Origin: Tamilnaduibacter salinus
GTDB taxonomy: Bacteria; Pseudomonadota; Gammaproteobacteria; Pseudomonadales; Oleiphilaceae
Direction: 5' to 3'
Length of the DNA stretch: 64,000 nt
Assembly (NCBI RefSeq): GCF_003096655.1
Contig: NZ_QEKQ01000009.1
Span: 70,937 to 134,936, forward strand
Notes under the pieces: generated by a model
Databases searched by the model: none
What the model was told of the DNA's origin: nothing
What the model saw: the letters and a program-made list of their open reading frames with translations, nothing else
Translations under genes and position numbers: made by a program
In this document: positions 1 through 64,000 of the stretch, piece after piece
Layout: every line of letters starts with the position of its first letter
Position numbering within the stretch: the first letter of the stretch is position 1

Positions 1-1
1 C

Positions 2-775
2 GTCGAGCAGGGCGACGAGGCGGAAAAGTTCCATGTGTCCGGCCGGGGTGAGCTGCACCTGTCCGTGCTTCTCGAGAACATGCGTCGAGAAGGCTACGAG
101 ATCGCCGTGTCGCGGGCTCAGGTGGTCCAGCGCGAAGTCGATGGCGAAATCCACGAGCCGTTCGAATACGTTGTGGCCGACGTGGAAGACGAACATCAGG
201 GCTCGGTCATGGAGAAAATGGGCGAGCGGCGCGCCGAGCTCAAGAACATGGTGCCGGATGGTCGTGGCCGGACGCGGATGGACTTCATCATGCCGGCGCG
301 GGGGCTGATCGGCTTCCGCAACCAGTTCCTGACGATGACTTCCGGCACCGGCATCCTGACCAACGTGTTCGATCACTTCGGCCCGGCGAAGGGCGGTGAT
401 GTGGAGCACCGGAACAACGGTGTGCTCGTTTCCATGATCGACGGTAAGGCGCTCGGTTACGCGCTGTTTACGCTGCAGGAACGGGGGCGTCTGTTCATCG
501 GCCCCGGGACCGAGGTTTATGAAGGCATGGTGATCGGGATTCACAATCGGGACAACGACCTGGTTGTGAACCCCACCAAGGGCAAGCAGTTGACCAACGT
601 CCGGGCCTCCGGCACTGACGAGAACATCGTCCTGACGCCACCCATCGAGATGACACTGGAACAGGCGCTGGAGTTCATCGATGATGATGAGCTGGTGGAG
701 GTCACACCCCACTACCTGCGTGTCCGCAAGAAGCATCTCAAGGAAAACGAGCGTAAACGCGCCAAGAAGAAATAA
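2..775 (+). CDS. typA: GTP-binding protein TypA/BipA, C-terminal part (5' end outside window)
   Basis: Translational GTPase of the EF-G/BipA group that binds the ribosome and helps 50S assembly and growth under stress. The gene is open from the first bases of the window and ends at TAA 773-775, giving 257 residues, roughly the last two fifths of a protein usually near 605 residues. The GTPase domain is therefore not visible. The GRGELHLSVL motif at the start corresponds to the EF-G domain V-like region, and the BipA-specific C-terminal domain follows (GLIGFRNQF, then GKQLTNVRASGTDEN). It ends in a basic Lys/Arg tail. A stem-loop follows at 790. Identification is secure from these family motifs. 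Confidence 0.96.
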   Translation, partial: VEQGDEAEKFHVSGRGELHLSVLLENMRREGYEIAVSRAQVVQREVDGEIHEPFEYVVADVEDEHQGSVMEKMGERRAELKNMVPDGRGRTRMDFIMPARGLIGFRNQFLTMTSGTGILTNVFDHFGPAKGGDVEHRNNGVLVSMIDGKALGYALFTLQERGRLFIGPGTEVYEGMVIGIHNRDNDLVVNPTKGKQLTNVRASGTDENIVLTPPIEMTLEQALEFIDDDELVEVTPHYLRVRKKHLKENERKRAKKK

Positions 776-789
776 GCGGCGTGCCTTCT

Positions 790-830
790 GGGGCGGCTCC
801 GGTCTGGTGCCGCCCCGGTCTTTCCTTCCC
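790..830 (+). terminator. possible rho-independent terminator after typA
   Basis: An 8-bp GC-rich perfect stem (790-797 with 809-816, 11-nt loop) follows the typA stop codon by 15 nt. The tail is only T-rich (TCTTTCCTT), so termination may be partial. Confidence 0.45.
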
Positions 831-907
831 GGTCTGTGACTCGAACAGGCACTGACCTTTGCCTCGCTCTCGTCTAGACTTTCAATGTTGATAGGACGGA
901 GCCCGGC

Positions 908-1873
908 ATGCTGACGCTCTACCCCGAATTACGCCCCAACGTCGAACACCGCCTCGAAGTGGAGGAGCCCCACGAGCTCTGGATTGAGGAATCGGGCAAT
1001 CCCGAGGGTATCCCCGTGGTCGTTGTTCACGGCGGTCCCGGTGGCGGTTGTGAGGAGTGGCTGCGCCAGTTTTTCGACCCGGAGCGCTACCGGATCATTC
1101 TGTTTGATCAGCGCGGCGCCGGTCGCTCGCGACCACTGGCCGAATTGTCCGGCAACCATACTCAGGCCCTGGTCGATGATATGGAGCAGATCCGGGCGTT
1201 TCTGGGGATCGAGCAATGGGTGCTGTTCGGCGGCAGTTGGGGGTCCACGCTGAGCCTTGTCTATGCCGAAACCCACCCTGAACGGGTACTGGGACTGATC
1301 CTGCGTGGTATTTTCCTGTGTCGCCCCGAAGACATTTTCTGGTTCTATCAGCGGGGGGCAAGCCGTATCTTTCCCGATCACTGGGAGGACTACGCGGGCC
1401 GGATTCCCGACAGCGAACAGGACGATCTTGTGGCGGCGTATTACCGGCGTCTTACAAGTCGTAACGAACTGGAACAGATTCAGGCCGCCAAGGCCTGGTC
1501 GCTGTGGGAGGGGCGCTGCGCAACACTGCACCCAAACCCGCGTGTGGTCGAACATTTCGGCCATCCTCACGTGGCCATTGCCCTGGCACGCATCGAGTGC
1601 CACTACTTCTCCAACCGGTCATTCCTGGAGCCGGACCAGATTCTGCGTGATGCAGGGCGTTTGGCCGACATACCGGGTCATATCATTCACGGCCGCTACG
1701 ACATGGTCTGCCCCCTCGATAACGCACAGGCCCTGAGCCAGGCCTGGCCCGAAGCGGAGTACACCATTCTCCGGGATGCCGGTCACTCCGCCAGTGAACC
1801 GCCGATCATCGACGCACTGGTCCGGGCAACGGATGCGATGGCGGAACGCTACGCTGAGCCGTTCGGCGTTTGA
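908..1873 (+). CDS. pip: proline iminopeptidase (alpha/beta hydrolase, S33)
   Basis: Cytosolic exopeptidase releasing N-terminal proline from peptides. The 321-residue length fits the bacterial S33 prolyl aminopeptidases. Visible features are the HGGPGGG oxyanion-hole loop (41-47), the GGSWGS nucleophile elbow with Ser110, Asp265 in GRYDMVCP and His293 in DAGHSASEP, so the catalytic triad is complete. The ATG at 908 is preceded by a GGACGGAG stretch. It lies about 130 bp after typA and 50 bp before dtd on the same strand. Confidence is high for family; substrate is inferred from the family. Confidence 0.95.
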   Translation: MLTLYPELRPNVEHRLEVEEPHELWIEESGNPEGIPVVVVHGGPGGGCEEWLRQFFDPERYRIILFDQRGAGRSRPLAELSGNHTQALVDDMEQIRAFLGIEQWVLFGGSWGSTLSLVYAETHPERVLGLILRGIFLCRPEDIFWFYQRGASRIFPDHWEDYAGRIPDSEQDDLVAAYYRRLTSRNELEQIQAAKAWSLWEGRCATLHPNPRVVEHFGHPHVAIALARIECHYFSNRSFLEPDQILRDAGRLADIPGHIIHGRYDMVCPLDNAQALSQAWPEAEYTILRDAGHSASEPPIIDALVRATDAMAERYAEPFGV

Positions 1874-1956
1874 CGGTTTTCGAGGCCGCGCCTTGTGGAG
1901 ACGCGGCGCCTTTCTGATACCCTCCCATGCTTCTATCGGTTGAGAGGACTCCGTTT

Positions 1957-2400
1957 GTGAAGGGATTGATCCAACGGGTCACCCGTGCCTGCGTTCAGGT
2001 TGAAGAGGAGACCGTCGGTCGCATTGGTCCTGGCTTACTCCTTTTTTTGGGTGTCGAAAAGGGAGACAGCGAAGTGCAGGTCGAGCGCCTCTGTCAGCGC
2101 GTCCTCCGTTACCGGGTGTTCCCGGACGGTAAGGGGCGTATGAACTGCAGCCTTCTCGACAGTGGCGGGGCGTTGCTGGTGGTGCCGCAGTTTACCCTGG
2201 CCGCAGATACGCAGCGTGGTAATCGTCCGAGCTTTTCTCCGGCCGCTCCGCCCGAGGACGGGGAGCGCTGTTTTGGGCAGTTCCTGACCAGTGCCCGGGA
2301 GGTTTTGGGGGTGGACCGGGTGTCGGCTGGCCGGTTTGGAGCCGATATGGCGGTATCACTGGAAAACGATGGTCCCGTCACATTTTTGCTGCAAGGGTAA
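1957..2400 (+). CDS. dtd: D-aminoacyl-tRNA deacylase
   Basis: Removes D-amino acids wrongly attached to tRNA (D-Tyr, D-Asp and others) and also Gly from tRNA-Ala, as a homodimer. I place the start at GTG 1957, giving MKGLIQRVTRA as in the family and 147 residues. GAGAGG lies just upstream, whereas the ATG at 1927 would add ten atypical residues. The GNRPSF box (88-93) and the Gly-cis-Pro pair (139-140, NDGPVTF), which excludes L-aminoacyl substrates, are intact. The usual SQFTL box reads PQFTL (77-81), a substitution at the first position. Gene order pip-dtd suggests co-transcription. Confidence 0.93.
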   Translation: MKGLIQRVTRACVQVEEETVGRIGPGLLLFLGVEKGDSEVQVERLCQRVLRYRVFPDGKGRMNCSLLDSGGALLVVPQFTLAADTQRGNRPSFSPAAPPEDGERCFGQFLTSAREVLGVDRVSAGRFGADMAVSLENDGPVTFLLQG

Positions 2401-2932
2401 CGGGCACTCGTTTGGTGCGTTGCAGACAGAGCGTCCCGGCTTGGTGCATCCTCAATGATTGCGTGACGCACTTAGATGGTGTAGATTTCTGTTTATTCAT
2501 GACTTTTGCAGTTGGCCCGGTTTTTGACTGTGGTCTTATGGGACCGTCCGCGTGCCGCCATGGTCGACCAATGGATAATGGTGCCGGATTGCGAATTTGC
2601 AAAACTGGCTTGAATTGTCTAGAAGGAACGGCTATACCGGGCATTAACAAGATCCGGTAAGTGGCTGGAAGGGCGAAGGAAGCGGGCTTATGTGGGCGAC
2701 GCCCGACGAGGGCAGGCGCCGGAGCAGTTATCGACTATGATGAACAGATGGTCATGAAAAACTGCTTTGTCGACGAAATGCCCAAGCCGCTGGAAGGCAC
2801 TTGCAGGCGGAACGCTGTAACCGTTATGACAAAGCCAATGGAGACACTGCTGGTGTCTGGCTGAATCATCAACACAACAACACAAAACGCTTAAAGCAAA
2901 ACCTGAGAACACTCCAAAGAGGAAGACGCAAA
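2401..2932. other. 532-bp intergenic stretch upstream of the porin
   Basis: No convincing gene is seen; the short open frames here lack ribosome binding sites and protein-like composition. A sigma-70-like pair TTGAAT (2610-2615) and TATACC (2633-2638) with a 17-nt spacer is the best promoter candidate. If used, it would give the porin a leader of nearly 290 nt. The last 60 bases before the porin are A-rich. Confidence 0.4.
2610..2638 (+). promoter_or_regulatory. candidate sigma-70 promoter upstream of the porin
   Basis: TTGAAT, 17-nt spacer, TATACC: four of six matches in each box. The long distance to the porin start (295 nt) makes it uncertain. Confidence 0.28.
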
Positions 2933-4009
2933 ATGAAAAAGACTCTGATTGCATCCGCTGTCGCTGCGGCGACCTTCTCTGGCTCTGCTGCCGCGATGAC
3001 TGCCGAGCAGCTGACGGCCAAAATGGAATCCATGCCGACGTTTTATGGCAACATCCAGCTGGTTAACCGCTACGTCGACTCTGACGCCAGCGGCGTGACC
3101 AACGACGCACTCCAGGACAACGGCTCCACCATTGGCGTGAAGCACGAGAGTGAAGTGGCGCCTGGCGTCACGGCGTTCGGGAAAATTGAGCTGGAAGGCA
3201 TTACTGCTGATGACAAGTCGACCACGCAGCCGGACAATAATGGCGATGATATTGCTGTCTCTGGCCTGACCGATTTGGACGAAGCGTACCTGGGTGTGAA
3301 AGGCGAGCGGTTCGGTAAGGTATGGGTCGGTTCCGATGACTCCCAGTACGAGTCCCTGGTCGGTGACTACGGTAACTGGGTTTATGAGGTCGGCCTGAAC
3401 AACCTCTATGCGAGCTATACCAGTGCCGAAGGCAACCTCGTGCAGTACGTGTCTCCAAGTTTTGGGGGGCTTACCCTGCATGGTGCTGTTCAGGTCAATG
3501 GTCAGACAGACAGTTCTGGCGATGGCAACAGCCACCCTTACCAACTGGGTGCTAAGTACTCAGTGGATGCGCTGACTGTTGCATTTGCCGTCGACTCGAA
3601 TGACAGTGGTGTTGGTGACAGCAACGAGAACAGCTACGGCGTGAGTGTCGCATTTGACGTGAACGACAATCTGACACTGGACGCATATTACGACATGCGG
3701 AAAGGTCAGGACTCCTACGATAACACTGGCGATGCTGCCGAAGAAATTGAGCTTGGCGCTGAGAACGGCCAAGACCTCTTTGGTGTGATGGGTACTTACA
3801 CGATGGGTGCTAACTCCTTCCGCGCGTCTTACGCGTATGCTGAAGCCGATACGTCTGAGGACGAGAGTGATGTCATCACTCTGCAGGCCAAGCACAACGT
3901 AAACGGCAACATGTACGTTTACGCGGAAGCGCTGCAGCGTAACAACGAGGACGTGGAGCTCAGCGAAGAAGTCAACGAGCTGAACGTTGGCGCTGTCTAC
4001 TACTTCTGA
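2933..4009 (+). CDS. outer-membrane porin (general, trimeric beta-barrel type)
   Basis: Predicted 358-residue general diffusion porin in the outer membrane. It starts at ATG 2933, 6 nt after AGAGGAAG; an in-frame upstream extension from 2801 is not protein-like. The first 21 residues (MKKTLIASAV then AAATFSGSAAA) form a signal peptide with an Ala-rich cleavage site. The mature part alternates short amphipathic strands with Asp/Gly/Asn-rich loops and ends in Tyr-Tyr-Phe, the aromatic C-terminus recognised by the BAM machinery. The mature chain is strongly acidic, typical of marine or halophilic porins. A strong terminator at 4045 makes it monocistronic. Which solutes it passes cannot be told from sequence. 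Confidence 0.9.
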   Translation: MKKTLIASAVAAATFSGSAAAMTAEQLTAKMESMPTFYGNIQLVNRYVDSDASGVTNDALQDNGSTIGVKHESEVAPGVTAFGKIELEGITADDKSTTQPDNNGDDIAVSGLTDLDEAYLGVKGERFGKVWVGSDDSQYESLVGDYGNWVYEVGLNNLYASYTSAEGNLVQYVSPSFGGLTLHGAVQVNGQTDSSGDGNSHPYQLGAKYSVDALTVAFAVDSNDSGVGDSNENSYGVSVAFDVNDNLTLDAYYDMRKGQDSYDNTGDAAEEIELGAENGQDLFGVMGTYTMGANSFRASYAYAEADTSEDESDVITLQAKHNVNGNMYVYAEALQRNNEDVELSEEVNELNVGAVYYF

Positions 4010-4044
4010 TCCGGCATAACGCCGAACAATCAGTTGTTATGAAG

Positions 4045-4075
4045 CCGGTACCCTTCGGGGTGCCGGTTTTTTTTT
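4045..4075 (+). terminator. strong rho-independent terminator after the porin
   Basis: A 9-bp stem (4045-4053 with 4058-4066, one G-U pair) is closed by a UUCG tetraloop and followed by nine T residues. Confidence 0.93.
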
Positions 4076-4142
4076 GGTTCCTAGCAGATCCCCGCAGAAA
4101 ACCAAGAAAGGCGGCAGGCTGTCATGTTAGCGGTGCCGCACC

Positions 4143-4164
4143 TGTAGCCGATGTCTCCGACTTC
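4143..4164 (+). repeat. fragment of the GTAGCCGAT repeat family
   Basis: 22 bases identical to the start of the repeat at 5196; the sequence diverges after CGACTTC. It lies between the porin terminator and the CYTH gene. Confidence 0.7.
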
Positions 4165-4256
4165 AGAGCAGGTCAAATCCGTGATGACCCTTTTTTGTGT
4201 CCGGCGTCTGGCTTTTCTATCCTGAGCGCCCTGATCGATGACCGCGAGGAGGCACT

Positions 4257-5096
4257 GTGGCCGAAGAGCTGGAAATCAAGCTGAGTGTTCAACCGACGTC
4301 TGAAACCGATGTGCTCGACTGGCTGTCGGGTGTTTCGGGCGCATCCGCCCGGGCCCAGTCACTGCGGAACACCTACTTTGACACCCCCGGCGCCGATCTC
4401 AATCGGCAACGCGCCGCGTTGCGGCTCCGGCAAAAAGGGGAGCGCATCATCCAGACTCTCAAAACCCAGGGGGAGTTTGTGGACGGTGCGCATCGTCGGC
4501 AGGAGTGGGAGTGGGATCTGGACGCCCATGAACTGTCTCTGGGTCGTCTGACGGAGACGCCGCTCTCTTCGGGTGTGCCGCTCGACCAGCTTCGGGCTGT
4601 GTTTGAAACAAATTTCACCCGCTACACCGGTGTGTTGGCAACGTCCGGCTCGAGCGTCGAGTGCGTTCTGGATTCCGGTTGGATTGTTGCCGGCGATGTC
4701 GAGTGGCCTCTGCATGAGGTGGAGTTCGAGCATCAGTCCGGCGACAAGGCACAACTTCTGGAATGGGCGCGGCGTTTGGCAAAGGAGGTGCCAGTCATGC
4801 TGAACCTGATCAGTAAGGCGGAGCAGGGGTACTGGTTGGCTGGTCTGCACACACCGGCACCGCTCGACGATGTCGACCCGGTCACCCGATGGCTGTCGCT
4901 CCTGAGTGTGGCCTGGCTGACCCATGACATCCCGGAGGATCTGGCCGCCGCGACGGATGGGGTTCATGATCGTGCGGTTGAACGGGGCGTGGAGGCAAAC
5001 TGGGAGTGGTTCCGCGAAGCGCTGGCGGATGGACGAGCTGTGCACGACCTGGCAGTGGATGGACGGCTGGGGCGGCTTCAGCTGGCGTTTCTTTGA
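4257..5096 (+). CDS. CYTH domain protein, probable inorganic triphosphatase
   Basis: The N-terminal E4-L-E6-I-K8 is the ExExK signature of CYTH domains, which form a triphosphate tunnel and hydrolyse tripolyphosphate, ThTP or similar substrates with Mg2+. Conserved basic stretches such as ALRLRQKG and a later EVEFE segment support the fold. The protein has 279 residues, longer than a bare CYTH domain but without the full CHAD domain found in E. coli YgiF (about 430 residues), so the last 90 residues are a short or degenerate helical tail. The start is GTG 4257, preceded by GAGGAGG at good spacing. It stands alone between the porin terminator and a repeat patch. Confidence 0.85.
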   Translation: MAEELEIKLSVQPTSETDVLDWLSGVSGASARAQSLRNTYFDTPGADLNRQRAALRLRQKGERIIQTLKTQGEFVDGAHRRQEWEWDLDAHELSLGRLTETPLSSGVPLDQLRAVFETNFTRYTGVLATSGSSVECVLDSGWIVAGDVEWPLHEVEFEHQSGDKAQLLEWARRLAKEVPVMLNLISKAEQGYWLAGLHTPAPLDDVDPVTRWLSLLSVAWLTHDIPEDLAAATDGVHDRAVERGVEANWEWFREALADGRAVHDLAVDGRLGRLQLAFL

Positions 5097-5164
5097 GGTC
5101 GAGGCTTCAGAATGTCTCCGGGGCAATGTCGCCGGTGTTGCAAAACCAACGTAGCCGAATATTT

Positions 5165-5423
5165 AGAGGGTGTTGCAAAAGGCCATCTTTGAACATGTAG
5201 CCGATGTCTCCGACTTCGGAGTCGCCCGTCAGGGCGACCGGTTCCGGCTCTCGAAGGAGGTGCCTGGGACCGGCTGGTAATCATTGCCTACGCTGCATTT
5301 GATGGTCGTCCCTGACGCCAAATGCGACCGCGACATCCCTGTCGCTCCTCCGGCAATGACCACCAGCCGATCCCGATCAGGCAACGGAGTTATCGCTGGG
5401 CAGTGCCTTTTGCAACACCCTCT
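5165..5423 (+). repeat. 259-bp element with 19-bp perfect terminal inverted repeats
   Basis: The left end at 5165-5183 (AGAGGGTGTTGCAAAAGGC) is exactly complementary to 5405-5423, and the similarity continues imperfectly about ten bases outward. Inside is the 5196-5404 repeat core found interrupted at 28266-28742. The core has a long imperfect stem joining GGGACCGGCTGG near 5267 with its complement near 5360-5381, and a GTCGCCC/GGGCGAC hairpin at 5221. No ORF with coding character is present. A third copy of GGTGTTGCAAAA lies just outside at about 5133. It could be a MITE or a composite repeat; I see no clear target duplication. Confidence 0.75.
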
Positions 5424-5521
5424 TTATGTTCGGAGCGGCCGAAAGGCCGCCGAGTCCTGGCTCATAACATTTTGTTTTTGGGAGCCTTACGGCTCCTCCG
5501 AACATAGATGTTCGGCTACAT
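5424..5521 (-). repeat. cluster of REP-like hairpins downstream of the K+ channel gene
   Basis: Three adjacent hairpins: GCGGCC-GAAA-GGCCGC at about 5436, GGAGCC-TTAC-GGCTCC at 5481-5496, and CCGAACAT-AG-ATGTTCGG at 5498-5515. Read on the minus strand the last one is headed by GTAG (5519-5516), the arrangement known from RAYT-associated REP sequences. GTAGCCGAATAT at 5151-5162 is an inverted counterpart, so 5151-5521 may be one composite unit. Confidence 0.6.
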
Positions 5522-5582
5522 TATCCGACGTGGGCCCCGTCCCATCCCTTTCAGGTATTTGGCCATGCTGTAAGGCAGGCCG

Positions 5583-6737
5583 CTATGGCGTTTCGGATTC
5601 CCGGGCTTTCTCGCGATTGTGCCAGCGGTCCAGAAAATCCCGATAGCGATTGAGCGCCTCTTCGATTTCGGACGTTGGTGGCGTGTCCTTTGAACGCACA
5701 AGCACGATCAGTCCGGTGCCATCCACATCGTCGGTGGAGTTCGGGTGGCAGACGACCTGTCCGTCCCGGTCGATGTAGGCGAGGGCGGTGCCGATGCCAT
5801 GACGGATCAGGGCACTGACAATGTCGGCCCATTGCAGATCCGCGATGCGCAGGTCGTAGCGGTGCGGGTGGTCGTGTTCGTAATCGAACAGGTCTTCCAG
5901 GACTTTTTCCGTGCCCGGTGAGCTGACCGCCCGCACCATGATTTCCGGGTAGGTTCGGACCGGCCGGATGACGGTGCGAACGCCCAGCCCGGTGAAGCGG
6001 CGGCGGTTTTCGTCGCGGACGCACTCCACCGTGACCCGGTTTGCCAGATTCATTTCGGACAGGCGATGGACGATGTCGAAGGTCAGGCTGTCCGATTCCG
6101 GGTCGGTCTCATCCGGTGCGATCACGATGATGTGGCGGGCTTGCGTGATATTGACGTTGCGGAGCGCGTTGGCGTCACTGCCGTGACCGGTGAAGTGAAC
6201 CAGCCCGGCATCCCGGAGTTCGGCAGGGATGCCGTCGGGATAATGGTTGGTGAGCAACTGGATGGGCGCTTGCTCATACCCGGGGACGGCACGGATCTGA
6301 TCGGCCAGCCGCTTGAAATACTGGTCGCCACAGCGAAGGGGCGTGTTGATAATGACGATGTGGTTTTTCATGCGGTACCTCCAGCGGCCCATGATCATTC
6401 GCTCGCGACGATAGAACCGGTATTCAATGTAGTCGCTGACAATCAGTGTCAGTATGGTAATGGAGCCAATGTACATCACGCTCATGGTCAGTATGCGACC
6501 GAGCGTGGTCGCCGGTGCCAGGTCGCCGTAGCCGACCGTTAACAGCGTTGTCATGGTGAGCCAGAACGCCTCAAACAGCGTCAGGTGTTCAAGGAAGCTC
6601 AGGGCGATCGTCTGGAGAGCGAGTAGCGCTGCCAGAATGAGCAGCAGTCGCCGGAGACGGGAGCGGATCAGGCCGGACATTGGCAGATGGCTGGCACCGG
6701 GGCTGGCTTCGACAGGTCGGGGGTCACGCCTGAGCAT
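5583..6737 (-). CDS. two-transmembrane potassium channel with a RCK/TrkA-N-like cytosolic part
   Basis: Inner-membrane K+ channel subunit. With the start at ATG 6737 (384 residues) the order is TM1 at about 31-48, a pore helix with the selectivity filter TVGYGD (67-72), TM2 at about 82-101, then a long cytosolic region resembling two RCK lobes. The TVGYGD filter makes K+ selectivity likely. The Rossmann segment HIVIINTPLRCGDQYF lacks the usual GxGxxG nucleotide-binding glycines, so NAD or nucleotide binding may be lost. A TTG start at 6794 would add 19 residues but has no ribosome binding site and nearly touches the divergent glnE. It resembles the MthK-type layout; its gating ligand is unknown. 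Confidence 0.88.
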   Translation of the reverse strand: MLRRDPRPVEASPGASHLPMSGLIRSRLRRLLLILAALLALQTIALSFLEHLTLFEAFWLTMTTLLTVGYGDLAPATTLGRILTMSVMYIGSITILTLIVSDYIEYRFYRRERMIMGRWRYRMKNHIVIINTPLRCGDQYFKRLADQIRAVPGYEQAPIQLLTNHYPDGIPAELRDAGLVHFTGHGSDANALRNVNITQARHIIVIAPDETDPESDSLTFDIVHRLSEMNLANRVTVECVRDENRRRFTGLGVRTVIRPVRTYPEIMVRAVSSPGTEKVLEDLFDYEHDHPHRYDLRIADLQWADIVSALIRHGIGTALAYIDRDGQVVCHPNSTDDVDGTGLIVLVRSKDTPPTSEIEEALNRYRDFLDRWHNREKARESETP

Positions 6738-6812
6738 CAAGGGTTTCCATGAGAGCGACGGATCAACAGACAATACCTTGCCAGAGTAGATCAAAGAAAC
6801 AGGGGCGTGCAG

Positions 6813-9722
6813 ATGGCGGATGAAACGAGCTTGCCGGCCACATTGGCCGCGGAGCGATCAGCGATAGAGCAGTGGCAATCAGAACATTCGCATTGGCTCG
6901 CACCGGACCATGGATTGTCACCGGATGACGCCATCCGCGCCATGACACTCAGCCCGTTCGTGGCTGAAACCGTGCAACGCGAGCCGGACGCGGTGTCCGG
7001 ATGGTTGTTCGACCGGGCGCTGGATGAGCCCGTCACACCGGATTGGCTCCGCGATCGGCTCGGTGAGTATATGGCAACCGTTGCCGACGAGGCGACGCTG
7101 CATCGGGCGTTACGCCGTTTCCGCCGGGAAGTCATGTTTCGCGTGATTGCCCGGGATGTGCTGCGTTGGTCCGCTCTGGATGAAACCATGGCGGCGGTGA
7201 CAACGCTCGCGGACGAGGCGATTGATGCCGCCCTGTCGTGGTTGCACGATCAGGCCTGTGAGCAGTGGGGCACGCCCTGGGGCGTCGACCCGGTCACGGG
7301 GGAGGAGTCGCCCCAGCATCTGGTGGTGCTGGGCATGGGCAAGCTTGGGGGCTGTGAGCTCAACGTCTCCTCCGATATTGATCTGATCTTTGCCTTTCCC
7401 GCCAAGGGCGAGACGCGTGGTGGCGCGCGAGCCCTGGACAATCAGCAGTTCTTCGCCAGGCTCGGGCAGCGCCTGATCCAGGCCCTGGATCAGATGACGG
7501 CGGATGGCTTTGTGTTCCGTGTGGACATGCGGTTGCGACCGTACGGGCAAAGTGGCGCCCTGGCACTGAGTTTTCCAGCCATGGAGTCCTACTATCAGGA
7601 TCAGGGCCGGGAGTGGGAGCGGTACGCCATGGTCAAGGCCCGTGTCGTCGCCGGCGACCGGCGCGCGGGCGAGCGGCTCATGGAAAGCCTGCGTCCGTTC
7701 GTGTATCGCAAGTACATCGACTTCAGCGCGTTCGAATCCTTGCGGGCGATGAAGGGGATGATCAGCCGGCAGGTTCGCCGCAAAGGTCTGCAGAGCAATA
7801 TCAAGCTCGGCAGTGGCGGTATTCGGGAGATCGAGTTCGTCGTGCAGGCTTTCCAGTTGATCCGTGGTGGTCGGGATCGCGCGCTTCAGCAGCGTCATCT
7901 GCTGGATGTGCTGCCAGCGCTGGTTGAGCTGGAATTGCTTCCGGACGATGTGACGCGCGAGCTGGAGGCGGCCTACCGGTTTCTGCGAACGCTTGAGCAT
8001 GCCCTGCAGGGACTGTCGGACCGGCAGACCCAGGAACTGCCTGAGGACGATGTCTCCCAGGCGCGGGTGGCGCTTATGATGGGGTGTCAGGACTGGGAGT
8101 CGTGCCTGTCGGCCCTGGCGTTCCATCGTGATCGCGTCGCACATCATTTTGCCAACATTATTGCCTCGGAAGACGACGATTCGCAGCAGGGCGACGAGAT
8201 GGACGAGCACTGGCAGTCCATCTGGCTGGGCGAAATGGACGAGGCGAGTGCCTGTGAGTGGCTGAGCGCACAGGGTTACGAGAATGCCCGGGACAGCTAC
8301 GAACGTTTGAGCCAGCTTCGCCAGAGTCGACCGGTTCAGACCATGCAGTCGGAGGGGCAGCGCCGCCTGTACCGTTTCATGCCGGTGTTGCTGGATGCCC
8401 TGTCCCGGGTGGATGCGCCGTCGCGCACGCTGGAGCGGGTGCTGGAGCTGGTGGAATCGGTACTGCGCCGGACGGCCTATCTGTTGTTGCTTCTGGAAAA
8501 CCCCGGTGCGCTTCGTCAGTTGGTCTGGCTCTGTGGTGAGAGCCCCTGGATCGCGCGGCAACTCGCTGAAACGCCGCTCTTGCTGGACGAGCTGCTCAAC
8601 GCCGAGAGTCTCTACCACCCACCGACCCGCGATGAGCTGCAGGACGATCTGCGTCAGCAGTTGTTGCGGGTGCCGCTTGAAGACCTCGAAGAGCAGATGG
8701 AGGTGCTGCGTCACTTCAAGAAAGCGCACGTCTTGCGGGTCGCCGCCTCGGAGCTCAGTGGCACACTGCCGCTGATGAAAGTGAGCGATTATCTGACGTG
8801 GATTGCTGAAGTGGCGCTGGATCATGTGGTGGAAGTGGCCTTTTCCAATCTGGTCAGCCGCCATGGTTATCCGCGCCGGGATGACGGCAGCGCCTGCGAT
8901 ACGGATTTTGCCATCGTCGGGTATGGCAAGCTGGGGGGCATCGAGTTGGGCTACACCTCGGACCTGGATCTGGTGTTTCTCCACAATGCGGACCCGCAGC
9001 TGAGTACCGACGGTGACCGCCCCATCGACAATGCGGTGTTCTATACCCGGCTGGGGCAGCGCATCGTTCATATTCTCAGTACCCAGACGCCGTCAGGGCA
9101 GCTGTACGAGGTGGATCTTCGCCTTCGTCCGTCGGGCAATTCTGGGTTGCTCGTCAGTCAGGTCCAGGCGTTCGAAAAGTATCAGAATGAGGATGCCTGG
9201 ACCTGGGAGCACCAGGCATTGGCACGGGCCCGGGGTGTCGCGGGCTGTCGTGACACATTGGCGGCGTTCGAGGGCATCCGGCGCCGTGTCCTCTGCCAGC
9301 AGCGGGACCGGGATGCATTGCGCGATGCCGTGGTGAAGATGCGTGAGCGCATGCGGGATAACCTCGGATCGGCCGGGGATGCACAGGCGCAGGCCAGTGA
9401 ATTCCACATCAAGCAGGACCGTGGCGGCATCATTGATGTGGAGTTTATGGCCCAGTACCTCATGCTGGCGTGGTGCTCGGATTACCCGGCGTTGACACGG
9501 TATTCGGACAATATCCGTCAGCTGGAGGCGTTGGGGGAGGTGGGCGTGCTCACTCCGGACGATGCCCAGCGCCTGAGGGAGGTGTTCATTACGCTGCGCT
9601 CGACGATCCACCGTCAGGCGCTCCAGAATCGCAGCAGCCGGGTGGCTCCGGATGCCTTTCCGGACGAGCGGGCGATCATCTGGTCATACTGGGAGCGGAT
9701 CATGCTGGCAGATCGGTCGTGA
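6813..9722 (+). CDS. glnE: bifunctional glutamine synthetase adenylyltransferase/adenylyl-removing enzyme
   Basis: Controls nitrogen assimilation by adenylylating glutamine synthetase when nitrogen is plentiful and reversing it when scarce, under PII proteins. The 969 residues match the usual 940-990. Two nucleotidyltransferase domains each carry a GxGKLGG motif followed by an acidic pair: GMGKLGG with SSDIDL near residue 175 (N-terminal adenylyl-removing domain) and GYGKLGG with TSDLDL near residue 703 (C-terminal adenylylating domain). ATG 6813 is chosen because AGGGG lies 7 nt upstream; GTG 6807 is the alternative. It is followed by ilvE, an order shared with pseudomonads. Confidence 0.97.
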   Translation: MADETSLPATLAAERSAIEQWQSEHSHWLAPDHGLSPDDAIRAMTLSPFVAETVQREPDAVSGWLFDRALDEPVTPDWLRDRLGEYMATVADEATLHRALRRFRREVMFRVIARDVLRWSALDETMAAVTTLADEAIDAALSWLHDQACEQWGTPWGVDPVTGEESPQHLVVLGMGKLGGCELNVSSDIDLIFAFPAKGETRGGARALDNQQFFARLGQRLIQALDQMTADGFVFRVDMRLRPYGQSGALALSFPAMESYYQDQGREWERYAMVKARVVAGDRRAGERLMESLRPFVYRKYIDFSAFESLRAMKGMISRQVRRKGLQSNIKLGSGGIREIEFVVQAFQLIRGGRDRALQQRHLLDVLPALVELELLPDDVTRELEAAYRFLRTLEHALQGLSDRQTQELPEDDVSQARVALMMGCQDWESCLSALAFHRDRVAHHFANIIASEDDDSQQGDEMDEHWQSIWLGEMDEASACEWLSAQGYENARDSYERLSQLRQSRPVQTMQSEGQRRLYRFMPVLLDALSRVDAPSRTLERVLELVESVLRRTAYLLLLLENPGALRQLVWLCGESPWIARQLAETPLLLDELLNAESLYHPPTRDELQDDLRQQLLRVPLEDLEEQMEVLRHFKKAHVLRVAASELSGTLPLMKVSDYLTWIAEVALDHVVEVAFSNLVSRHGYPRRDDGSACDTDFAIVGYGKLGGIELGYTSDLDLVFLHNADPQLSTDGDRPIDNAVFYTRLGQRIVHILSTQTPSGQLYEVDLRLRPSGNSGLLVSQVQAFEKYQNEDAWTWEHQALARARGVAGCRDTLAAFEGIRRRVLCQQRDRDALRDAVVKMRERMRDNLGSAGDAQAQASEFHIKQDRGGIIDVEFMAQYLMLAWCSDYPALTRYSDNIRQLEALGEVGVLTPDDAQRLREVFITLRSTIHRQALQNRSSRVAPDAFPDERAIIWSYWERIMLADRS

Positions 9723-9769
9723 TGCGCCTCGCAAACACGCTGGCGCCTTTTCGGGGGCTCGGTGTTTCC

Positions 9770-9778
9770 TGCTAGAAT
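9770..9778 (+). promoter_or_regulatory. extended -10 promoter element for ilvE
   Basis: TGCTAGAAT (TGn plus TAGAAT) lies 35 nt before the ilvE ATG; the -35 region is weak. The same TGCTAGAAT occurs at 12591-12599, 61 nt before another gene. Confidence 0.45.
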
Positions 9779-9813
9779 GGCGCTTTTATCGGCTTTATTT
9801 CGGGAGCAATAAC

Positions 9814-10743
9814 ATGTCGATGGCGGATCGCGACGGCCTTATCTGGCTGGATGGAGAAATGGTGCCCTGGCGCGATGCCAATGTGCACGTGCTGACCCAC
9901 ACCCTGCACTACGGTATGGGGTGCTTCGAGGGTGTCCGGGCCTACCAGACGGACCAGGGGCCGGCGATTTTCCGTCTTCAGGAACACACGGACCGCCTGT
10001 TCCGGTCCGCCCACATCCTGAACATGACGCTGCCGTTCACCAAAGAGCAGGTGAACGAGGCACAGCGGGTGGCCATCCGTGAAAATGGCCTGGATGAAGC
10101 GTACGTCCGGCCGATGGCATTTCTCGGCTCCGAGGGAATGGGGCTGCGCGCCGACAACCTGCGCGTCCACCTGATGGTGGCGGCGTGGAGCTGGCCGTCC
10201 TACATGTCGCCGGAAGCCCGCGAGTTGGGCATCAAGGTGCGCACATCGTCCTACACGCGCCACCACGTGAACATCACCATGTGTAAGGCGAAGGCGAATG
10301 GCAACTACATCAACTCCATGCTGGCGCTGAACGAGGCCATTTCCAGCGGTTGTGAGGAAGCGCTGCTGCTGGACAATGAAGGGTATGTGGCCGAGGGGTC
10401 GGGCGAGAACATCTTCATCATGCGCAACGGCGTACTGCACACGCCGGAGCTGACCTCCTGCCTCGAAGGCATCACCCGGCAAACGATCCTTGATTTCTGC
10501 GCTGAGCTCGACATCCCCGTGCGCGAGCGCCGCATCACGCGCGATGAAGTCTACATTGCCGATGAGGCCTTCTTTACCGGTACGGCCGCGGAGGTGCTGC
10601 CGATCCGGGAACTGGATGGCCGAGTGATCGGTGAGGGGCACCGTGGCCCGATCACCGAGAAGCTGCAATCCATGTACTTTGATGCGGTGTCTGGCAAGCG
10701 CCCGGCCAATGCCGAGTGGCTGACACTGGTGAATGACCGCTAG
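9814..10743 (+). CDS. ilvE: branched-chain amino acid aminotransferase
   Basis: PLP enzyme of fold type IV that exchanges amino groups between glutamate and the keto acids of Leu, Ile and Val in the last step of their synthesis. It has 309 residues, the family norm. KAKANGNYINS contains the PLP-binding lysine, K160, and YGMGCFEGVRAY (33-44) is the N-terminal signature. The C-terminal EGSGENIFIMR and FFTGTAAEV segments bind the PLP phosphate. ATG 9814 has CGGGAG upstream; an in-frame extension from 9652 overlaps glnE and is not credible. A terminator at 10758 closes the unit. Confidence 0.96.
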   Translation: MSMADRDGLIWLDGEMVPWRDANVHVLTHTLHYGMGCFEGVRAYQTDQGPAIFRLQEHTDRLFRSAHILNMTLPFTKEQVNEAQRVAIRENGLDEAYVRPMAFLGSEGMGLRADNLRVHLMVAAWSWPSYMSPEARELGIKVRTSSYTRHHVNITMCKAKANGNYINSMLALNEAISSGCEEALLLDNEGYVAEGSGENIFIMRNGVLHTPELTSCLEGITRQTILDFCAELDIPVRERRITRDEVYIADEAFFTGTAAEVLPIRELDGRVIGEGHRGPITEKLQSMYFDAVSGKRPANAEWLTLVNDR

Positions 10744-10757
10744 CAACCGGAGTAATC

Positions 10758-10791
10758 GGCCCTCGCCTGTGTCGGCGGGCGAGGGCCTTTT
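10758..10791 (+). terminator. rho-independent terminator after ilvE
   Basis: 10-bp perfect stem (10758-10767 with 10778-10787) followed by TTTT. It ends only 6 nt before the predicted start of the next gene, so that gene must be read from this leader or from its own unseen promoter. Confidence 0.8.
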
Positions 10792-10797
10792 CTGACG

Positions 10798-11517
10798 ATG
10801 GCCGAATCGTTTTTTCGCATCGCCCGCCCGCCCCACCATGGTCTGGTGCGCAATTCACTGCGTGCCTGGTTCTGTTTTGACTGGTTCCGCCCGCCCTACT
10901 GGGGGGATCAGGCGCGGGAAGTGGATGACGGTGGGCGTGGTGCGGCCTGGTTCATCGAGTCCGAGTATGGCCACTGGGTGCTGCGTCACTTTCGCCGCGG
11001 CGGGCTGCCGGGGCGAGTGGTTCGCAGCCTGTATCTCTACCTCGGTCATGCCAGGGTGCGCTCCGTTCAGGAGCTGCGGCTGCTGCGTGATCTGCGAAGC
11101 CGGGGGCTTCCTGTTCCCGAACCCATCGCCGCGGGCTATACGCGTACCTTCGGCCTGTTCTGCCGGGCTGCCATCATTGTCGGTCGGATTCGGGGCAGCG
11201 TGCCATTAGCCAGTTACTGGCGAGATGAAGACGCTCCGGTCTGGTATCGGGCCGGCCGGTGTGTGCGTCGTTTCCACGATCATGGGGTCTATCACGCCGA
11301 CCTGAACTGTTCGAACATTCTGGTGACCGACCAGTCCATCCATCTGATCGATTTCGATCGATGCTCCCTGTGCCCGGACAGCGGCCCCGAAGCGGGCTGG
11401 AAGCGCTCAAACCTGCGTCGTCTCGAGCGCTCGTTCGGCAAGATGCTGGCCAATGTGGATGCTGCCTCGCGTGAGCGGCTCTGGGCCCGCTTCATCGCGG
11501 GGTATCACGGCGAATAG
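10798..11517 (+). CDS. kdkA: 3-deoxy-D-manno-octulosonic acid (Kdo) kinase
   Basis: Cytoplasmic kinase-like protein of the KdkA/WaaP group that phosphorylates Kdo of the LPS inner core with ATP. It has 239 residues, the KdkA length. YHADLNCSNILV holds the catalytic Asp168 and Asn, and HLIDFDRC (183-189) is the metal-binding motif. The N-terminal YWGDQAREVDDGGRGAAWF is a typical KdkA opening. ATG 10798 lacks a clear ribosome binding site because it abuts the ilvE terminator; a GTG at 10849 (VRNSLRAW) is a possible alternative. WaaP, a heptose kinase, is the nearest other identity, but no heptosyltransferase is in the window. Confidence 0.86.
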   Translation: MAESFFRIARPPHHGLVRNSLRAWFCFDWFRPPYWGDQAREVDDGGRGAAWFIESEYGHWVLRHFRRGGLPGRVVRSLYLYLGHARVRSVQELRLLRDLRSRGLPVPEPIAAGYTRTFGLFCRAAIIVGRIRGSVPLASYWRDEDAPVWYRAGRCVRRFHDHGVYHADLNCSNILVTDQSIHLIDFDRCSLCPDSGPEAGWKRSNLRRLERSFGKMLANVDAASRERLWARFIAGYHGE

Positions 11518-11531
11518 CCCCGCTCCCGGGA

Positions 11532-12431
11532 TCAGATCGGGGGACGATAGAACGCGGGGGCGCCCTCCGGTTGGCGACGAAAGCGCTTGTATTCCCACTG
11601 GTACTGCTCCGGAACCTCCCGGACGCTGTCTTCCACCGCCTGGTTGAGGGCCGTGAGTGATTCACGCATGTCGGCCGCGTAAATACGGTCGCTTACGGGG
11701 CGGATGACGAGCCGGAATCCGCGGGCGTTCGGGAGGCGCTCGGCATAGGTCAGCAGAACCGTTGGGCGGGTTTTCTGCGCCAGTTTTGAGGCCAGGGTCA
11801 TGGTCAGGGTTTCGATACCGAAAAAGGGCGCGAAATCCCCGCCGCTTCGGCGAGGCGTCTGATCGGGCAGAATGCCCACCACGCCCCCATTCTTGAGGAT
11901 CTGGAACAGTCGCATGATGCCGCGTCGGTCGGTCGCTACCAGCTCTGAGCCACTGCGACTTCGAACCTGGCGGATGTAGGCTTCCATGCCAGGCTGATTG
12001 GGCGGACTGTAAAGGGCGGCCATCTGATAACGGGACGCAAAGTAAAGTCCCGCCAGTTCCCAGTTGCCGAGGTGGGGGGCCAGCAGCAGGAGCCCCTGGC
12101 CCTGATCGCGGTGTGCGTTCAGCCAGTGCTCGCCATCCACTTCCCGGATCAGATTCAGGCAACGCGTGACCGGCCACTCCCACATCAGCGGAATTTCCAG
12201 CCCGGTGGCACCGGTCTCTGCCAAGCTGTGGCGGGCCAGGGCGTCGATCGTGGCCTGATCGGCGTTTGGGTAGCAGCCGCGCAGGTTCTGAAGGGTGACT
12301 TCGCGCTCCCGGGGCGTTGCCCACCAGCCGAGGCGCCCCAGAAGGCGGCCCAACCCCTGGGCCAGCCGAAGGTTCAGCAGGCCACAGGCTTTCAGTAACC
12401 ATTGGGTGAGTCGTGCTTTCACCGTCTCCAC
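11532..12431 (-). CDS. LpxL/HtrB-family lipid A acyltransferase (first of two)
   Basis: Member of the late acyltransferase family that adds secondary acyl chains to Kdo-lipid A at the inner membrane. It has 299 residues with an N-terminal hydrophobic helix and the catalytic-type segment PHLGNWE (H120, E125), where many LpxL proteins have HxxxxD and others HxxxxE. The conserved GVVGILPDQTPRRSGG loop and the C-terminal PEQYQWEYKRF, matching the family's PEQYxWxHRRF, are present. It converges with the Kdo kinase (14-bp gap) and diverges from the glycosyltransferase operon at 12661. It may add a different chain from the second family member at 25859. Confidence 0.9.
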   Translation of the reverse strand: METVKARLTQWLLKACGLLNLRLAQGLGRLLGRLGWWATPREREVTLQNLRGCYPNADQATIDALARHSLAETGATGLEIPLMWEWPVTRCLNLIREVDGEHWLNAHRDQGQGLLLLAPHLGNWELAGLYFASRYQMAALYSPPNQPGMEAYIRQVRSRSGSELVATDRRGIMRLFQILKNGGVVGILPDQTPRRSGGDFAPFFGIETLTMTLASKLAQKTRPTVLLTYAERLPNARGFRLVIRPVSDRIYAADMRESLTALNQAVEDSVREVPEQYQWEYKRFRRQPEGAPAFYRPPI

Positions 12432-12590
12432 TCCGGTTGGTTTCCCATCTCTCGGGTTCCAGGGGCGGCTGGGTTGCGTGAGCCGGGGTTCAGTCAGTCA
12501 GAAACGCAAAGCTATCACCGGCGGGCGATGCCCTCAAGGCGCGGACGGCCGCCCTGACGCCGGCCGTCCGCTGTTTCGCAAAGCCTGTCG

Positions 12591-12599
12591 TGCTAGAAT
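12591..12599 (+). promoter_or_regulatory. extended -10 element before the 12661 glycosyltransferase operon
   Basis: TGCTAGAAT, identical to the element before ilvE, lies in the divergent gap 12432-12660. A 9-bp inverted repeat (CGGACGGCC with GGCCGTCCG, about 12542-12570) sits just upstream and could be an operator or a terminator-like hairpin. Confidence 0.4.
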
Positions 12600-12660
12600 T
12601 CCGGCCACTTTTTGATTCAACTCGTGATCCGCCACCAAACACGCCGGAGCTGTTACCGGA

Positions 12661-13536
12661 ATGTCGCGATTGTTACTCTGGTTTTTTCGTCTGGCCGCCA
12701 AAGGCTGGGTGCCGCCCACCTGGTTTGAGCCCAATCTGCCACCGAAAGCCCAGCGGACGGCTCGAACCGGCCGGTTGACGGTCGAGGTCGTCAGTCACTG
12801 CTGGAACTATTCCCACTTTCTCGCCTACCAGCTCAGCTCCCTGGTTCATTTCCCGCCACAGTCGGTCAATGTGGTCATGACGGTCTTTTACTGCCCGGAA
12901 GATGAGCAGACCCGGGCGCTGCTGGATTTTTTTGAGACTCAGGCGGTGCCCGGGGTCACCTGGAACTGGTGGCCGCTGTCGCGTCAGGAGCTTTTTCGCC
13001 GGGGCATTGGTCGTAACCGCGCGGCACTGGCGACCCAGGCCGACTGGATGTGGTTTACCGACTGTGACCTGATGTTCCGTGATGATTGCCTTGATCAGCT
13101 CGGTGAGGCCCTGCAGGGCCGTCGAGATGCACTGCTGTTTCCGCGTGAAGAGCGCGTCACGGAGTTGCTGGCAGAAGACAACCCCATGCTCAGCGCCGGC
13201 GCTGGCGAGCCCCGGGTGCTGGATATCGACACCAGCGTGTTCACGTCGAAGTTTCCCTCGCGGGCGACCGGTCCGCTTCAGATCGCGCACGGTGATGTCT
13301 GTCGCGCGGTGGGCTATTGCCGGAACATCTCGCTTTACCAGCAGCCGGTTGACTCCTTCGCCAAATGTCACGAGGATCGCGCGTTCCGCTGGCTGCTGCA
13401 GAGCCAGGGCGAACCGATTGACGTCCCGGGGGTCTACCGGATTCGCCATGTGGCCAAGGGGCGGTACAGTGGGAGCGAGGCGAATACCCGCCTTCGGACT
13501 CTGGTGCGTCGATTCCAGGAATGGAGGAATCGCTGA
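12661..13536 (+). CDS. predicted glycosyltransferase (GT-A fold), LPS locus
   Basis: The 291-residue protein has a Rossmann-like N-terminal segment (RLTVEVVSHCWNY) and the sequence NRAALATQADWMWFTDCDLM, in which Asn-Arg-Ala precedes a DxD-like DCD (134-136) as in GT-A glycosyltransferases that bind a metal and a nucleotide sugar. A late CHEDRAFRW segment may provide the acidic catalytic residues. It is the first of four plus-strand genes; its TGA is immediately followed by the ATG of the next gene. Donor and acceptor cannot be predicted; an outer-core role is inferred from the neighbours. Confidence 0.75.
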   Translation: MSRLLLWFFRLAAKGWVPPTWFEPNLPPKAQRTARTGRLTVEVVSHCWNYSHFLAYQLSSLVHFPPQSVNVVMTVFYCPEDEQTRALLDFFETQAVPGVTWNWWPLSRQELFRRGIGRNRAALATQADWMWFTDCDLMFRDDCLDQLGEALQGRRDALLFPREERVTELLAEDNPMLSAGAGEPRVLDIDTSVFTSKFPSRATGPLQIAHGDVCRAVGYCRNISLYQQPVDSFAKCHEDRAFRWLLQSQGEPIDVPGVYRIRHVAKGRYSGSEANTRLRTLVRRFQEWRNR

Positions 13537-14490
13537 ATGCCGTCCACAGACCGTTACTGCATTGTGACGCCGACCTGGTCGGGCGACCTTGATCATTTCC
13601 GGTTGCTGCGCCGGTCGCTGGCGCGTTCCCGGTTTGCCGAAACGCCCCATTATGTTGTCGTGCAAACCGAGGATCGTGAAGCGTTTGAGGAATTCAACCA
13701 ACCACCCGTCCGGCTTCGCACCACGGCCGAGGTATTGCCGGCCAGTGTCGAGCGCCGACGGCGACGGGCGACGGCCCTCAGCAAGCGATTCGGGCGTCAC
13801 TGGACGCGCATCTGTGGCAGTCTCAACCGGGTCTGGGGGTGGCCGCGATGGCCTGCCTACACGGGCTGGCACACACAGCAGATCTGCAAGCTGATGGTGG
13901 CAAAGACGGCCGATGTGGACCGCGTTATCGTGCTGGATTCGGATGTGATCGTGACGCCCCATGCGACACCGGCGGACTTCGATGGCGAGGGCCGTTACCG
14001 GTGTTTTGCCACCTGGGAAGCGACTGACTCGCTGGGCTCGAAAGTCAGCAACTGGGTCCAGCAGTCGGAAAAGCTGATTGGCCAGGCCGCCGTCATCGAT
14101 GGCCAGGCCAACACCTACTTTGACACACCGTTCATCCTGGAAACCCCGGTGGTTCGGGCAATGATCGAGTGGCTGGAGTCCACCTACGGTCGGCCCTGGT
14201 GGGCGCGTCTGCTGGCGCAGCCGCCCAGGCGCTGGTCCGAGTTCGGCACCTATAAGGCGTTTCTCGCGACCCATTACGACGCTGCACAGGTCGATTGGTG
14301 CTCACCGGAGGTGTGCCGTTATCTCTATGATGCCAGCGATGTGGCGGCCCTGATCGGCGAGGTTCGTCAGATGCTCGGCGATGAGTCGGTGCACTATCTG
14401 ACCATCCATTCGCAGAGTAATGGTCGGGAAGACTGGGGTGCCTGGCAGTTCGCCGATCAGCTGGCCGATGTCATTGGGGAGTCGCGATGA
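13537..14490 (+). CDS. DUF6492-type predicted glycosyltransferase
   Basis: 317-residue protein resembling the DUF6492 family. It opens with YCIVTPTWSGDLDHFRLL and has DRVIVLDSDVIV with a DSD motif at 134-136, both characteristic of GT-A-like enzymes. TGWHTQQICKLMVAKTAD precedes the DxD. It directly abuts the upstream gene and overlaps the ligase gene by 4 bp, so translation is probably coupled. The function is not established for this family; transfer of a core sugar is inferred from fold and location. Confidence 0.7.
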   Translation: MPSTDRYCIVTPTWSGDLDHFRLLRRSLARSRFAETPHYVVVQTEDREAFEEFNQPPVRLRTTAEVLPASVERRRRRATALSKRFGRHWTRICGSLNRVWGWPRWPAYTGWHTQQICKLMVAKTADVDRVIVLDSDVIVTPHATPADFDGEGRYRCFATWEATDSLGSKVSNWVQQSEKLIGQAAVIDGQANTYFDTPFILETPVVRAMIEWLESTYGRPWWARLLAQPPRRWSEFGTYKAFLATHYDAAQVDWCSPEVCRYLYDASDVAALIGEVRQMLGDESVHYLTIHSQSNGREDWGAWQFADQLADVIGESR

Positions 14491-15749
14491 CCGACATGGC
14501 TGCGGCCCCGGCGGAGTCGTCCGTTCTTCGCAGAACGCGCCGGTCGATGCCAGCACTGTTCCTGCTCTGGCTGGTCACAACAGTGGTGGGCCCCTGGGAC
14601 GACGCGTACAGGCTGGTCTTTCACGCACTTCTTATCCCGGCGACGCTGGTCCTCCTCTACTACGGCATTCCCGATTCGATGAAGCGCGACCCGCTTCTGA
14701 GACTGACCGGGGCGTTTTTCGCTTATGTGGCCGTCAGTTCGTTTGTTGTCGGACCCAACCCGATTTCCAGTGATCTCAAGATCCTGAGATGGGCGCTGGA
14801 AGCGTTCGTTTGTGCCGCTGTTCTCTGGCTCTTTCTTTCCTGCGCCGTGAGGGCCCCGCTGCGATGGGGGCGTTTCATGCTGGGCGTGGCACTGCTGGGC
14901 GCGGTCGCGGCTCTGACGATGTGGAGCCGTGGGCGTCTGGAGGGGCTTGGTGCACTACAGCATCCCATTCAGGGGTCTTCCATCCTGCTGGCATACCTGG
15001 CCGTCGGGAACTTTCTACTGATTCAGGGGCTTTCACGGTGGCGATGGCAGGAGTTTGGTCTGGTGTTTCTGGCCTGTCTGGGCGTGGCCTGCTTTATTTT
15101 TTTCGGGAAGAGCCGGGGGCCGATTCTGGCGTTCGCCGTCTATGTCGCGGTGTTGCTGCCGCTGAGTTTCGGGCGTATTAACCTCCGTATGGGTGCCAGC
15201 ATCTTCCTGCTCGTTTTTGCTGCCAGCCTCGCGATTATCGAGTGGCAGTTTGGCTTGAGCGCCTTTGTGGACGGCCTGATTGACCGTGGCGACTCAAAGC
15301 GACTTACAATTTGGACGGGGTATTTGCTTTACCCGCCGGATTCGCTCTTGCTGGGCCATGGGGGAGGCGTTGCCGTAGAGAACACGAATCCGGCAAATCA
15401 GTTCTGGGAGCCGAACAATCTCTATGTGCCTGCTCACGCGCACAATCTCTGGATTGGCACCTATGCCGAGAACGGGCTCATTGGGGTGGGCTTTCTGGCG
15501 GCTATTTTCGGGATGCTGATCCGGACATGTTGGGTGCATTCCCGGACCCGGGCCGAGAGGCGGGGGCTGCTTGGGCTCCTTGCCCTGGTCCTGATGCTGA
15601 CCCTGACCGATGAGCACACACTGGTTCTCTCCCTGAAGCCGATCTGGCTGTTTGCCTGGCTCCCCATGATTCTGGTCTGGTTGTGGCTCAGGCGCGATGG
15701 CGAAGATCAATCCAGTGATCAGAGCACTTTGTGGAGGGAGAGGGTATGA
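14487..15749 (+). CDS. waaL: O-antigen ligase (WaaL/Wzy_C family)
   Basis: Polytopic inner-membrane protein of 420 residues with about ten to eleven hydrophobic helices and a large periplasmic loop. The loop contains PAHAHNLWIGTYAENGLIG (around residues 314-332); the HxHN segment there is typical of the WaaL/Wzy superfamily, which transfers undecaprenol-linked glycan to lipid A-core. KSRGP near residue 208 is another recurrent motif. The start overlaps the upstream stop (ATGA) and its own stop overlaps the next start, indicating an operon. Without other O-antigen genes in view, a polymerase or a ligase for a single sugar unit is also possible. Confidence 0.82.
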   Translation: MTDMAAAPAESSVLRRTRRSMPALFLLWLVTTVVGPWDDAYRLVFHALLIPATLVLLYYGIPDSMKRDPLLRLTGAFFAYVAVSSFVVGPNPISSDLKILRWALEAFVCAAVLWLFLSCAVRAPLRWGRFMLGVALLGAVAALTMWSRGRLEGLGALQHPIQGSSILLAYLAVGNFLLIQGLSRWRWQEFGLVFLACLGVACFIFFGKSRGPILAFAVYVAVLLPLSFGRINLRMGASIFLLVFAASLAIIEWQFGLSAFVDGLIDRGDSKRLTIWTGYLLYPPDSLLLGHGGGVAVENTNPANQFWEPNNLYVPAHAHNLWIGTYAENGLIGVGFLAAIFGMLIRTCWVHSRTRAERRGLLGLLALVLMLTLTDEHTLVLSLKPIWLFAWLPMILVWLWLRRDGEDQSSDQSTLWRERV

Positions 15750-16657
15750 ATCAACGCGTTGTTGATCCCGTGTTCTGCGTGTTTTCCTTCAATCGTCCCC
15801 GTTTTCTGGAAAACTGCGTTGCGTCCATCGAGCAATGCGTTCCCGGAGTCCGCATTATCGTGTTTGATGATGACAGTGACGATCCCGACACGGTGGCCCT
15901 CCTCAAACGCCTCGGCCAGACCCACGAAATCGTCTCTCCGCAGGCCAGGGGCGACCACAAACACGGTGGCCTTTACTGGAATATGCAGGCGGCGTTTGAG
16001 CGCCTGAGCGATGAGGCACTGATCTGTTTCCTGCAGGACGATTGCCAGGTCGTGCGTCCGCTTCAGCCCGGAGAGCTGGATCAGGTGTCCCGCCTGTTTG
16101 CGGACAATCCTGAGCTGGCGTTTGTGCATCCATGCTTTATTCGCGGCATTGATCAGGGCAAGGTTCCGGTTCACGACGCGACCAGTGCCGACGGCCTGAC
16201 CTATTTCCGCGAGGATTGGGGACAGAGTGCCGGCGTACACTACTCCGACCTGTTTATCACCTCTCCAGGGCGTCTGAAAGCCAATGACTGGCGCTTCCAT
16301 CCATCGGAGCCTGCCAATGATCGTCAGGCGCGTGAGAAATTCGGTCGAATGGCGTACATGCGCTCGCCATTTGCGATGTGGTTGCCGGAAGTGCCTGCCT
16401 ATCGGGGCAAGGTGAAGACGCTTGCCCTCAAACTGGCGGAGCGGAAAAAGCAGTGCGGTTTTTACCCGTTCCGGATCTGGTCCGCGGAGGAAACCGACCG
16501 CTTCCTGGCCCGGCCCGCCGATTCCGCCGCGCCCATTGCGGAAGATTTTCTCGATTGTGGGGAGCGGACGCCCCCCAGACCCTGGACCTACAATCCATTG
16601 ACCGGGTTGCGCTTTCTGAAACAGCTGAACAATGTGGAGCAGTTCTTCCGGCGGTAG
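15746..16657 (+). CDS. predicted family 2-like glycosyltransferase, paralogue of 16680-17609
   Basis: 303 residues from ATG 15746, which overlaps the ligase stop by 4 bp and has GGAGGGAGAGG just upstream. Motifs are VFCVFSFNRPRFLENC (9-24), VFDDDSDDP (39-47) and CFLQDDCQVV (94-103); the QDD is the likely metal/donor site. The gene at 16680-17609 on the opposite strand shares all these motifs along its length, so the two are duplicates facing each other tail to tail. Both have a conserved C-terminal SxFAMWLP-like segment (around 211-218). The sugar is unknown. Confidence 0.75.
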   Translation: MNQRVVDPVFCVFSFNRPRFLENCVASIEQCVPGVRIIVFDDDSDDPDTVALLKRLGQTHEIVSPQARGDHKHGGLYWNMQAAFERLSDEALICFLQDDCQVVRPLQPGELDQVSRLFADNPELAFVHPCFIRGIDQGKVPVHDATSADGLTYFREDWGQSAGVHYSDLFITSPGRLKANDWRFHPSEPANDRQAREKFGRMAYMRSPFAMWLPEVPAYRGKVKTLALKLAERKKQCGFYPFRIWSAEETDRFLARPADSAAPIAEDFLDCGERTPPRPWTYNPLTGLRFLKQLNNVEQFFRR

Positions 16658-16679
16658 GTGACTTACCGACGCCGGGACT

Positions 16680-17609
16680 TCAGGCCTTCTGCGCGAGGCC
16701 CAGCTTGCTGAGCAGTTGGCGAACCTTCCGGTCGATTTTTGCGATCCGGCGAAGCCAGCGGGGACGGCGTAGCGGGTCGAAGATCCACGGTTTTTTCAGT
16801 GTTTTCCCATCAATGCTGAGGTGGTTCTCGGCAATAGCCAGCTCCGGGCCGGGTCGGCTTTTCAGCCGGGCCACGGCCGCCTCGTCCATGATTTTGTAGG
16901 GATAGAGCCCGGACTGGTTGATGCGTTCCCCCAGCTGGAACAGGAACGATTTGTCCTTGAATCGGTACACCGGAGCATTCGGCAGCCACATCGCGAAAGG
17001 TGCATACAAGTAGCCCATCTTGTCGAAGTGGGCTTTCGCCTGCTGCTCATTCTCATACTCGTCTGGCTTGAAGCGCCAGCCGACCGCTCTCAGCCGGTCA
17101 CTTCGAGAGACCGAGATATCCGAGTAGTATACGCCGGCCTGAGCCTTGTGGCTGTGATGCTCGCAGAAATAGACCTGCCGATCAGGCTGGTAGATGAAGC
17201 GGTTGAGAACCCGTTTGCGGGTGATGCCAAAACGGAACACCGGGGCGAGGAAGCCGACGTTGGGGAACCGGTCGAAGTAATGCGACAGATCGTCCAGCTC
17301 TGACGCTGACAGCGGTCTGACCAACTGGGTGTCGTCCTGCAGGAACACGATGAGCTCGTCGTCCGATGTCATATCGAACGCGCGCTGCATGTTGGCATAC
17401 AGGCCGCCGTGCTGACCTTCCTCCTTGGGCACCTTCGGGTAGTAGACCTCGTGACGCTCCGCGATGTCGGCAAGCACGTCCTGCGTCTCCGGGTCAGTGC
17501 TGTCGTCATCGAATACCACCAGTCGCTGGCCGGGAGCGCATGTTTCAATCGAACGGATGCAGTTCCGGAGGTGGGGGCCTCGATTAAACGAGAAAACGAA
17601 AAAGATCAT
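16680..17609 (-). CDS. predicted family 2-like glycosyltransferase, paralogue of 15746-16657
   Basis: 309 residues; FFVFSFNRGPHLRNC (3-17), VFDDDSTDP (32-40), HGGLYANMQRAF (67-78) and FLQDDTQLVRPL (89-100) parallel the convergent paralogue. The C-terminus is basic, ending in a stretch that includes RWLRRIAKIDRKVRQ, which may associate with the membrane. It is the last gene of the ten-gene minus-strand run. The 22-bp gap to the convergent paralogue has no obvious terminator. Confidence 0.75.
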   Translation of the reverse strand: MIFFVFSFNRGPHLRNCIRSIETCAPGQRLVVFDDDSTDPETQDVLADIAERHEVYYPKVPKEEGQHGGLYANMQRAFDMTSDDELIVFLQDDTQLVRPLSASELDDLSHYFDRFPNVGFLAPVFRFGITRKRVLNRFIYQPDRQVYFCEHHSHKAQAGVYYSDISVSRSDRLRAVGWRFKPDEYENEQQAKAHFDKMGYLYAPFAMWLPNAPVYRFKDKSFLFQLGERINQSGLYPYKIMDEAAVARLKSRPGPELAIAENHLSIDGKTLKKPWIFDPLRRPRWLRRIAKIDRKVRQLLSKLGLAQKA

Positions 17610-17649
17610 GCGGCCAAAACCTGTGTCGCGCCAAGTCGAATGGGTGTCT

Positions 17650-18528
17650 CTAGAGCTCTTTCCTGACAGACCACTTCACTAAAAACCCCAGGTTGTGCAG
17701 CATCCGCGGCAGACGGATGACCCAGTTGTACACTCGCCATCGCCAGCGCATCAGCCCCTGACGTGCCTCTGCGGTATCGATTCCCTTGTCGATGGCCGAA
17801 TCGAATGCCGCGTTGTTGGTCAGGCAGGGAGGCAGGGTACCAAAACATTCGACCTTGTTCGCCCAGAACTGATCCATCTCAATATCCAGGGGCTCGGCCC
17901 AGGATTGGGCGTGCTCCAGAAACTTCCGGGCGCCGTCCGGTGTCAGGTAATACCCCGTCGCACTCTTATGCCCCCTCGTGAACTTCGCGATCGTCAGGTC
18001 GGGGCGGGAGAACACGGGCATGTTCTGCGTTTTCCGGGACTTGTTGCTGAACAGCCGAACACACTCGAGCTGGCGGGGGAGTTCCGGGATGTGCTCAAGA
18101 AAAGCCAGGAAGGCGTCCGTGTGCAGCAGGGCATCATCCTCAAGCACAATCTTGGGCTGACCGTCATTCACACATTGCTGCCAGGCCAGGTAATGACTGG
18201 CGTAACATCCGAGGTGCCCCGCACTCAGCGGGATTTCCCCGATCAACGATGCCTTACTGGCATTGTATTTCGAGAAAAGCGGGTGCGACTGCTGGCCGTC
18301 GACTGCGTCGAGGAATGTGAATGGCAGGCCCAGGTCATCAAATTGTTCCTGAATGGCGGCTCTGCGATCTGTTGCCCGACCCAGGCTGATGACAAGAATT
18401 TCAAGAGAGATCGGACGTTCACGACCAACCGTAATGCGTCCATGGTCGGTCGTCATATTGCGCCTCTGGGAGGCAGTGCTGGAATGGGAGGCAGAGAATG
18501 CCGTAGGAGACTTTGGTGTTGGTGACAT
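17650..18528 (-). CDS. glycosyltransferase family 25 protein
   Basis: LPS glycosyltransferase of the GT25 type (LgtF/Lex-like). After a Ser/Thr-rich N-terminus of about 40 residues come ILVISLGRATDRRAAI (44-59), FLDAVDG, GEIPLSAGHLGCYASHYLAWQ (98-117) and IVLEDDALL (127-135), the standard GT25 pattern with EDD at the donor site. The C-terminus is basic with WRVYNWVIRLPRML. I keep the ATG at 18528, 13 bp after the upstream stop with AGG in place; ATG 18456 (MTTDHG) is an alternative that drops the unconserved leader. A beta-galactosyl- or glucosyltransferase role is typical of the family. Confidence 0.85.
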   Translation of the reverse strand: MSPTPKSPTAFSASHSSTASQRRNMTTDHGRITVGRERPISLEILVISLGRATDRRAAIQEQFDDLGLPFTFLDAVDGQQSHPLFSKYNASKASLIGEIPLSAGHLGCYASHYLAWQQCVNDGQPKIVLEDDALLHTDAFLAFLEHIPELPRQLECVRLFSNKSRKTQNMPVFSRPDLTIAKFTRGHKSATGYYLTPDGARKFLEHAQSWAEPLDIEMDQFWANKVECFGTLPPCLTNNAAFDSAIDKGIDTAEARQGLMRWRWRVYNWVIRLPRMLHNLGFLVKWSVRKEL

Positions 18529-18541
18529 GCGAAGCCTGTCT

Positions 18542-19321
18542 TTAAATCGTTTTCAGGTTTGTCGGCTTTCCGACAATATCGGACAGACCATCATTGGCGG
18601 ACAGACCGAAGTGCCTGAGCATCTTGTGAATTTCCGTCAGCGAATTGAGATCGTCAATGGTGATTTCATAATAGCTGGCCCGGGGAAAGCGTTCCCGAAA
18701 CTGGGACGCTTTGGCATGGGTTTCATCGACATACCATCGCAGGGCTTCCAACTCGTATTGTGTGACCCAGGCTGGATCTTGGAGAGGCGACCCTGAAACG
18801 TGTTTCGTGATGGAGCGAAGCAGGCTGAACAAGTCTTTTGTCAGCTTGGCAAACCAGTAGGTTAGCTTCGGCGGCAATCCTCCCTTACTGGGAGGGGGAA
18901 CAATGGATTGGGTCGCGTCGGGAGTGATAAGCCAGTTGCGTCCGAAAGACCGTAAAGGAGAGCATCCGACTCGCCAGTAACTCTTCGCAATGGCATTCGG
19001 GTCACGCTTCAGGATGATGACCCCAAGCTCATCTTCGGGGAGATGCCGAGGCATAAACCATCCGAAGCCCTTAATGAAGCAGTGGTTGGACTCGAAATAA
19101 ACGGTCTCTTCCCGGGAGTGGTCCCTGACGAACTGCGCTTTGGCGCTGGAAACCTTTTCCATTGGGCGTTCATTGCCCGAAAGGAAAGAGCGCATGGCGT
19201 GCCCCCGACCCACCGGAACGGGCTCGTGAAAAGATTGGCAGTTGTGAACATGGTCGAAGATTCTGTGAAGGTATTCGGACCCTGACCGCCCTGTGTTGAT
19301 CGAGAATATATACTTGGCCAA
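18542..19321 (-). CDS. sulfotransferase-like protein
   Basis: 259 residues. The N-terminal YIFSINTGRSGSEYL is a P-loop-like 5'-phosphosulfate-binding motif of PAPS-dependent sulfotransferases, and VIILKRDPNAIAKSYW (100-115) matches the second motif, where an Arg and a Ser contact the 3'-phosphate. The base composition is visibly more A+T-rich than the adjacent genes, suggesting later acquisition. Placed between two glycosyltransferases of the operon, it may sulfate an LPS sugar. The PAPS supply genes are not in the window. Confidence 0.72.
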   Translation of the reverse strand: MAKYIFSINTGRSGSEYLHRIFDHVHNCQSFHEPVPVGRGHAMRSFLSGNERPMEKVSSAKAQFVRDHSREETVYFESNHCFIKGFGWFMPRHLPEDELGVIILKRDPNAIAKSYWRVGCSPLRSFGRNWLITPDATQSIVPPPSKGGLPPKLTYWFAKLTKDLFSLLRSITKHVSGSPLQDPAWVTQYELEALRWYVDETHAKASQFRERFPRASYYEITIDDLNSLTEIHKMLRHFGLSANDGLSDIVGKPTNLKTI

Positions 19322-19335
19322 TGTTCGCTCCGGAC

Positions 19336-20199
19336 CTACTTCAAATCGGCTGGCTGCCGCGATCGTTCCTCTCTAATGACTTGAGCCTGTAATTGGCTCA
19401 AGCCATTGTTCGTCTGGCTCTGCCCCGACCGCTCCATGGCCAGTCGATGTTCTTTATTGGCTTTTACCGTGGCAGGGTCCACGTATCCTCGCTTATGATC
19501 CAGATGAATCACGATCGCGTTATAGCGAACGTGTTTCGGTTTGACGCCGTGGTTGATCAGTCGGACCCCGAATTCGCGGTCCTCCCCCCCGTAAGCCATG
19601 GTCTCATCGAATCCGTTGACTGCCTTGATGTCGCTCATCCAGGCCGACCCGTTGGATCCCTTGAAGTTGCAGGCCGTCGGCGTCAGCCGGTTAAACCACT
19701 TTGCCTGGGTGGCAGAGGCCGTCAGTTTGCTGTTCTTGTAGCTGCTTTTCAGGCCATGGGCTTTGAGCCAGTCCAGTTTAAAACAGCGGCCAGAGAGAAT
19801 GTCATCCCGGGTGATGGCCTCGCTGGTGGCCATGGGCAGCTTGTGATACCCGCCGGAGAGGTAACGCCCCGGCTCCGCCTCCCGGGCGTGAACTGCCAGG
19901 AAATCCCGCCTTGGAATGCAGTCCCCATCCGTGAACACGACGTAGTCGTATCGGGCCTGTAGAATGGCCTTGTTGAGAATCCGGCACTTCTGGAAGCCGT
20001 CGTCTTCCTGCCAGACATGGCGAAGGTCCAGGCCCGTTTCGTTCCGCATCCGGTCGATCAGCGCCCGTGTCTCGTCCGTTGACCCATCGTCGGCAACGAT
20101 CAGCTCAAAGTCACGGTGGTCCTGAACACTGTATCCCCACAATACATTTTCCAGCCAGCGCGGCGAGTTATAGGTGGTGACGATGACGGACAGATGCAT
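19336..20199 (-). CDS. family 2 glycosyltransferase
   Basis: 287 residues with a classic GT2 start (LSVIVTTYNSPRWLENVL), ELIVADDGSTDETR (33-46) binding the nucleotide, and VVFTDGDCIPRRDF (87-100) containing the DxD. A second half with GSNGSAWMSDIKAVNGFDE and YGGEDREFGVRL resembles the C-terminal galactosyltransferase-like domain found in GT2 proteins of LPS and chondroitin synthesis, with ED as possible base. The gap to PbgA upstream is only 12 bp. A hexosyl- or hexosaminyltransferase of the core is the best guess. Confidence 0.85.
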   Translation of the reverse strand: MHLSVIVTTYNSPRWLENVLWGYSVQDHRDFELIVADDGSTDETRALIDRMRNETGLDLRHVWQEDDGFQKCRILNKAILQARYDYVVFTDGDCIPRRDFLAVHAREAEPGRYLSGGYHKLPMATSEAITRDDILSGRCFKLDWLKAHGLKSSYKNSKLTASATQAKWFNRLTPTACNFKGSNGSAWMSDIKAVNGFDETMAYGGEDREFGVRLINHGVKPKHVRYNAIVIHLDHKRGYVDPATVKANKEHRLAMERSGQSQTNNGLSQLQAQVIREERSRQPADLK

Positions 20200-20211
20200 G
20201 GCTGAGCTTCG

Positions 20212-22083
20212 TTACTCCGCGTCTGGCTGCTTGTAGAAACGGGACATTTCCCGGAGGACTTCCTGCATGGTGTCGCCAGGAATGGACTTGCCGCTGGCCG
20301 GTTTCAGTGTCTCGGTATCCAGCAGCTCCACCGTGCCGGAAGCGTGCTTGACCAGGTGGTATCCCGGCATCAGCAGCGCATAGTCCATATAGCTGTGTGA
20401 CATATTCCAACCCAGTCGGCCTTCATTGAACAGGCCGTAGTCGGACGTGAAGCGCCGCGGGGGGGTTGCCTCACAGCCCAGCCCGTGGCGAACCAGCGCG
20501 GGGGCCACGTCGAAGTGCTGGGTCCGGTGATTGTACGTCCGGGGCGCCATGCCGGGCCAGTGTATCACCATTGGCACATGCAACTGGTAGTCACCAAAAT
20601 TACTGCCATGGCCCCAGTAGTTCATGTCGTGTTCGTTGAACTCCTGCCCGTGGTCGGCCGTGACCATAACGATGGTGTCATCCATCAGGTCCCGCTCCCG
20701 GAGGTCGTCCAGGACTTTCCGGATCTTGCCGTCCACATAGTGGGTGGCCGTTTTGTAGGCATTCTTGAACGGTTCCGGGTCGAAGTCGTAATCGAGGGCG
20801 AACCGGTTGACGTTCCAGTAGGGCTTGAACCGGGGGTAGTCTTCGGGCACTTCGTAGGAGTGCGTCGTGTCGTAGAAAAGGAATCCAAAGAACGGGTCCT
20901 GATCGCCCCGTGCCTCTCGACTTGCGGTAAAGTCCAGCCAGTCCTGCGTGATCCGCACGTCCCGTTGCCAGGGTTCCTTGCCCGGCGTTTCCAGTCGCAG
21001 ATTCTCGATGGAGGAGAACACATTCCTCTCGAAGGCCGGACTGACCAGGGTGGCCGAGCCGAGCACCTTGGTGTCGTAACCCAGCGACTGCATCCGCTCA
21101 ATCATTACCGGTGGTTGTTGTGCGGCCGTAAAGGCGTCCCAGTAACTGGCCGGAATCCCGTAGAACAGCGTGAACAGGCCCGGTTTGGTCGCGTTGCCGT
21201 TGCTGTAGTGGCGCTTGAAGACCTGGGACGTGTTCGCCAGCTCGGACACGGCCGGCATGGTTGTCTCGGTCAGCATGTCCCACCGGACCGCGTCCATGAC
21301 AATGACCAGAACGTTCTTCGGGTCCGCGGGCGGGGAGCAGTCCAGCGGTTCGACCGGATAGTTCAGCTGCCCCTGATTGCGGGCGCTGGCCAGGCTTTGG
21401 GGTGTCTGGTTCTCGCGGACGGTCTGAGGGTCCACCAGCCCCTGCGCTTTCATGAAGCGCTTGGCGGTCGTGGCGTAGTACAACGGAATATGGCGGGTCA
21501 CCGACGTGATCCGCGAATCATAGTTGGCATCCGCCCAGGCATGCCAGCCGTGTGCCGTCAGCTGCGTCGCGAACAGCAGTGCGAACGCGCCACCCAGCCA
21601 GCGGCCTCCCGGGCGGTACCGCAGCAACAGGCTGGCCAGTGCGATCTCGGCCAGGAGAATGGCCAGCACGCCCCCGCCGGCATACGCCTCGGTCGTTGCG
21701 GACAGGGTGAAGGCCTGGCCTCCGGCGCCCAGGGCCAGTTCCAGCACAAAGCCGGACAGGTGAAACCGGTACAGCGAATAGACCACGGTATCCAGCGCGA
21801 GAAGGCCGATCCCGGCGGTGGCAACACCAATGGCAATCAGGCGTGAGGCGCGGGCCGGCAGAACCAGTGCGACGATAAGCAGTGGCAGCCCGCACAGCCA
21901 GGCGATCACCGCAAACTGCCCAGGATAAAGGGCGGTGACATAGGCCGCTGTGGTCGCGTCCGGAATGTTGATCCACTGGAGATAGCGGATGCCGACCAGC
22001 AGGGCAATCAGGCCGTTGGCGAATGTGAACCAGGCGACCCAGTTCACGGTGTCGCGTTTTTGCTGAGAAATCAGTGTCGTCAT
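20212..22083 (-). CDS. pbgA: PbgA/YejM-family inner-membrane protein (DUF3413 plus sulfatase-like domain)
   Basis: In enterobacteria PbgA (YejM, LapC) senses LPS in the inner membrane and restrains LapB/FtsH-driven breakdown of LpxC. Here 623 residues start at ATG 22083 (MTTLISQQKRDTVNWVAWF), an opening typical of the DUF3413 membrane domain. About five hydrophobic helices occupy residues 15-200. The periplasmic alkaline-phosphatase/sulfatase-like domain starts near 256 with NVLVIVMDAVRWDML, followed by an NATKPGLFTLFYGIP segment, VTADHGQEF and YWGHGSNFG. An in-frame extension upstream to 22398 runs through the neighbouring gene and is rejected. Its place inside an LPS operon is unusual and supports the role. 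Confidence 0.88.
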   Translation of the reverse strand: MTTLISQQKRDTVNWVAWFTFANGLIALLVGIRYLQWINIPDATTAAYVTALYPGQFAVIAWLCGLPLLIVALVLPARASRLIAIGVATAGIGLLALDTVVYSLYRFHLSGFVLELALGAGGQAFTLSATTEAYAGGGVLAILLAEIALASLLLRYRPGGRWLGGAFALLFATQLTAHGWHAWADANYDSRITSVTRHIPLYYATTAKRFMKAQGLVDPQTVRENQTPQSLASARNQGQLNYPVEPLDCSPPADPKNVLVIVMDAVRWDMLTETTMPAVSELANTSQVFKRHYSNGNATKPGLFTLFYGIPASYWDAFTAAQQPPVMIERMQSLGYDTKVLGSATLVSPAFERNVFSSIENLRLETPGKEPWQRDVRITQDWLDFTASREARGDQDPFFGFLFYDTTHSYEVPEDYPRFKPYWNVNRFALDYDFDPEPFKNAYKTATHYVDGKIRKVLDDLRERDLMDDTIVMVTADHGQEFNEHDMNYWGHGSNFGDYQLHVPMVIHWPGMAPRTYNHRTQHFDVAPALVRHGLGCEATPPRRFTSDYGLFNEGRLGWNMSHSYMDYALLMPGYHLVKHASGTVELLDTETLKPASGKSIPGDTMQEVLREMSRFYKQPDAE

Positions 22084-22117
22084 CGTGATTCGGGATGTCC
22101 TTCCATCAGTACAGTCG

Positions 22118-22801
22118 TCAGAGGGAGTCGCTGCGGCGTCGGCTGGCCGCCTCGACCGCCTCCCAGGAACCGGGCTTGCCGTTCGCTTCCCATCGCGCCC
22201 GGACCCACATCCGATCAATGCGCCGTGCGATGTACCGGCGTCGACCGGTGCGGCTCGCAGCCGCCAGGCCCGTGAGCCCGGGTGCCCCCAGACCGTCCAC
22301 CAGGAACAGCTGAAACCGGGCACCGCATGACCGGGCAACCAGATTGTGGGGGAGTAGATTGCGCGACAGCACGCCGGTTTCAAGGAGCCATTCCGCAAAC
22401 TCTGTCAGGGAATGCCGAAGTGCCTCGTCGAGGCCCCGCCCGGCGAGCAGATCGGACAGCGTCGGTGCGATCCGGCCAGTGTCGTCACGGATCAGATCGG
22501 TGACATTGGCCGGTCCGTCCGTGGTGGGCACGACGCCGTGAAACCGTGGCAGGTGACGCCAGACCGGGTTGTTACTCCCCGCCCGGAGGATCGCCCTCTG
22601 TGCATACCCCGCCTGTTCCTGCCGGTTGTCGTCCAGTCGCCTCCGGCCCAGGCATCGCTTGAGCGGAGACTGACGTTGGTAGCGACGTTCGATGCTTCCG
22701 GGCCTGAGGACCTTCAGGCACAAACCGGGGTGATCCGGATGGGTGTAGCACAGTCGATGCTCGCCGCCGGCAAATGGCGTCTGCTGTGACAGATCAATCA
22801 T
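22118..22801 (-). CDS. YrbL-like (PhoP regulatory network) predicted kinase
   Basis: 227 residues from ATG 22801, which overlaps the preceding stop by 8 bp. MIDLSQQTPFAGGEHRLCYT followed by CLKVLRPG closely follows the start of E. coli YrbL, including the probable ATP-site lysine. RFHGVV, DLIRDDTGR and VLSRNLLPHNLV (a catalytic-loop-like segment with Asn-Leu-Leu-Pro-His-Asn in place of HxDxxxxN) and FLVDGLG follow. The altered catalytic loop makes it uncertain whether phosphotransfer occurs. E. coli YrbL is under PhoP control but has no assigned reaction. Here it sits between a glycosyltransferase and PbgA, so a link to LPS is inferred. Confidence 0.75.
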   Translation of the reverse strand: MIDLSQQTPFAGGEHRLCYTHPDHPGLCLKVLRPGSIERRYQRQSPLKRCLGRRRLDDNRQEQAGYAQRAILRAGSNNPVWRHLPRFHGVVPTTDGPANVTDLIRDDTGRIAPTLSDLLAGRGLDEALRHSLTEFAEWLLETGVLSRNLLPHNLVARSCGARFQLFLVDGLGAPGLTGLAAASRTGRRRYIARRIDRMWVRARWEANGKPGSWEAVEAASRRRSDSL

Positions 22802-23822
22802 TCCGGACGGGCTCCAGGCATTGCTGGTAAAAACGAACGGTGGCATCGACCATCGCCGTGATGGAAAGTTCCGTTTGGGCGCGCAGGAAAACGTCGGACT
22901 GCTCCCCCGCCAGTGAGGGCAAACGCACCATGGTATCGGCCAGCAGGTGCGTGATGGACGCGAGGTCGGTATTGTCGGCGATGCAGGTTTGGGGAAGGAA
23001 GTCCGGAATATCCCCGACAGGTGTGCTGACGACCGGGCAGCCGGCGAGCAGGGCTTCGATCACACTGTAGGGCAGCCCCTCCCGGGCGGACGGGAGAACA
23101 AAGAGATCCGCCAACCAGGGCCAGGCGCTGGCGTCCGCCCGGTGACCCACCAGATGGGTGTTGTCCCCAATGCCGAGGGTGTCAATCTGATCCTGCAGGG
23201 CGTGTCGTTCCCGGCCGTCTCCGAGAATCACGAGTTGGCCGGGCGTGCCGATGGCGGCCCAGGCACGAATGAGCCGGTCAAACTGTTTGACCGGCTCGAG
23301 CCGGCCCGAGGCCAGCAGGAGTGGCTGCCCCGCTGGGCAGGACTCCGGTCGGGAGGTCGGCCGGTCAACCGGGACAGCGCCGTTGCGGATCACCCGGACC
23401 TTTGGGTTCGAGATCCGGGAGGCCAATCGCTGGTTAACAACGATCACGCCATCGAGCCCGTCAAAGGCGCGGTTGGTCCGCTTTTCACCATGAACGGTGC
23501 CCAGTCGCACGGGCGTGTGGGGCTGTCGGGATAGGGCACTCAGTAACGCGGCGGCTTTATGCCCCTGGGCGTGCACGACATCAGGCTTGAGTGCCGTGAC
23601 GTCACGCCGGAGGCAGTGGCGCAACCAGGGGTGCCTGCGACCCTGATCCAGAGGGAGTGAGTGAAACGTGGCTCCCGCGTGGAATGCCCACTCATAGGCC
23701 GGGTGAGCCAGGACGTGGACATCAACGCCACGCTGGGCCAGCCCCTGCGCCAGATCCCGCGTATGGGTTTCCATGCCACCCCAGGTGGTGCCAGGGGTGC
23801 CGAGGACGAGAACGACCCTCAC
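22794..23822 (-). CDS. GT4-family glycosyltransferase
   Basis: 342 residues with the GT-B fold. The N-terminal VLVLGTPGTTWGGMETHTRDLA carries the Gly-Gly-Met-Glu acceptor loop, DVVHAQGHKAAAL is mid-domain, and LLLASGRLEPVKQFDRLI opens the nucleotide domain. SAREGLPYSVIEALLAGCPVV is the E-x7-E donor motif that holds the sugar nucleotide. The ATG overlaps the upstream stop by 4 bp (23819-23822), so translation is probably coupled. It resembles retaining hexosyltransferases of LPS core assembly. Confidence 0.88.
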   Translation of the reverse strand: MRVVLVLGTPGTTWGGMETHTRDLAQGLAQRGVDVHVLAHPAYEWAFHAGATFHSLPLDQGRRHPWLRHCLRRDVTALKPDVVHAQGHKAAALLSALSRQPHTPVRLGTVHGEKRTNRAFDGLDGVIVVNQRLASRISNPKVRVIRNGAVPVDRPTSRPESCPAGQPLLLASGRLEPVKQFDRLIRAWAAIGTPGQLVILGDGRERHALQDQIDTLGIGDNTHLVGHRADASAWPWLADLFVLPSAREGLPYSVIEALLAGCPVVSTPVGDIPDFLPQTCIADNTDLASITHLLADTMVRLPSLAGEQSDVFLRAQTELSITAMVDATVRFYQQCLEPVRND

Positions 23823-24940
23823 GGGCCTCTCCCTGTCGCCCGGCGGGCGAGGATCTGCTCATATACCGCAATGGTGGCATCCACTTGTGATTCCAGGTGG
23901 AAGGGCGCTGGCAGGGGCGCGACAGAGGGAGGGTGTCGGAGCATGTGGTGGAGACGATCGACAACGGCGTTGACGTCGTCGGGAGGAACCAGCCCCTGGG
24001 GAAAACAGGCCTTCAGGGACTCGGCGGCACCCCCTCGGCGATAGGCCACGACGGGCGTGCCGCAGGCCAGCGCTTCGGTGACCGTCCGTCCAAAGGGTTC
24101 GGGCCGGGACGACAGATGGCAGACGATGGTCGCTCGCCGGTACAGGTTGGCCATGTCCTCCCGTGGCCCGAGAAAGTGGATCTGATCCTCCACGCCGAGT
24201 GCTCGGGCGTGCGTGCGCAACTCCTGTTCGTAGTGCTGCTTGCCGGGGTCCGCGCCGCCCACCAGCAGTCCATGGCAATCCGGCTCACGCTGAAATACCC
24301 CGGCCATGGCTTCCAGAAATGCGTGCTGCCCTTTCCAGCGGGACAGGCGACCGGGCATGAGGATGATCCGCTTTCCCGTCAGGGCCGGATAGTCAGACTC
24401 GAGCTGCTGGTGCCATCGCTCGTCCGGAACGGAAGGGTAAAAGACGGCCGGATCCACGCCGCGCTGAATGGTTGTCAGGTCGTCTGGATGGACCCGGTAG
24501 TTGTCGAGCACGTACCGCCGAACGCAGTCGGAGACGGCAATGATGTGGTCCGATTTGGCCATGATGGCGCTGTAGCCGCTGACTGAGTGCATGCCGTGGA
24601 AGGTGGATATCAGCGCCGGCCGTTCAGGCGCTGGCAGGGTTTGCCGGGCCAGGCGGGTGATCCAGGCCGGCATCCGGGAACGCACGTGAACGATGTCCGG
24701 TGCCAGCTCCCGCAACAGGCGTCGCATGGGCGCAATCTGGCCAAATGACCTCGGAGATTTGCGGTGGACGGGGCGTTGAATGTGTTGCACGCCAGCGTCC
24801 TCCAGGTGAGTGACCAACGGGCCGCCGTTGGAGACGACAATGGCCTCGTGCCCGCGCTTTGCAAGCTCGATCGCAAAATCGACCGTGCCACGCTCCACGC
24901 CACCGCTCCAGAGCGCTGGCAGCACCTGTACCACCCTCAT
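23819..24940 (-). CDS. GT4-family glycosyltransferase
   Basis: 373 residues from ATG 24940 (MRVVQVLPALWSGGVERGT), which overlaps the ELM1-like stop by 4 bp. GVERGTVDFA is the acceptor-side loop; IVHVRSRMPAW, IIAVSDCVRRYV and RGVDPAVFYP follow. IILMPGRLSRWKGQ begins the C-terminal domain, and RPEPFGRTVTEALACGTPVVA supplies the E-x7-E motif. It resembles WaaG-like or PimB-like retaining transferases. The pair with 22794-23822 could add successive core residues; order of action is not known. Confidence 0.9.
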   Translation of the reverse strand: MRVVQVLPALWSGGVERGTVDFAIELAKRGHEAIVVSNGGPLVTHLEDAGVQHIQRPVHRKSPRSFGQIAPMRRLLRELAPDIVHVRSRMPAWITRLARQTLPAPERPALISTFHGMHSVSGYSAIMAKSDHIIAVSDCVRRYVLDNYRVHPDDLTTIQRGVDPAVFYPSVPDERWHQQLESDYPALTGKRIILMPGRLSRWKGQHAFLEAMAGVFQREPDCHGLLVGGADPGKQHYEQELRTHARALGVEDQIHFLGPREDMANLYRRATIVCHLSSRPEPFGRTVTEALACGTPVVAYRRGGAAESLKACFPQGLVPPDDVNAVVDRLHHMLRHPPSVAPLPAPFHLESQVDATIAVYEQILARRATGRGP

Positions 24941-25884
24941 GGCCCGAGCCCCCGTTTGATGAGCCATCGGGCCGCCCGGTCCGCTTCCCACAATGGGGAG
25001 CGGACAGACGTCTGACCGGAGGGCGGTGAGAAAATGCGGGACTGCTGGTCCAGTCCGACGATGCGTTCGCGGGCCAGCAATTGGTCAATCCCGTGTGCCA
25101 GGCGGCTGCCCGGCGAGAGCGGAACGTCGAGTACCCCGGTCGGGACGCCGGACGTGACCGCTTCGCAGACCATCGAGACGCTGTCCGGTGTCACCCAGAC
25201 GGCCCGACTGGCGGCCAGTGTATGGCTCACCCACTGATCGTGGGTCTGCGAATGGTCAACCACCGTGACCCGGGGGCCGGGCAGCGCCTGAAGACGCTGA
25301 GTGAGCTCCTCAGGCGTGCGCCGTGAGTTGCTGATGGTCCAGTGCCAGCGTGGGTGGGCGTCGATCAGCTGCCGCGCCTGGGCGAGAACGTCCTCGTCCT
25401 GCCACCGGACGTGACGGGAAGGCCCGCCGATGAGCATCAGCGCCTGCGGCTTGTCGGTCAGTCGGGCCATGGGCGTGATCGGGTGGAGAACCCCTTCGGT
25501 GATCAGACGATGCGCTGCCGGCCGGACGCCATCGTGCTCCGGGATGATCGCGGCATCGACCAGTGAGAGCGGGAAAGACGGTTTCATCAGTACCACCGTC
25601 CGGCACCGGCGGCGCAACGCCAGCAGGGCACGATGGGTCTGGTGGCCGGCGCCGATGACAAGATCCGGTGCTGGGGGTGTCTGTGGCCATCGCGGTGCGA
25701 GTCCCGTCAGTGCGCGCCACAGAGGGACCGGGTATCGATTGACGTCCAGCCAGTGCACGTCGGCGCCCGCCAGCACCTTGAGCCGGTTGCCAAGTCCCTG
25801 AAGCTGGCGTCGGTGGCCCGGCCGGTTGTCCGCCAGGAGCCAGACAACCGGCGTGTGATCAGTGGTGCTCGGCGTTGTGACCAT
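24937..25884 (-). CDS. ELM1/GtrOC1-like family protein, predicted GT-B fold
   Basis: 315 residues from ATG 25884 (MVTTPSTTDHTPVVWLLAD). NRPGHRRQLQGLGNRL is the hallmark of the family annotated as mitochondrial fission ELM1; bacterial members have no mitochondrial role. DLVIGAGHQTHRALLALRR, MKPSFPLSLVDAAIIPEHDG, LIGGPSRHVRW and WVTPDSVSMVCEAVTSG look like GT-B donor-domain segments, with the last resembling the Glu/Ser site of MurG-like enzymes. It overlaps the acyltransferase gene by 26 bp. A glycosyltransferase function is inferred from this fold and operon. Confidence 0.78.
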   Translation of the reverse strand: MVTTPSTTDHTPVVWLLADNRPGHRRQLQGLGNRLKVLAGADVHWLDVNRYPVPLWRALTGLAPRWPQTPPAPDLVIGAGHQTHRALLALRRRCRTVVLMKPSFPLSLVDAAIIPEHDGVRPAAHRLITEGVLHPITPMARLTDKPQALMLIGGPSRHVRWQDEDVLAQARQLIDAHPRWHWTISNSRRTPEELTQRLQALPGPRVTVVDHSQTHDQWVSHTLAASRAVWVTPDSVSMVCEAVTSGVPTGVLDVPLSPGSRLAHGIDQLLARERIVGLDQQSRIFSPPSGQTSVRSPLWEADRAARWLIKRGLGP

Positions 25885-26833
25885 GGTCCGGTTTCCGGTA
25901 GAAGTCCGGATCGTCGGGTGATGGGCGAGTCTTGAAGCGGCGGTGCATCCAGAGATACTGGTCGGGATGTCGCCTGATTTCCTGCTCGATCGCGGCGTTG
26001 ACTCGACCGGCGTCCACTTCATCGTCGCCAGACGGAAAGTTGGCCAGTGGCGGATGGAAGTAGATGTCGTATCCTGGGGCGCCGTCGCGACGGAAATGGC
26101 TGAACGGCACCACGGCACACCCGGTGCGTTCGGCGATTCGGGAGGTGGTGGTAATGCTGGCGGCAGGGATGCCGAAGAACGGCGCGAAGACCGCCGCCTT
26201 GCGGCCGTAGTCCTGATCGGTGGCATACCAGACCGGTCGATTGGCCTTCAGGCAGCGGAACAGGCCACGCAGATCCTTGCTGGCCAGTACGGTTCCGTAG
26301 CGGCGCTCACGGGCGCGGGTCATTACGGCATTGACCAGCGGATTGTTGTGATCGCGCTGCATGACGTCCGCATCGATGACCAGGGAAATCAGGCTGCCCC
26401 CCAGATCCAGCGTGCTGTAATGACCGCCCAGCAGAAGAATGCCATTGCCGGCCTTCAGTGCGTTCTCATAGTGCTCGAGCCCATGGACCTCGGTGATGGG
26501 GCGGAACCGCTCCGGCTTGCGGAACCACGCCAGGCCGATTTCCATAATGCCGATGCCGTTGGCGTGGTAGCTCTGGCGAACTAACGCCCGTTGCTGGGCA
26601 GGGGATTTTTCCGGGAAACAGGCCCGGATGTTCGTGCTCGTGATATGACGGCGTTTTGCCATTGTCCGATAGGCAATCTCCCCGATGCCTTTGCCCAGCC
26701 ACCATTGAACCCGCAGCGGCAGGTGAGCCAGGCAGAACATCAACGCGAGGTAGAACCAGGTCGGCCACCAGCGTGGATGCCTGAATTGATGGTAGCGGGT
26801 GTCTCGGGTCTTGCGGTGGGTGGAAGCGCTCAC
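25859..26833 (-). CDS. LpxL/HtrB-family lipid A acyltransferase (second of two)
   Basis: Adds a secondary fatty acyl chain to Kdo2-lipid IVA at the inner membrane. 324 residues; one N-terminal hydrophobic segment (24-40), the catalytic HYSTLD (H138 to D143, a true HxxxxD), YATDQDYGRKAAVFAPFFG, and the C-terminal PDQYLWMHRRFKTRP, all standard for LpxL. It is first in the minus-strand operon, with a 153-bp divergent gap to waaA that must contain both promoters. E. coli LpxL, LpxM and LpxP are indistinguishable at this level. Confidence 0.92.
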   Translation of the reverse strand: MSASTHRKTRDTRYHQFRHPRWWPTWFYLALMFCLAHLPLRVQWWLGKGIGEIAYRTMAKRRHITSTNIRACFPEKSPAQQRALVRQSYHANGIGIMEIGLAWFRKPERFRPITEVHGLEHYENALKAGNGILLLGGHYSTLDLGGSLISLVIDADVMQRDHNNPLVNAVMTRARERRYGTVLASKDLRGLFRCLKANRPVWYATDQDYGRKAAVFAPFFGIPAASITTTSRIAERTGCAVVPFSHFRRDGAPGYDIYFHPPLANFPSGDDEVDAGRVNAAIEQEIRRHPDQYLWMHRRFKTRPSPDDPDFYRKPDHGHNAEHH

Positions 26834-26986
26834 GCGTGGGTCCGGGTCCTGTTGGTGGCCGTTTGATTCTGATCGTTTTCGCAGAGTTTACCAGTGTCGG
26901 GAAGGCGTACGAAGCCTGTCCGACCGTCAGTACCCTCAGGATCAGCGGTTTGCTGTAAAATGCGCCCGACGATCAATGGGAGCCCC

Positions 26987-28249
26987 ATGCTGCATTTTCT
27001 CTATTCACAGCTATTTCGCCTGGTCTTGCCATTCCTGCTTATCAAACTCTGGTGGCAGGGACGCCGGTCACCGGCTCTGCGCCAGGGCTGGCGGGAACGC
27101 CTGGGGCTGGTGGCCCGGTCGGAGCAGCCGGTGATCTGGGTGCATGCCGTTTCGGTAGGGGAGACCATCGCTGCGGCGCCTCTTGTGCGGACCATACTGG
27201 AGCGGAATCCGGCTCAGCCTGTGCTGACGACGGCCATGACCCCCACCGGTTCAGAGCGGGCCAGGGCCCTGTTCGGAGACCGGGTGCAGTATGCCTACTC
27301 CCCCTATGACACGCCGGGCTCGGCGGATCGATTCGTTGAGCGCGTCCGGCCCCGGATTCTGGTCATCATGGAGACCGAGCTCTGGCCGAATCTCATCGCC
27401 GCCTGTGAACTCCGGGGAGTGCCCGTCTGCCTGATTAATGCGCGCCTGTCCGAGCGCTCGGCGCAGGGCTATGAGCGCGTGCCCTCCCTGGCACGGCCAC
27501 TGTTGCAGTCCATCAGGTGGATCGCGGCCCAGGCGGATGATGACGCGCAGCGATTCTGCCGCATTGGTGCCCGGCCGGACCGGGTGTCGGTGACCGGCAG
27601 CGTGAAATTCGACATCGATGTGGACGACGAGCAGCGTCAGAGTGCCGAGCGACTCAGGAGCGAGTGGGGCAACCGGCCGGTCTGGATCGCAGCCAGTACC
27701 CACGATGGTGAGGATGAACAGCTTCTCGAGGCCCATCGTCGGATCCAGTCCCGGTTGCCGGAAGCCCTGCTGGTACTCGTGCCCCGTCACCCGGAGCGGT
27801 TTGAGGCGGTCGGTGCCCTGATCCGGTCAAAGGGCTTCCGGCTCGCCCTCCGTTCCCGGAACGACGCGGCTCGGGGAGCGGACGTGTATCTGGCGGACAC
27901 CATGGGCGAGTTGATGCTGCTCTACGGAACGGCGGATGTGGCGTTCGTGGGCGGCTCGCTCATCGAGCGTGGCGGCCATAATCCGCTGGAGCCGGCGGCG
28001 TGGGGGCTGCCGGTGGTGACCGGCCCGCACGTTTTCAATTTCGACACGATCTACCAGCAGTTGAGCGATGGCGAGGCGGTGATCGAAGTGGCCAGTGAAC
28101 GGTCCCTCGCCGAAGCCGTGGAGCAACTGTTGGCGGAGCCGGCTCAGGCCCGGCGGTTGGGGGACAATGCGCGCGCGGTTGTAGAAGCGAACCGCGGCGC
28201 ACTGCATCGGATTGTGGAAGGGATCGAAACCCGCCTGGCCGACCAGTAG
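26987..28249 (+). CDS. waaA: 3-deoxy-D-manno-octulosonic acid transferase
   Basis: Membrane-anchored GT30 enzyme that transfers Kdo from CMP-Kdo to lipid IVA. It has 420 residues from ATG 26987, with GGGAG 6 nt before. An N-terminal hydrophobic anchor (about 5-23), WVHAVSVGE with catalytic Glu59, ETELWPNL, GSVKFD and FVGGSLIERGGHNPLEPA with the C-terminal donor site are all present. Whether one or two Kdo units are added cannot be read; the nearby Kdo kinase favours a mono-Kdo or phosphorylated core. A repeat composite begins shortly after its stop. Confidence 0.97.
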   Translation: MLHFLYSQLFRLVLPFLLIKLWWQGRRSPALRQGWRERLGLVARSEQPVIWVHAVSVGETIAAAPLVRTILERNPAQPVLTTAMTPTGSERARALFGDRVQYAYSPYDTPGSADRFVERVRPRILVIMETELWPNLIAACELRGVPVCLINARLSERSAQGYERVPSLARPLLQSIRWIAAQADDDAQRFCRIGARPDRVSVTGSVKFDIDVDDEQRQSAERLRSEWGNRPVWIAASTHDGEDEQLLEAHRRIQSRLPEALLVLVPRHPERFEAVGALIRSKGFRLALRSRNDAARGADVYLADTMGELMLLYGTADVAFVGGSLIERGGHNPLEPAAWGLPVVTGPHVFNFDTIYQQLSDGEAVIEVASERSLAEAVEQLLAEPAQARRLGDNARAVVEANRGALHRIVEGIETRLADQ

Positions 28250-28265
28250 CGAATACTACGGAAAG

Positions 28266-28742
28266 AGTCGCCCTGGCGGTCACTCCGTTGTTTGATCGGG
28301 ACCGGCTGGTGGTCATTGCCGGAGGAGCGACAGGGATGTCGCGGTCGCATTTGGCGTCAGGGACGACCAGGTGCCCCGTTTGGTCCATTTACCAACCGTC
28401 TGAGCCTCAGAGAACCTTGAGAGCAAGGCGTGGGGGCGACGGTTTGGTGGTTCCAAACCGAGACCGCACAACGCAGTTATCGAGGTTCTCTGAGGCTCCC
28501 GTAGGGCTCAATGCTGAGAACTCTGGACTGTGTTGCCAGCCCTTGATGTGACCCCGCCACACCTGCGGACAGGCGCCTTGTCCAGAGCCCTCAGCATTGG
28601 GCAGGCGATTGGTAAATGGACCAAACGGGGCACTTATGCAGCGTAGGCAATGACCTCCAGCCGGTCCCAGACTCCAAAGTGGAGGGCTCAAATCGGTCGC
28701 CCTGCGGGCGACTCCGAAGTCGGAGACATCGGCTACATGTGA
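28266..28742 (-). repeat. REP-like repeat copy interrupted by a structured insertion
   Basis: Read on the minus strand, 28740 to 28634 and 28370 to about 28275 match the two halves of the uninterrupted repeat at 5196-5404. Shared parts include GTAGCCGATGTCTCCGACTT, the GTCGCCC hairpin, the GGGACCGGCTGG arm, then GTCGTCCCTGACGCC and its partner arm. The break falls in the loop between the two long arms, and the 263-bp element at 28371-28633 lies there. A GAACCGG-agg-CCGGTTC hairpin at 28741-28757 separates it from tolC. Confidence 0.85.
28371..28633 (-). mobile_element. 263-bp structured inverted-repeat element, copy B
   Basis: Terminal inverted repeats of 32 bases (28371-28402 and 28602-28633, 30 of 32 matching) enclose two further long perfect helices, 28402-28417 with 28483-28498 and 28509-28518 with 28590-28599. 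A GGTTTGG-tggtt-CCAAACC hairpin is at 28441-28459. On the minus strand it shares loop blocks with the element at 49901-50172, such as TTTGGAACCACCAAACC, CAAGGCGCC, GCAGGTGTGG and GGCAACACAG. No coding frame of protein character is present. It is non-autonomous if mobile. Confidence 0.75.
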
Positions 28743-28766
28743 ACCGGCCTCCGGTTCTCCGTCCGA

Positions 28767-30149
28767 TTACTGGGTCGGGTCGACGGTCTTGTCCTCATTG
28801 GCCAGGGCTTCGATGCCCGGTGCGGATGCGCTCAGCCACTGGTTCAGGTCCGCAAGATCCTGCGGGCTCAGTGTGCCGGCGGCCTGCTTGAGACTCAGTG
28901 TGTTGATCACATAGTCATAGCGGGCATTGGCGTAGTCCCGCAGCGCAATGTAGTAGTTTCGTTCAGCGTCCAGAACTTCCACGATGTTCCGCGTGCCGAC
29001 GTCGTAACCGGCGCGGGTGGCGTCCAGCGCGCTGCGACGGGAAACAATGGTCTGGCGCTGGGCCTGGACCGTCTCGATGTTTGAGTTCACCTCGCGAAGC
29101 AGGCTGCGGGTGTTTACCCGGACATCCCGCCGGACCGTGTTCAGCTGCTGATTCTGCACGTCGACCAGCGAGCGCTGCTGGCGAATTTGCGCCTGGGTGC
29201 CATGCCCTTCATACAGCGGTACATTGAGGGACAGCGCAATCACGCCTTCGTCGCTATCACCGCTGGCGCCGCCCTGGCTCGTGCCGACGGCGGGGGTGCC
29301 GAGGCCGTCCGTATCTGTTGATGTGTAGCTGGCGCTCAGGTCGAGGGTCGGGTAGTGACCCGCCTGAGCCGCGTCGAGCCGCGAGCGCTCCGCCTGCAAT
29401 GAGCTGATGGCGGACTGGATGCGCCAGTTCTGCTGCAGTGCAATGTCCTCCCAGGCTGTGGCGCTGGCCGGCTCCGGCGGCGCGAGCGGGAAGTCCTGGT
29501 TCAGGTTCTCCAGATCGGTCGTGTGCTGGCCGACCAGGCGGGCGAGCCGTTCGCGGGCAATGTCGAGGCTGTTCTCCGCGCGCAGGCGATCACTCTTGAT
29601 CGCGTCATAGGTAGCACGGGCCTCGTAGACTTCCGTGATGGCGATCAGACCGACTTCATGGCGTTCCTGAGCCTGCTCGTACTGCCGCTCAATGGCCGTC
29701 TCCGACGCGCGGACGGTGGTCAGGTTGTCCTCAGCCCGTAGCACGTTGAAGTAGGCGCTGGCGACATCAAGAATCAGCTGCTGCTGAGCCAGGTTGTACT
29801 CAGCGCGGGCGCTCTCGCTCTGGAGCTCGCTGGCCTCAAAGCTGAACCAGGCATCGGCCCGGAACAGCGGTTGCGTCAATTCGACGCCGTACTGGTACGC
29901 CTTATAGGAGTCGTCCGTCGTACCGCTTTCAGTGTCCGTGTGGCTGGCCCGGCCGAATGCGTTCAGATTGGGCAGCAGATTGGACCGCGAGACATTGATG
30001 GCGGCCTGTTGGGCCTCGGAGCTGGCTTTGGCAGCGGCAATGCCTGAGTCGTAGGCCAGTGCCTGTTCGTAAGCCTCGACCAGATCGATTGCCATGGCTG
30101 GCTGTGTAGCCAGCAGGCTGGCGAGTCCGGATGCCAGGATCTTTTTCAT
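28767..30149 (-). CDS. tolC: TolC-family outer-membrane channel protein
   Basis: Outer-membrane exit duct for tripartite efflux pumps and type I secretion, working as a trimer. 460 residues begin with a 20-residue signal peptide (MKKILASGLASLLATQPAMA) and then IDLVEAYEQALAYD, the usual OEP start. The sequence is an internal repeat of long helices with barrel strands; DVRVNTRSLLREVNSNIETV and its N-terminal counterpart DVASAYFNVLRAEDNL are the repeated OEP blocks. No membrane-fusion or transporter partner is adjacent, as for E. coli TolC. It is divergent from thiC. Confidence 0.94.
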   Translation of the reverse strand: MKKILASGLASLLATQPAMAIDLVEAYEQALAYDSGIAAAKASSEAQQAAINVSRSNLLPNLNAFGRASHTDTESGTTDDSYKAYQYGVELTQPLFRADAWFSFEASELQSESARAEYNLAQQQLILDVASAYFNVLRAEDNLTTVRASETAIERQYEQAQERHEVGLIAITEVYEARATYDAIKSDRLRAENSLDIARERLARLVGQHTTDLENLNQDFPLAPPEPASATAWEDIALQQNWRIQSAISSLQAERSRLDAAQAGHYPTLDLSASYTSTDTDGLGTPAVGTSQGGASGDSDEGVIALSLNVPLYEGHGTQAQIRQQRSLVDVQNQQLNTVRRDVRVNTRSLLREVNSNIETVQAQRQTIVSRRSALDATRAGYDVGTRNIVEVLDAERNYYIALRDYANARYDYVINTLSLKQAAGTLSPQDLADLNQWLSASAPGIEALANEDKTVDPTQ

Positions 30150-32543
<2,394 letters not shown>

Positions 32544-32553
32544 GTGCGGTCAG

Positions 32554-32598
32554 TGTAGCCGATATCTCTGACTTCGGGGTCGCCCGATAGGGCGACCT
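32554..32598 (+). repeat. short copy of the GTAGCCGAT REP-like repeat
   Basis: GTAGCCGATATCTCTGACTT and a GTCGCCC-GATA-GGGCGAC hairpin reproduce the first part of the repeat at 5196; the second half is missing. It lies 10 bp after the thiC stop and may act as its transcript end. Confidence 0.75.
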
Positions 32599-32786
32599 AT
32601 CTTCGCATGCAACCACGGGGGCCAGCCGGCCCCGTTCTCGCTACGGAGTTGCTGCAGGCATCAAATCCACAAGATTGCCCGATCGTTTTCGGTCCGCCCC
32701 ATTGACGAATCCATGTCTTTCGGCTTGCTTGAAAGCGCCTAGTCGGACCCGCTATCGTTCGGCTTCGTATCCACGAGGTTGAGCCG

Positions 32787-33416
32787 ATGCCCAAGAGTCC
32801 GACAGCGCCTTTCCAGTTTACGTCCGACGACGTGCGGATCGAGTCCCAGGAGACGGTTTTCGAGGGATTCTTCCGGATGGGGCGTCTGCGTCTGAGTCAC
32901 GCCCGGTTCGCCGGTGGCTACACGGAAACGATCCAGCGTGAGCTGTTCCTGCGCGGCGATGCCACTTGTGTGCTGCCTTACGATCCCGCCCGGGACGAGG
33001 TGGTACTGCTCGAACAGTTCCGCCCCGGGGCGCTCTGGCGGGATCAGTCGCCATGGCTGTTGGAGTTGGTGGCGGGGATGGACGAGCCGGGCGAGTCCGC
33101 AGAGGAGGTGGCGCATCGTGAGGGAGAAGAAGAGGCGGGGCTGCGGTTTGCGCGTCTGGAACCGATCTGCCGTTATCTGGTCTCTCCCGGAGGCACGACG
33201 GAGATGGTCCGTCTGTTCTGCGGCCTTATCAGTAGTGAAGGCGCCGGTGGGTTGTACGGGCTGGAGGCGGAGAACGAAGACATTCGGGCCCATGTCCTTT
33301 CGTTGGCGGAGGCGCTCGCGATGTTGGATGATGGGCGTATCAATAACGCGGCAGCCATTATCGCCCTGCAATGGCTGTCGATTCACCGTGAGCGGCTACG
33401 GGAGGCGTGGCAATAA
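32787..33416 (+). CDS. nudF: ADP-ribose pyrophosphatase (Nudix)
   Basis: Hydrolyses ADP-ribose to AMP and ribose-5-phosphate. It has 209 residues, the NudF length. The Nudix box runs from Gly97 to Leu119 with the REGEEEAG core, and the preceding LLELVAGM and the VSPGGTTEMVRLFCG segment (after the box) are NudF-typical. It is the first of the conserved run nudF, yqiB, cpdA, yqiA known from E. coli, where parE follows; parE is absent here. Confidence 0.93.
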   Translation: MPKSPTAPFQFTSDDVRIESQETVFEGFFRMGRLRLSHARFAGGYTETIQRELFLRGDATCVLPYDPARDEVVLLEQFRPGALWRDQSPWLLELVAGMDEPGESAEEVAHREGEEEAGLRFARLEPICRYLVSPGGTTEMVRLFCGLISSEGAGGLYGLEAENEDIRAHVLSLAEALAMLDDGRINNAAAIIALQWLSIHRERLREAWQ

Positions 33417-33430
33417 TGAAGGAGGCCGTG

Positions 33431-33883
33431 ATGCGCCGGCGCTATGTGCCCGATCTCCAGCGATTCAATGCGCTGTGTGAGGGCAATTACCGTCGCCTCG
33501 TCCAGCTTCGCCGGCTGGCGGCTTCCGATGGCCATCATGCCACCTTTGAACTGCGGGACCGGGACGCCTATTTCGGTCGTGTCCACATTGAGCGCCAGCA
33601 GAAGTCGCGCTATACCGAGACGCTGTTGTTGGAGCAGATCCACAACAGCGGTCGCTGGCTCAACGACCCGCATCTGACCGTTCGCGTCTACCACGATGCT
33701 GGCCTGGCGGAGGTGGTCAGCTGCTATCGCGATTACCGCATCCAGGCCGTGAACGACTACCCCAACCGAAGCATGCACCACCCGGATGAGAAAGCTCAGG
33801 TGAATGCGTTTCTTGCGGACTGGCTCGCCTTCTGTCTTCGTTTCGGGCATGTCGCCGCTGAGGAGATTGCCTGGCCCGTCTGA
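33431..33883 (+). CDS. yqiB: DUF1249 family protein (YqiB)
   Basis: Function unknown; conserved cytoplasmic protein of gammaproteobacteria. I choose ATG 33431 because a perfect AAGGAGG (33419-33425) lies 5 nt upstream, giving 150 residues (MRRRYVPDLQRFNALCEGNY); ATG 33416 would overlap the nudF stop and add five residues. YPNRSMHHPDEKAQVNAFLADWL is the conserved C-terminal block. Close linkage with nudF and cpdA is the main clue, pointing to nucleotide turnover. Confidence 0.9.
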   Translation: MRRRYVPDLQRFNALCEGNYRRLVQLRRLAASDGHHATFELRDRDAYFGRVHIERQQKSRYTETLLLEQIHNSGRWLNDPHLTVRVYHDAGLAEVVSCYRDYRIQAVNDYPNRSMHHPDEKAQVNAFLADWLAFCLRFGHVAAEEIAWPV

Positions 33884-34047
33884 GGGGAGGGTGAACCGAA
33901 TGAACTCCGGTTTCGTCTTTCCGTGTGATCCCGTTTCAGGAAATTGCGCGAACAATTCGCTAATATTTCTCGAAGTGCTGTCACGAATCGATTGAGATGC
34001 ATCGATAGGTCAGGTGCATTGATAGAGAGCCAAACGGTGTCCTGCCC

Positions 34048-34866
34048 ATGTCCGAGTCGGCCATCCCGTCCAAACGACCCAACCCGCTGAGGGTGCTTCA
34101 GCTGACCGATCCCCACCTGATGGCGGATCCGGTCGGAGAGTTGTTGGGTATCCGCACTCGGGAGAGCCTCGATGCCGTCATCGATCAGGTCCGTGGCGAG
34201 GGGCGGGTGCCGGATCTCATCATAGCCAGCGGTGACATTGCACAGGACGGGTCGCAAACAGCCTACCGGGCGTTCCGTGATCGCGTGAGTGTCTTTGATT
34301 GCCCGGTGATCTGGTTCGCAGGTAATCACGACGATGTTCCCAGCATGAATGCCGTCATTGAGGAAACCGAATCGGCCCGTCGACGGGTATTGACCGGCGG
34401 GTGGCAGTTTATCGGGCTGGATTCCTCTGTTCCCGGGCATGTTCATGGGGCCTTGTCCGACGACGAGCTGCAGTACCTGCGAGATTGTCTGGCCGAGTGT
34501 CCGAAGACGCCGACGCTGGTGGCCCTCCATCACCACCCGGTCGATGTAGGATGTGACTGGATGGCGGCCATTGGTGTGCGTAACGGCGCTGAGCTCATGG
34601 ACCTGCTCCGCCGTTCGCCACAGGTGAAAATCGTGCTCTGGGGGCACATTCATCAGGTGTTCGACCGGGTCGAGGGCCATCTTCGCATGCTGGCATCCCC
34701 GTCCACCTGTATTCAGTTTGCGCCGGACTCGAGCGATTTCGCCGTCGATCAACGCTCACCCGGTTACCGCTGGCTTGAGCTTGGGCCGGATGGCGATGTC
34801 GACACCTGGGTGCGACGTGTGGATCATTTCGAAATGACGGTCGAGTTGGACAGTGACGGCTACTGA
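34048..34866 (+). CDS. cpdA: 3',5'-cyclic-AMP phosphodiesterase
   Basis: Class III calcineurin-like phosphodiesterase that hydrolyses cAMP to AMP, tuning Crp signalling. 272 residues with the full metal-site set: D21-P-H23, GD62, GNHD (91-94), HHHP (160-163) and GHIH (198-201). The 164-bp gap before it contains a 20-bp palindromic stretch ATCGATTGAGATGCATCGAT (33986-34005), perhaps regulatory. The yqiA GTG overlaps the end by 14 bp. Confidence 0.93.
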   Translation: MSESAIPSKRPNPLRVLQLTDPHLMADPVGELLGIRTRESLDAVIDQVRGEGRVPDLIIASGDIAQDGSQTAYRAFRDRVSVFDCPVIWFAGNHDDVPSMNAVIEETESARRRVLTGGWQFIGLDSSVPGHVHGALSDDELQYLRDCLAECPKTPTLVALHHHPVDVGCDWMAAIGVRNGAELMDLLRRSPQVKIVLWGHIHQVFDRVEGHLRMLASPSTCIQFAPDSSDFAVDQRSPGYRWLELGPDGDVDTWVRRVDHFEMTVELDSDGY

Positions 34867-35476
34867 TAACCGCCCCCGCCTGATTTACCTGCACGGATTC
34901 AAGAGTTCCCCCGGCTCGGAAAAGGTCGGAGAGCTGCGTGAAACGCTGGAGCGACTTCAGGTGCCGGTGGAGCTGGTTGTGCCCTCGCTTGGGTTCGAGC
35001 CTGAGCGTGCGCTGACCAGAGCCTGTGAGCCGGTTGAGGCGGTGCTGGGGCAGCGCCCCTGTGGTCTGATCGGCTCGTCGCTGGGCGGTTACTACGCGAC
35101 GGTCGTCAGTGCCCGCTATGGCGTGCCGGCGGCACTGGTCAACCCGGCCGCCTATCCCTATCGGCTGTTGCGGGATTATCTTGGCGAGCAGACCAACCTT
35201 CATACGGGCGAAACCTTTACGGTCACCGAGGCGCATATGCAGCAACTGACGGATATGGACCCGGGGGATCACCCGGACCCATCCCAACTGCTTGTCTTGC
35301 TTCAGACCGGTGACGAGACACTGGATTATCGGGAGGCGTGGCGCCGTTTTCAGGGCTCGCCCCATTGGCTGCAGGCCGGCGGCGACCACCGGTTCCAGAA
35401 CTTTGCCCGTACAATCCCGTCCATTCTCGCCTTCCTATGGCCCGAATCACGCTCTGGCGGGATTTTTCAGGGGTGA
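34853..35476 (+). CDS. yqiA: YqiA-family esterase
   Basis: Small alpha/beta hydrolase; the E. coli protein hydrolyses palmitoyl-CoA and short esters. 207 residues from GTG 34853, 14 bp inside cpdA. LIYLHGFKSSPGS (10-22) is the oxyanion loop, GSSLGGYYA has the nucleophile Ser76, and the C-terminal LLQTGDETLDY (Asp) and GGDHRF (His) complete the triad. The physiological substrate is unknown. Confidence 0.9.
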   Translation: MTATDNRPRLIYLHGFKSSPGSEKVGELRETLERLQVPVELVVPSLGFEPERALTRACEPVEAVLGQRPCGLIGSSLGGYYATVVSARYGVPAALVNPAAYPYRLLRDYLGEQTNLHTGETFTVTEAHMQQLTDMDPGDHPDPSQLLVLLQTGDETLDYREAWRRFQGSPHWLQAGGDHRFQNFARTIPSILAFLWPESRSGGIFQG

Positions 35477-35563
35477 TGCAACTGCGGTAGACTCTCGCCC
35501 ATGGGCTCCGGTCGTGTTCTTGGCCGGAACGATAAGAACGACGAACGATCAAGGGTGACCGTC

Positions 35564-35956
35564 ATGAGCCAGATTCCGGCCGACCTGAAGTATATCGAAA
35601 CCCACCAGTGGGTCCGCGTTTCGGAAGACGGCACGGCAACTGTTGGCGTCACGGATTTTGCCCAGGAGCAGCTGGGCGATGTGGTCTTTGTGGAGCTGCC
35701 GGATCTGGGCGCGACGGTGAACGGCGGTGAGGAAGCCGGCGTGGCGGAATCGGTCAAGTCCGCGTCCGATGTGTTCAGTCCGGTGACCGGCGAAGTCATT
35801 GAACAGAATGAGTCGCTTGAGGACGAGCCGGAAAAGCTTAACGACGATCCCTACGGTGAAGGATGGCTGTTCCGCGTGAAACTCGAGGACGAGGGCGAAC
35901 TTGAAGGCCTGATGGAGCCGGATGCCTACGCGGAGCACGTGAGCGATCAGTCCTAG
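35564..35956 (+). CDS. gcvH: glycine cleavage system H protein
   Basis: Lipoyl carrier that shuttles the aminomethyl group between the P, T and L proteins of glycine cleavage. 130 residues from ATG 35564 with AAGGGTG upstream; an in-frame extension from 35501 is rejected. AESVKSASDVFSPVTG carries Lys65, the lipoylated residue. The chain is very acidic. gcvT and gcvP are not nearby, so this gene is separate from the rest of the pathway. Confidence 0.96.
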   Translation: MSQIPADLKYIETHQWVRVSEDGTATVGVTDFAQEQLGDVVFVELPDLGATVNGGEEAGVAESVKSASDVFSPVTGEVIEQNESLEDEPEKLNDDPYGEGWLFRVKLEDEGELEGLMEPDAYAEHVSDQS

Positions 35957-36028
35957 GAGTCACCCCGCTGATCGCCGGTAAGACCTTTAGCGTCGCTTTG
36001 GTGGTGGTTGTTTGCGTCGCTGGTCCGA

Positions 36029-36901
36029 TCAGTCCCAGTAAGCGTCAATCCCCATGTCGCGGAAATTCTCTGCCATCGTGCTCAGATCGAAGCTCGTCAG
36101 GCCGACGTATTCGAGGACGTCGGTTTCGATCTGCTGCCACTCGTAGTCCTCCTCCTGCTGCCCCAGAACCCGGTAATTGCCACACAGATGCTCGGCGATC
36201 TTCAGGGTGGCCAGAAGCGTTTTCTTGTCACCATGGGTGGCATCCCGGTTGGCAAAGAGCGGAACGACGGTGTGGTGCTCAGCGATGGCATCGCAGATCG
36301 GGCGCGGCAGGTTCCAGGACTTCGCGGTGTAGTAGCCCACCACCGCATGGTTGGTATTGAAGTACCGGTTCTCCATGTCGATGATACGCTCAGTGGGTGA
36401 ACCGTAGGCCTCAATCATGACGTTCTCGTAGTCCCGGAACCGGTCCAGCATCAGTGGGATGCCGGCATTGTGGAACAGGCCCAGCGCGTAGGATTCGTCC
36501 GGGTTGCGGGCGCCAATGTGTTTGGCGATTGTCGCGGAAACCATGGCGATATCGGTGGCGGTGTCCCAGAAGTTCGTCAGGCGGACGATGGCGTCGTCGG
36601 ACATCTCGCCTTTGATGGACAGACCGTTGACGATGTTGACGACCGTTGAAGGGCCCAGAAGGTCCAGCGCCTGCTCAATGGAGGTGATCTTGTTGCGCAG
36701 GCCGTAGAAAGGACTGTTCACGAACTTGAGCATCATGCCCGATAGCGATACATCCTGCCGGATCAACTGCGCGATCTGATCCGTGTCCGACGAGGGCATG
36801 GCCTGCTCCATCTGCAGGTCCACCAGAATCTGGGGCTGCGGCGGGATGCGGATGCCCTGGAGAATGGTCTGGATCTGATCGTTGGAGAGTTCGGGCGGCA
36901 T
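36029..36901 (-). CDS. HDOD domain protein
   Basis: 290 residues matching one HDOD domain: IPPQPQILVDLQ near the start, LIRQDVSLSGMMLKFVNSPFYG (47-68), SIEQALDLLG, and ALGLFHNAGIPLM. HDOD lacks complete HD metal sites and acts in signalling or stress responses in proteobacteria, often with GGDEF/EAL domains, none of which are fused here. It stands alone, convergent with gcvH. Confident as family only. Confidence 0.9.
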   Translation of the reverse strand: MPPELSNDQIQTILQGIRIPPQPQILVDLQMEQAMPSSDTDQIAQLIRQDVSLSGMMLKFVNSPFYGLRNKITSIEQALDLLGPSTVVNIVNGLSIKGEMSDDAIVRLTNFWDTATDIAMVSATIAKHIGARNPDESYALGLFHNAGIPLMLDRFRDYENVMIEAYGSPTERIIDMENRYFNTNHAVVGYYTAKSWNLPRPICDAIAEHHTVVPLFANRDATHGDKKTLLATLKIAEHLCGNYRVLGQQEEDYEWQQIETDVLEYVGLTSFDLSTMAENFRDMGIDAYWD

Positions 36902-37011
36902 GGCTGGTTCTCATGTGCAGGCTCAACGGATCATCAGTGTAACCAAACCCGACCCGTTTCGCTGTTTCCGAGCGTTACTGGGGTGGCTGATCAGGTCTGT
37001 CGCTGGGGTTG

Positions 37012-38064
37012 CTAATCGCCGGCTCGTGTTTTGAGCTGCGCCAGCGCCTCCAGCACCGGATCAATCGACTCACCGAAGGGTGACTCCGGCAGCCTGCGGA
37101 TGGCTTCCTCCAGGGACTGAAGTGCGGTCGACAGGGCCTCCGGCTCGTCGTCTTCCGCCAGGGCGGGCAGCCAGGATGTTCGCAGATCGGAAATCAGGTG
37201 CTGCCACTCGGCCATGTCGGCGCCGGCCCAGGGGCTGTGCGCGACGGGCATTCCCTCTTCCGTCTGACCCGACGGGTGGTTCTGGCGTCTTTCCAGAACC
37301 TCGCCCAACGTTGTCTCGAGTGTGTCTGTGAGGACGCCAGTGACGCTTTCGGTCCTGGCCATCCGCTGATGGAGCGCACGGAGCAGATAGGCCTGGTTCG
37401 GCGGCGTGCACAGAGCGTTGAGGTCGTTCTCCAGACGTTCGGCAATCAATCGGAGAAGCGTGCGCCGACGGCGTTGGGTTCGGACGCCTTGATTGTCACC
37501 GTCTTGCGCGGATTCGTAAATCTGGGCCGGATGGACCTCTCCCGGTCGTTCCCACAGGAGAAATTCCATGGGATGAAAGCCGAGGGTCAGGTAATAGAAG
37601 TCGATCGACTGGTGCGCGTTTTTAAGAAACGACGGGGTCAGGGGCGTTTCCGAGTAGACCAGCCCGCTGTTTGGGTAGCCAGGCACCTGATCCAGGTAGC
37701 CGGGCAGTATGGGGTGCGCATCCACCGGATCGCGCCGGCCCTGATACCAGTGGGGCGGTGCCGTGTCAGCCAGCTGGTAGAGCAGGGCGATGGCCTGGTA
37801 TTCCCGGTGGGCGGCCTTCCATGCGACTTTTGCGGTGTTCAGGCTGTCCGGTGTCGGCTCGTTGAGCAGCCCGTTCACGGCATCGCTGAGCGCGCTGGCG
37901 CTGTCGCAACTGTCGATCAACTGCCCGCGGACCAGGGTTTTCAGGTTGTCCGAGAGCGCCGTGCCAGCTGAGGAGGCGACTGTCGGGGGCGGTTCTGGCG
38001 CTGAGTCGCAACCGGCGAGCACCAGCACGATAAGGCCAATTCCGAACCACCTCCGTACCATCAC
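37012..38064 (-). CDS. imelysin-family lipoprotein
   Basis: 350 residues with a lipoprotein signal ending in VLVLAGC (Cys19). GFHPMEFLLW (162-171) is the GxHxxE motif of imelysins (M75), which are periplasmic, mostly linked to iron uptake and apparently not proteolytic. Other conserved parts are AWKAAHREYQAIALLYQ and NAHQSIDFYYLTLG. Its start overlaps the stop of the HAD phosphatase gene upstream (ATGA), implying co-translation. Iron binding is a family-based inference. Confidence 0.85.
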   Translation of the reverse strand: MMVRRWFGIGLIVLVLAGCDSAPEPPPTVASSAGTALSDNLKTLVRGQLIDSCDSASALSDAVNGLLNEPTPDSLNTAKVAWKAAHREYQAIALLYQLADTAPPHWYQGRRDPVDAHPILPGYLDQVPGYPNSGLVYSETPLTPSFLKNAHQSIDFYYLTLGFHPMEFLLWERPGEVHPAQIYESAQDGDNQGVRTQRRRRTLLRLIAERLENDLNALCTPPNQAYLLRALHQRMARTESVTGVLTDTLETTLGEVLERRQNHPSGQTEEGMPVAHSPWAGADMAEWQHLISDLRTSWLPALAEDDEPEALSTALQSLEEAIRRLPESPFGESIDPVLEALAQLKTRAGD

Positions 38065-38720
38065 GCCTCCCGCAGTGAGAGCACCGGCCAGCCGCGTTCG
38101 CGGGCGGAGGAAGCCAGGGTCGGATCAGGGTCCACCGCAACGGGGTGACCAACGCGCTCCAGAAGTGGCAGGTCGTTGTGGGAGTCGCTGTAGAACCAGG
38201 CCGTGTCCAGGTCGTGGTGGTGGCCCTCAAGCCAGGCTTCCAGTCGAGCCACCTTGCCGTCCCGGAAGCTGGGCGTGCCGGATACCCGCCCCGTATAGCG
38301 ACCGTTGACCATTTCCGGCTCAGTGGCAATCAGGTCATCGACACCGAGCCAGTCGGCAATGGGCTGGGTCACGAACCGGTTTGTCGCCGTGATGATCAGC
38401 AGGGTGTGGCCGTCTTCCCGGTGCCGGCGCAACAGGTCGAATGCGGCGTTCAGGCCCATGGGTTCCACGCACTCCGACATGAACCGGCGACGCAGAGCCT
38501 CCAGTTCGGCGGGCTCGTGACGGGCCAGTGGTTCCAGCGCAAAGGCCAGGTAGCGGTGGATGTCCAGGCTGCCATCGAGATAGGCCTGATAGAAGCGGTC
38601 ATTGGCGCGCTGGTACGCATCGGCGTCCACCACGCCTTCACGAACCAGAAATTCGCCCCAGGCGTGGTCGCTGTCACCCCGGATCAGGGTATTGTCGAGA
38701 TCGAATATCGCCAGGCTCAC
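38061..38720 (-). CDS. HAD-IB family hydrolase (SerB-like)
   Basis: 219-residue phosphatase: FDLDNT (6-11, nucleophile Asp7 and acid Asp9), a helical cap, LLIITATNRF (motif II Thr), then DGKVARLEAWL with the conserved Lys and YSDSHNDLPLLE (motif IV). HAD-IB members act on phosphoserine, histidinol phosphate or phospholipid phosphates, so the substrate is open. The same gene lies divergent to rppH-ptsP in pseudomonads. Confidence 0.88.
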   Translation of the reverse strand: MSLAIFDLDNTLIRGDSDHAWGEFLVREGVVDADAYQRANDRFYQAYLDGSLDIHRYLAFALEPLARHEPAELEALRRRFMSECVEPMGLNAAFDLLRRHREDGHTLLIITATNRFVTQPIADWLGVDDLIATEPEMVNGRYTGRVSGTPSFRDGKVARLEAWLEGHHHDLDTAWFYSDSHNDLPLLERVGHPVAVDPDPTLASSARERGWPVLSLREA

Positions 38721-38890
38721 GGTGGCATCCCCGTCTGTCAGTGATGACGGGCAGTTTACCGAAACGGCCCTCGTTTGCCGACGGGTATCCTATCTGCAAG
38801 AATGAGAATAACTTGGGTAAATTGTGGCAGCTGCGCTGGATGGCCCTGTGCCCGAATCGCGCAGCGCCAGAAGATGAATAGGATAACAAC

Positions 38891-39397
38891 GTGATCGACT
38901 CCGACGGTTTCAGACCGAACGTCGGAATCATTCTGGCCAACCATCGGGGTGAGGTTCTCTGGGCACGACGCATCGGACAGAACGCCTGGCAGTTTCCACA
39001 GGGCGGCATTGACCGGAACGAGTCGCCCGAACAGGCGCTTTACCGTGAGCTGGGAGAGGAGGTCGGGCTCGGGCAGCAGGATGTGGAAATCATCAGCTGT
39101 ACGCGCGGCTGGCTTCGCTACCGTCTGCCCCGGCGCATGGTGCGTTACCACTCACAACCGGTGTGCATTGGGCAAAAGCAGAAATGGTTCCTGCTCAGAT
39201 TAATGTCATCGGATGAGGCGGTGTCCGTCGAAGAGACGGACTCGCCAGAATTCGACGGCTGGCAATGGGTCAGCTATTGGTATCCGCTCGGGCAGGTGGT
39301 TTCCTTCAAACGAGAGGTCTACCGCCGCGCCCTGCGGGAGTTGGCCCCGAGGCTGTTCCACGACCTGGAGCAGCGTTTGACGCAGAACAACAGGTGA
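38891..39397 (+). CDS. rppH: RNA pyrophosphohydrolase
   Basis: Removes pyrophosphate from 5' ends of mRNA to trigger RNase E decay. 168 residues from GTG 38891. The Nudix box (G38 to L60, REL-GEE-VGL) and WQFPQGG with [10 protein letters not shown] upstream are RppH-specific. Downstream ptsP begins 13 bp after its stop, so the two are co-transcribed, as in many gammaproteobacteria. Confidence 0.96.
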
Positions 39398-39410
39398 CGA
39401 ACAACCCTCT

Positions 39411-41723
39411 ATGCTGAGCACGCTTCGAAGCATCGTACAGGAGGTCAATGGTGCCCGGGATCTTCAGGAGTCTCTGGACATCATTGTGTCCCGTGTTCAG
39501 TCGGCCATGGACACCGAGGTCTGCTCGGTCTATCTGCACGACCCGGATTCCAACAAGTACATCCTGATGGCCACCGAGGGCCTCTACAAAGAGGCCATTG
39601 GCCGGGTCAGCATGTCCCAGTCCGAAGGGCTGATCGGGCTTGTGGGCGCTCGAGAGGAGCCCATCAACCTGGAGGATGCGACTCAGCATCCCCGCTATCG
39701 GTATTTCCCCGAGACCGGTGAGGAACGCTTCCGTTCATTCCTTGGCGTTCCCATCATTCACCACCGACGGGTACTGGGTGTACTGGTGGTGCAGCAGCGG
39801 GACAGTTCCCGCTGCTTCAACGAGGGTGAGGAAGCCTTCCTGGTTACCATTTCCGCCCAACTGGCGGGCGTGATTGCCCACAGTGAGGCGACCGGGGCGA
39901 TCAGTGGTCTGTCGCTGACCGGTGAGGAGTCCTCCGAGGACGTCAGCTTCCGGGGCGTGGCTGGCGCAACCGGTGTGGCCATTGGCGCGGGGGTCGTGGT
40001 TTACCCTCCGGCGGATCTGGACGCCGTGCCGGACAAGACCGTTTCCGACCCGGAAGCGGAGTGCGAGCACTTCCGTCAGGCTGTTGTTGCGGTGCGGGAG
40101 GATATCCAGCTCGTGGCCGAGCGGCTTGCTCCTCAGCTTCGTCCCGAAGAGCAGGCGCTCTTTGACGTCTATCTCCGGATTCTTGACGACAATGCCCTGC
40201 CAGGCGAAGTCATACGCCGTATCGAAGACGGGCAGTGGTCCCAGGGGGCGCTCAAGCAGGTGGTGCAGCAGTACGTGCGCCATTTCGAGCTGATGGGGGA
40301 TCTCTACCTGCGCGAGCGCGCAGTGGATATCCGGGATCTGGGGCGCCGTTTGTTGTCCCGTCTCCAGGAAGGCGAGCAGGAGGAGGTCACCTACCCGGAT
40401 CGGACCATCCTCGTCAGCGATGAACTCACGCCGGCCATGCTTGGCGAGGTCCCGCGCGGTCAACTCGCCGGCCTGGTGTCGGTGCGCGGCTCGAGCAACT
40501 CGCACGTAACGATCCTGGCCCGCGCGATGGGGGTGCCGACGGTCATGGGGATGGTGGACATGCCCGTCAATCGCCTCAACGGCCGGGAGTTGATCGTCGA
40601 TGGCTTTGAGGGGGTGATCTATGCGTCACCATCCCAGGAGCTGCGGGCGATCTATCAGGAAATCTGCGACGAGGAAGACGAGCTGTTCCGCGGCCTCGAG
40701 GAACTGCGGGACAAGCCCTGTATCACGCTGGACGGGCAGCGTGTGTCGTTGCTGGTCAACACGGGGCTGGTCACCGACGTTGCCCGCTCGATCAGTCATG
40801 GCGCCGAAGGCATCGGTCTGTATCGCACTGAAGTGCCGTTCATGATTAATGAGCGTTTCCCTTCTGAGCAGGAGCAGCGGGCCTACTATCGCGAACAGCT
40901 TGAGGCCTTTGCCCCCAACGCCGTGACCATGCGGACGCTGGATATTGGGGGTGACAAGGCGCTGACCTATTTCCCGATCAGCGAGGAGAACCCTTTCCTG
41001 GGCTGGCGCGGCATCCGGGTCACACTGGATCACCCGGAGATCTTTCTGGTTCAGGTCCGGGCCATGCTCAAGGCGAGCGAAGGGCTCGACAACCTCCGAA
41101 TCATGCTGCCGATGGTCAGCAACGTCTCGGAAGTCGAGGAATCGCTGCATCTGATCTATCGCGTTTACCATGAAGTGCGCGAGGAGGGGTACAACGTCAC
41201 CATGCCCCGGGTCGGTGTTATGATCGAGGTGCCGGCGGCTGTTTATCAGGTGCGGGAGCTCGCGGACCGGGTCGACTTCCTGTCCGTGGGCTCCAACGAC
41301 CTGACGCAGTACCTGCTGGCGGTGGACCGGAATAACCCACGGGTGGCGTCGCTGTATCATTCGTTCCATCCCGCGGTGCTTCAGGCGCTGGTGCAGATTG
41401 TGGAGGGCGGGCACGCCGTTGGAAAGCCTGTCAGCATCTGTGGTGAGCTGGCGGGGGACCCCGGGGGTGCCGTTTTGCTCATGGCCATGGGCTACGATGC
41501 CCTGTCGATGAACGCGGCCAGCCTGCCGAAGGTGAAATCGGTGATCCGCAGTATCACGTCTGACTGGTCCCGGGAACTGTTGCATGACGTGCTGGAGCTG
41601 GACTCGCCCCACGTCATCAAGAGTTGTGTGGACCTGGCGTTGAGAAGTGCCGGTTTCGGGCGCTATCTGCGTCCGGAGCGGAGTTTTGCGGCGGCGCCCC
41701 GGTATCGGAGTGCTGTGGAATAG
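39411..41723 (+). CDS. ptsP: phosphoenolpyruvate-protein phosphotransferase of the nitrogen PTS (EI-Ntr)
   Basis: Transfers phosphate from PEP to NPr, linking nitrogen and carbon state to regulation. 770 residues: a GAF domain (about 1-165, sensing glutamine and alpha-ketoglutarate in E. coli), the PEP-utiliser N-terminal and swivelling His domain with RGSSNSHVTILARAMGVPT (active His near residue 364), and a TIM-barrel PEP-binding domain ending with PVSICGELAGDP. All parts are intact. NPr and EIIA-Ntr genes are not in this window. Confidence 0.96.
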   Translation: MLSTLRSIVQEVNGARDLQESLDIIVSRVQSAMDTEVCSVYLHDPDSNKYILMATEGLYKEAIGRVSMSQSEGLIGLVGAREEPINLEDATQHPRYRYFPETGEERFRSFLGVPIIHHRRVLGVLVVQQRDSSRCFNEGEEAFLVTISAQLAGVIAHSEATGAISGLSLTGEESSEDVSFRGVAGATGVAIGAGVVVYPPADLDAVPDKTVSDPEAECEHFRQAVVAVREDIQLVAERLAPQLRPEEQALFDVYLRILDDNALPGEVIRRIEDGQWSQGALKQVVQQYVRHFELMGDLYLRERAVDIRDLGRRLLSRLQEGEQEEVTYPDRTILVSDELTPAMLGEVPRGQLAGLVSVRGSSNSHVTILARAMGVPTVMGMVDMPVNRLNGRELIVDGFEGVIYASPSQELRAIYQEICDEEDELFRGLEELRDKPCITLDGQRVSLLVNTGLVTDVARSISHGAEGIGLYRTEVPFMINERFPSEQEQRAYYREQLEAFAPNAVTMRTLDIGGDKALTYFPISEENPFLGWRGIRVTLDHPEIFLVQVRAMLKASEGLDNLRIMLPMVSNVSEVEESLHLIYRVYHEVREEGYNVTMPRVGVMIEVPAAVYQVRELADRVDFLSVGSNDLTQYLLAVDRNNPRVASLYHSFHPAVLQALVQIVEGGHAVGKPVSICGELAGDPGGAVLLMAMGYDALSMNAASLPKVKSVIRSITSDWSRELLHDVLELDSPHVIKSCVDLALRSAGFGRYLRPERSFAAAPRYRSAVE

Positions 41724-41805
41724 GGTGTTTACTCTAACCCGGCCTGATAGCTTTCCAGAGGAATCCGGCATACGGTCGGTAATATGGCAGTGACAGAGGG
41801 TGTTG

Positions 41806-43038
41806 ATGGCGGTCAGATCAACGGACAACACAGAGCGGCCCCGCATCGGGCTGGCACTGGGCGGCGGCGGTCCGCTCGGTGGGATCTATGAAATCGGTGC
41901 CCTCCGTGCGCTGGATGAAGCGCTGGACGGGGTGGATTTCAATGATCTGGATGTGTATGTCGGCGTTAACGCCGGGTCCTTCGTCAGTGCCAACCTGGCG
42001 AATCAGATGACCACCGCTCAGTTGTGCCGGATTTTCGTCAAGAACGAAGCGGAAGTGCATCCGTTCCACCCGGAGGTGTTCTACAGGCCAGCATTCCGGG
42101 AGCTTGGGCGGCGTCTGTTGTCCGCGCCGGGGCTGCTGACCGAGGCGGTCACCCGCTTTCTGAACAATCCCTACGACCAGAGTTTTCTCGAAGCGCTGAC
42201 GGTTCTCTCTCAGGTCGCACCAGCGGGTCTGTTCGACAATGAAGGGCTGCAGGACTACCTGGCTCGCACCTTTACCATGCTGGGCCGTACCAACGACTTC
42301 CGGCGTCTGCGGCGCAGCCTCTATGTGGTGGCGGCCGATGTGGAGAGCACGGAAGCGGTCTGTTTCGGGGCGCCGGGGTATGACCACGTGCCCATCTCCC
42401 GCGCCATTCAGGCGAGCACGTCGTCACCGGGCGTGTACCTTCCCGTGGAAATCGATGGTCGCTATTATCTGGATGGCACGATCCGTAAAGGCCTGCACGC
42501 TTCCGTCGCCTTTGAGGATGGTGCGGACCTGGTGCTGGCGGTGAATCCCCAGGTGCCGATCGATGCCAGTGCGGCCGTTCGCAACGGCTCCATGAAGCCA
42601 GGGGCCATTACCCACTCGGGCATGCCAAACGTCCTGTCCCAGACGTTCCGGACCATGGTGTACTCACGGATGCAGTCCGGCATTGCTCAGTATGCCCGCG
42701 ACTATCCGGATCGGGATATCCTGTTGTTCGAACCGACACGGGATGATGCCAAGCTGTTTTTCTCCAACGTGTTCAGCTTCAAGTCCCGTCGCATGGTCTG
42801 TGAGCACGCCTACCAGATGACCCGGCGCGACCTTCTGTCCCGGGCTGACGACCTCGAGCGTCGCCTGGCGCCATATGGTGTCACCGTCAATCGGGAGGTG
42901 CTGGAAGACAGGAATCGAACAATCAGCACGAGCCTGTACGGTGAAATGCTGCCGCTCTACGTGGCGAAGGGTGGGAAAAGGCGTGGCGTCGCCGACCGTC
43001 TTGATAACGTGACCGACCTGTTTCGGAAGGCGCAGTAA
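41806..43038 (+). CDS. patatin-like phospholipase family protein with altered nucleophile
   Basis: 410 residues from ATG 41806 with GAGGGTG upstream. The oxyanion loop IGLALGGGGPLGG (14-26) and the Asp of the dyad, YLDGT (D223), fit the patatin fold. The nucleophile elbow, normally GxSxG, reads GVNAG (53-57): the serine position is Asn55, with Ser58 two residues after the Ala. Catalysis by the standard Ser-Asp dyad therefore seems lost unless Ser58 substitutes. The C-terminal 150 residues are unlike plain patatins. It follows ptsP by 82 bp on the same strand. Confidence 0.82.
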   Translation: MAVRSTDNTERPRIGLALGGGGPLGGIYEIGALRALDEALDGVDFNDLDVYVGVNAGSFVSANLANQMTTAQLCRIFVKNEAEVHPFHPEVFYRPAFRELGRRLLSAPGLLTEAVTRFLNNPYDQSFLEALTVLSQVAPAGLFDNEGLQDYLARTFTMLGRTNDFRRLRRSLYVVAADVESTEAVCFGAPGYDHVPISRAIQASTSSPGVYLPVEIDGRYYLDGTIRKGLHASVAFEDGADLVLAVNPQVPIDASAAVRNGSMKPGAITHSGMPNVLSQTFRTMVYSRMQSGIAQYARDYPDRDILLFEPTRDDAKLFFSNVFSFKSRRMVCEHAYQMTRRDLLSRADDLERRLAPYGVTVNREVLEDRNRTISTSLYGEMLPLYVAKGGKRRGVADRLDNVTDLFRKAQ

Positions 43039-43048
43039 AGAAATCATT

Positions 43049-43177
43049 GCCACGGAACCCGCGGAAGAACGCGGAAAAGGTTTTAAAGTTTTAAGGTCTT
43101 AAAGTCGAAAAGTCGGCAAGCTGACTGACCATGTCCGAACGGCCACCCGCTTTAAAACTTTCTGACTTTAAAACCTT
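43049..43177. repeat. CCACGGAA repeat and AT-rich inverted repeat between patatin gene and hslU
   Basis: GCCACGGAA (43049-43057) with nearby CGCGGAAG and CGCGGAAAA units also occurs at 52148. AAGGTTTTAAAGT (43077-43089) is perfectly complementary to ACTTTAAAACCTT (43165-43177), an A+T-rich palindrome in otherwise G+C-rich DNA. The genes on both sides converge, so it may serve as a two-way transcript end. Confidence 0.6.
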
Positions 43178-43256
43178 CAGACACACCTGTGTCGTCTGAG
43201 CTTTCAGGTCGTTCCGTAGCCGGATAACAAAAGCCATCCCTGGCCGTCTCGTCGCC

Positions 43257-44594
43257 TTAGAGAATATACCGACTCAGGTCCTCATCTTCGGACAGGTCGC
43301 CGAGTTTCTCGTCGACATAGTCGGCGGTGATCTCGAAGTTGCCGGTGACGCGGTCTCCGGCATCATAGGAGATTTCCTCCAGCAGCCGCTCCATGACCGT
43401 GTGCAGTCGCCGCGCGCCGATGTTCTCGGTGGACTCGTTCACCTTCCAGGACACCTGCGCCAGTCGCTCGATGGCGTCCTCGGCAAAGGTCAGGTTCACC
43501 TCTTCCGTTTCCATCAGCGCCTCATACTGTTGGACCAGTGACGCTGAAGGCTCGGTCAGGATGCGCTTGAAATCATCCGGTGTGAGAGCCTGGAGTTCTA
43601 CGCGAATGGGAAGCCGGCCCTGCAATTCCGGGATGAGGTCCGACGGCTTGGACAGGTGGAAGGCGCCGGAGGCAATGAACAGGATGTGATCGGTCCGGAC
43701 CATGCCGTACTTGGTGCTCACCGTGCTGCCCTCGATCAGGGGCAGGAGGTCGCGTTGCACGCCTTCCCGCGACACATCGCCGGAGCTGTTTTCGTTTCCC
43801 TTGGCGACCTTGTCGATCTCATCGACAAACACGATGCCATTCTGCTCAACCGCCTCAATGGCCCGTTGCTTGATTTCCTCTTCGTTGACCAGTTTGGCAG
43901 CCTCTTCCTCTTTGGCCGCGGCCATGGCGTCAGCCACCTTCATCTTCCGGGTTTTGCGCCGATCCTGGCTCATGTTGGAGAACAGGTTCTGCAGCTGGCT
44001 GGTCATTTCCTCCATGCCTGGAGGCGCCATGATCTCTACGCCAGCACCGGACTGCGAGACATCGATCTCGATTTCCCGGTCATCCAGCTCGCCCTCCCGC
44101 AGCTTTTTACGGAACAGCTGGCGGGTCGAGTTATCATTCTGGGAACCACTGGACTGACTGTCCTCCTCCAGGCTGCGTGCGGGGGGCAGCAGGGCGTCCA
44201 GCACGCGGTCTTCCGCCGCATCAAGGGCCCGGTGTTCGTGGCGCTTCATTTCCTTTTCGCGAAGCATGGAGACGGCCATATCCGTTAGATCACGGACGAT
44301 CGACTCCACGTCGCGGCCAACATAGCCCACTTCTGTGAACTTTGTGGCCTCGATCTTGAGGAAAGGGGCTTCGGCCAATTTCGCGAGGCGGCGGGCAATT
44401 TCTGTTTTGCCGACGCCGGTCGGACCGATCATGAGGATGTTCTTCGGGGTGATTTCATCGCGCAGAGCGGAATCCAGCTGCATACGCCGCCAGCGATTGC
44501 GCAGGGCGACCGCAACGGCCCGCTTGGCCTCTTCCTGCCCGATAATGTGCTTGTTCAGCTCATGAACGATCTCACGGGGTGTCATTCCAGACAT
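43257..44594 (-). CDS. hslU: ATP-dependent protease ATPase subunit HslU (ClpY)
   Basis: AAA+ unfoldase hexamer that feeds substrates into HslV. 445 residues: GPTGVGKT Walker A (57-64), the variable I domain (about 110-240), [13 protein letters not shown] Walker B, a sensor arginine in [16 protein letters not shown], and a C-terminal tail ending SRYIL that docks into HslV to switch it on. The ATG is 9 bp after hslV, forming the usual hslVU operon. Confidence 0.97.
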
Positions 44595-44603
44595 GGCAGG
44601 TCA

Positions 44604-45131
44604 TTACTCCTTGCCGAGCACTTCCAGAGTGCGGTTGTGATTGGTGTAGATGCAGATGTCAGCGGCGATATCCAGCCCTTTTTCGACAATGGACCGGGCA
44701 TCCAGTTCGGTGGTGTCGAGCATCGCGCGTGCCGCTGCCTGGGCGTAGGGGCCGCCCGAGCCGATGGCTATGAGGCTGTCTTCCGGCTCGATCACGTCCC
44801 CGTTGCCGGTAATGATCAGTGACGCGGTTTCATCCGCCACCGCAAGTAAGGCCTCCAGTCGCCTCAATGCCCGGTCTGTTCGCCAGTCCTTCGCCAGCTC
44901 AACGGCCGAACGGGTGAGGTTGCCCTGATTCTTCTCCAGCTGCGCTTCGAATCGCTCGAACAGGGTGAAGGCGTCGGCGGTGCCGCCCGCAAAGCCAGCA
45001 ATGACCTTGCCGTTGTACAGTCGCCGAACCTTGCGCGCGTTGCCCTTCATCTGGGTATTGCCAAGCGACACCTGGCCGTCGCCACCGATGGCGACCGAGT
45101 CACCCCGGCGGACAGAGAGGATGGTTGTCAT
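44604..45131 (-). CDS. hslV: ATP-dependent protease proteolytic subunit HslV (ClpQ)
   Basis: Threonine protease of the proteasome-like HslUV complex. 175 residues; [10 protein letters not shown] leaves Thr2 as the N-terminal nucleophile after Met removal, and [25 protein letters not shown] and [13 protein letters not shown] are conserved. GGGAG precedes the ATG at 45131. A sigma-32-like promoter is at 45167-45194, consistent with heat induction. Confidence 0.97.
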
Positions 45132-45166
45132 GCAGACTCCCGTTAATCACGAATGGTCTCTTCCCC

Positions 45167-45194
45167 AGATTAGGGTGAATCCGGCGAATTCAAG
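45167..45194 (-). promoter_or_regulatory. hslV: candidate sigma-32 heat-shock promoter for hslVU
   Basis: On the minus strand CTTGAA (45194-45189), a 13-nt spacer, then CCCTAATCT (45175-45167), close to CTTGAA-N11-16-CCCCATnT. It sits 36 nt before the hslV ATG. Confidence 0.6.
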
Positions 45195-45223
45195 AGAGTC
45201 TGCACGAAATGACAAGCGAGTGG

Positions 45224-45904
45224 TCAGCCGCTGTCAGACTTATTCGGCACTTTCCTTACGAGCGGTTGGATATCGATGCTGACGAGTCGGTCCAGGGCGC
45301 TGTTCATCTTGCTTCGTGACTCGAACGGACCGACCGACACCCGATACCAGACCGTTCCACTGTCGAGCGTCACCTTTTTCACGTGCGCTCGTAACCCCTG
45401 GAAGGCAATCTCGGCGCGCTGGCGCTCGGCATCCTTCTCTCCCTTGAACGATCCCGCCTGGACGACGTACTGGAAGTGGTCCTTCGCCTCCGACGGCCCC
45501 GGCTGATAGGCCTCGACCTCCGGGGGGACCACCTCGGACTCCGGGAGCATCTCGTAAAACTCGAAGGATTGTTTCTTCGGCTGGTCGGAAGTTGTCGACG
45601 TTTCCTGCGCGTTTTCCGTATCGGCGGCCCCGGTACCGACCGAGCCGTCGGATGCGTCGCTCTCTGCCGGTTGGGATGGTGACGGATCAACGGGCAGCGT
45701 GTTCAGGTAGACAATGAAGCCAACAAAACCGCCGACCAGCGCCAGGGAGAGGATCCAGCGCAGCGACAGACTCCCGCCCTGACGTGACGGTCGGGCCGTC
45801 GCGCGCTTGGGTGCGGGTCTGGTGCGGGGCTTGCCGGCCGGTTTTGTCGGAGCCGCACCCCGCGGTTTTCCCCGCTGTGAGCGGGAGGCGTAGTCTTTGG
45901 TCAT
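45224..45904 (-). CDS. FtsN-like SPOR domain protein
   Basis: 226 residues: a basic cytoplasmic N-terminus (about 1-46, rich in Arg/Lys/Pro), one membrane helix (49-67), an acidic Ser/Thr/Pro linker and a C-terminal SPOR domain (about 143-220, beginning FQYVVQAGSFKGEKDAERQ). SPOR domains bind denuded glycan at the division septum; FtsN activates septal synthesis. Location between argS and hslV matches the ftsN-like gene of pseudomonads and E. coli ftsN-hslVU. Confidence 0.88.
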   Translation of the reverse strand: MTKDYASRSQRGKPRGAAPTKPAGKPRTRPAPKRATARPSRQGGSLSLRWILSLALVGGFVGFIVYLNTLPVDPSPSQPAESDASDGSVGTGAADTENAQETSTTSDQPKKQSFEFYEMLPESEVVPPEVEAYQPGPSEAKDHFQYVVQAGSFKGEKDAERQRAEIAFQGLRAHVKKVTLDSGTVWYRVSVGPFESRSKMNSALDRLVSIDIQPLVRKVPNKSDSG

Positions 45905-45918
45905 GGCACCTGGTCCGA

Positions 45919-47604
45919 TTACATTGACGTGGGAGCGCTGACGCCGAGCAATCCCAGCCCGTTCCGGATGACTTGCCGCACGGCGAGGCAGAGGGCAACA
46001 CGGGCATCGCGGACCGACTCGTCCTCCACGAGCACCTTATGGGCGTTGTAGTAAGTGTGGAACGCCCCCGCCAGGTCCCGCAGGTACTGACTGATCTGGT
46101 GAGGCTCGCGCTGGGCGGCAGCTGAAGCGACCAGTTCGGGATAACGGGCCAGCTCATTCGCCAGATCCCGCTCCGCCTCCAGGGACAGGCCGTCGAGCTT
46201 ATCGGTCAGTGCCAATGTCGATGTATCCACGCCGGTCTCTGCGAGCTTCTCCAGCATACTGCAGATCCGGGCGTGGGCGTACTGGATGTAGTACACCGGG
46301 TTTTCGTTGGTCTGAGAACGGGCCAGGTCAATGTCGAATGTCAGCTGGGAATCGACCCGGCGAGCGGCCAGGAAGAAGCGCGTTGCATCGCGGCCGACTT
46401 CTTCGATGAGATCCCGTAGGGTGACGTAACTGCCGGCACGCTTGGAGAGTTTGACCTCTTCGCCGGAGCGGGTGACCAACACCATCTGGTGCAGTACATA
46501 GTCGGGCCAGCCTTCCGGAATGTCCGCCTTCAGTGCCTGCAGCCCGGCGCGGACGCGCGTAATGGTCGAGTGGTGATCGGCACCCTGCTCGTTGATCACC
46601 GTGCTGAAGCCGCGCCGCCACTTGTCCAGGTGGTAGGCCACGTCCGGCAGGAAGTAGGTGTAACCGCCTTCCTTCTTACGCATGACCCGGTCCTTGTCGT
46701 CCCCGAAATCCGTGGTGCGCAACCAGGTGGCCCCATCCTGCTCGTAGGTGTAGCCATTCGCCTCGAGAGCCCGGACAGTCTCGTCCACCTTGCCATCGTC
46801 GTACAGTGAGGACTCCAGGAAGTAGACGTCGAACCGGACGTCAAAAGCCTTCAGGTCCTGATCCTGCTCCTTGCGCAGGTAGGCCACCGCGAACTCGCGG
46901 ATCGCATCGAGGTTGTCCGGATCGGCCGCCGCTGTGACTTCGCGGTCGTCTGCCGTTTCGGTCTCCCCCGCGAGGTAGGCCCTGGCCACGTCCTGAATGT
47001 AGTCGCCGCGATAGCCGTCTTCCGGCCAGCCGTCATCATCCGGCGTCATGCCTTTGGCCCGGGCCTGTACGGACAGGGCCAGGTTATCGATCTGGGCGCC
47101 CGCGTCGTTGTAATAGAACTCCCGGGTGACATTGTAGCCCGTCGCGTCGAGCAGGCGGGCCAGACTGTCACCGATCGCCGCGCCGCGGCCATGACCGACA
47201 TGGAGCGGCCCGGTTGGGTTGGCGGAAACGAACTCGATCTGGACCGATTCGCCCCCGCCACTGTTGCTCCGACCGAACGCTTCGCCTTTTTCCAGAATGC
47301 GTCGTACGACGTCAAAGCTGCTGGCGTCGCTCATGAAGAAGTTGATGAAGCCGGGGCCGGCAATCTCGACCTTATCGACGGCGTGACTCTCAGGCAGACG
47401 GTCGATGACGGCCTGGGCCACCTCGCGCGGCGGTTTGCGCGCCGCCTTGGCGGTCACCATGGCGATATTGGTCGCAAAGTCGCCATGTGCCTTGTCGCGG
47501 GCGTGTTCCACGCCGGGCGTGAAGGTCTGGTCCGCCGGCAGAATGCCGTCCGACTGCATCGCCGCCACAGCGGCGTCAAGAAGCTCGAGTACCGTCTCTT
47601 TCAT
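45919..47604 (-). CDS. argS: arginyl-tRNA synthetase
   Basis: Class Ia synthetase charging tRNA-Arg. 561 residues: N-terminal tRNA D-loop-recognising domain (about 1-110), HIGH-like [14 protein letters not shown] near residue 130, a KLSKRAG version of the KMSKS loop, and the C-terminal anticodon-binding helices with RICSMLEKL and the closing [12 protein letters not shown]. Length is standard. A good sigma-70 promoter precedes it and the SPOR gene follows after 14 bp. Confidence 0.97.
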
Positions 47605-47666
47605 GCTGGCTCGGTCTGGTTGGTAAAACGGGCGGGGGACGCGGCCCCCGTTGTTGGGGACCGCGT

Positions 47667-47695
47667 ATTATCGCGGAAAGGGGAGGGTATCTCAA
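47667..47695 (-). promoter_or_regulatory. argS: sigma-70 promoter for argS
   Basis: On the minus strand TTGAGA (47695-47690), a 17-nt spacer and GATAAT (47672-47667): five of six matches in each box. The transcript would start about 55 nt before the argS ATG; its leader has a GGGGG/CCCCC hairpin. Confidence 0.7.
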
Positions 47696-47707
47696 ATGAT
47701 CCGCGTT

Positions 47708-49876
47708 CTATCCGGTTTCAATCGGATCCACATCGATCTGCCAGCGCAGCCCTGCTGGCTTGTCCGACTGATCGAGAGTCCCGCACAGTTGAGCGAGCGT
47801 GCGCTGCAGGCGCGAACGGCGCTCGTCGACCAACACCAGTTGGGCTCGGTGGCGGTCGGCGCGACGGGCAATAATGGCGGGAAGAGGGCCCCAGATGGCG
47901 AGGCCGTCGCGGGCGGCCATCTGGCGAGCGTGGTCGAGGAAGGCGAGGCTGTCGGCCATGTCCCGGCTCTCTGCCCGCAGGATGGCCATGGCTCGGAATG
48001 GGGGGAGTCCGAGTGCTTCCCGCTCTGACAGCAGGTGATCGACAATATCGGGGTAGTCCGCCTCGCAGAGCTGTTGCAGTAGAGGATGGTCGCTGTGACA
48101 GGTCTGGATCAGGACCCGTCCGGGAATGCGGTGGCGTCCCGCGCGGCCGCTGACCTGAAGGAGTGTCTGGATCAGTGTCTCCGGCGCCCGGAAGTCCACA
48201 CTGAACAGCCCGCCGTCGGCGTTCACGGCCACCACCAGTGAGACATTCGGAAAATCATGGCCTTTGGCCAGCATCTGTGTGCCGACCAGGATGCAGGGTG
48301 TGCCGTCGTTGACCGTTGCGAGAAGCTGGTCGATTCGTCCGCGACGCCGGGTGCTGTCCCGGTCGATGCGGATCACCGGTGTCTCGGGGAACTGCGCTTC
48401 CAGAATGTCTTCGGTGCGTTCCGTGCCCTGACCGACAGGCCGGAATGCCTCGCTGTCACATTCCGGGCAGGTGGTTGGCGCCGCCCGTTGGTAGTCGCAG
48501 TGGTGGCATCGCAACGCCCGGTCCCGGCGGTGGTATGTGAGGCGCGCATCGCAGTGGGGGCAGTCCATCATGTGGCCGCAGTCGAAGCACATCATGACCG
48601 GTGCGTAGCCGCGTCGATTGACGAAAACCAGCACCTGCTCGCCGCGCTCGATGCGCTCGCCAATGGCCTGGAGCGTGGGGCGGGCCAGCCCCCCTTCCAG
48701 AGGGCGGCTGCGAATGTCGAGCAGGGTCATCTTCGGCGGGCGTGCGTCGCCCACCCGTTCTTCCAGTCGCGCCAGCCGATACTTGCCTGTGCGAGCGTTG
48801 TGAAAGGACTCGGTGGAGGGCGTTGCCGATCCCAGGATCACGGGGCAGTCGTTCATCTGCCCCCGGACGACCGCCAGGTCCCGGCCGGAGTACCGGAAGC
48901 CCTCTCCTTGTTTGAAGGAGCTGTCATGCTCTTCGTCCACGACAATGGCGCCAATGTCCGCATAGGGGAGCGTGACGGCCGAGCGGGTGCCGATCACGAT
49001 GGCCGGGTCACCCCGTCGGATCGACAGCCAGGTACGCAATCGTTCCGTGTCGTTCAGCGCCGAGTGCCAGACCTGTATGCGCTCACCAAAGTAGCGACGG
49101 AAGCGGCGCACCGTCTGAGGAGTGAGATTGATCTCGGGAACCAGGATAAGGGCCTGTTGGTCGGCGCCCAGGTGCTCCTGCAAATAATGAAGGTAGAGTT
49201 CGGTTTTGCCGCTGCCAGTGATTCCGTAGAGCAGGGTTGTGGTGAAGGCACCGGGCGATGGTAAATGGCGGTAGGCCGCCTGTTGTGCCGGCGTTAGCTG
49301 GGGCAGAGAGTCCAGATATGCCTGATCGGGTGTGGGTGGTTTGGGCGTGGCGGTGTCGATTAGCCCGCGTTGATGCAGTCCGCGGATCTGGGCAAGGCTG
49401 AATCCCTCCGCCCGGATCGTGGATTCCCGGGTGATATCGGGTTGTTGCTTCAGCCAGCTCAGGAGCATTTTCTGTTTGCGAGCCTGGGGGGGCAATGTGT
49501 CCGGATCGGCATCGGGCCGGGCTCGCCAGCCGGTTTCCGTCGGCAGGGATGCTGGCTGGCCGCGACGAAGCGCGGGAGGCAGAGCCATGAACAGGCACTC
49601 GCCCAATGGGTGCTGATAGTAACGGGCCGCCCAGCTCATGAGTTCTCGGGTGTCGTCAGGGAGTGCCGCCCAGTCTTCCAGGGGTGGCCCCAATGGGCGC
49701 AATGACAGGCCTTCCGGGGGCGTCACGCCCGTTGCGATCACAAGACCGACGAGCTGCTGTCGGCCAAACCGGACGCGGACACGTTGGCCGGGCATCACGG
49801 TCTGGCCGTCTGGAATGCGATAATCAAAGGCCTGTCGCAGCGGGCGGGACAGTACGATGCGGGCTGTGTCGGTCAC
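47708..49876 (-). CDS. priA: primosomal protein N' (replication restart helicase)
   Basis: 3'-5' helicase that reloads the replisome at stalled forks. 722 residues from GTG 49876. N-terminal fork-binding domain (1-105), Walker A GITGSGKTELY near residue 217, VVDEEHDSSFKQ (DEEH box) near 312, then a zinc-binding insert with eight cysteines (CFDCGHMMDCPHC, then CHHCDY and CPECDSE) inside the helicase core, and VGTQMLAKGHDFPNVSLV in the second RecA lobe. All elements are intact. It is divergent from rpmE across the structured element at 49901. Confidence 0.96.
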   Translation of the reverse strand: MTDTARIVLSRPLRQAFDYRIPDGQTVMPGQRVRVRFGRQQLVGLVIATGVTPPEGLSLRPLGPPLEDWAALPDDTRELMSWAARYYQHPLGECLFMALPPALRRGQPASLPTETGWRARPDADPDTLPPQARKQKMLLSWLKQQPDITRESTIRAEGFSLAQIRGLHQRGLIDTATPKPPTPDQAYLDSLPQLTPAQQAAYRHLPSPGAFTTTLLYGITGSGKTELYLHYLQEHLGADQQALILVPEINLTPQTVRRFRRYFGERIQVWHSALNDTERLRTWLSIRRGDPAIVIGTRSAVTLPYADIGAIVVDEEHDSSFKQGEGFRYSGRDLAVVRGQMNDCPVILGSATPSTESFHNARTGKYRLARLEERVGDARPPKMTLLDIRSRPLEGGLARPTLQAIGERIERGEQVLVFVNRRGYAPVMMCFDCGHMMDCPHCDARLTYHRRDRALRCHHCDYQRAAPTTCPECDSEAFRPVGQGTERTEDILEAQFPETPVIRIDRDSTRRRGRIDQLLATVNDGTPCILVGTQMLAKGHDFPNVSLVVAVNADGGLFSVDFRAPETLIQTLLQVSGRAGRHRIPGRVLIQTCHSDHPLLQQLCEADYPDIVDHLLSEREALGLPPFRAMAILRAESRDMADSLAFLDHARQMAARDGLAIWGPLPAIIARRADRHRAQLVLVDERRSRLQRTLAQLCGTLDQSDKPAGLRWQIDVDPIETG

Positions 49877-49900
49877 GGCATCTCCTGGCCAGAGAAAGAC

Positions 49901-50172
49901 ACTAGTGTCCCGTCGGGCTAATTCCTTAATCTACTGCTTGCCTCTGAGGGCTCTGACCAAGGCGCCAGTCTGCAGGTGTGGTGGTTCCACATCAAAGACT
50001 GGCAACACAGGCTCTGAGTCCTCAGAGGCAAGCCCTTCGGGAGCTTCTGAAAAACCGAATAGCGTCGTTGTGCTGTTTCGATTTGGAACCACCAAACCTT
50101 CACCAGCACGCCTAGCTCTTCGGTTTTTCAGAAGCTCAGTAGGTTAAGGAATTAGCCCGACGGGACACTAGT
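49901..50172 (+). mobile_element. 272-bp structured inverted-repeat element, copy C
   Basis: The ends 49901-49936 and 50137-50172 are inverted repeats matching at 35 of 36 positions; the part equivalent to copy B is 49905-50168 (264 bp). Inside are perfect helices 49937-49948 with 50021-50032 (12 bp) and 50041-50059 with 50119-50137 (19 bp), a GCCAGTCT/AGACTGGC helix, and a TTTGG-aacca-CCAAA hairpin. Loop sequences match copy B (28371-28633) while helix sequences differ. The outermost ACTAGT reads the same on both sides, so CTAG could be a target duplication. No protein-coding frame is credible. Confidence 0.75.
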
Positions 50173-50311
50173 ATTGCGCCAAGCTGGTTTTCTGATACCA
50201 TTCGGCGTCCAAATTGGCGGCCTGCATTCTGAACCGCCATGAGATTCGTTTCAAACAATGCGGTGCCCGGCATTGGATCGGGTGGCGGCATGGCCAAAGA
50301 GGTTCTCCATC

Positions 50312-50530
50312 ATGAAAAGCGGACTCCATCCCGAGTATTCGGACATTACCGCCACCTGCAGCTGCGGTAATGAAATCAAGACCCGTTCCACCATTGGCAA
50401 GGACATTCAACTGGATGTCTGCTCCCAGTGCCACCCCTTCTACACTGGCAAGCAGAAGGTGATGGACACAGCGGGCCGTATCGATCGCTTCCAGAAGCGG
50501 TTCGGTGGACGGATCAAAGGCGGCAAGTAA
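50312..50530 (+). CDS. rpmE: 50S ribosomal protein L31
   Basis: 72-residue zinc-binding L31: [20 protein letters not shown] then [14 protein letters not shown]. Cysteines C16, C18, C37 and C40 form the zinc site, so this is the C+ type that is replaced by a paralogue in zinc shortage. AGAGG lies upstream of ATG 50312. A strong terminator follows. Confidence 0.97.
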
Positions 50531-50567
50531 CCGTCTGGTGGGCCCGGAGACAATCGGGCCGCGAAAC

Positions 50568-50597
50568 AAAAATGGGGCGCACAAGCGCCCCATTTTT
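50568..50597 (+). terminator. strong rho-independent terminator after rpmE
   Basis: Perfect 13-bp stem (50568-50580 with 50585-50597), ACAA loop, with A-rich and T-rich ends, so it could work in both directions. Confidence 0.92.
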
Positions 50598-50631
50598 GTA
50601 TGCAGAGTGATCAATTTGTGGTGTCTCGCCC

Positions 50632-50660
50632 TTGTTTGACTGTGGCAGGCACGCGATAAT
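50632..50660 (+). promoter_or_regulatory. maeB: candidate sigma-70 promoter for maeB
   Basis: TTGTTT (50632-50637), 17-nt spacer, GATAAT (50655-50660). The -10 is good, the -35 weak. The leader contains CGATCGG/CCGATCG and GCCGG/CCGGC hairpins. Confidence 0.45.
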
Positions 50661-50788
50661 GTCGCGCTCTCGATCGGAGAGACACCACCGATCGGGCACA
50701 AGACAATAAAGCCGGACACAGTGGGAACGCCGGCAGGCACGACGTATCTTCCGACTTTTTCAACGTGACACAAACGGAAACAGTGGCA

Positions 50789-52054
50789 ATGTCTCAAGAT
50801 CTGAAAACAGCGGCCCTCGAATACCATGAAAAACCGCGGCCGGGTAAGTTGAGTGTGGAGATCACCAAGCCGACCCAAACCTCCCGTGACCTGTCCCTGG
50901 CGTATAGCCCGGGTGTTGCGGAACCGGTTCGGGAAATCGCCAAGGATCCGGAGAACGCCTACCGGTATACGGGCAAAGGCAACCTGGTCGGTGTGATTTC
51001 GGATGGTTCCGCGATTCTGGGGCTCGGGAATCTCGGTCCGCTGCCCAGCAAGCCGGTTATGGAAGGCAAGGGCGTGCTGTTCAAGCGCTTCGCCGGCATC
51101 GACGTATTTGATATCGAAGTGGATTCCGAGAGCCCGCAGGCATTTATCGACACCGTGAGCCGGATTGCCGACACGTTTGGCGGCATCAATCTGGAGGACA
51201 TCAAGGCGCCGGAGTGCTTTGAAGTTGAGCGGGCACTGAAAGAGCAGTGTAGCGTGCCGATTTTCCACGACGACCAGCATGGCACGGCCATCGTGACGGC
51301 GGCCGGTATGCTCAATGCGCTGGACCTGCAGGGCAAGAAGGTGGAAGACGCCAAGGTTGTCTGCATGGGCGCCGGCGCCGCTGCGATCGCCTGTATGAAG
51401 CTGCTGATCAGTTGCGGCATTAAGTCCGAGAACATTTTCATGCTCGACAGCAAGGGCGTGATCCACTCCGGGCGCGATAACCTCAACCAATACAAAGCCA
51501 TGTTCGCGATTGATACGGACGCGCGCACGCTGGATGATGCGATGGAAGGGGCGGACGTGTTCCTGGGGGTATCCGGCCCGGATCTGCTCCCGGTTGAGAC
51601 GCTCAAGAAGATGGCGCCGAACCCGATCGTGTTTGCCTGCTCGAACCCGGATCCCGAGATCAAGCCGGAAGTCGCTTTGGCGGCGCGGGATGATCTGATC
51701 ATGGCCACCGGCCGTTCCGATTATCCCAACCAGGTGAACAACGTTCTGGGCTTCCCTTTCATTTTCCGTGGTGCGCTGGACGTTCGTGCCAGTGCGATCA
51801 ATGAGGAGATGAAGGTCGCGGCCGTCAATGCGATCCGGGATCTGGCGAGAGAGCCGGTGCCGCAGGAGATCTGTGAGGCCTATAACGTTGAGTCTTTCGA
51901 GTTTGGCAAGGAATACATCCTGCCCAAGCCGATGGATGTCCGTCTTCTGGAGTTTGTGCCGGCTGCTGTTGCACGCGCCGCCATTGACTCCGGTGTGGCG
52001 CGTCACGGTTATCCGGCGCACTACCCGCTGAAGGCCCTCGAAGACGTTCAGTAA
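50789..52054 (+). CDS. maeB: NADP-dependent malic enzyme, short form
   Basis: Oxidatively decarboxylates malate to pyruvate and CO2, making NADPH. 421 residues from ATG 50789 (MSQDLKTAALEYHEKPRPGK); an in-frame GTG at 50765 has no ribosome binding site. LAYSPGVAEPV holds the catalytic Tyr, the SKPVMEGKGVLFKRFAGID block the Lys, EDIKAPECFEVE and HDDQHGTAIV the metal acids, and VCMGAGAAAIACMKLL the cofactor site. The C-terminal phosphotransacetylase-like domain of E. coli MaeB is absent. A leader of over 100 nt with two hairpins follows a TTGTTT-N17-GATAAT promoter candidate (50632-50660). Confidence 0.95.
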   Translation: MSQDLKTAALEYHEKPRPGKLSVEITKPTQTSRDLSLAYSPGVAEPVREIAKDPENAYRYTGKGNLVGVISDGSAILGLGNLGPLPSKPVMEGKGVLFKRFAGIDVFDIEVDSESPQAFIDTVSRIADTFGGINLEDIKAPECFEVERALKEQCSVPIFHDDQHGTAIVTAAGMLNALDLQGKKVEDAKVVCMGAGAAAIACMKLLISCGIKSENIFMLDSKGVIHSGRDNLNQYKAMFAIDTDARTLDDAMEGADVFLGVSGPDLLPVETLKKMAPNPIVFACSNPDPEIKPEVALAARDDLIMATGRSDYPNQVNNVLGFPFIFRGALDVRASAINEEMKVAAVNAIRDLAREPVPQEICEAYNVESFEFGKEYILPKPMDVRLLEFVPAAVARAAIDSGVARHGYPAHYPLKALEDVQ

Positions 52055-52067
52055 AAGGCGCCGACTG

Positions 52068-52106
52068 AAAACCCCGCCCGGCTGTCAGGCCCGGCGGGGT
52101 TTTTTG
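52068..52106 (+). terminator. rho-independent terminator after maeB
   Basis: AAAACCCCGCC(C)GG pairs with CC(C)GGCGGGGTTTT (7 GC pairs plus A-T ends, small internal bulge) and is followed by a T-run. Confidence 0.87.
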
Positions 52107-52147
52107 TGTCCGTAGGACGGGGAATGCCTTCTCTTAATGATGGATTC

Positions 52148-52255
52148 GCCACGGAAAGAGACAGAAAGCACGGAAAGAGAAGTGACGGAGGGTTGCGTCG
52201 GTTTCTCTTCCGCGTCCGGAGGACGCTTTCCGTGAATTCCGTGTTATTCCGTGGC
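52148..52255. repeat. CCACGGAA inverted repeat between maeB and ponA
   Basis: GCCACGGAA (52148-52156) is inverted at 52247-52255, with further CACGGAAAGAG and CTTTCCGTG units between. The same GCCACGGAA motif is at 43049. No gene is present. Confidence 0.6.
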
Positions 52256-52281
52256 AGGCCCTTGGTTGGGCAGTCAGAGTC

Positions 52282-54747
52282 TCAGAACAGCTGTTGCGGC
52301 ATCTGGCCGTCGCTGTTGCTGTCGTTGCTGCCATCGTTGGAGGCCGTGGCGTCAATGTCCACCGGTTCCGGCGCGTTTTCGGTCCGGAAGATTTCAAACA
52401 GGGTGTTCTTGCTGTCGGGGCGTGCCCGCTTCCCCGTCTCGGCGTCAATCTTGACGGTCACCAGTCCGTTGGGGCGTGGCATGTTGGCGGGTTCTGTCCC
52501 GGCCAGAGCGACCTCCATGTAGTCCGCCCAGACCGGAAGCGCTGCGGTGGCGCCATATTCGCCGCGGCCCATCGGCTGAGGCTGGTCAAAGCCGACCCAG
52601 GCGCTGGCTGCCAGGTTGTGATTGAAGCCGGAGAACCAGGCGTCCCGCTGCTGGTTGGTCGTGCCGGTTTTGCCGGCGATGTCATCCCGGCCAAGTGCCC
52701 GGGCCCTACGCCCGGTCCCCAGCCTCACCACGTCCTTCATCATGGAGTGAAGGATGTAGACGGAGCGCTCGTCCGCCACTCGTGGTGCCGGCTGGATGGC
52801 CGGAAAGCCCACGGCGGGTGTCGGGCGGCCTTCCGTCAGCTGCTCGCAATTGTCGTCGCAGGTGACGACGGCTGGCGCCTCGTAAACGACATCGCCGTCG
52901 CTGTTGCGTACGGTTTGTACGAAGTAGGGCGAGACGTTGTAGCCACCGTTGGCAATCACGGCGAAACCGCGGGCGATTTCCATTGGTGTCAGCGTGCCGC
53001 TGCCCAGCGCCAGTGATAGATCGCGGGACATCTGGCTGGTATCAATGCCCAGCTGCCCGAGATACTCGACGGTGTTGTCGATGCCCAGCTCGCGCAGCAG
53101 ACGGATGGAGACCAGGTTTCTTGACCGATAGAGCGCCTTGCGCAGCCGGGTCGGGCCGTAGAATTCGCCGCTGGCATTCTGGGGGCGCCAAGTGGTTTCC
53201 AGGTCGATGTCGTCGAAGACAATGGGAGCGTCGTTGATCAGGGTCGCTGGCGTCTTCCCGTGTTCCAGAGCCGCCAGGTACAGGAACGGTTTGAAGTTGG
53301 AGCCGGGCTGGCGGCGTGCCTGAGTCGCCCGGTTGTATTTACTCTGGGAGAAGCTGAATCCGCCCGTCAGGGACTGGATACCACCGGTGTGCGGATCCAG
53401 TGAAACCAGAGCGCCCTGGACTTCTGGAACCTGCGACAGGCGCACCGAGGTCGGCCCGGGTGTCTCGCTCGGTGCTGCGCCGCGCGACAGGGGCGATGCC
53501 ATCGGAATGCCCTCGACGTACACGACATCCCCGACTGACACGACATCCGCCGGTGATTCTGGTGTCGGGCCGAGCCGGTTGCGCGAGCGGAACGGGCGAG
53601 CCCAGGTCATCGTGTCGAATGCCATTGTGGCCGGCCCGATTGTGTCGGCGTAAACCCTCGCGGCTGCATCGGAAACACCGGTGACGACCGCCGGGTAAAG
53701 GCCGGCATAGGACTCGTGCGGCGCCAGGATCGACTGGAAATCGCCGGAGGCCATGTCCGACTCGGAGGCCTGGGCTACCGGGCCGCGGTAGCCATGTCGC
53801 CGGTCATAGGCCTTTAATCCGTTCCTTAGGGCTTGGTTGGCGGTGGACTGGCGGGTACTGTCGATCGTGAGAGAGACTTCATAACCGTCGGTATAGGCCT
53901 GGTCGCCAAAACGCTCGACCATCCATGTCCGGGTCATCTCTGCCAGATAATCTGCCTCAAGGGCGGACTCCGCACCGTGGTAGCGGGCCGTTACCGGCGC
54001 GTCCGATGCCAGCTCATGCGCGGCCTGCCCGATATATTCGAGGTCGTGCATGCGCTGGAGAATCCAGTTCCGGCGGATCAGGGCCCGTTCCGGATTCGCC
54101 AGCGGGTTGTACGCTGACGGTGCCTTGGGCAGGCCGGCGAGCATGGCCATCTGGGCCAGTGTGAGTTCCCGCACGGGTTGGCCGTAATAGACCTCAGCGG
54201 CCGCTTGTAGCCCATACGCACGATTGCCCAGATAGATCTTGTTGAAATAGAGCTCAATGATGGTCGATTTCGACAGTTCCTGCTCCATCTGAAGGGCCAG
54301 CAGGATTTCGTTGAATTTCCGAATGAATGTGCGATCGCGTGTCAAAAAGTAATTTTTTGCAACCTGCATCGTTATTGTGCTGCCGCCAGAGCGGATAGAG
54401 CCTGTCGATACAAGCTCCCACGCGGCCCGCACGAGGCCTTTGATATCGACCCCTGAATGCTCATAGAATCGGGCGTCTTCGGCGGCCAGGAAGGCCTGCA
54501 ACTGCAACTCAGGAATCTGGTCGATTGTGACCGGCTCCCTTCTCTTTTCGCCGAATTCTGCTATTAATCTGTTGTCGCTGGAATAAATCCGCAACGGCGT
54601 CTGTAGTTGGATATCGAGGATCTGTTCGACGTCCGGAAGGCCCGGGCGGAGATATAGGTAAAAACTGGACAGTGTCATGGCGCCCAGTGCCAAACCGGCC
54701 AGAAAACACCAGAACAGGGAGTGTGTCAGTTTGCGCATGCGTGACAT
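52282..54747 (-). CDS. mrcA: penicillin-binding protein 1A (bifunctional transglycosylase/transpeptidase)
   Basis: Class A PBP making and cross-linking peptidoglycan in the periplasm. 821 residues: cytoplasmic tail and TM (about 12-32), GT51 domain with AAEDARFYEHSGVD and RSGGSTITMQVAKN, an OB-like insert (about 310-430), then the transpeptidase with GSNFKPF (SxxK serine), SRN and GKTGTTN. The C-terminal linker is acidic and Asn/Ser-rich. Length and layout match PBP1a. It diverges from pilM, the conserved arrangement ponA-pilMNOPQ. Confidence 0.96.
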   Translation of the reverse strand: MSRMRKLTHSLFWCFLAGLALGAMTLSSFYLYLRPGLPDVEQILDIQLQTPLRIYSSDNRLIAEFGEKRREPVTIDQIPELQLQAFLAAEDARFYEHSGVDIKGLVRAAWELVSTGSIRSGGSTITMQVAKNYFLTRDRTFIRKFNEILLALQMEQELSKSTIIELYFNKIYLGNRAYGLQAAAEVYYGQPVRELTLAQMAMLAGLPKAPSAYNPLANPERALIRRNWILQRMHDLEYIGQAAHELASDAPVTARYHGAESALEADYLAEMTRTWMVERFGDQAYTDGYEVSLTIDSTRQSTANQALRNGLKAYDRRHGYRGPVAQASESDMASGDFQSILAPHESYAGLYPAVVTGVSDAAARVYADTIGPATMAFDTMTWARPFRSRNRLGPTPESPADVVSVGDVVYVEGIPMASPLSRGAAPSETPGPTSVRLSQVPEVQGALVSLDPHTGGIQSLTGGFSFSQSKYNRATQARRQPGSNFKPFLYLAALEHGKTPATLINDAPIVFDDIDLETTWRPQNASGEFYGPTRLRKALYRSRNLVSIRLLRELGIDNTVEYLGQLGIDTSQMSRDLSLALGSGTLTPMEIARGFAVIANGGYNVSPYFVQTVRNSDGDVVYEAPAVVTCDDNCEQLTEGRPTPAVGFPAIQPAPRVADERSVYILHSMMKDVVRLGTGRRARALGRDDIAGKTGTTNQQRDAWFSGFNHNLAASAWVGFDQPQPMGRGEYGATAALPVWADYMEVALAGTEPANMPRPNGLVTVKIDAETGKRARPDSKNTLFEIFRTENAPEPVDIDATASNDGSNDSNSDGQMPQQLF

Positions 54748-54951
54748 TTTTTTCTGACAAGTGTTGGATATAGGTCTATCATCTGAGAAATTGCTTTAGA
54801 AGCGGAGCCCATCCAGCGATGCTACTCTGCAATCCTCATCGGTTAAAGCGGCATTGTATCGTTTGGGCGCCAGAATTTCTCTTACGGAATGACAAGAATC
54901 CGGCCCCTGAAGGTCGGACCTGACGAGCCGATACAGGAAAGGTAATCGTGA

Positions 54952-56084
<1,133 letters not shown>

Positions 56085-56085
<1 letters not shown>

Positions 56086-56657
56086 TGGCAAAGATTAACC
56101 TGCGCCCCTGGCGAGAAGAGCTCCGCGCGGAGAAGCAACAGCAGTTTGTGGTCATGCTGGTGGGTGCCGTCATTGTCGCAGCGGGCCTGTCGTTTCTCTG
56201 GAAGACACACGTCGAAGGGCAAATCGACTACCAGGAGTCGCGTAATACCTACGTTGAGAACGCGACCAAGGAACTCGACAGCCAGATCAAGGAAATCGAG
56301 AATCTGCGCCGGCAGAGGGATGAGCTGATCGCCCGGATGCAGGTCATTCAGGATCTCCAGGGTAAGCGTCCGGTCATCGTCCGGGTGTTCGATCAGCTGG
56401 TGCGCACATTGCCAGACGGTCTTTTCTACACTGACCTGAAAAAGAACGGCGACAAGCTCTCGATGGTGGGGATGGCCGAGTCCAACAGTCGGATTTCCAA
56501 CCTGATGCGTCAGTTGGAGGAGTCGGACTGGTTTTCAGGTCCCAACCTGACCAACGTGTCGGCGGCGGACAACCGTCGTGCCGGATACAGCCAGTTCAAC
56601 CTGTCGGTCAATCAGGAGACGCCGAAACCCGAGAATGAAGGGGAGGAGACAGAATGA
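56085..56657 (+). CDS. pilN: type IV pilus assembly protein PilN
   Basis: Bitopic inner-membrane alignment protein. 190 residues: the N-terminal INLRPWREELR is the PilM-binding motif (INLLPWR), a TM helix lies at about 22-43, then a coiled coil (about 45-95) and a ferredoxin-like periplasmic domain. Its ATG shares the last base of the pilM stop. Confidence 0.95.
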
Positions 56658-57265
56658 GCCTTGTGGACTCCCTGAAAAAGCTGAACGATCTGGATGTCAA
56701 CGACCTCGACATCAACAACGCCGGCATCTGGCCCATGCCGGTCAAGATCATCGTCGCACTGATTCTTTTTGGGTTGGTTCTCGGTGGCGGTTACTGGTTT
56801 TTTGTCAAGGATCAGTACACCGAACTGGACCGTGTCTCGGACCGGGAGCAGGAGCTTCGCCAGGAATACGAAAACAAGGCCTACAAAGTGGCCAATCTGG
56901 ATGTTTTCAAGCGACAGATGGCCGAGATGGAGGAAACCTTTGGCGCCCTGGTCAAGCAACTGCCGAGTGACACCGAGGTTCCCGGCCTGCTGGAAGACAT
57001 TACCAATACGGCGAAAGGCAATGGCCTGCAACTCCAGGAGGTCACTCTGCAACCCGAGCAGCAGAAGGATTTCTACGTTGAGCTGCCGATCAACATCCGC
57101 GTCCGGGGTGGCTATCACGAGTTGGGGTCGTTTGTGAGCGCTGTCGCTGGTCTGCCGCGAATCGTGACATTGCATGACTTTACCATTAAACCCACCAGTG
57201 GTGACGGAGATCAGCTGGATATGCAGGTTCTGGCCCGCACCTATCGTTATCGGGCCGGGGAGTAG
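56654..57265 (+). CDS. pilO: type IV pilus assembly protein PilO
   Basis: Partner of PilN in the inner-membrane alignment complex. 203 residues: a short cytoplasmic part (LNDLDVNDLDINNAGIWP, the PilO opening), TM at about 36-56, a coiled coil, then a ferredoxin-like domain with LHDFTIKP. The start overlaps pilN by 4 bp. Confidence 0.95.
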   Translation: MSLVDSLKKLNDLDVNDLDINNAGIWPMPVKIIVALILFGLVLGGGYWFFVKDQYTELDRVSDREQELRQEYENKAYKVANLDVFKRQMAEMEETFGALVKQLPSDTEVPGLLEDITNTAKGNGLQLQEVTLQPEQQKDFYVELPINIRVRGGYHELGSFVSAVAGLPRIVTLHDFTIKPTSGDGDQLDMQVLARTYRYRAGE

Positions 57266-57271
57266 TGTGAT

Positions 57272-57817
57272 ATGACCCGAGGATGGAAAGGTTGGATCAG
57301 CCTCTGTGTTCTGCCGTTCGTGGTGGCATGCTCCCAGAACGAAGGGTTCGATGACCTGGATCGTTTCATGAAAGAAGCCCGGGAGCAGCCGAGAGGGCAC
57401 GTCGAGCCTCTGCCAGAGTTCAAGGCCTATGAGGCTTTCAGTTATTCGGCGGCGGATCGTCGCTCGCCCTTTGAGCCGCCAGTAGAGGTTCAGCTCACGA
57501 TGGTCGATGAGCAGGCGCCGAAAAGTGACGTCAAACCCAACCTCGACCGACCGAAGGAGGTTCTGGAGAATTTCCAGATATCTCAACTGACAATGGTGGG
57601 TACGCTCCAGCGCCCTAATGGTGATGGAGAACTCTTTGCATTGATTCGGGATAACACCGGTGGCGTTCATCGCGTCACGGAGGGTAACTACATGGGGCAG
57701 AACTACGGTCGTGTGGTCGGCGTCAACGAGACGCGGATCGAGCTGGTTGAAATTGTGCCCAATGGCCAGGGCGGTTGGGTCAAGCGCCCGCGCTCCCTGT
57801 CACTGAACGAGGGGTAG
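57272..57817 (+). CDS. pilP: type IV pilus lipoprotein PilP
   Basis: Inner-membrane lipoprotein linking PilNO to the secretin. 181 residues with a lipobox FVVAC (Cys21), AYSYSAADRRSPFEPP-like SYSAADRRSPFEPP as in PilP, a linker, and a beta domain with LTMVGTLQRPNG and GVHRVTEGNYMGQNYG. Confidence 0.95.
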   Translation: MTRGWKGWISLCVLPFVVACSQNEGFDDLDRFMKEAREQPRGHVEPLPEFKAYEAFSYSAADRRSPFEPPVEVQLTMVDEQAPKSDVKPNLDRPKEVLENFQISQLTMVGTLQRPNGDGELFALIRDNTGGVHRVTEGNYMGQNYGRVVGVNETRIELVEIVPNGQGGWVKRPRSLSLNEG

Positions 57818-57827
57818 GAGCGGCGAC

Positions 57828-59969
57828 ATGGTAGACAATCGAAAGACGAACGAACAAAAAGGTTTTGGGTCGAGGCTTACGATGTTCAGAAAAATCGGGT
57901 TACTGATTGGCATGACGGCACTGGCGCTGGCTTCTGGCGTTGCCAGTGCCGTCAGCCTGCAGGATGTCTCCTTCAATGCGTTGCCGGGCGACGGAACAGA
58001 GGTCAGGCTGCAGTTTGACGGGCAGCCTCCGGAGCCGACCGGCTATACCATTGACCGCCCGGCCCGGATTGCTGTGGACCTGAAAGGCACCAGCAGCGCC
58101 CTGGCGAAGCGCAGTATGGCCCTCGGCAATGGCAATGCGCAGAGCATGACCGTTGTGGAGGCCAATGACCGGACCCGCCTGATCTTCAACCTGGTTGAGC
58201 TGGTGCCTTATACCACCAGCGTCGCTGGCGACACCATCACCATGACCATCGGAGGTGGGGACGGCGCGACCGATGAAGCCGCGAATCAGTCGGGCGGTGC
58301 TGACGTCGAGGCGGTCGTCGCTCAGAGCCGTCAGCGTGAGGCGGGCGACGGACAGGGTATTACCGGCGTCGACTTCAGCCGCAGCGGCGACGGCGCGGGC
58401 CAGGTCAAGGTAACGCTCGCCGGCCCGAGTGTGCCGGTGGATCTGAGCGAAGCGGGCGGCAACATTCGGCTCGTTGTGGACGATGCGCAGGCCCCTGAAC
58501 GTCTGCGTCGCCGGCTCGATGTGACCGACTTCGCGACCCCGGTCAGCAAGATTGAAACTTACATGGAAGACGGCAACACCGTTGTTGAAATCCACCCGGA
58601 AGGCAATTACGACTACCTGGCCTATCAGGCCGGCAATCAGTTTACCGTCAGTGTCGAGCCACTGACCCAGGAAGAGGCCGAACAGCGGCAGGAAGACAAG
58701 TTCCCGTACACGGGTGAGAAGTTGTCCCTGAACTTCCAGAACATTGAGGTGCGTTCGGTGTTGCAGCTGATTGCGGATTTCACGGGCCTGAACCTGGTCG
58801 CCAGTGACACCGTCAGCGGCAGTATCACGTTGCGGCTTGAGAATGTGCCCTGGGATCAGGCGCTTGAGCTGATCCTTAAAACGAAGGGACTGGACAAGCG
58901 CCAGGTCGGCAATGTTCTGCTGGTTGCGCCCGCCGAGGAAATCGCGGCCCGCGAAAAGCTGGAGCTGGAGACCCAGAAGCAGATCGAGGAACTGGCACCG
59001 GTTCGCCTGGATATCGTTCAGGTCAACTACGCCAAGGCAGCGGACATCGTGAGTCTCATCAAGGCGGATGAGGAACTGATTTCGGATCGGGGCTTCATCT
59101 CCTCGGACGCACGGACCAACACGATCAGTGTCCGGGAGACCAACGAGAAGCTGGAGCAGATCCGCCGACTGGTCAGCACCTGGGACGTCCCGGTCCGTCA
59201 GGTGGCCATTGAGGCGCGGATTGTCCGGGCCCAGACCGACGTTGCGGAAGAGCTGGGCATCCAGTGGGGTGGCGGTGCTTACGATGTGGACGGCAATACC
59301 GTGACCACCATCGGCGGCTCGCAAGGCACGAACCAGGAGCTGCGCGACGCGGCTTCCGGCCAGGGCGATGGTGTCCTGACGTTCCCGGGAGCGCTCGCGG
59401 TGGATCTGGGCGTGGCCGCTCCGAACTCCACGCTCGCGATCGGTGTCGGTAGCGACGACTTCCTGGTGGATCTTGAGTTGTCTGCCCTGGAGAGTGATGG
59501 CAAGGCCGAGTTGGTGTCCCAGCCGAAGGTCGTGACAGCGGACCGTCAGACGGCCAGCATCAAGTCGGGCGAGGAAATTCCGTATCAGGAAGCCTCTTCT
59601 AGCGGGGCGACGTCCGTGTCCTTCAAGGAAGCAGCGCTGTCTCTGGAGGTCACGCCTCAGATCACACCGGATGACAAGATCATCATGGACCTGTTGGTCA
59701 GCCAGGATTCCCGTGGCCAGGTAACGGCAGGTATTCCGGCCATCAACACGAACGAAGTGGCGACTCAGCTCCTGGTGGCGGACGGCGAGACCGTGGTGCT
59801 TGGCGGTATCTTCGAGTCAGAACAGGCCACAACGATCTCCAAAACGCCGTTCCTGGGCGACATCCCGTATCTTGGCGCCCTTTTCAAGCGGGTCGAGCAC
59901 GTGGACGAGCGAAGCGAGCTGCTGATTTTCATCACGCCGCGGATCATGCGGGGCGAGATGATTGAATAA
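57828..59969 (+). CDS. pilQ: type IV pilus secretin PilQ
   Basis: Outer-membrane multimeric channel for the pilus. 713 residues from ATG 57828, preceded by AGGAG; an internal ATG at 57882 (MFRKIGLLIG) would start directly at the signal peptide. After the signal (ending near VASA) come two AMIN peptidoglycan-binding domains (about 45-130 and 180-285), secretin N domains (LNFQNIEVRSVLQLIADFTGLN) and the secretin barrel with SQPKVVTADRQTASIKSGEEIPYQ and LFKRVEHVDERSELLIFITPRI. Confidence 0.96.
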   Translation: MVDNRKTNEQKGFGSRLTMFRKIGLLIGMTALALASGVASAVSLQDVSFNALPGDGTEVRLQFDGQPPEPTGYTIDRPARIAVDLKGTSSALAKRSMALGNGNAQSMTVVEANDRTRLIFNLVELVPYTTSVAGDTITMTIGGGDGATDEAANQSGGADVEAVVAQSRQREAGDGQGITGVDFSRSGDGAGQVKVTLAGPSVPVDLSEAGGNIRLVVDDAQAPERLRRRLDVTDFATPVSKIETYMEDGNTVVEIHPEGNYDYLAYQAGNQFTVSVEPLTQEEAEQRQEDKFPYTGEKLSLNFQNIEVRSVLQLIADFTGLNLVASDTVSGSITLRLENVPWDQALELILKTKGLDKRQVGNVLLVAPAEEIAAREKLELETQKQIEELAPVRLDIVQVNYAKAADIVSLIKADEELISDRGFISSDARTNTISVRETNEKLEQIRRLVSTWDVPVRQVAIEARIVRAQTDVAEELGIQWGGGAYDVDGNTVTTIGGSQGTNQELRDAASGQGDGVLTFPGALAVDLGVAAPNSTLAIGVGSDDFLVDLELSALESDGKAELVSQPKVVTADRQTASIKSGEEIPYQEASSSGATSVSFKEAALSLEVTPQITPDDKIIMDLLVSQDSRGQVTAGIPAINTNEVATQLLVADGETVVLGGIFESEQATTISKTPFLGDIPYLGALFKRVEHVDERSELLIFITPRIMRGEMIE

Positions 59970-59987
59970 CGAACGGCAGGCGTTCTC

Positions 59988-60016
59988 AAAGCCGCTCCCA
60001 AGGGAGCGGCTTTTTT
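59988..60016 (+). terminator. strong rho-independent terminator after pilQ
   Basis: 12-bp perfect stem (AAAGCCGCTCCC with GGGAGCGGCTTT) with an AA centre and six T residues. It separates the pilMNOPQ operon from aroKB. Confidence 0.93.
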
Positions 60017-60071
60017 GTATCAGTCCCTCTTGACAGGGGCGCTGGCGCATTTCTTGGCGGGGCAGGCGCTG

Positions 60072-60080
60072 TGCTATCCT
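60072..60080 (+). promoter_or_regulatory. aroK: candidate extended -10 element for aroKB
   Basis: TGCTATCCT lies 33 nt before the aroK ATG. A TTGACA is present at 60030-60035 but is too far upstream (39 nt) to pair with it. Confidence 0.35.
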
Positions 60081-60113
60081 TGCCGATTCGATTTTTCTGG
60101 AAGAGCGGACACC

Positions 60114-60686
60114 ATGTCATCCTTGCCTGAACGACTGGTTCTGGTTGGTCCAATGGGCGCCGGCAAAAGTACCATTGGTCGGTTGCTGGCCCGGGAACTG
60201 GGTTACGATTTTGTTGATACGGATCGACTGATCGAAGAACGTTGTGGCGCCAATATTCCTTGGATCTTTGATGTGGAAGGCGAAGCTGGCTTCCGCGCTC
60301 GAGAGACCGCGATGCTGGAAGAAATGGCGGGCCGGAGTCGTCTGGTGTTGGCGACCGGCGGCGGTGCCGTGCTCAATCCGGACAACCGCCCCCTTATGCG
60401 ACAGGGAGCGTGGGTCATCTATCTTAAGACGTCTGTCGATCAGCAGTACGCAAGGACGCGCCGGGATCGCAACCGACCACTGCTTCAGAAGGACAACCCG
60501 CGCGCAATCCTGGAGACGCTCTTCCGGGAACGCGATCCGGTCTACGATGAGGTATCTGACATGACGGTCCTGACGGATCACCGCAGCCCCCGCTCTGTTG
60601 TTCGAGAGCTTCGTGATGCGTTGGGAGGCGCGCATGAAGAGAGCGGCGTGGGTCCGTTGGGTCCCAGAAAGAGGGCGGACTCATGA
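60114..60686 (+). CDS. aroK: shikimate kinase
   Basis: Phosphorylates shikimate with ATP, fifth step of chorismate synthesis. 190 residues: Walker [10 protein letters not shown] (12-20), [11 protein letters not shown] with the shikimate-binding Asp, FRARE, TGGGAVL, and RDRNRPLL in the lid. The substrate-side segment reads [15 protein letters not shown] as in AroK proteins. ATG 60114 has GGAAGAG upstream. It overlaps aroB by 4 bp. Confidence 0.96.
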
Positions 60687-61777
60687 GCGGTGTTCGGCGA
60701 GAGCTACGGGTTGAGCTCGGAGAGCGGAGCTATCCGATTCTGATTGGTACCGGTTTGCTGGGGCATTACGATCTGACGCCCTGGGTGATGGGTGACCGGG
60801 TGATGGTGGTCACCAATGAGACCGTCGCGCCCCTCTACCGTGACCGGCTGGACGCCTGCTTCCCCGGGAAACAGGTGGACCATGTGGTGCTGCCGGATGG
60901 CGAGGCCTACAAGGACCAGGAAACATTGACCCGGGTTTATGACGCCCTTCTTGAGAAGCGCCATACCCGGCGCACCACCGTGGTGGCATTGGGTGGTGGC
61001 GTCATCGGTGATATGGCGGGTTTTGCGGCGGCCTGTTACCAGAGAGGGGTTCCGTTTATTCAGGTGCCGACAACGCTACTCTCGCAGGTGGATTCATCGG
61101 TGGGGGGCAAGACCGGAATCAATCACCCACTGGGCAAGAACATGATCGGGGCGTTTCATCAGCCCGAGGCCGTGCTGATCGATACGGACACGCTCACGAC
61201 CCTGCCGGAGCGTGAGGTGCCGGCGGGCCTGGCGGAAGTCATCAAATACGGCCTGATCCGGGAGCCGGAGTTTCTGGCGTGGCTGGAAGAGCACGTCGAA
61301 GCCCTGCTGTCGCTTTCTCCGGATGCACTGGCCGAGGCGATCTACCGCTCCTGCGCCTGCAAGGCGGGTGTCGTCGCCGTCGACGAGCGCGAGGGTGGGC
61401 TGCGGGCTATTCTCAATCTTGGGCATACTTTCGGGCATGCGATCGAGACTCATACCGGCTACGGATCCTGGCTCCACGGCGAAGCGGTGGGTTTGGGGAT
61501 GCTTATGGCGGCGGATTTATCGTGCCGAATGGGCCTGATCAATGAGATCGAACGGGAGCGGGTCCGTCGCCTGCTCCAGCGTGCCCACCTGCCGGCAAGG
61601 CCACCATCGGATATGACGCCGGATGACTTCCTGCGGCGGATGGCCGTGGACAAGAAAAATGTGGATGGCCGGATGCGCCTTGTCATTATGCGGCAACTTG
61701 GTGAGGCGTTCGTGACCGATGAGGTCGAGCCGGAGAATCTCCGGGCGACATTGACGCATTTTTGCGAATCGGCCTGA
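60683..61777 (+). CDS. aroB: 3-dehydroquinate synthase
   Basis: Converts DAHP to 3-dehydroquinate using NAD+ and a divalent metal. 364 residues: [18 protein letters not shown] (NAD site), [19 protein letters not shown], the metal ligands in [11 protein letters not shown] (Glu), [11 protein letters not shown] and [10 protein letters not shown] (His). Length and motifs are standard. Start is ATGA-coupled to aroK. Confidence 0.97.
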
Positions 61778-61804
61778 CGCTGCTTCGAACACGGACGACA
61801 TGTC

Positions 61805-63376
<1,572 letters not shown>

Positions 63377-63455
63377 CCCCGCGTACTGACGATGCTTTCG
63401 TGACTCATTTCCTCAACGACCCATTCCAATAACATGCCAGAGTCGTTTGGCTCAT

Positions 63456-63484
63456 TTGAGTACGTAATAGTACGTATGTAAAAT
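63456..63484 (+). promoter_or_regulatory. gltB: candidate sigma-70 promoter for gltB with TACGTA repeats
   Basis: TTGAGT (63456-63461), 17-nt spacer and TAAAAT (63479-63484). Two TACGTA palindromes (63461-63466 and 63471-63476) lie in the spacer exactly 10 bp apart, so on one DNA face; this could be an operator. Confidence 0.5.
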
Positions 63485-63577
63485 GCTGAGCCCCCATTTT
63501 CAGTGTCAGGAGTGCGATTGGGCAGATGTGTGCCTTAAGATCCTGATTGAAAAGATTTTTTAGATGAGAGAACGCTT

Positions 63578-64000
63578 ATGATGACAGGTTTGTATCGTCC
63601 CGAAGAGGTTCGGGACAACTGTGGATTCGGCCTGATCGCCCACATGGAGGGTGAGGCCAGCCACAAGTTGCTGCAAACTGCCATCGAGTCGCTGACCTGC
63701 ATGACCCACCGTGGCGGGATTGCGGCTGACGGCAAGACCGGGGATGGCTGCGGCCTGCTACTGCAGAAACCGGATGTCTTCCTGCGCAAAGCCGCAAAGG
63801 AGAGCCTTGGCCACTCGCTGGGCGACCTCTACGGCGTTGGCATGGTGTTCCTGAACCCGGACGAACAGAAGGCGCGCCGTGGTCGTGAAACCATCGAAAA
63901 ACACTTGATCGATCAGGGGCTGTCGGTGGTTGGCTGGCGTGTCGTGCCGACCAACAACGACTGTCTCGGGCCAATGGCTGTGGACTGTCTGCCGCGCATT
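63578..64000 (+). CDS. gltB: glutamate synthase large subunit, N-terminal part (3' end outside window)
   Basis: NADPH-dependent GOGAT makes two glutamates from glutamine and 2-oxoglutarate. Only the first 141 residues are visible. After a short propeptide ([14 protein letters not shown]) comes [15 protein letters not shown], where Cys15 becomes the N-terminal nucleophile of the class II amidotransferase after cleavage; [23 protein letters not shown] is also conserved. The start may be ATG 63578 or 63581. Following damX is the order known in pseudomonads. Confidence 0.96.

Follow-up and report, generated by a model that had tools for sequence, protein, structure and literature searches.

Two covarying intergenic elements of Tamilnaduibacter salinus are very probably copies of an IS630-type MITE family

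The window analyzed here, a stretch of 64,000 nucleotides of the Tamilnaduibacter salinus genome, contains two intergenic elements, C and B. Element C lies in the spacer between the divergent genes priA and rpmE, whereas element B is flanked by the 3' ends of two genes, waaA (lipid IVA Kdo transferase) and tolC. The relevant features, in window coordinates, are the following.

47708-49876, minus strand: priA (primosomal protein N'), start codon 25 bp from the CTAG flanking element C
49902-49905, no strand assigned: CTAG target at the left end of element C (flanking TA at 49903-49904)
49905-50168, plus strand: element C, very probably a full-length 264-bp non-autonomous IS630-type MITE, its ends matching IS630 elements
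49905-49935, plus strand: 5' arm of the terminal stem, the first ~21 bp of which form, with CTAG, the IS630-matching inverted repeat
49936-50033, plus strand: hairpin H1, with four significantly covarying column pairs, tolerating G.U but not A.C
50033-50041, plus strand: almost invariant linker CCCTTCGGG joining H1 and H2
50041-50137, plus strand: hairpin H2, of inverted H1 design, with an almost invariant apical TTTGGAACCACCAAACC and four significantly covarying column pairs
50138-50168, plus strand: 3' arm of the terminal stem
50168-50171, no strand assigned: CTAG target at the right end of element C (flanking TA at 50169-50170)
50312-50530, plus strand: rpmE (ribosomal protein L31), the divergent neighbor of element C
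28371-28633, minus strand: element B, a divergent full-length copy that has lost CTAG at both ends
28276-28743, no strand assigned: 468-bp repeated unit containing B, with a second genomic copy (G000:C5) that is 90.8% identical

Element C contains spurious short frames only and no gene. Directly 5' of rpmE, at 50257-50303 (+), there is a weak match to the L31-Gammaproteobacteria ribosomal leader (31 bits, gathering score 33.2); element C is positioned just upstream of it and leaves the leader intact. The 468-bp unit around B has inverted arms of its own (ACCGGCTGG...CCAGCCGGT) and may be a larger element taking B along. A TPP riboswitch (59.8 bits) was found at 30381-30497 (+), immediately 5' of thiC. 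The elements themselves had been suspected of being undescribed, and as far as Rfam is concerned they are: nothing credible over the element came up when the window was searched at the gathering score or when five loci bearing the element were searched with a relaxed threshold, and no family, HEARO included, covered it at the gathering score.

As stated in the initial annotation, C and B align end to end (mean column identity 84%). Both are predicted to fold very stably, C with -179 kcal/mol (z -19 relative to shuffled sequence) and B with -169 kcal/mol (z -13.5). When pairs were counted on the family consensus structure, 7 of 20 differed between C and B in the outer terminal stem, all of them on both sides and all Watson-Crick, and 5 of 13 differed in the inner terminal stem, four being compensated. 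In H2 six of the seven differing pairs (out of 16) were compensated. In H1 11 of 23 pairs differed, but only six were compensated and three are broken in B. The compensated-helix counts given earlier were thus roughly right, except that compensation in H1 is imperfect. C and B are an unusually divergent pair within their family.

The family is large. A DNA search of the T. salinus genome detected about 20 full-length copies and many fragments, and the end pattern occurred there 61 times, whereas the reversed control pattern did not occur at all. Within the same bacterial family, 121 genomes were searched for the end and 55 carry it, in a patchy distribution, and the element was found in many Marinobacter species and in several genera of that family. 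Among named genomes the apical H2 motif was detected in 64 stretches; apart from two in a bin labelled Halomonadaceae, all carried the label Marinobacter. No copy was found in the plasmids, phages and viral contigs searched. With hardly an exception full copies are 269-271 bp long including CTAG, and consist of a terminal stem of ~31-33 bp enclosing H1 and H2. The sequence of H2 is that of H1 in reverse complement, AAGGCG...GGTnTGGTGGTTCCAnATC...GCAAC being found in both in opposite orientations, which makes the element almost strand-symmetric as DNA. In one copy (L002, G000:C3:346010-346106) the whole of H2 is inverted relative to H1. Shorter derivatives also exist: one-hairpin forms of 165-200 bp (L003, L116, L133, L249 and L322), 59-bp forms in which nothing but a 13-base loop separates the 23-bp ends (at seven loci that were checked, in three genomes) and, in a fourth genome, a form of 40 bp. 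The repeated occurrence of 59-bp forms devoid of both hairpins, at several loci, suggests that movement does not require the interior. Preservation of its length and fold in spite of this apparent dispensability is an unusual feature.

The terminal sequences identify the likely source of mobility. The outer ~24 bp of the MITE (CTAGTGTCCCGTCTGGTTAATTCG; end consensus CTAGTGTCCCGTCTGGTTAATTCGYTGA) match both ends of complete, ~1.2-kb IS630-family elements from the same bacterial family. The partner was first found through copies at contig edges of genome G114, where several contigs begin inside a longer element with the same end (CTAGTGTCCCGTCTGGGTAATTCGT) whose translation ends in an IS630-type transposase. 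Complete IS630 elements (L268, L269, L274, L271, L273 and L277) have the ends CTAGTGTYYCGTYYGGKTAATTCG, and a search of the bacterial family with PF13358 (DDE_3) yielded complete ~1.19-kb elements with the ends CTAGTGTTCCGTCCGGGTAATTC, CTAGTGTTCCGTTCGGTTAATTCGCTG, CTAGTGTCTCGTTTGGTTAATTCGCTC and similar. The IS630-family elements sharing these ends carry intact transposases, two of which matched NF033545, the NCBIfam IS630 model, with E ~1e-89. Transposases of the PF01609 (DDE_Tnp_1) and PF13751 (IS1182) types were also considered as partners and were rejected, as the ends of their elements do not fit. Most copies, C among them, have CTAG on both sides, but it is absent from B. IS630-type elements duplicate TA, and CTAG-preferring insertion is named in the title of a work cited in PMC2170065. 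Orthologous sites without the element were found in relatives by a joined-flank search, with 67-82% identity, too diverged for the target duplication to be read. The end match, the CTAG sites and the absence of genes from the copies together indicate that C and B are, on sequence grounds, almost certainly copies of an IS630/Tc1-mariner MITE family. In the T. salinus genome PF13358 gave no match and no IS630-type transposase was found, therefore the family is probably an immobile orphan there now.

Two further CTAG-flanked repeats of the T. salinus genome were encountered, their partners coming to light among the PF01609 and PF13751 transposases. One (CTAGGAGTCTGCGCGG..., at L071, L079 and L180) has the same ends as a 1587-bp IS1182-family element, the other (CCCGGATTTCTC..., at L090, L085, L186 and L195) as a ~1.56-kb IS1380-family element, and a MITE of the present family contains an insertion of one copy of the latter repeat. 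At L084, L088 and L091 hybrid ends (CTAGGAGTCTGGTTCATTCGCTGA) were seen, in which MITE sequence carries the extreme terminal bases of the IS1182-type end, as though the end of one element family had been captured by another.

Conservation was assessed in 75 copies. Mean pairwise identity was 0.88 in the outer ~24 bp of the terminal stem, 0.74 in the H1 stem and 0.68 in the H2 stem, thus the outer stem is the best conserved of the main helices (0.68-0.79 elsewhere), as would be expected of an end read by a transposase. The contrary view, according to which the end sequence is not maintained and the elements are therefore not ordinary MITEs moved by a transposase, is not supported. It is these outer base pairs that match the IS630 terminal repeats. 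The unpaired blocks had been described as conserved. This applies to the H2 apical block TTTGGAACCACCAAACC and the CCC/GGG linker, which hardly vary (0.97-0.99). All unpaired columns taken together, however, changed about as frequently as the paired columns (3.25 versus 3.16 inferred changes per column).

The covariation itself proved to be real. With 72 core pairs in the 75 copies, 97.7% of the cells were paired and 721 were double-change cells; when the partners were slid by 1-3 columns as a control, only 31-42% were paired and 27-82 were double-change cells. Significance was evaluated with a test of our own modelled on R-scape, which uses an APC-corrected G statistic and a simple null of alignments re-evolved on the tree. 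Among all column pairs, eight reached E<0.05 under this phylogeny-aware null and all eight are predicted base pairs, four in H1, four in H2 and none in the terminal stem. For the two internal hairpins the reported covariation is confirmed. The refuting outcome named in the initial annotation, ends matching a single transposase family together with helices lacking significant covariation, was obtained only by half: the ends do match one family, but the helices covary significantly.

How the covariation arose can be approached through its pattern. The proportion of double changes among changed pairs was 0.07 in very similar copies and rose to ~0.7 with divergence. Single mismatches thus dominate among near copies and doubles increase later, suggesting that mismatches come first and are subsequently matched or purged. 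The rarity of doubles among the closest copies rules out one-step, simultaneous conversion of the arms as the only cause. The two B copies sharing the 468-bp unit show, inside the element, four double compensations, three pairing-neutral single changes and two broken pairs, whereas pairing in a stem beyond the element is for the most part broken. On single branches doubles cluster weakly in the terminal stem (p 0.04) but not in H1 or H2. Matched end changes are present even in L315, a 59-bp copy without interior. Selection for an RNA fold should favor G.U over A.C intermediates. This was seen only in H1, with 37 G.U and 11 A.C events on one strand, in 12 and 2 pairs, respectively; the corresponding event numbers were 17:21 in the terminal stem and 9:11 in H2, thus a strand-specific fold tolerating G.U but not A.C does not extend over the whole structure. 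Single-base C->T and G->A changes were nearly equal in number in H1 (45:40), which ruled out that the H1 excess simply reflects a C->T strand bias.

These observations bear on three rival accounts. According to one, the element is an ordinary MITE, the arms of which are homogenized by template switching only, with neither fold nor loops under selection. Template switching between the arms of inverted repeats, which homogenizes the arms and inverts spacers, is a published mechanism (PMC8604942, PMC8794818); the inverted H2 of L002 fits it (or recombination between the stem arms), and it is in line with the matched end changes of the interior-less L315 and with the terminal stem and H2, neither of which shows a strand preference. 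However, the H2 apex and the linker are 97-99% identical while the stems are 68-74% identical, which means that something constrains the sequence in a way that the MITE/template-switch model leaves unexplained; moreover, doubles cluster only weakly, and the G.U bias of H1 would not be predicted from DNA repair alone and is hinting at a single-stranded form. In this unmixed version the account is a tentative one, to which we would give about one chance in three.

The opposite account, that the fold is under selection because the element functions as a structured RNA, whether regulatory or mobile, for which the IS630-like ends are a mere vehicle, draws on the same H1 bias, on the covariation that was significant in H1 and H2, on the near-invariant loop and linker and on the constant length. 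Against it speak the absence of a G.U preference from the terminal stem and H2, the near strand symmetry created by the inverted H2, the lack of an Rfam match, and the positions of the copies. In 59 copies, placed with rough gene calls, there was no clear bias toward 5' or 3' gene ends (61 versus 50 sides), and the idea of a preference for gene starts, prompted by a few copies just 5' of start codons, found no support in this set. We regard this account as unlikely. Much less probable still is movement as folded single-stranded DNA, similar to IS200/IS605 elements or integron cassettes. Each strand does have strong cruciform-forming potential, but an IS200/IS605-type element should lack inverted ends and TA duplication and should have subterminal hairpins recognized by a Y1 transposase, whereas the present element has perfect inverted ends matching a DDE transposase family and a flanking TA within CTAG, and its 59-bp forms retain inverted ends only. 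The IS630 end match largely refutes this proposal of the initial annotation, for which no support was obtained.

The explanation that we favor, and consider highly likely, is an IS630 MITE mobilized in trans, whose arms are kept matched mainly by a process at the DNA level, with a weaker contribution of selection on H1 being possible. An IS630 transposase encoded elsewhere would recognize the terminal repeats in trans, cut the element out and paste it at TA within CTAG, as the end match and the published biochemistry of IS630 suggest, and the family would have spread in this way through Marinobacter and related genera. As the sequence drifts, the long complementary arms would stay matched, single mismatches appearing first and matched doubles later, presumably when one inverted-repeat arm is recopied from the other via template switching and when well-folded source copies seed new ones. 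Selection on the single-stranded fold of H1 may add to this to a lesser degree. Whether template switching is the main cause of the covariation is an even bet in our judgment, this apportionment being indirect. The hairpins are probably unnecessary for movement, since forms that have lost them still occur at multiple sites. It is conceivable, at rather long odds, that H1 (perhaps also H2) is a functional single-stranded structure, made as RNA from the plus strand, which the MITE keeps although transposition does not need it; it would then be a structured RNA, selfish or domesticated, carried through Marinobacter by IS630.

Similar combinations of features are known from other repeats. RUP, a pneumococcal repeat of 107 bp for which mobilization by IS630-Spn1 has been proposed, is likewise small, gene-free and multi-copy, with IS630-like ends, a TA target and a long paired stem (PMC2229807, PMC3049150); compared by description, the present element differs in its length (264 bp), in the two conserved hairpins inside the terminal stem, in covariation tested against phylogeny and in its host family. 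Correia/NEMIS and ERIC elements, some of which act in mRNA, are also palindromic and intergenic, carry TA at their ends and fold stably (PMC2229807), but form a single long hairpin, whereas the present element has a three-way fold and an IS630 partner identified in the same bacterial family. The CIR repeats of Caulobacter and Brucella share two hairpin arms, a linker and TA at the ends (PMC2229807); their ends are unpaired with each other, in contrast to the arms described here, which are mounted on a terminal stem matching a transposon end. The Marinobacter IS630 elements (L268, L274 and others) have the same ~24-bp inverted ends and CTAG target, but are ~1.19 kb long and encode a transposase of 360-363 amino acids, and no internal hairpins of the MITE were seen beside their ends. 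A limited literature search found no earlier description of the element family. We regard it as a new family of IS630-type MITEs in relatives of Marinobacter, unusual in its interior of two hairpins, the length of which is conserved.

Covariation is usually taken to prove that an RNA fold is functional, but the same signal can come from recopying between the inverted-repeat arms of a transposon at the DNA level. Its many copies, which differ widely in divergence, its identified parent, the derivatives without hairpins and the internal controls make this family a clean test case, in which the two causes can be told apart. Should the H1 signal prove robust, the family would be an example of a bacterial MITE carrying a structured RNA.
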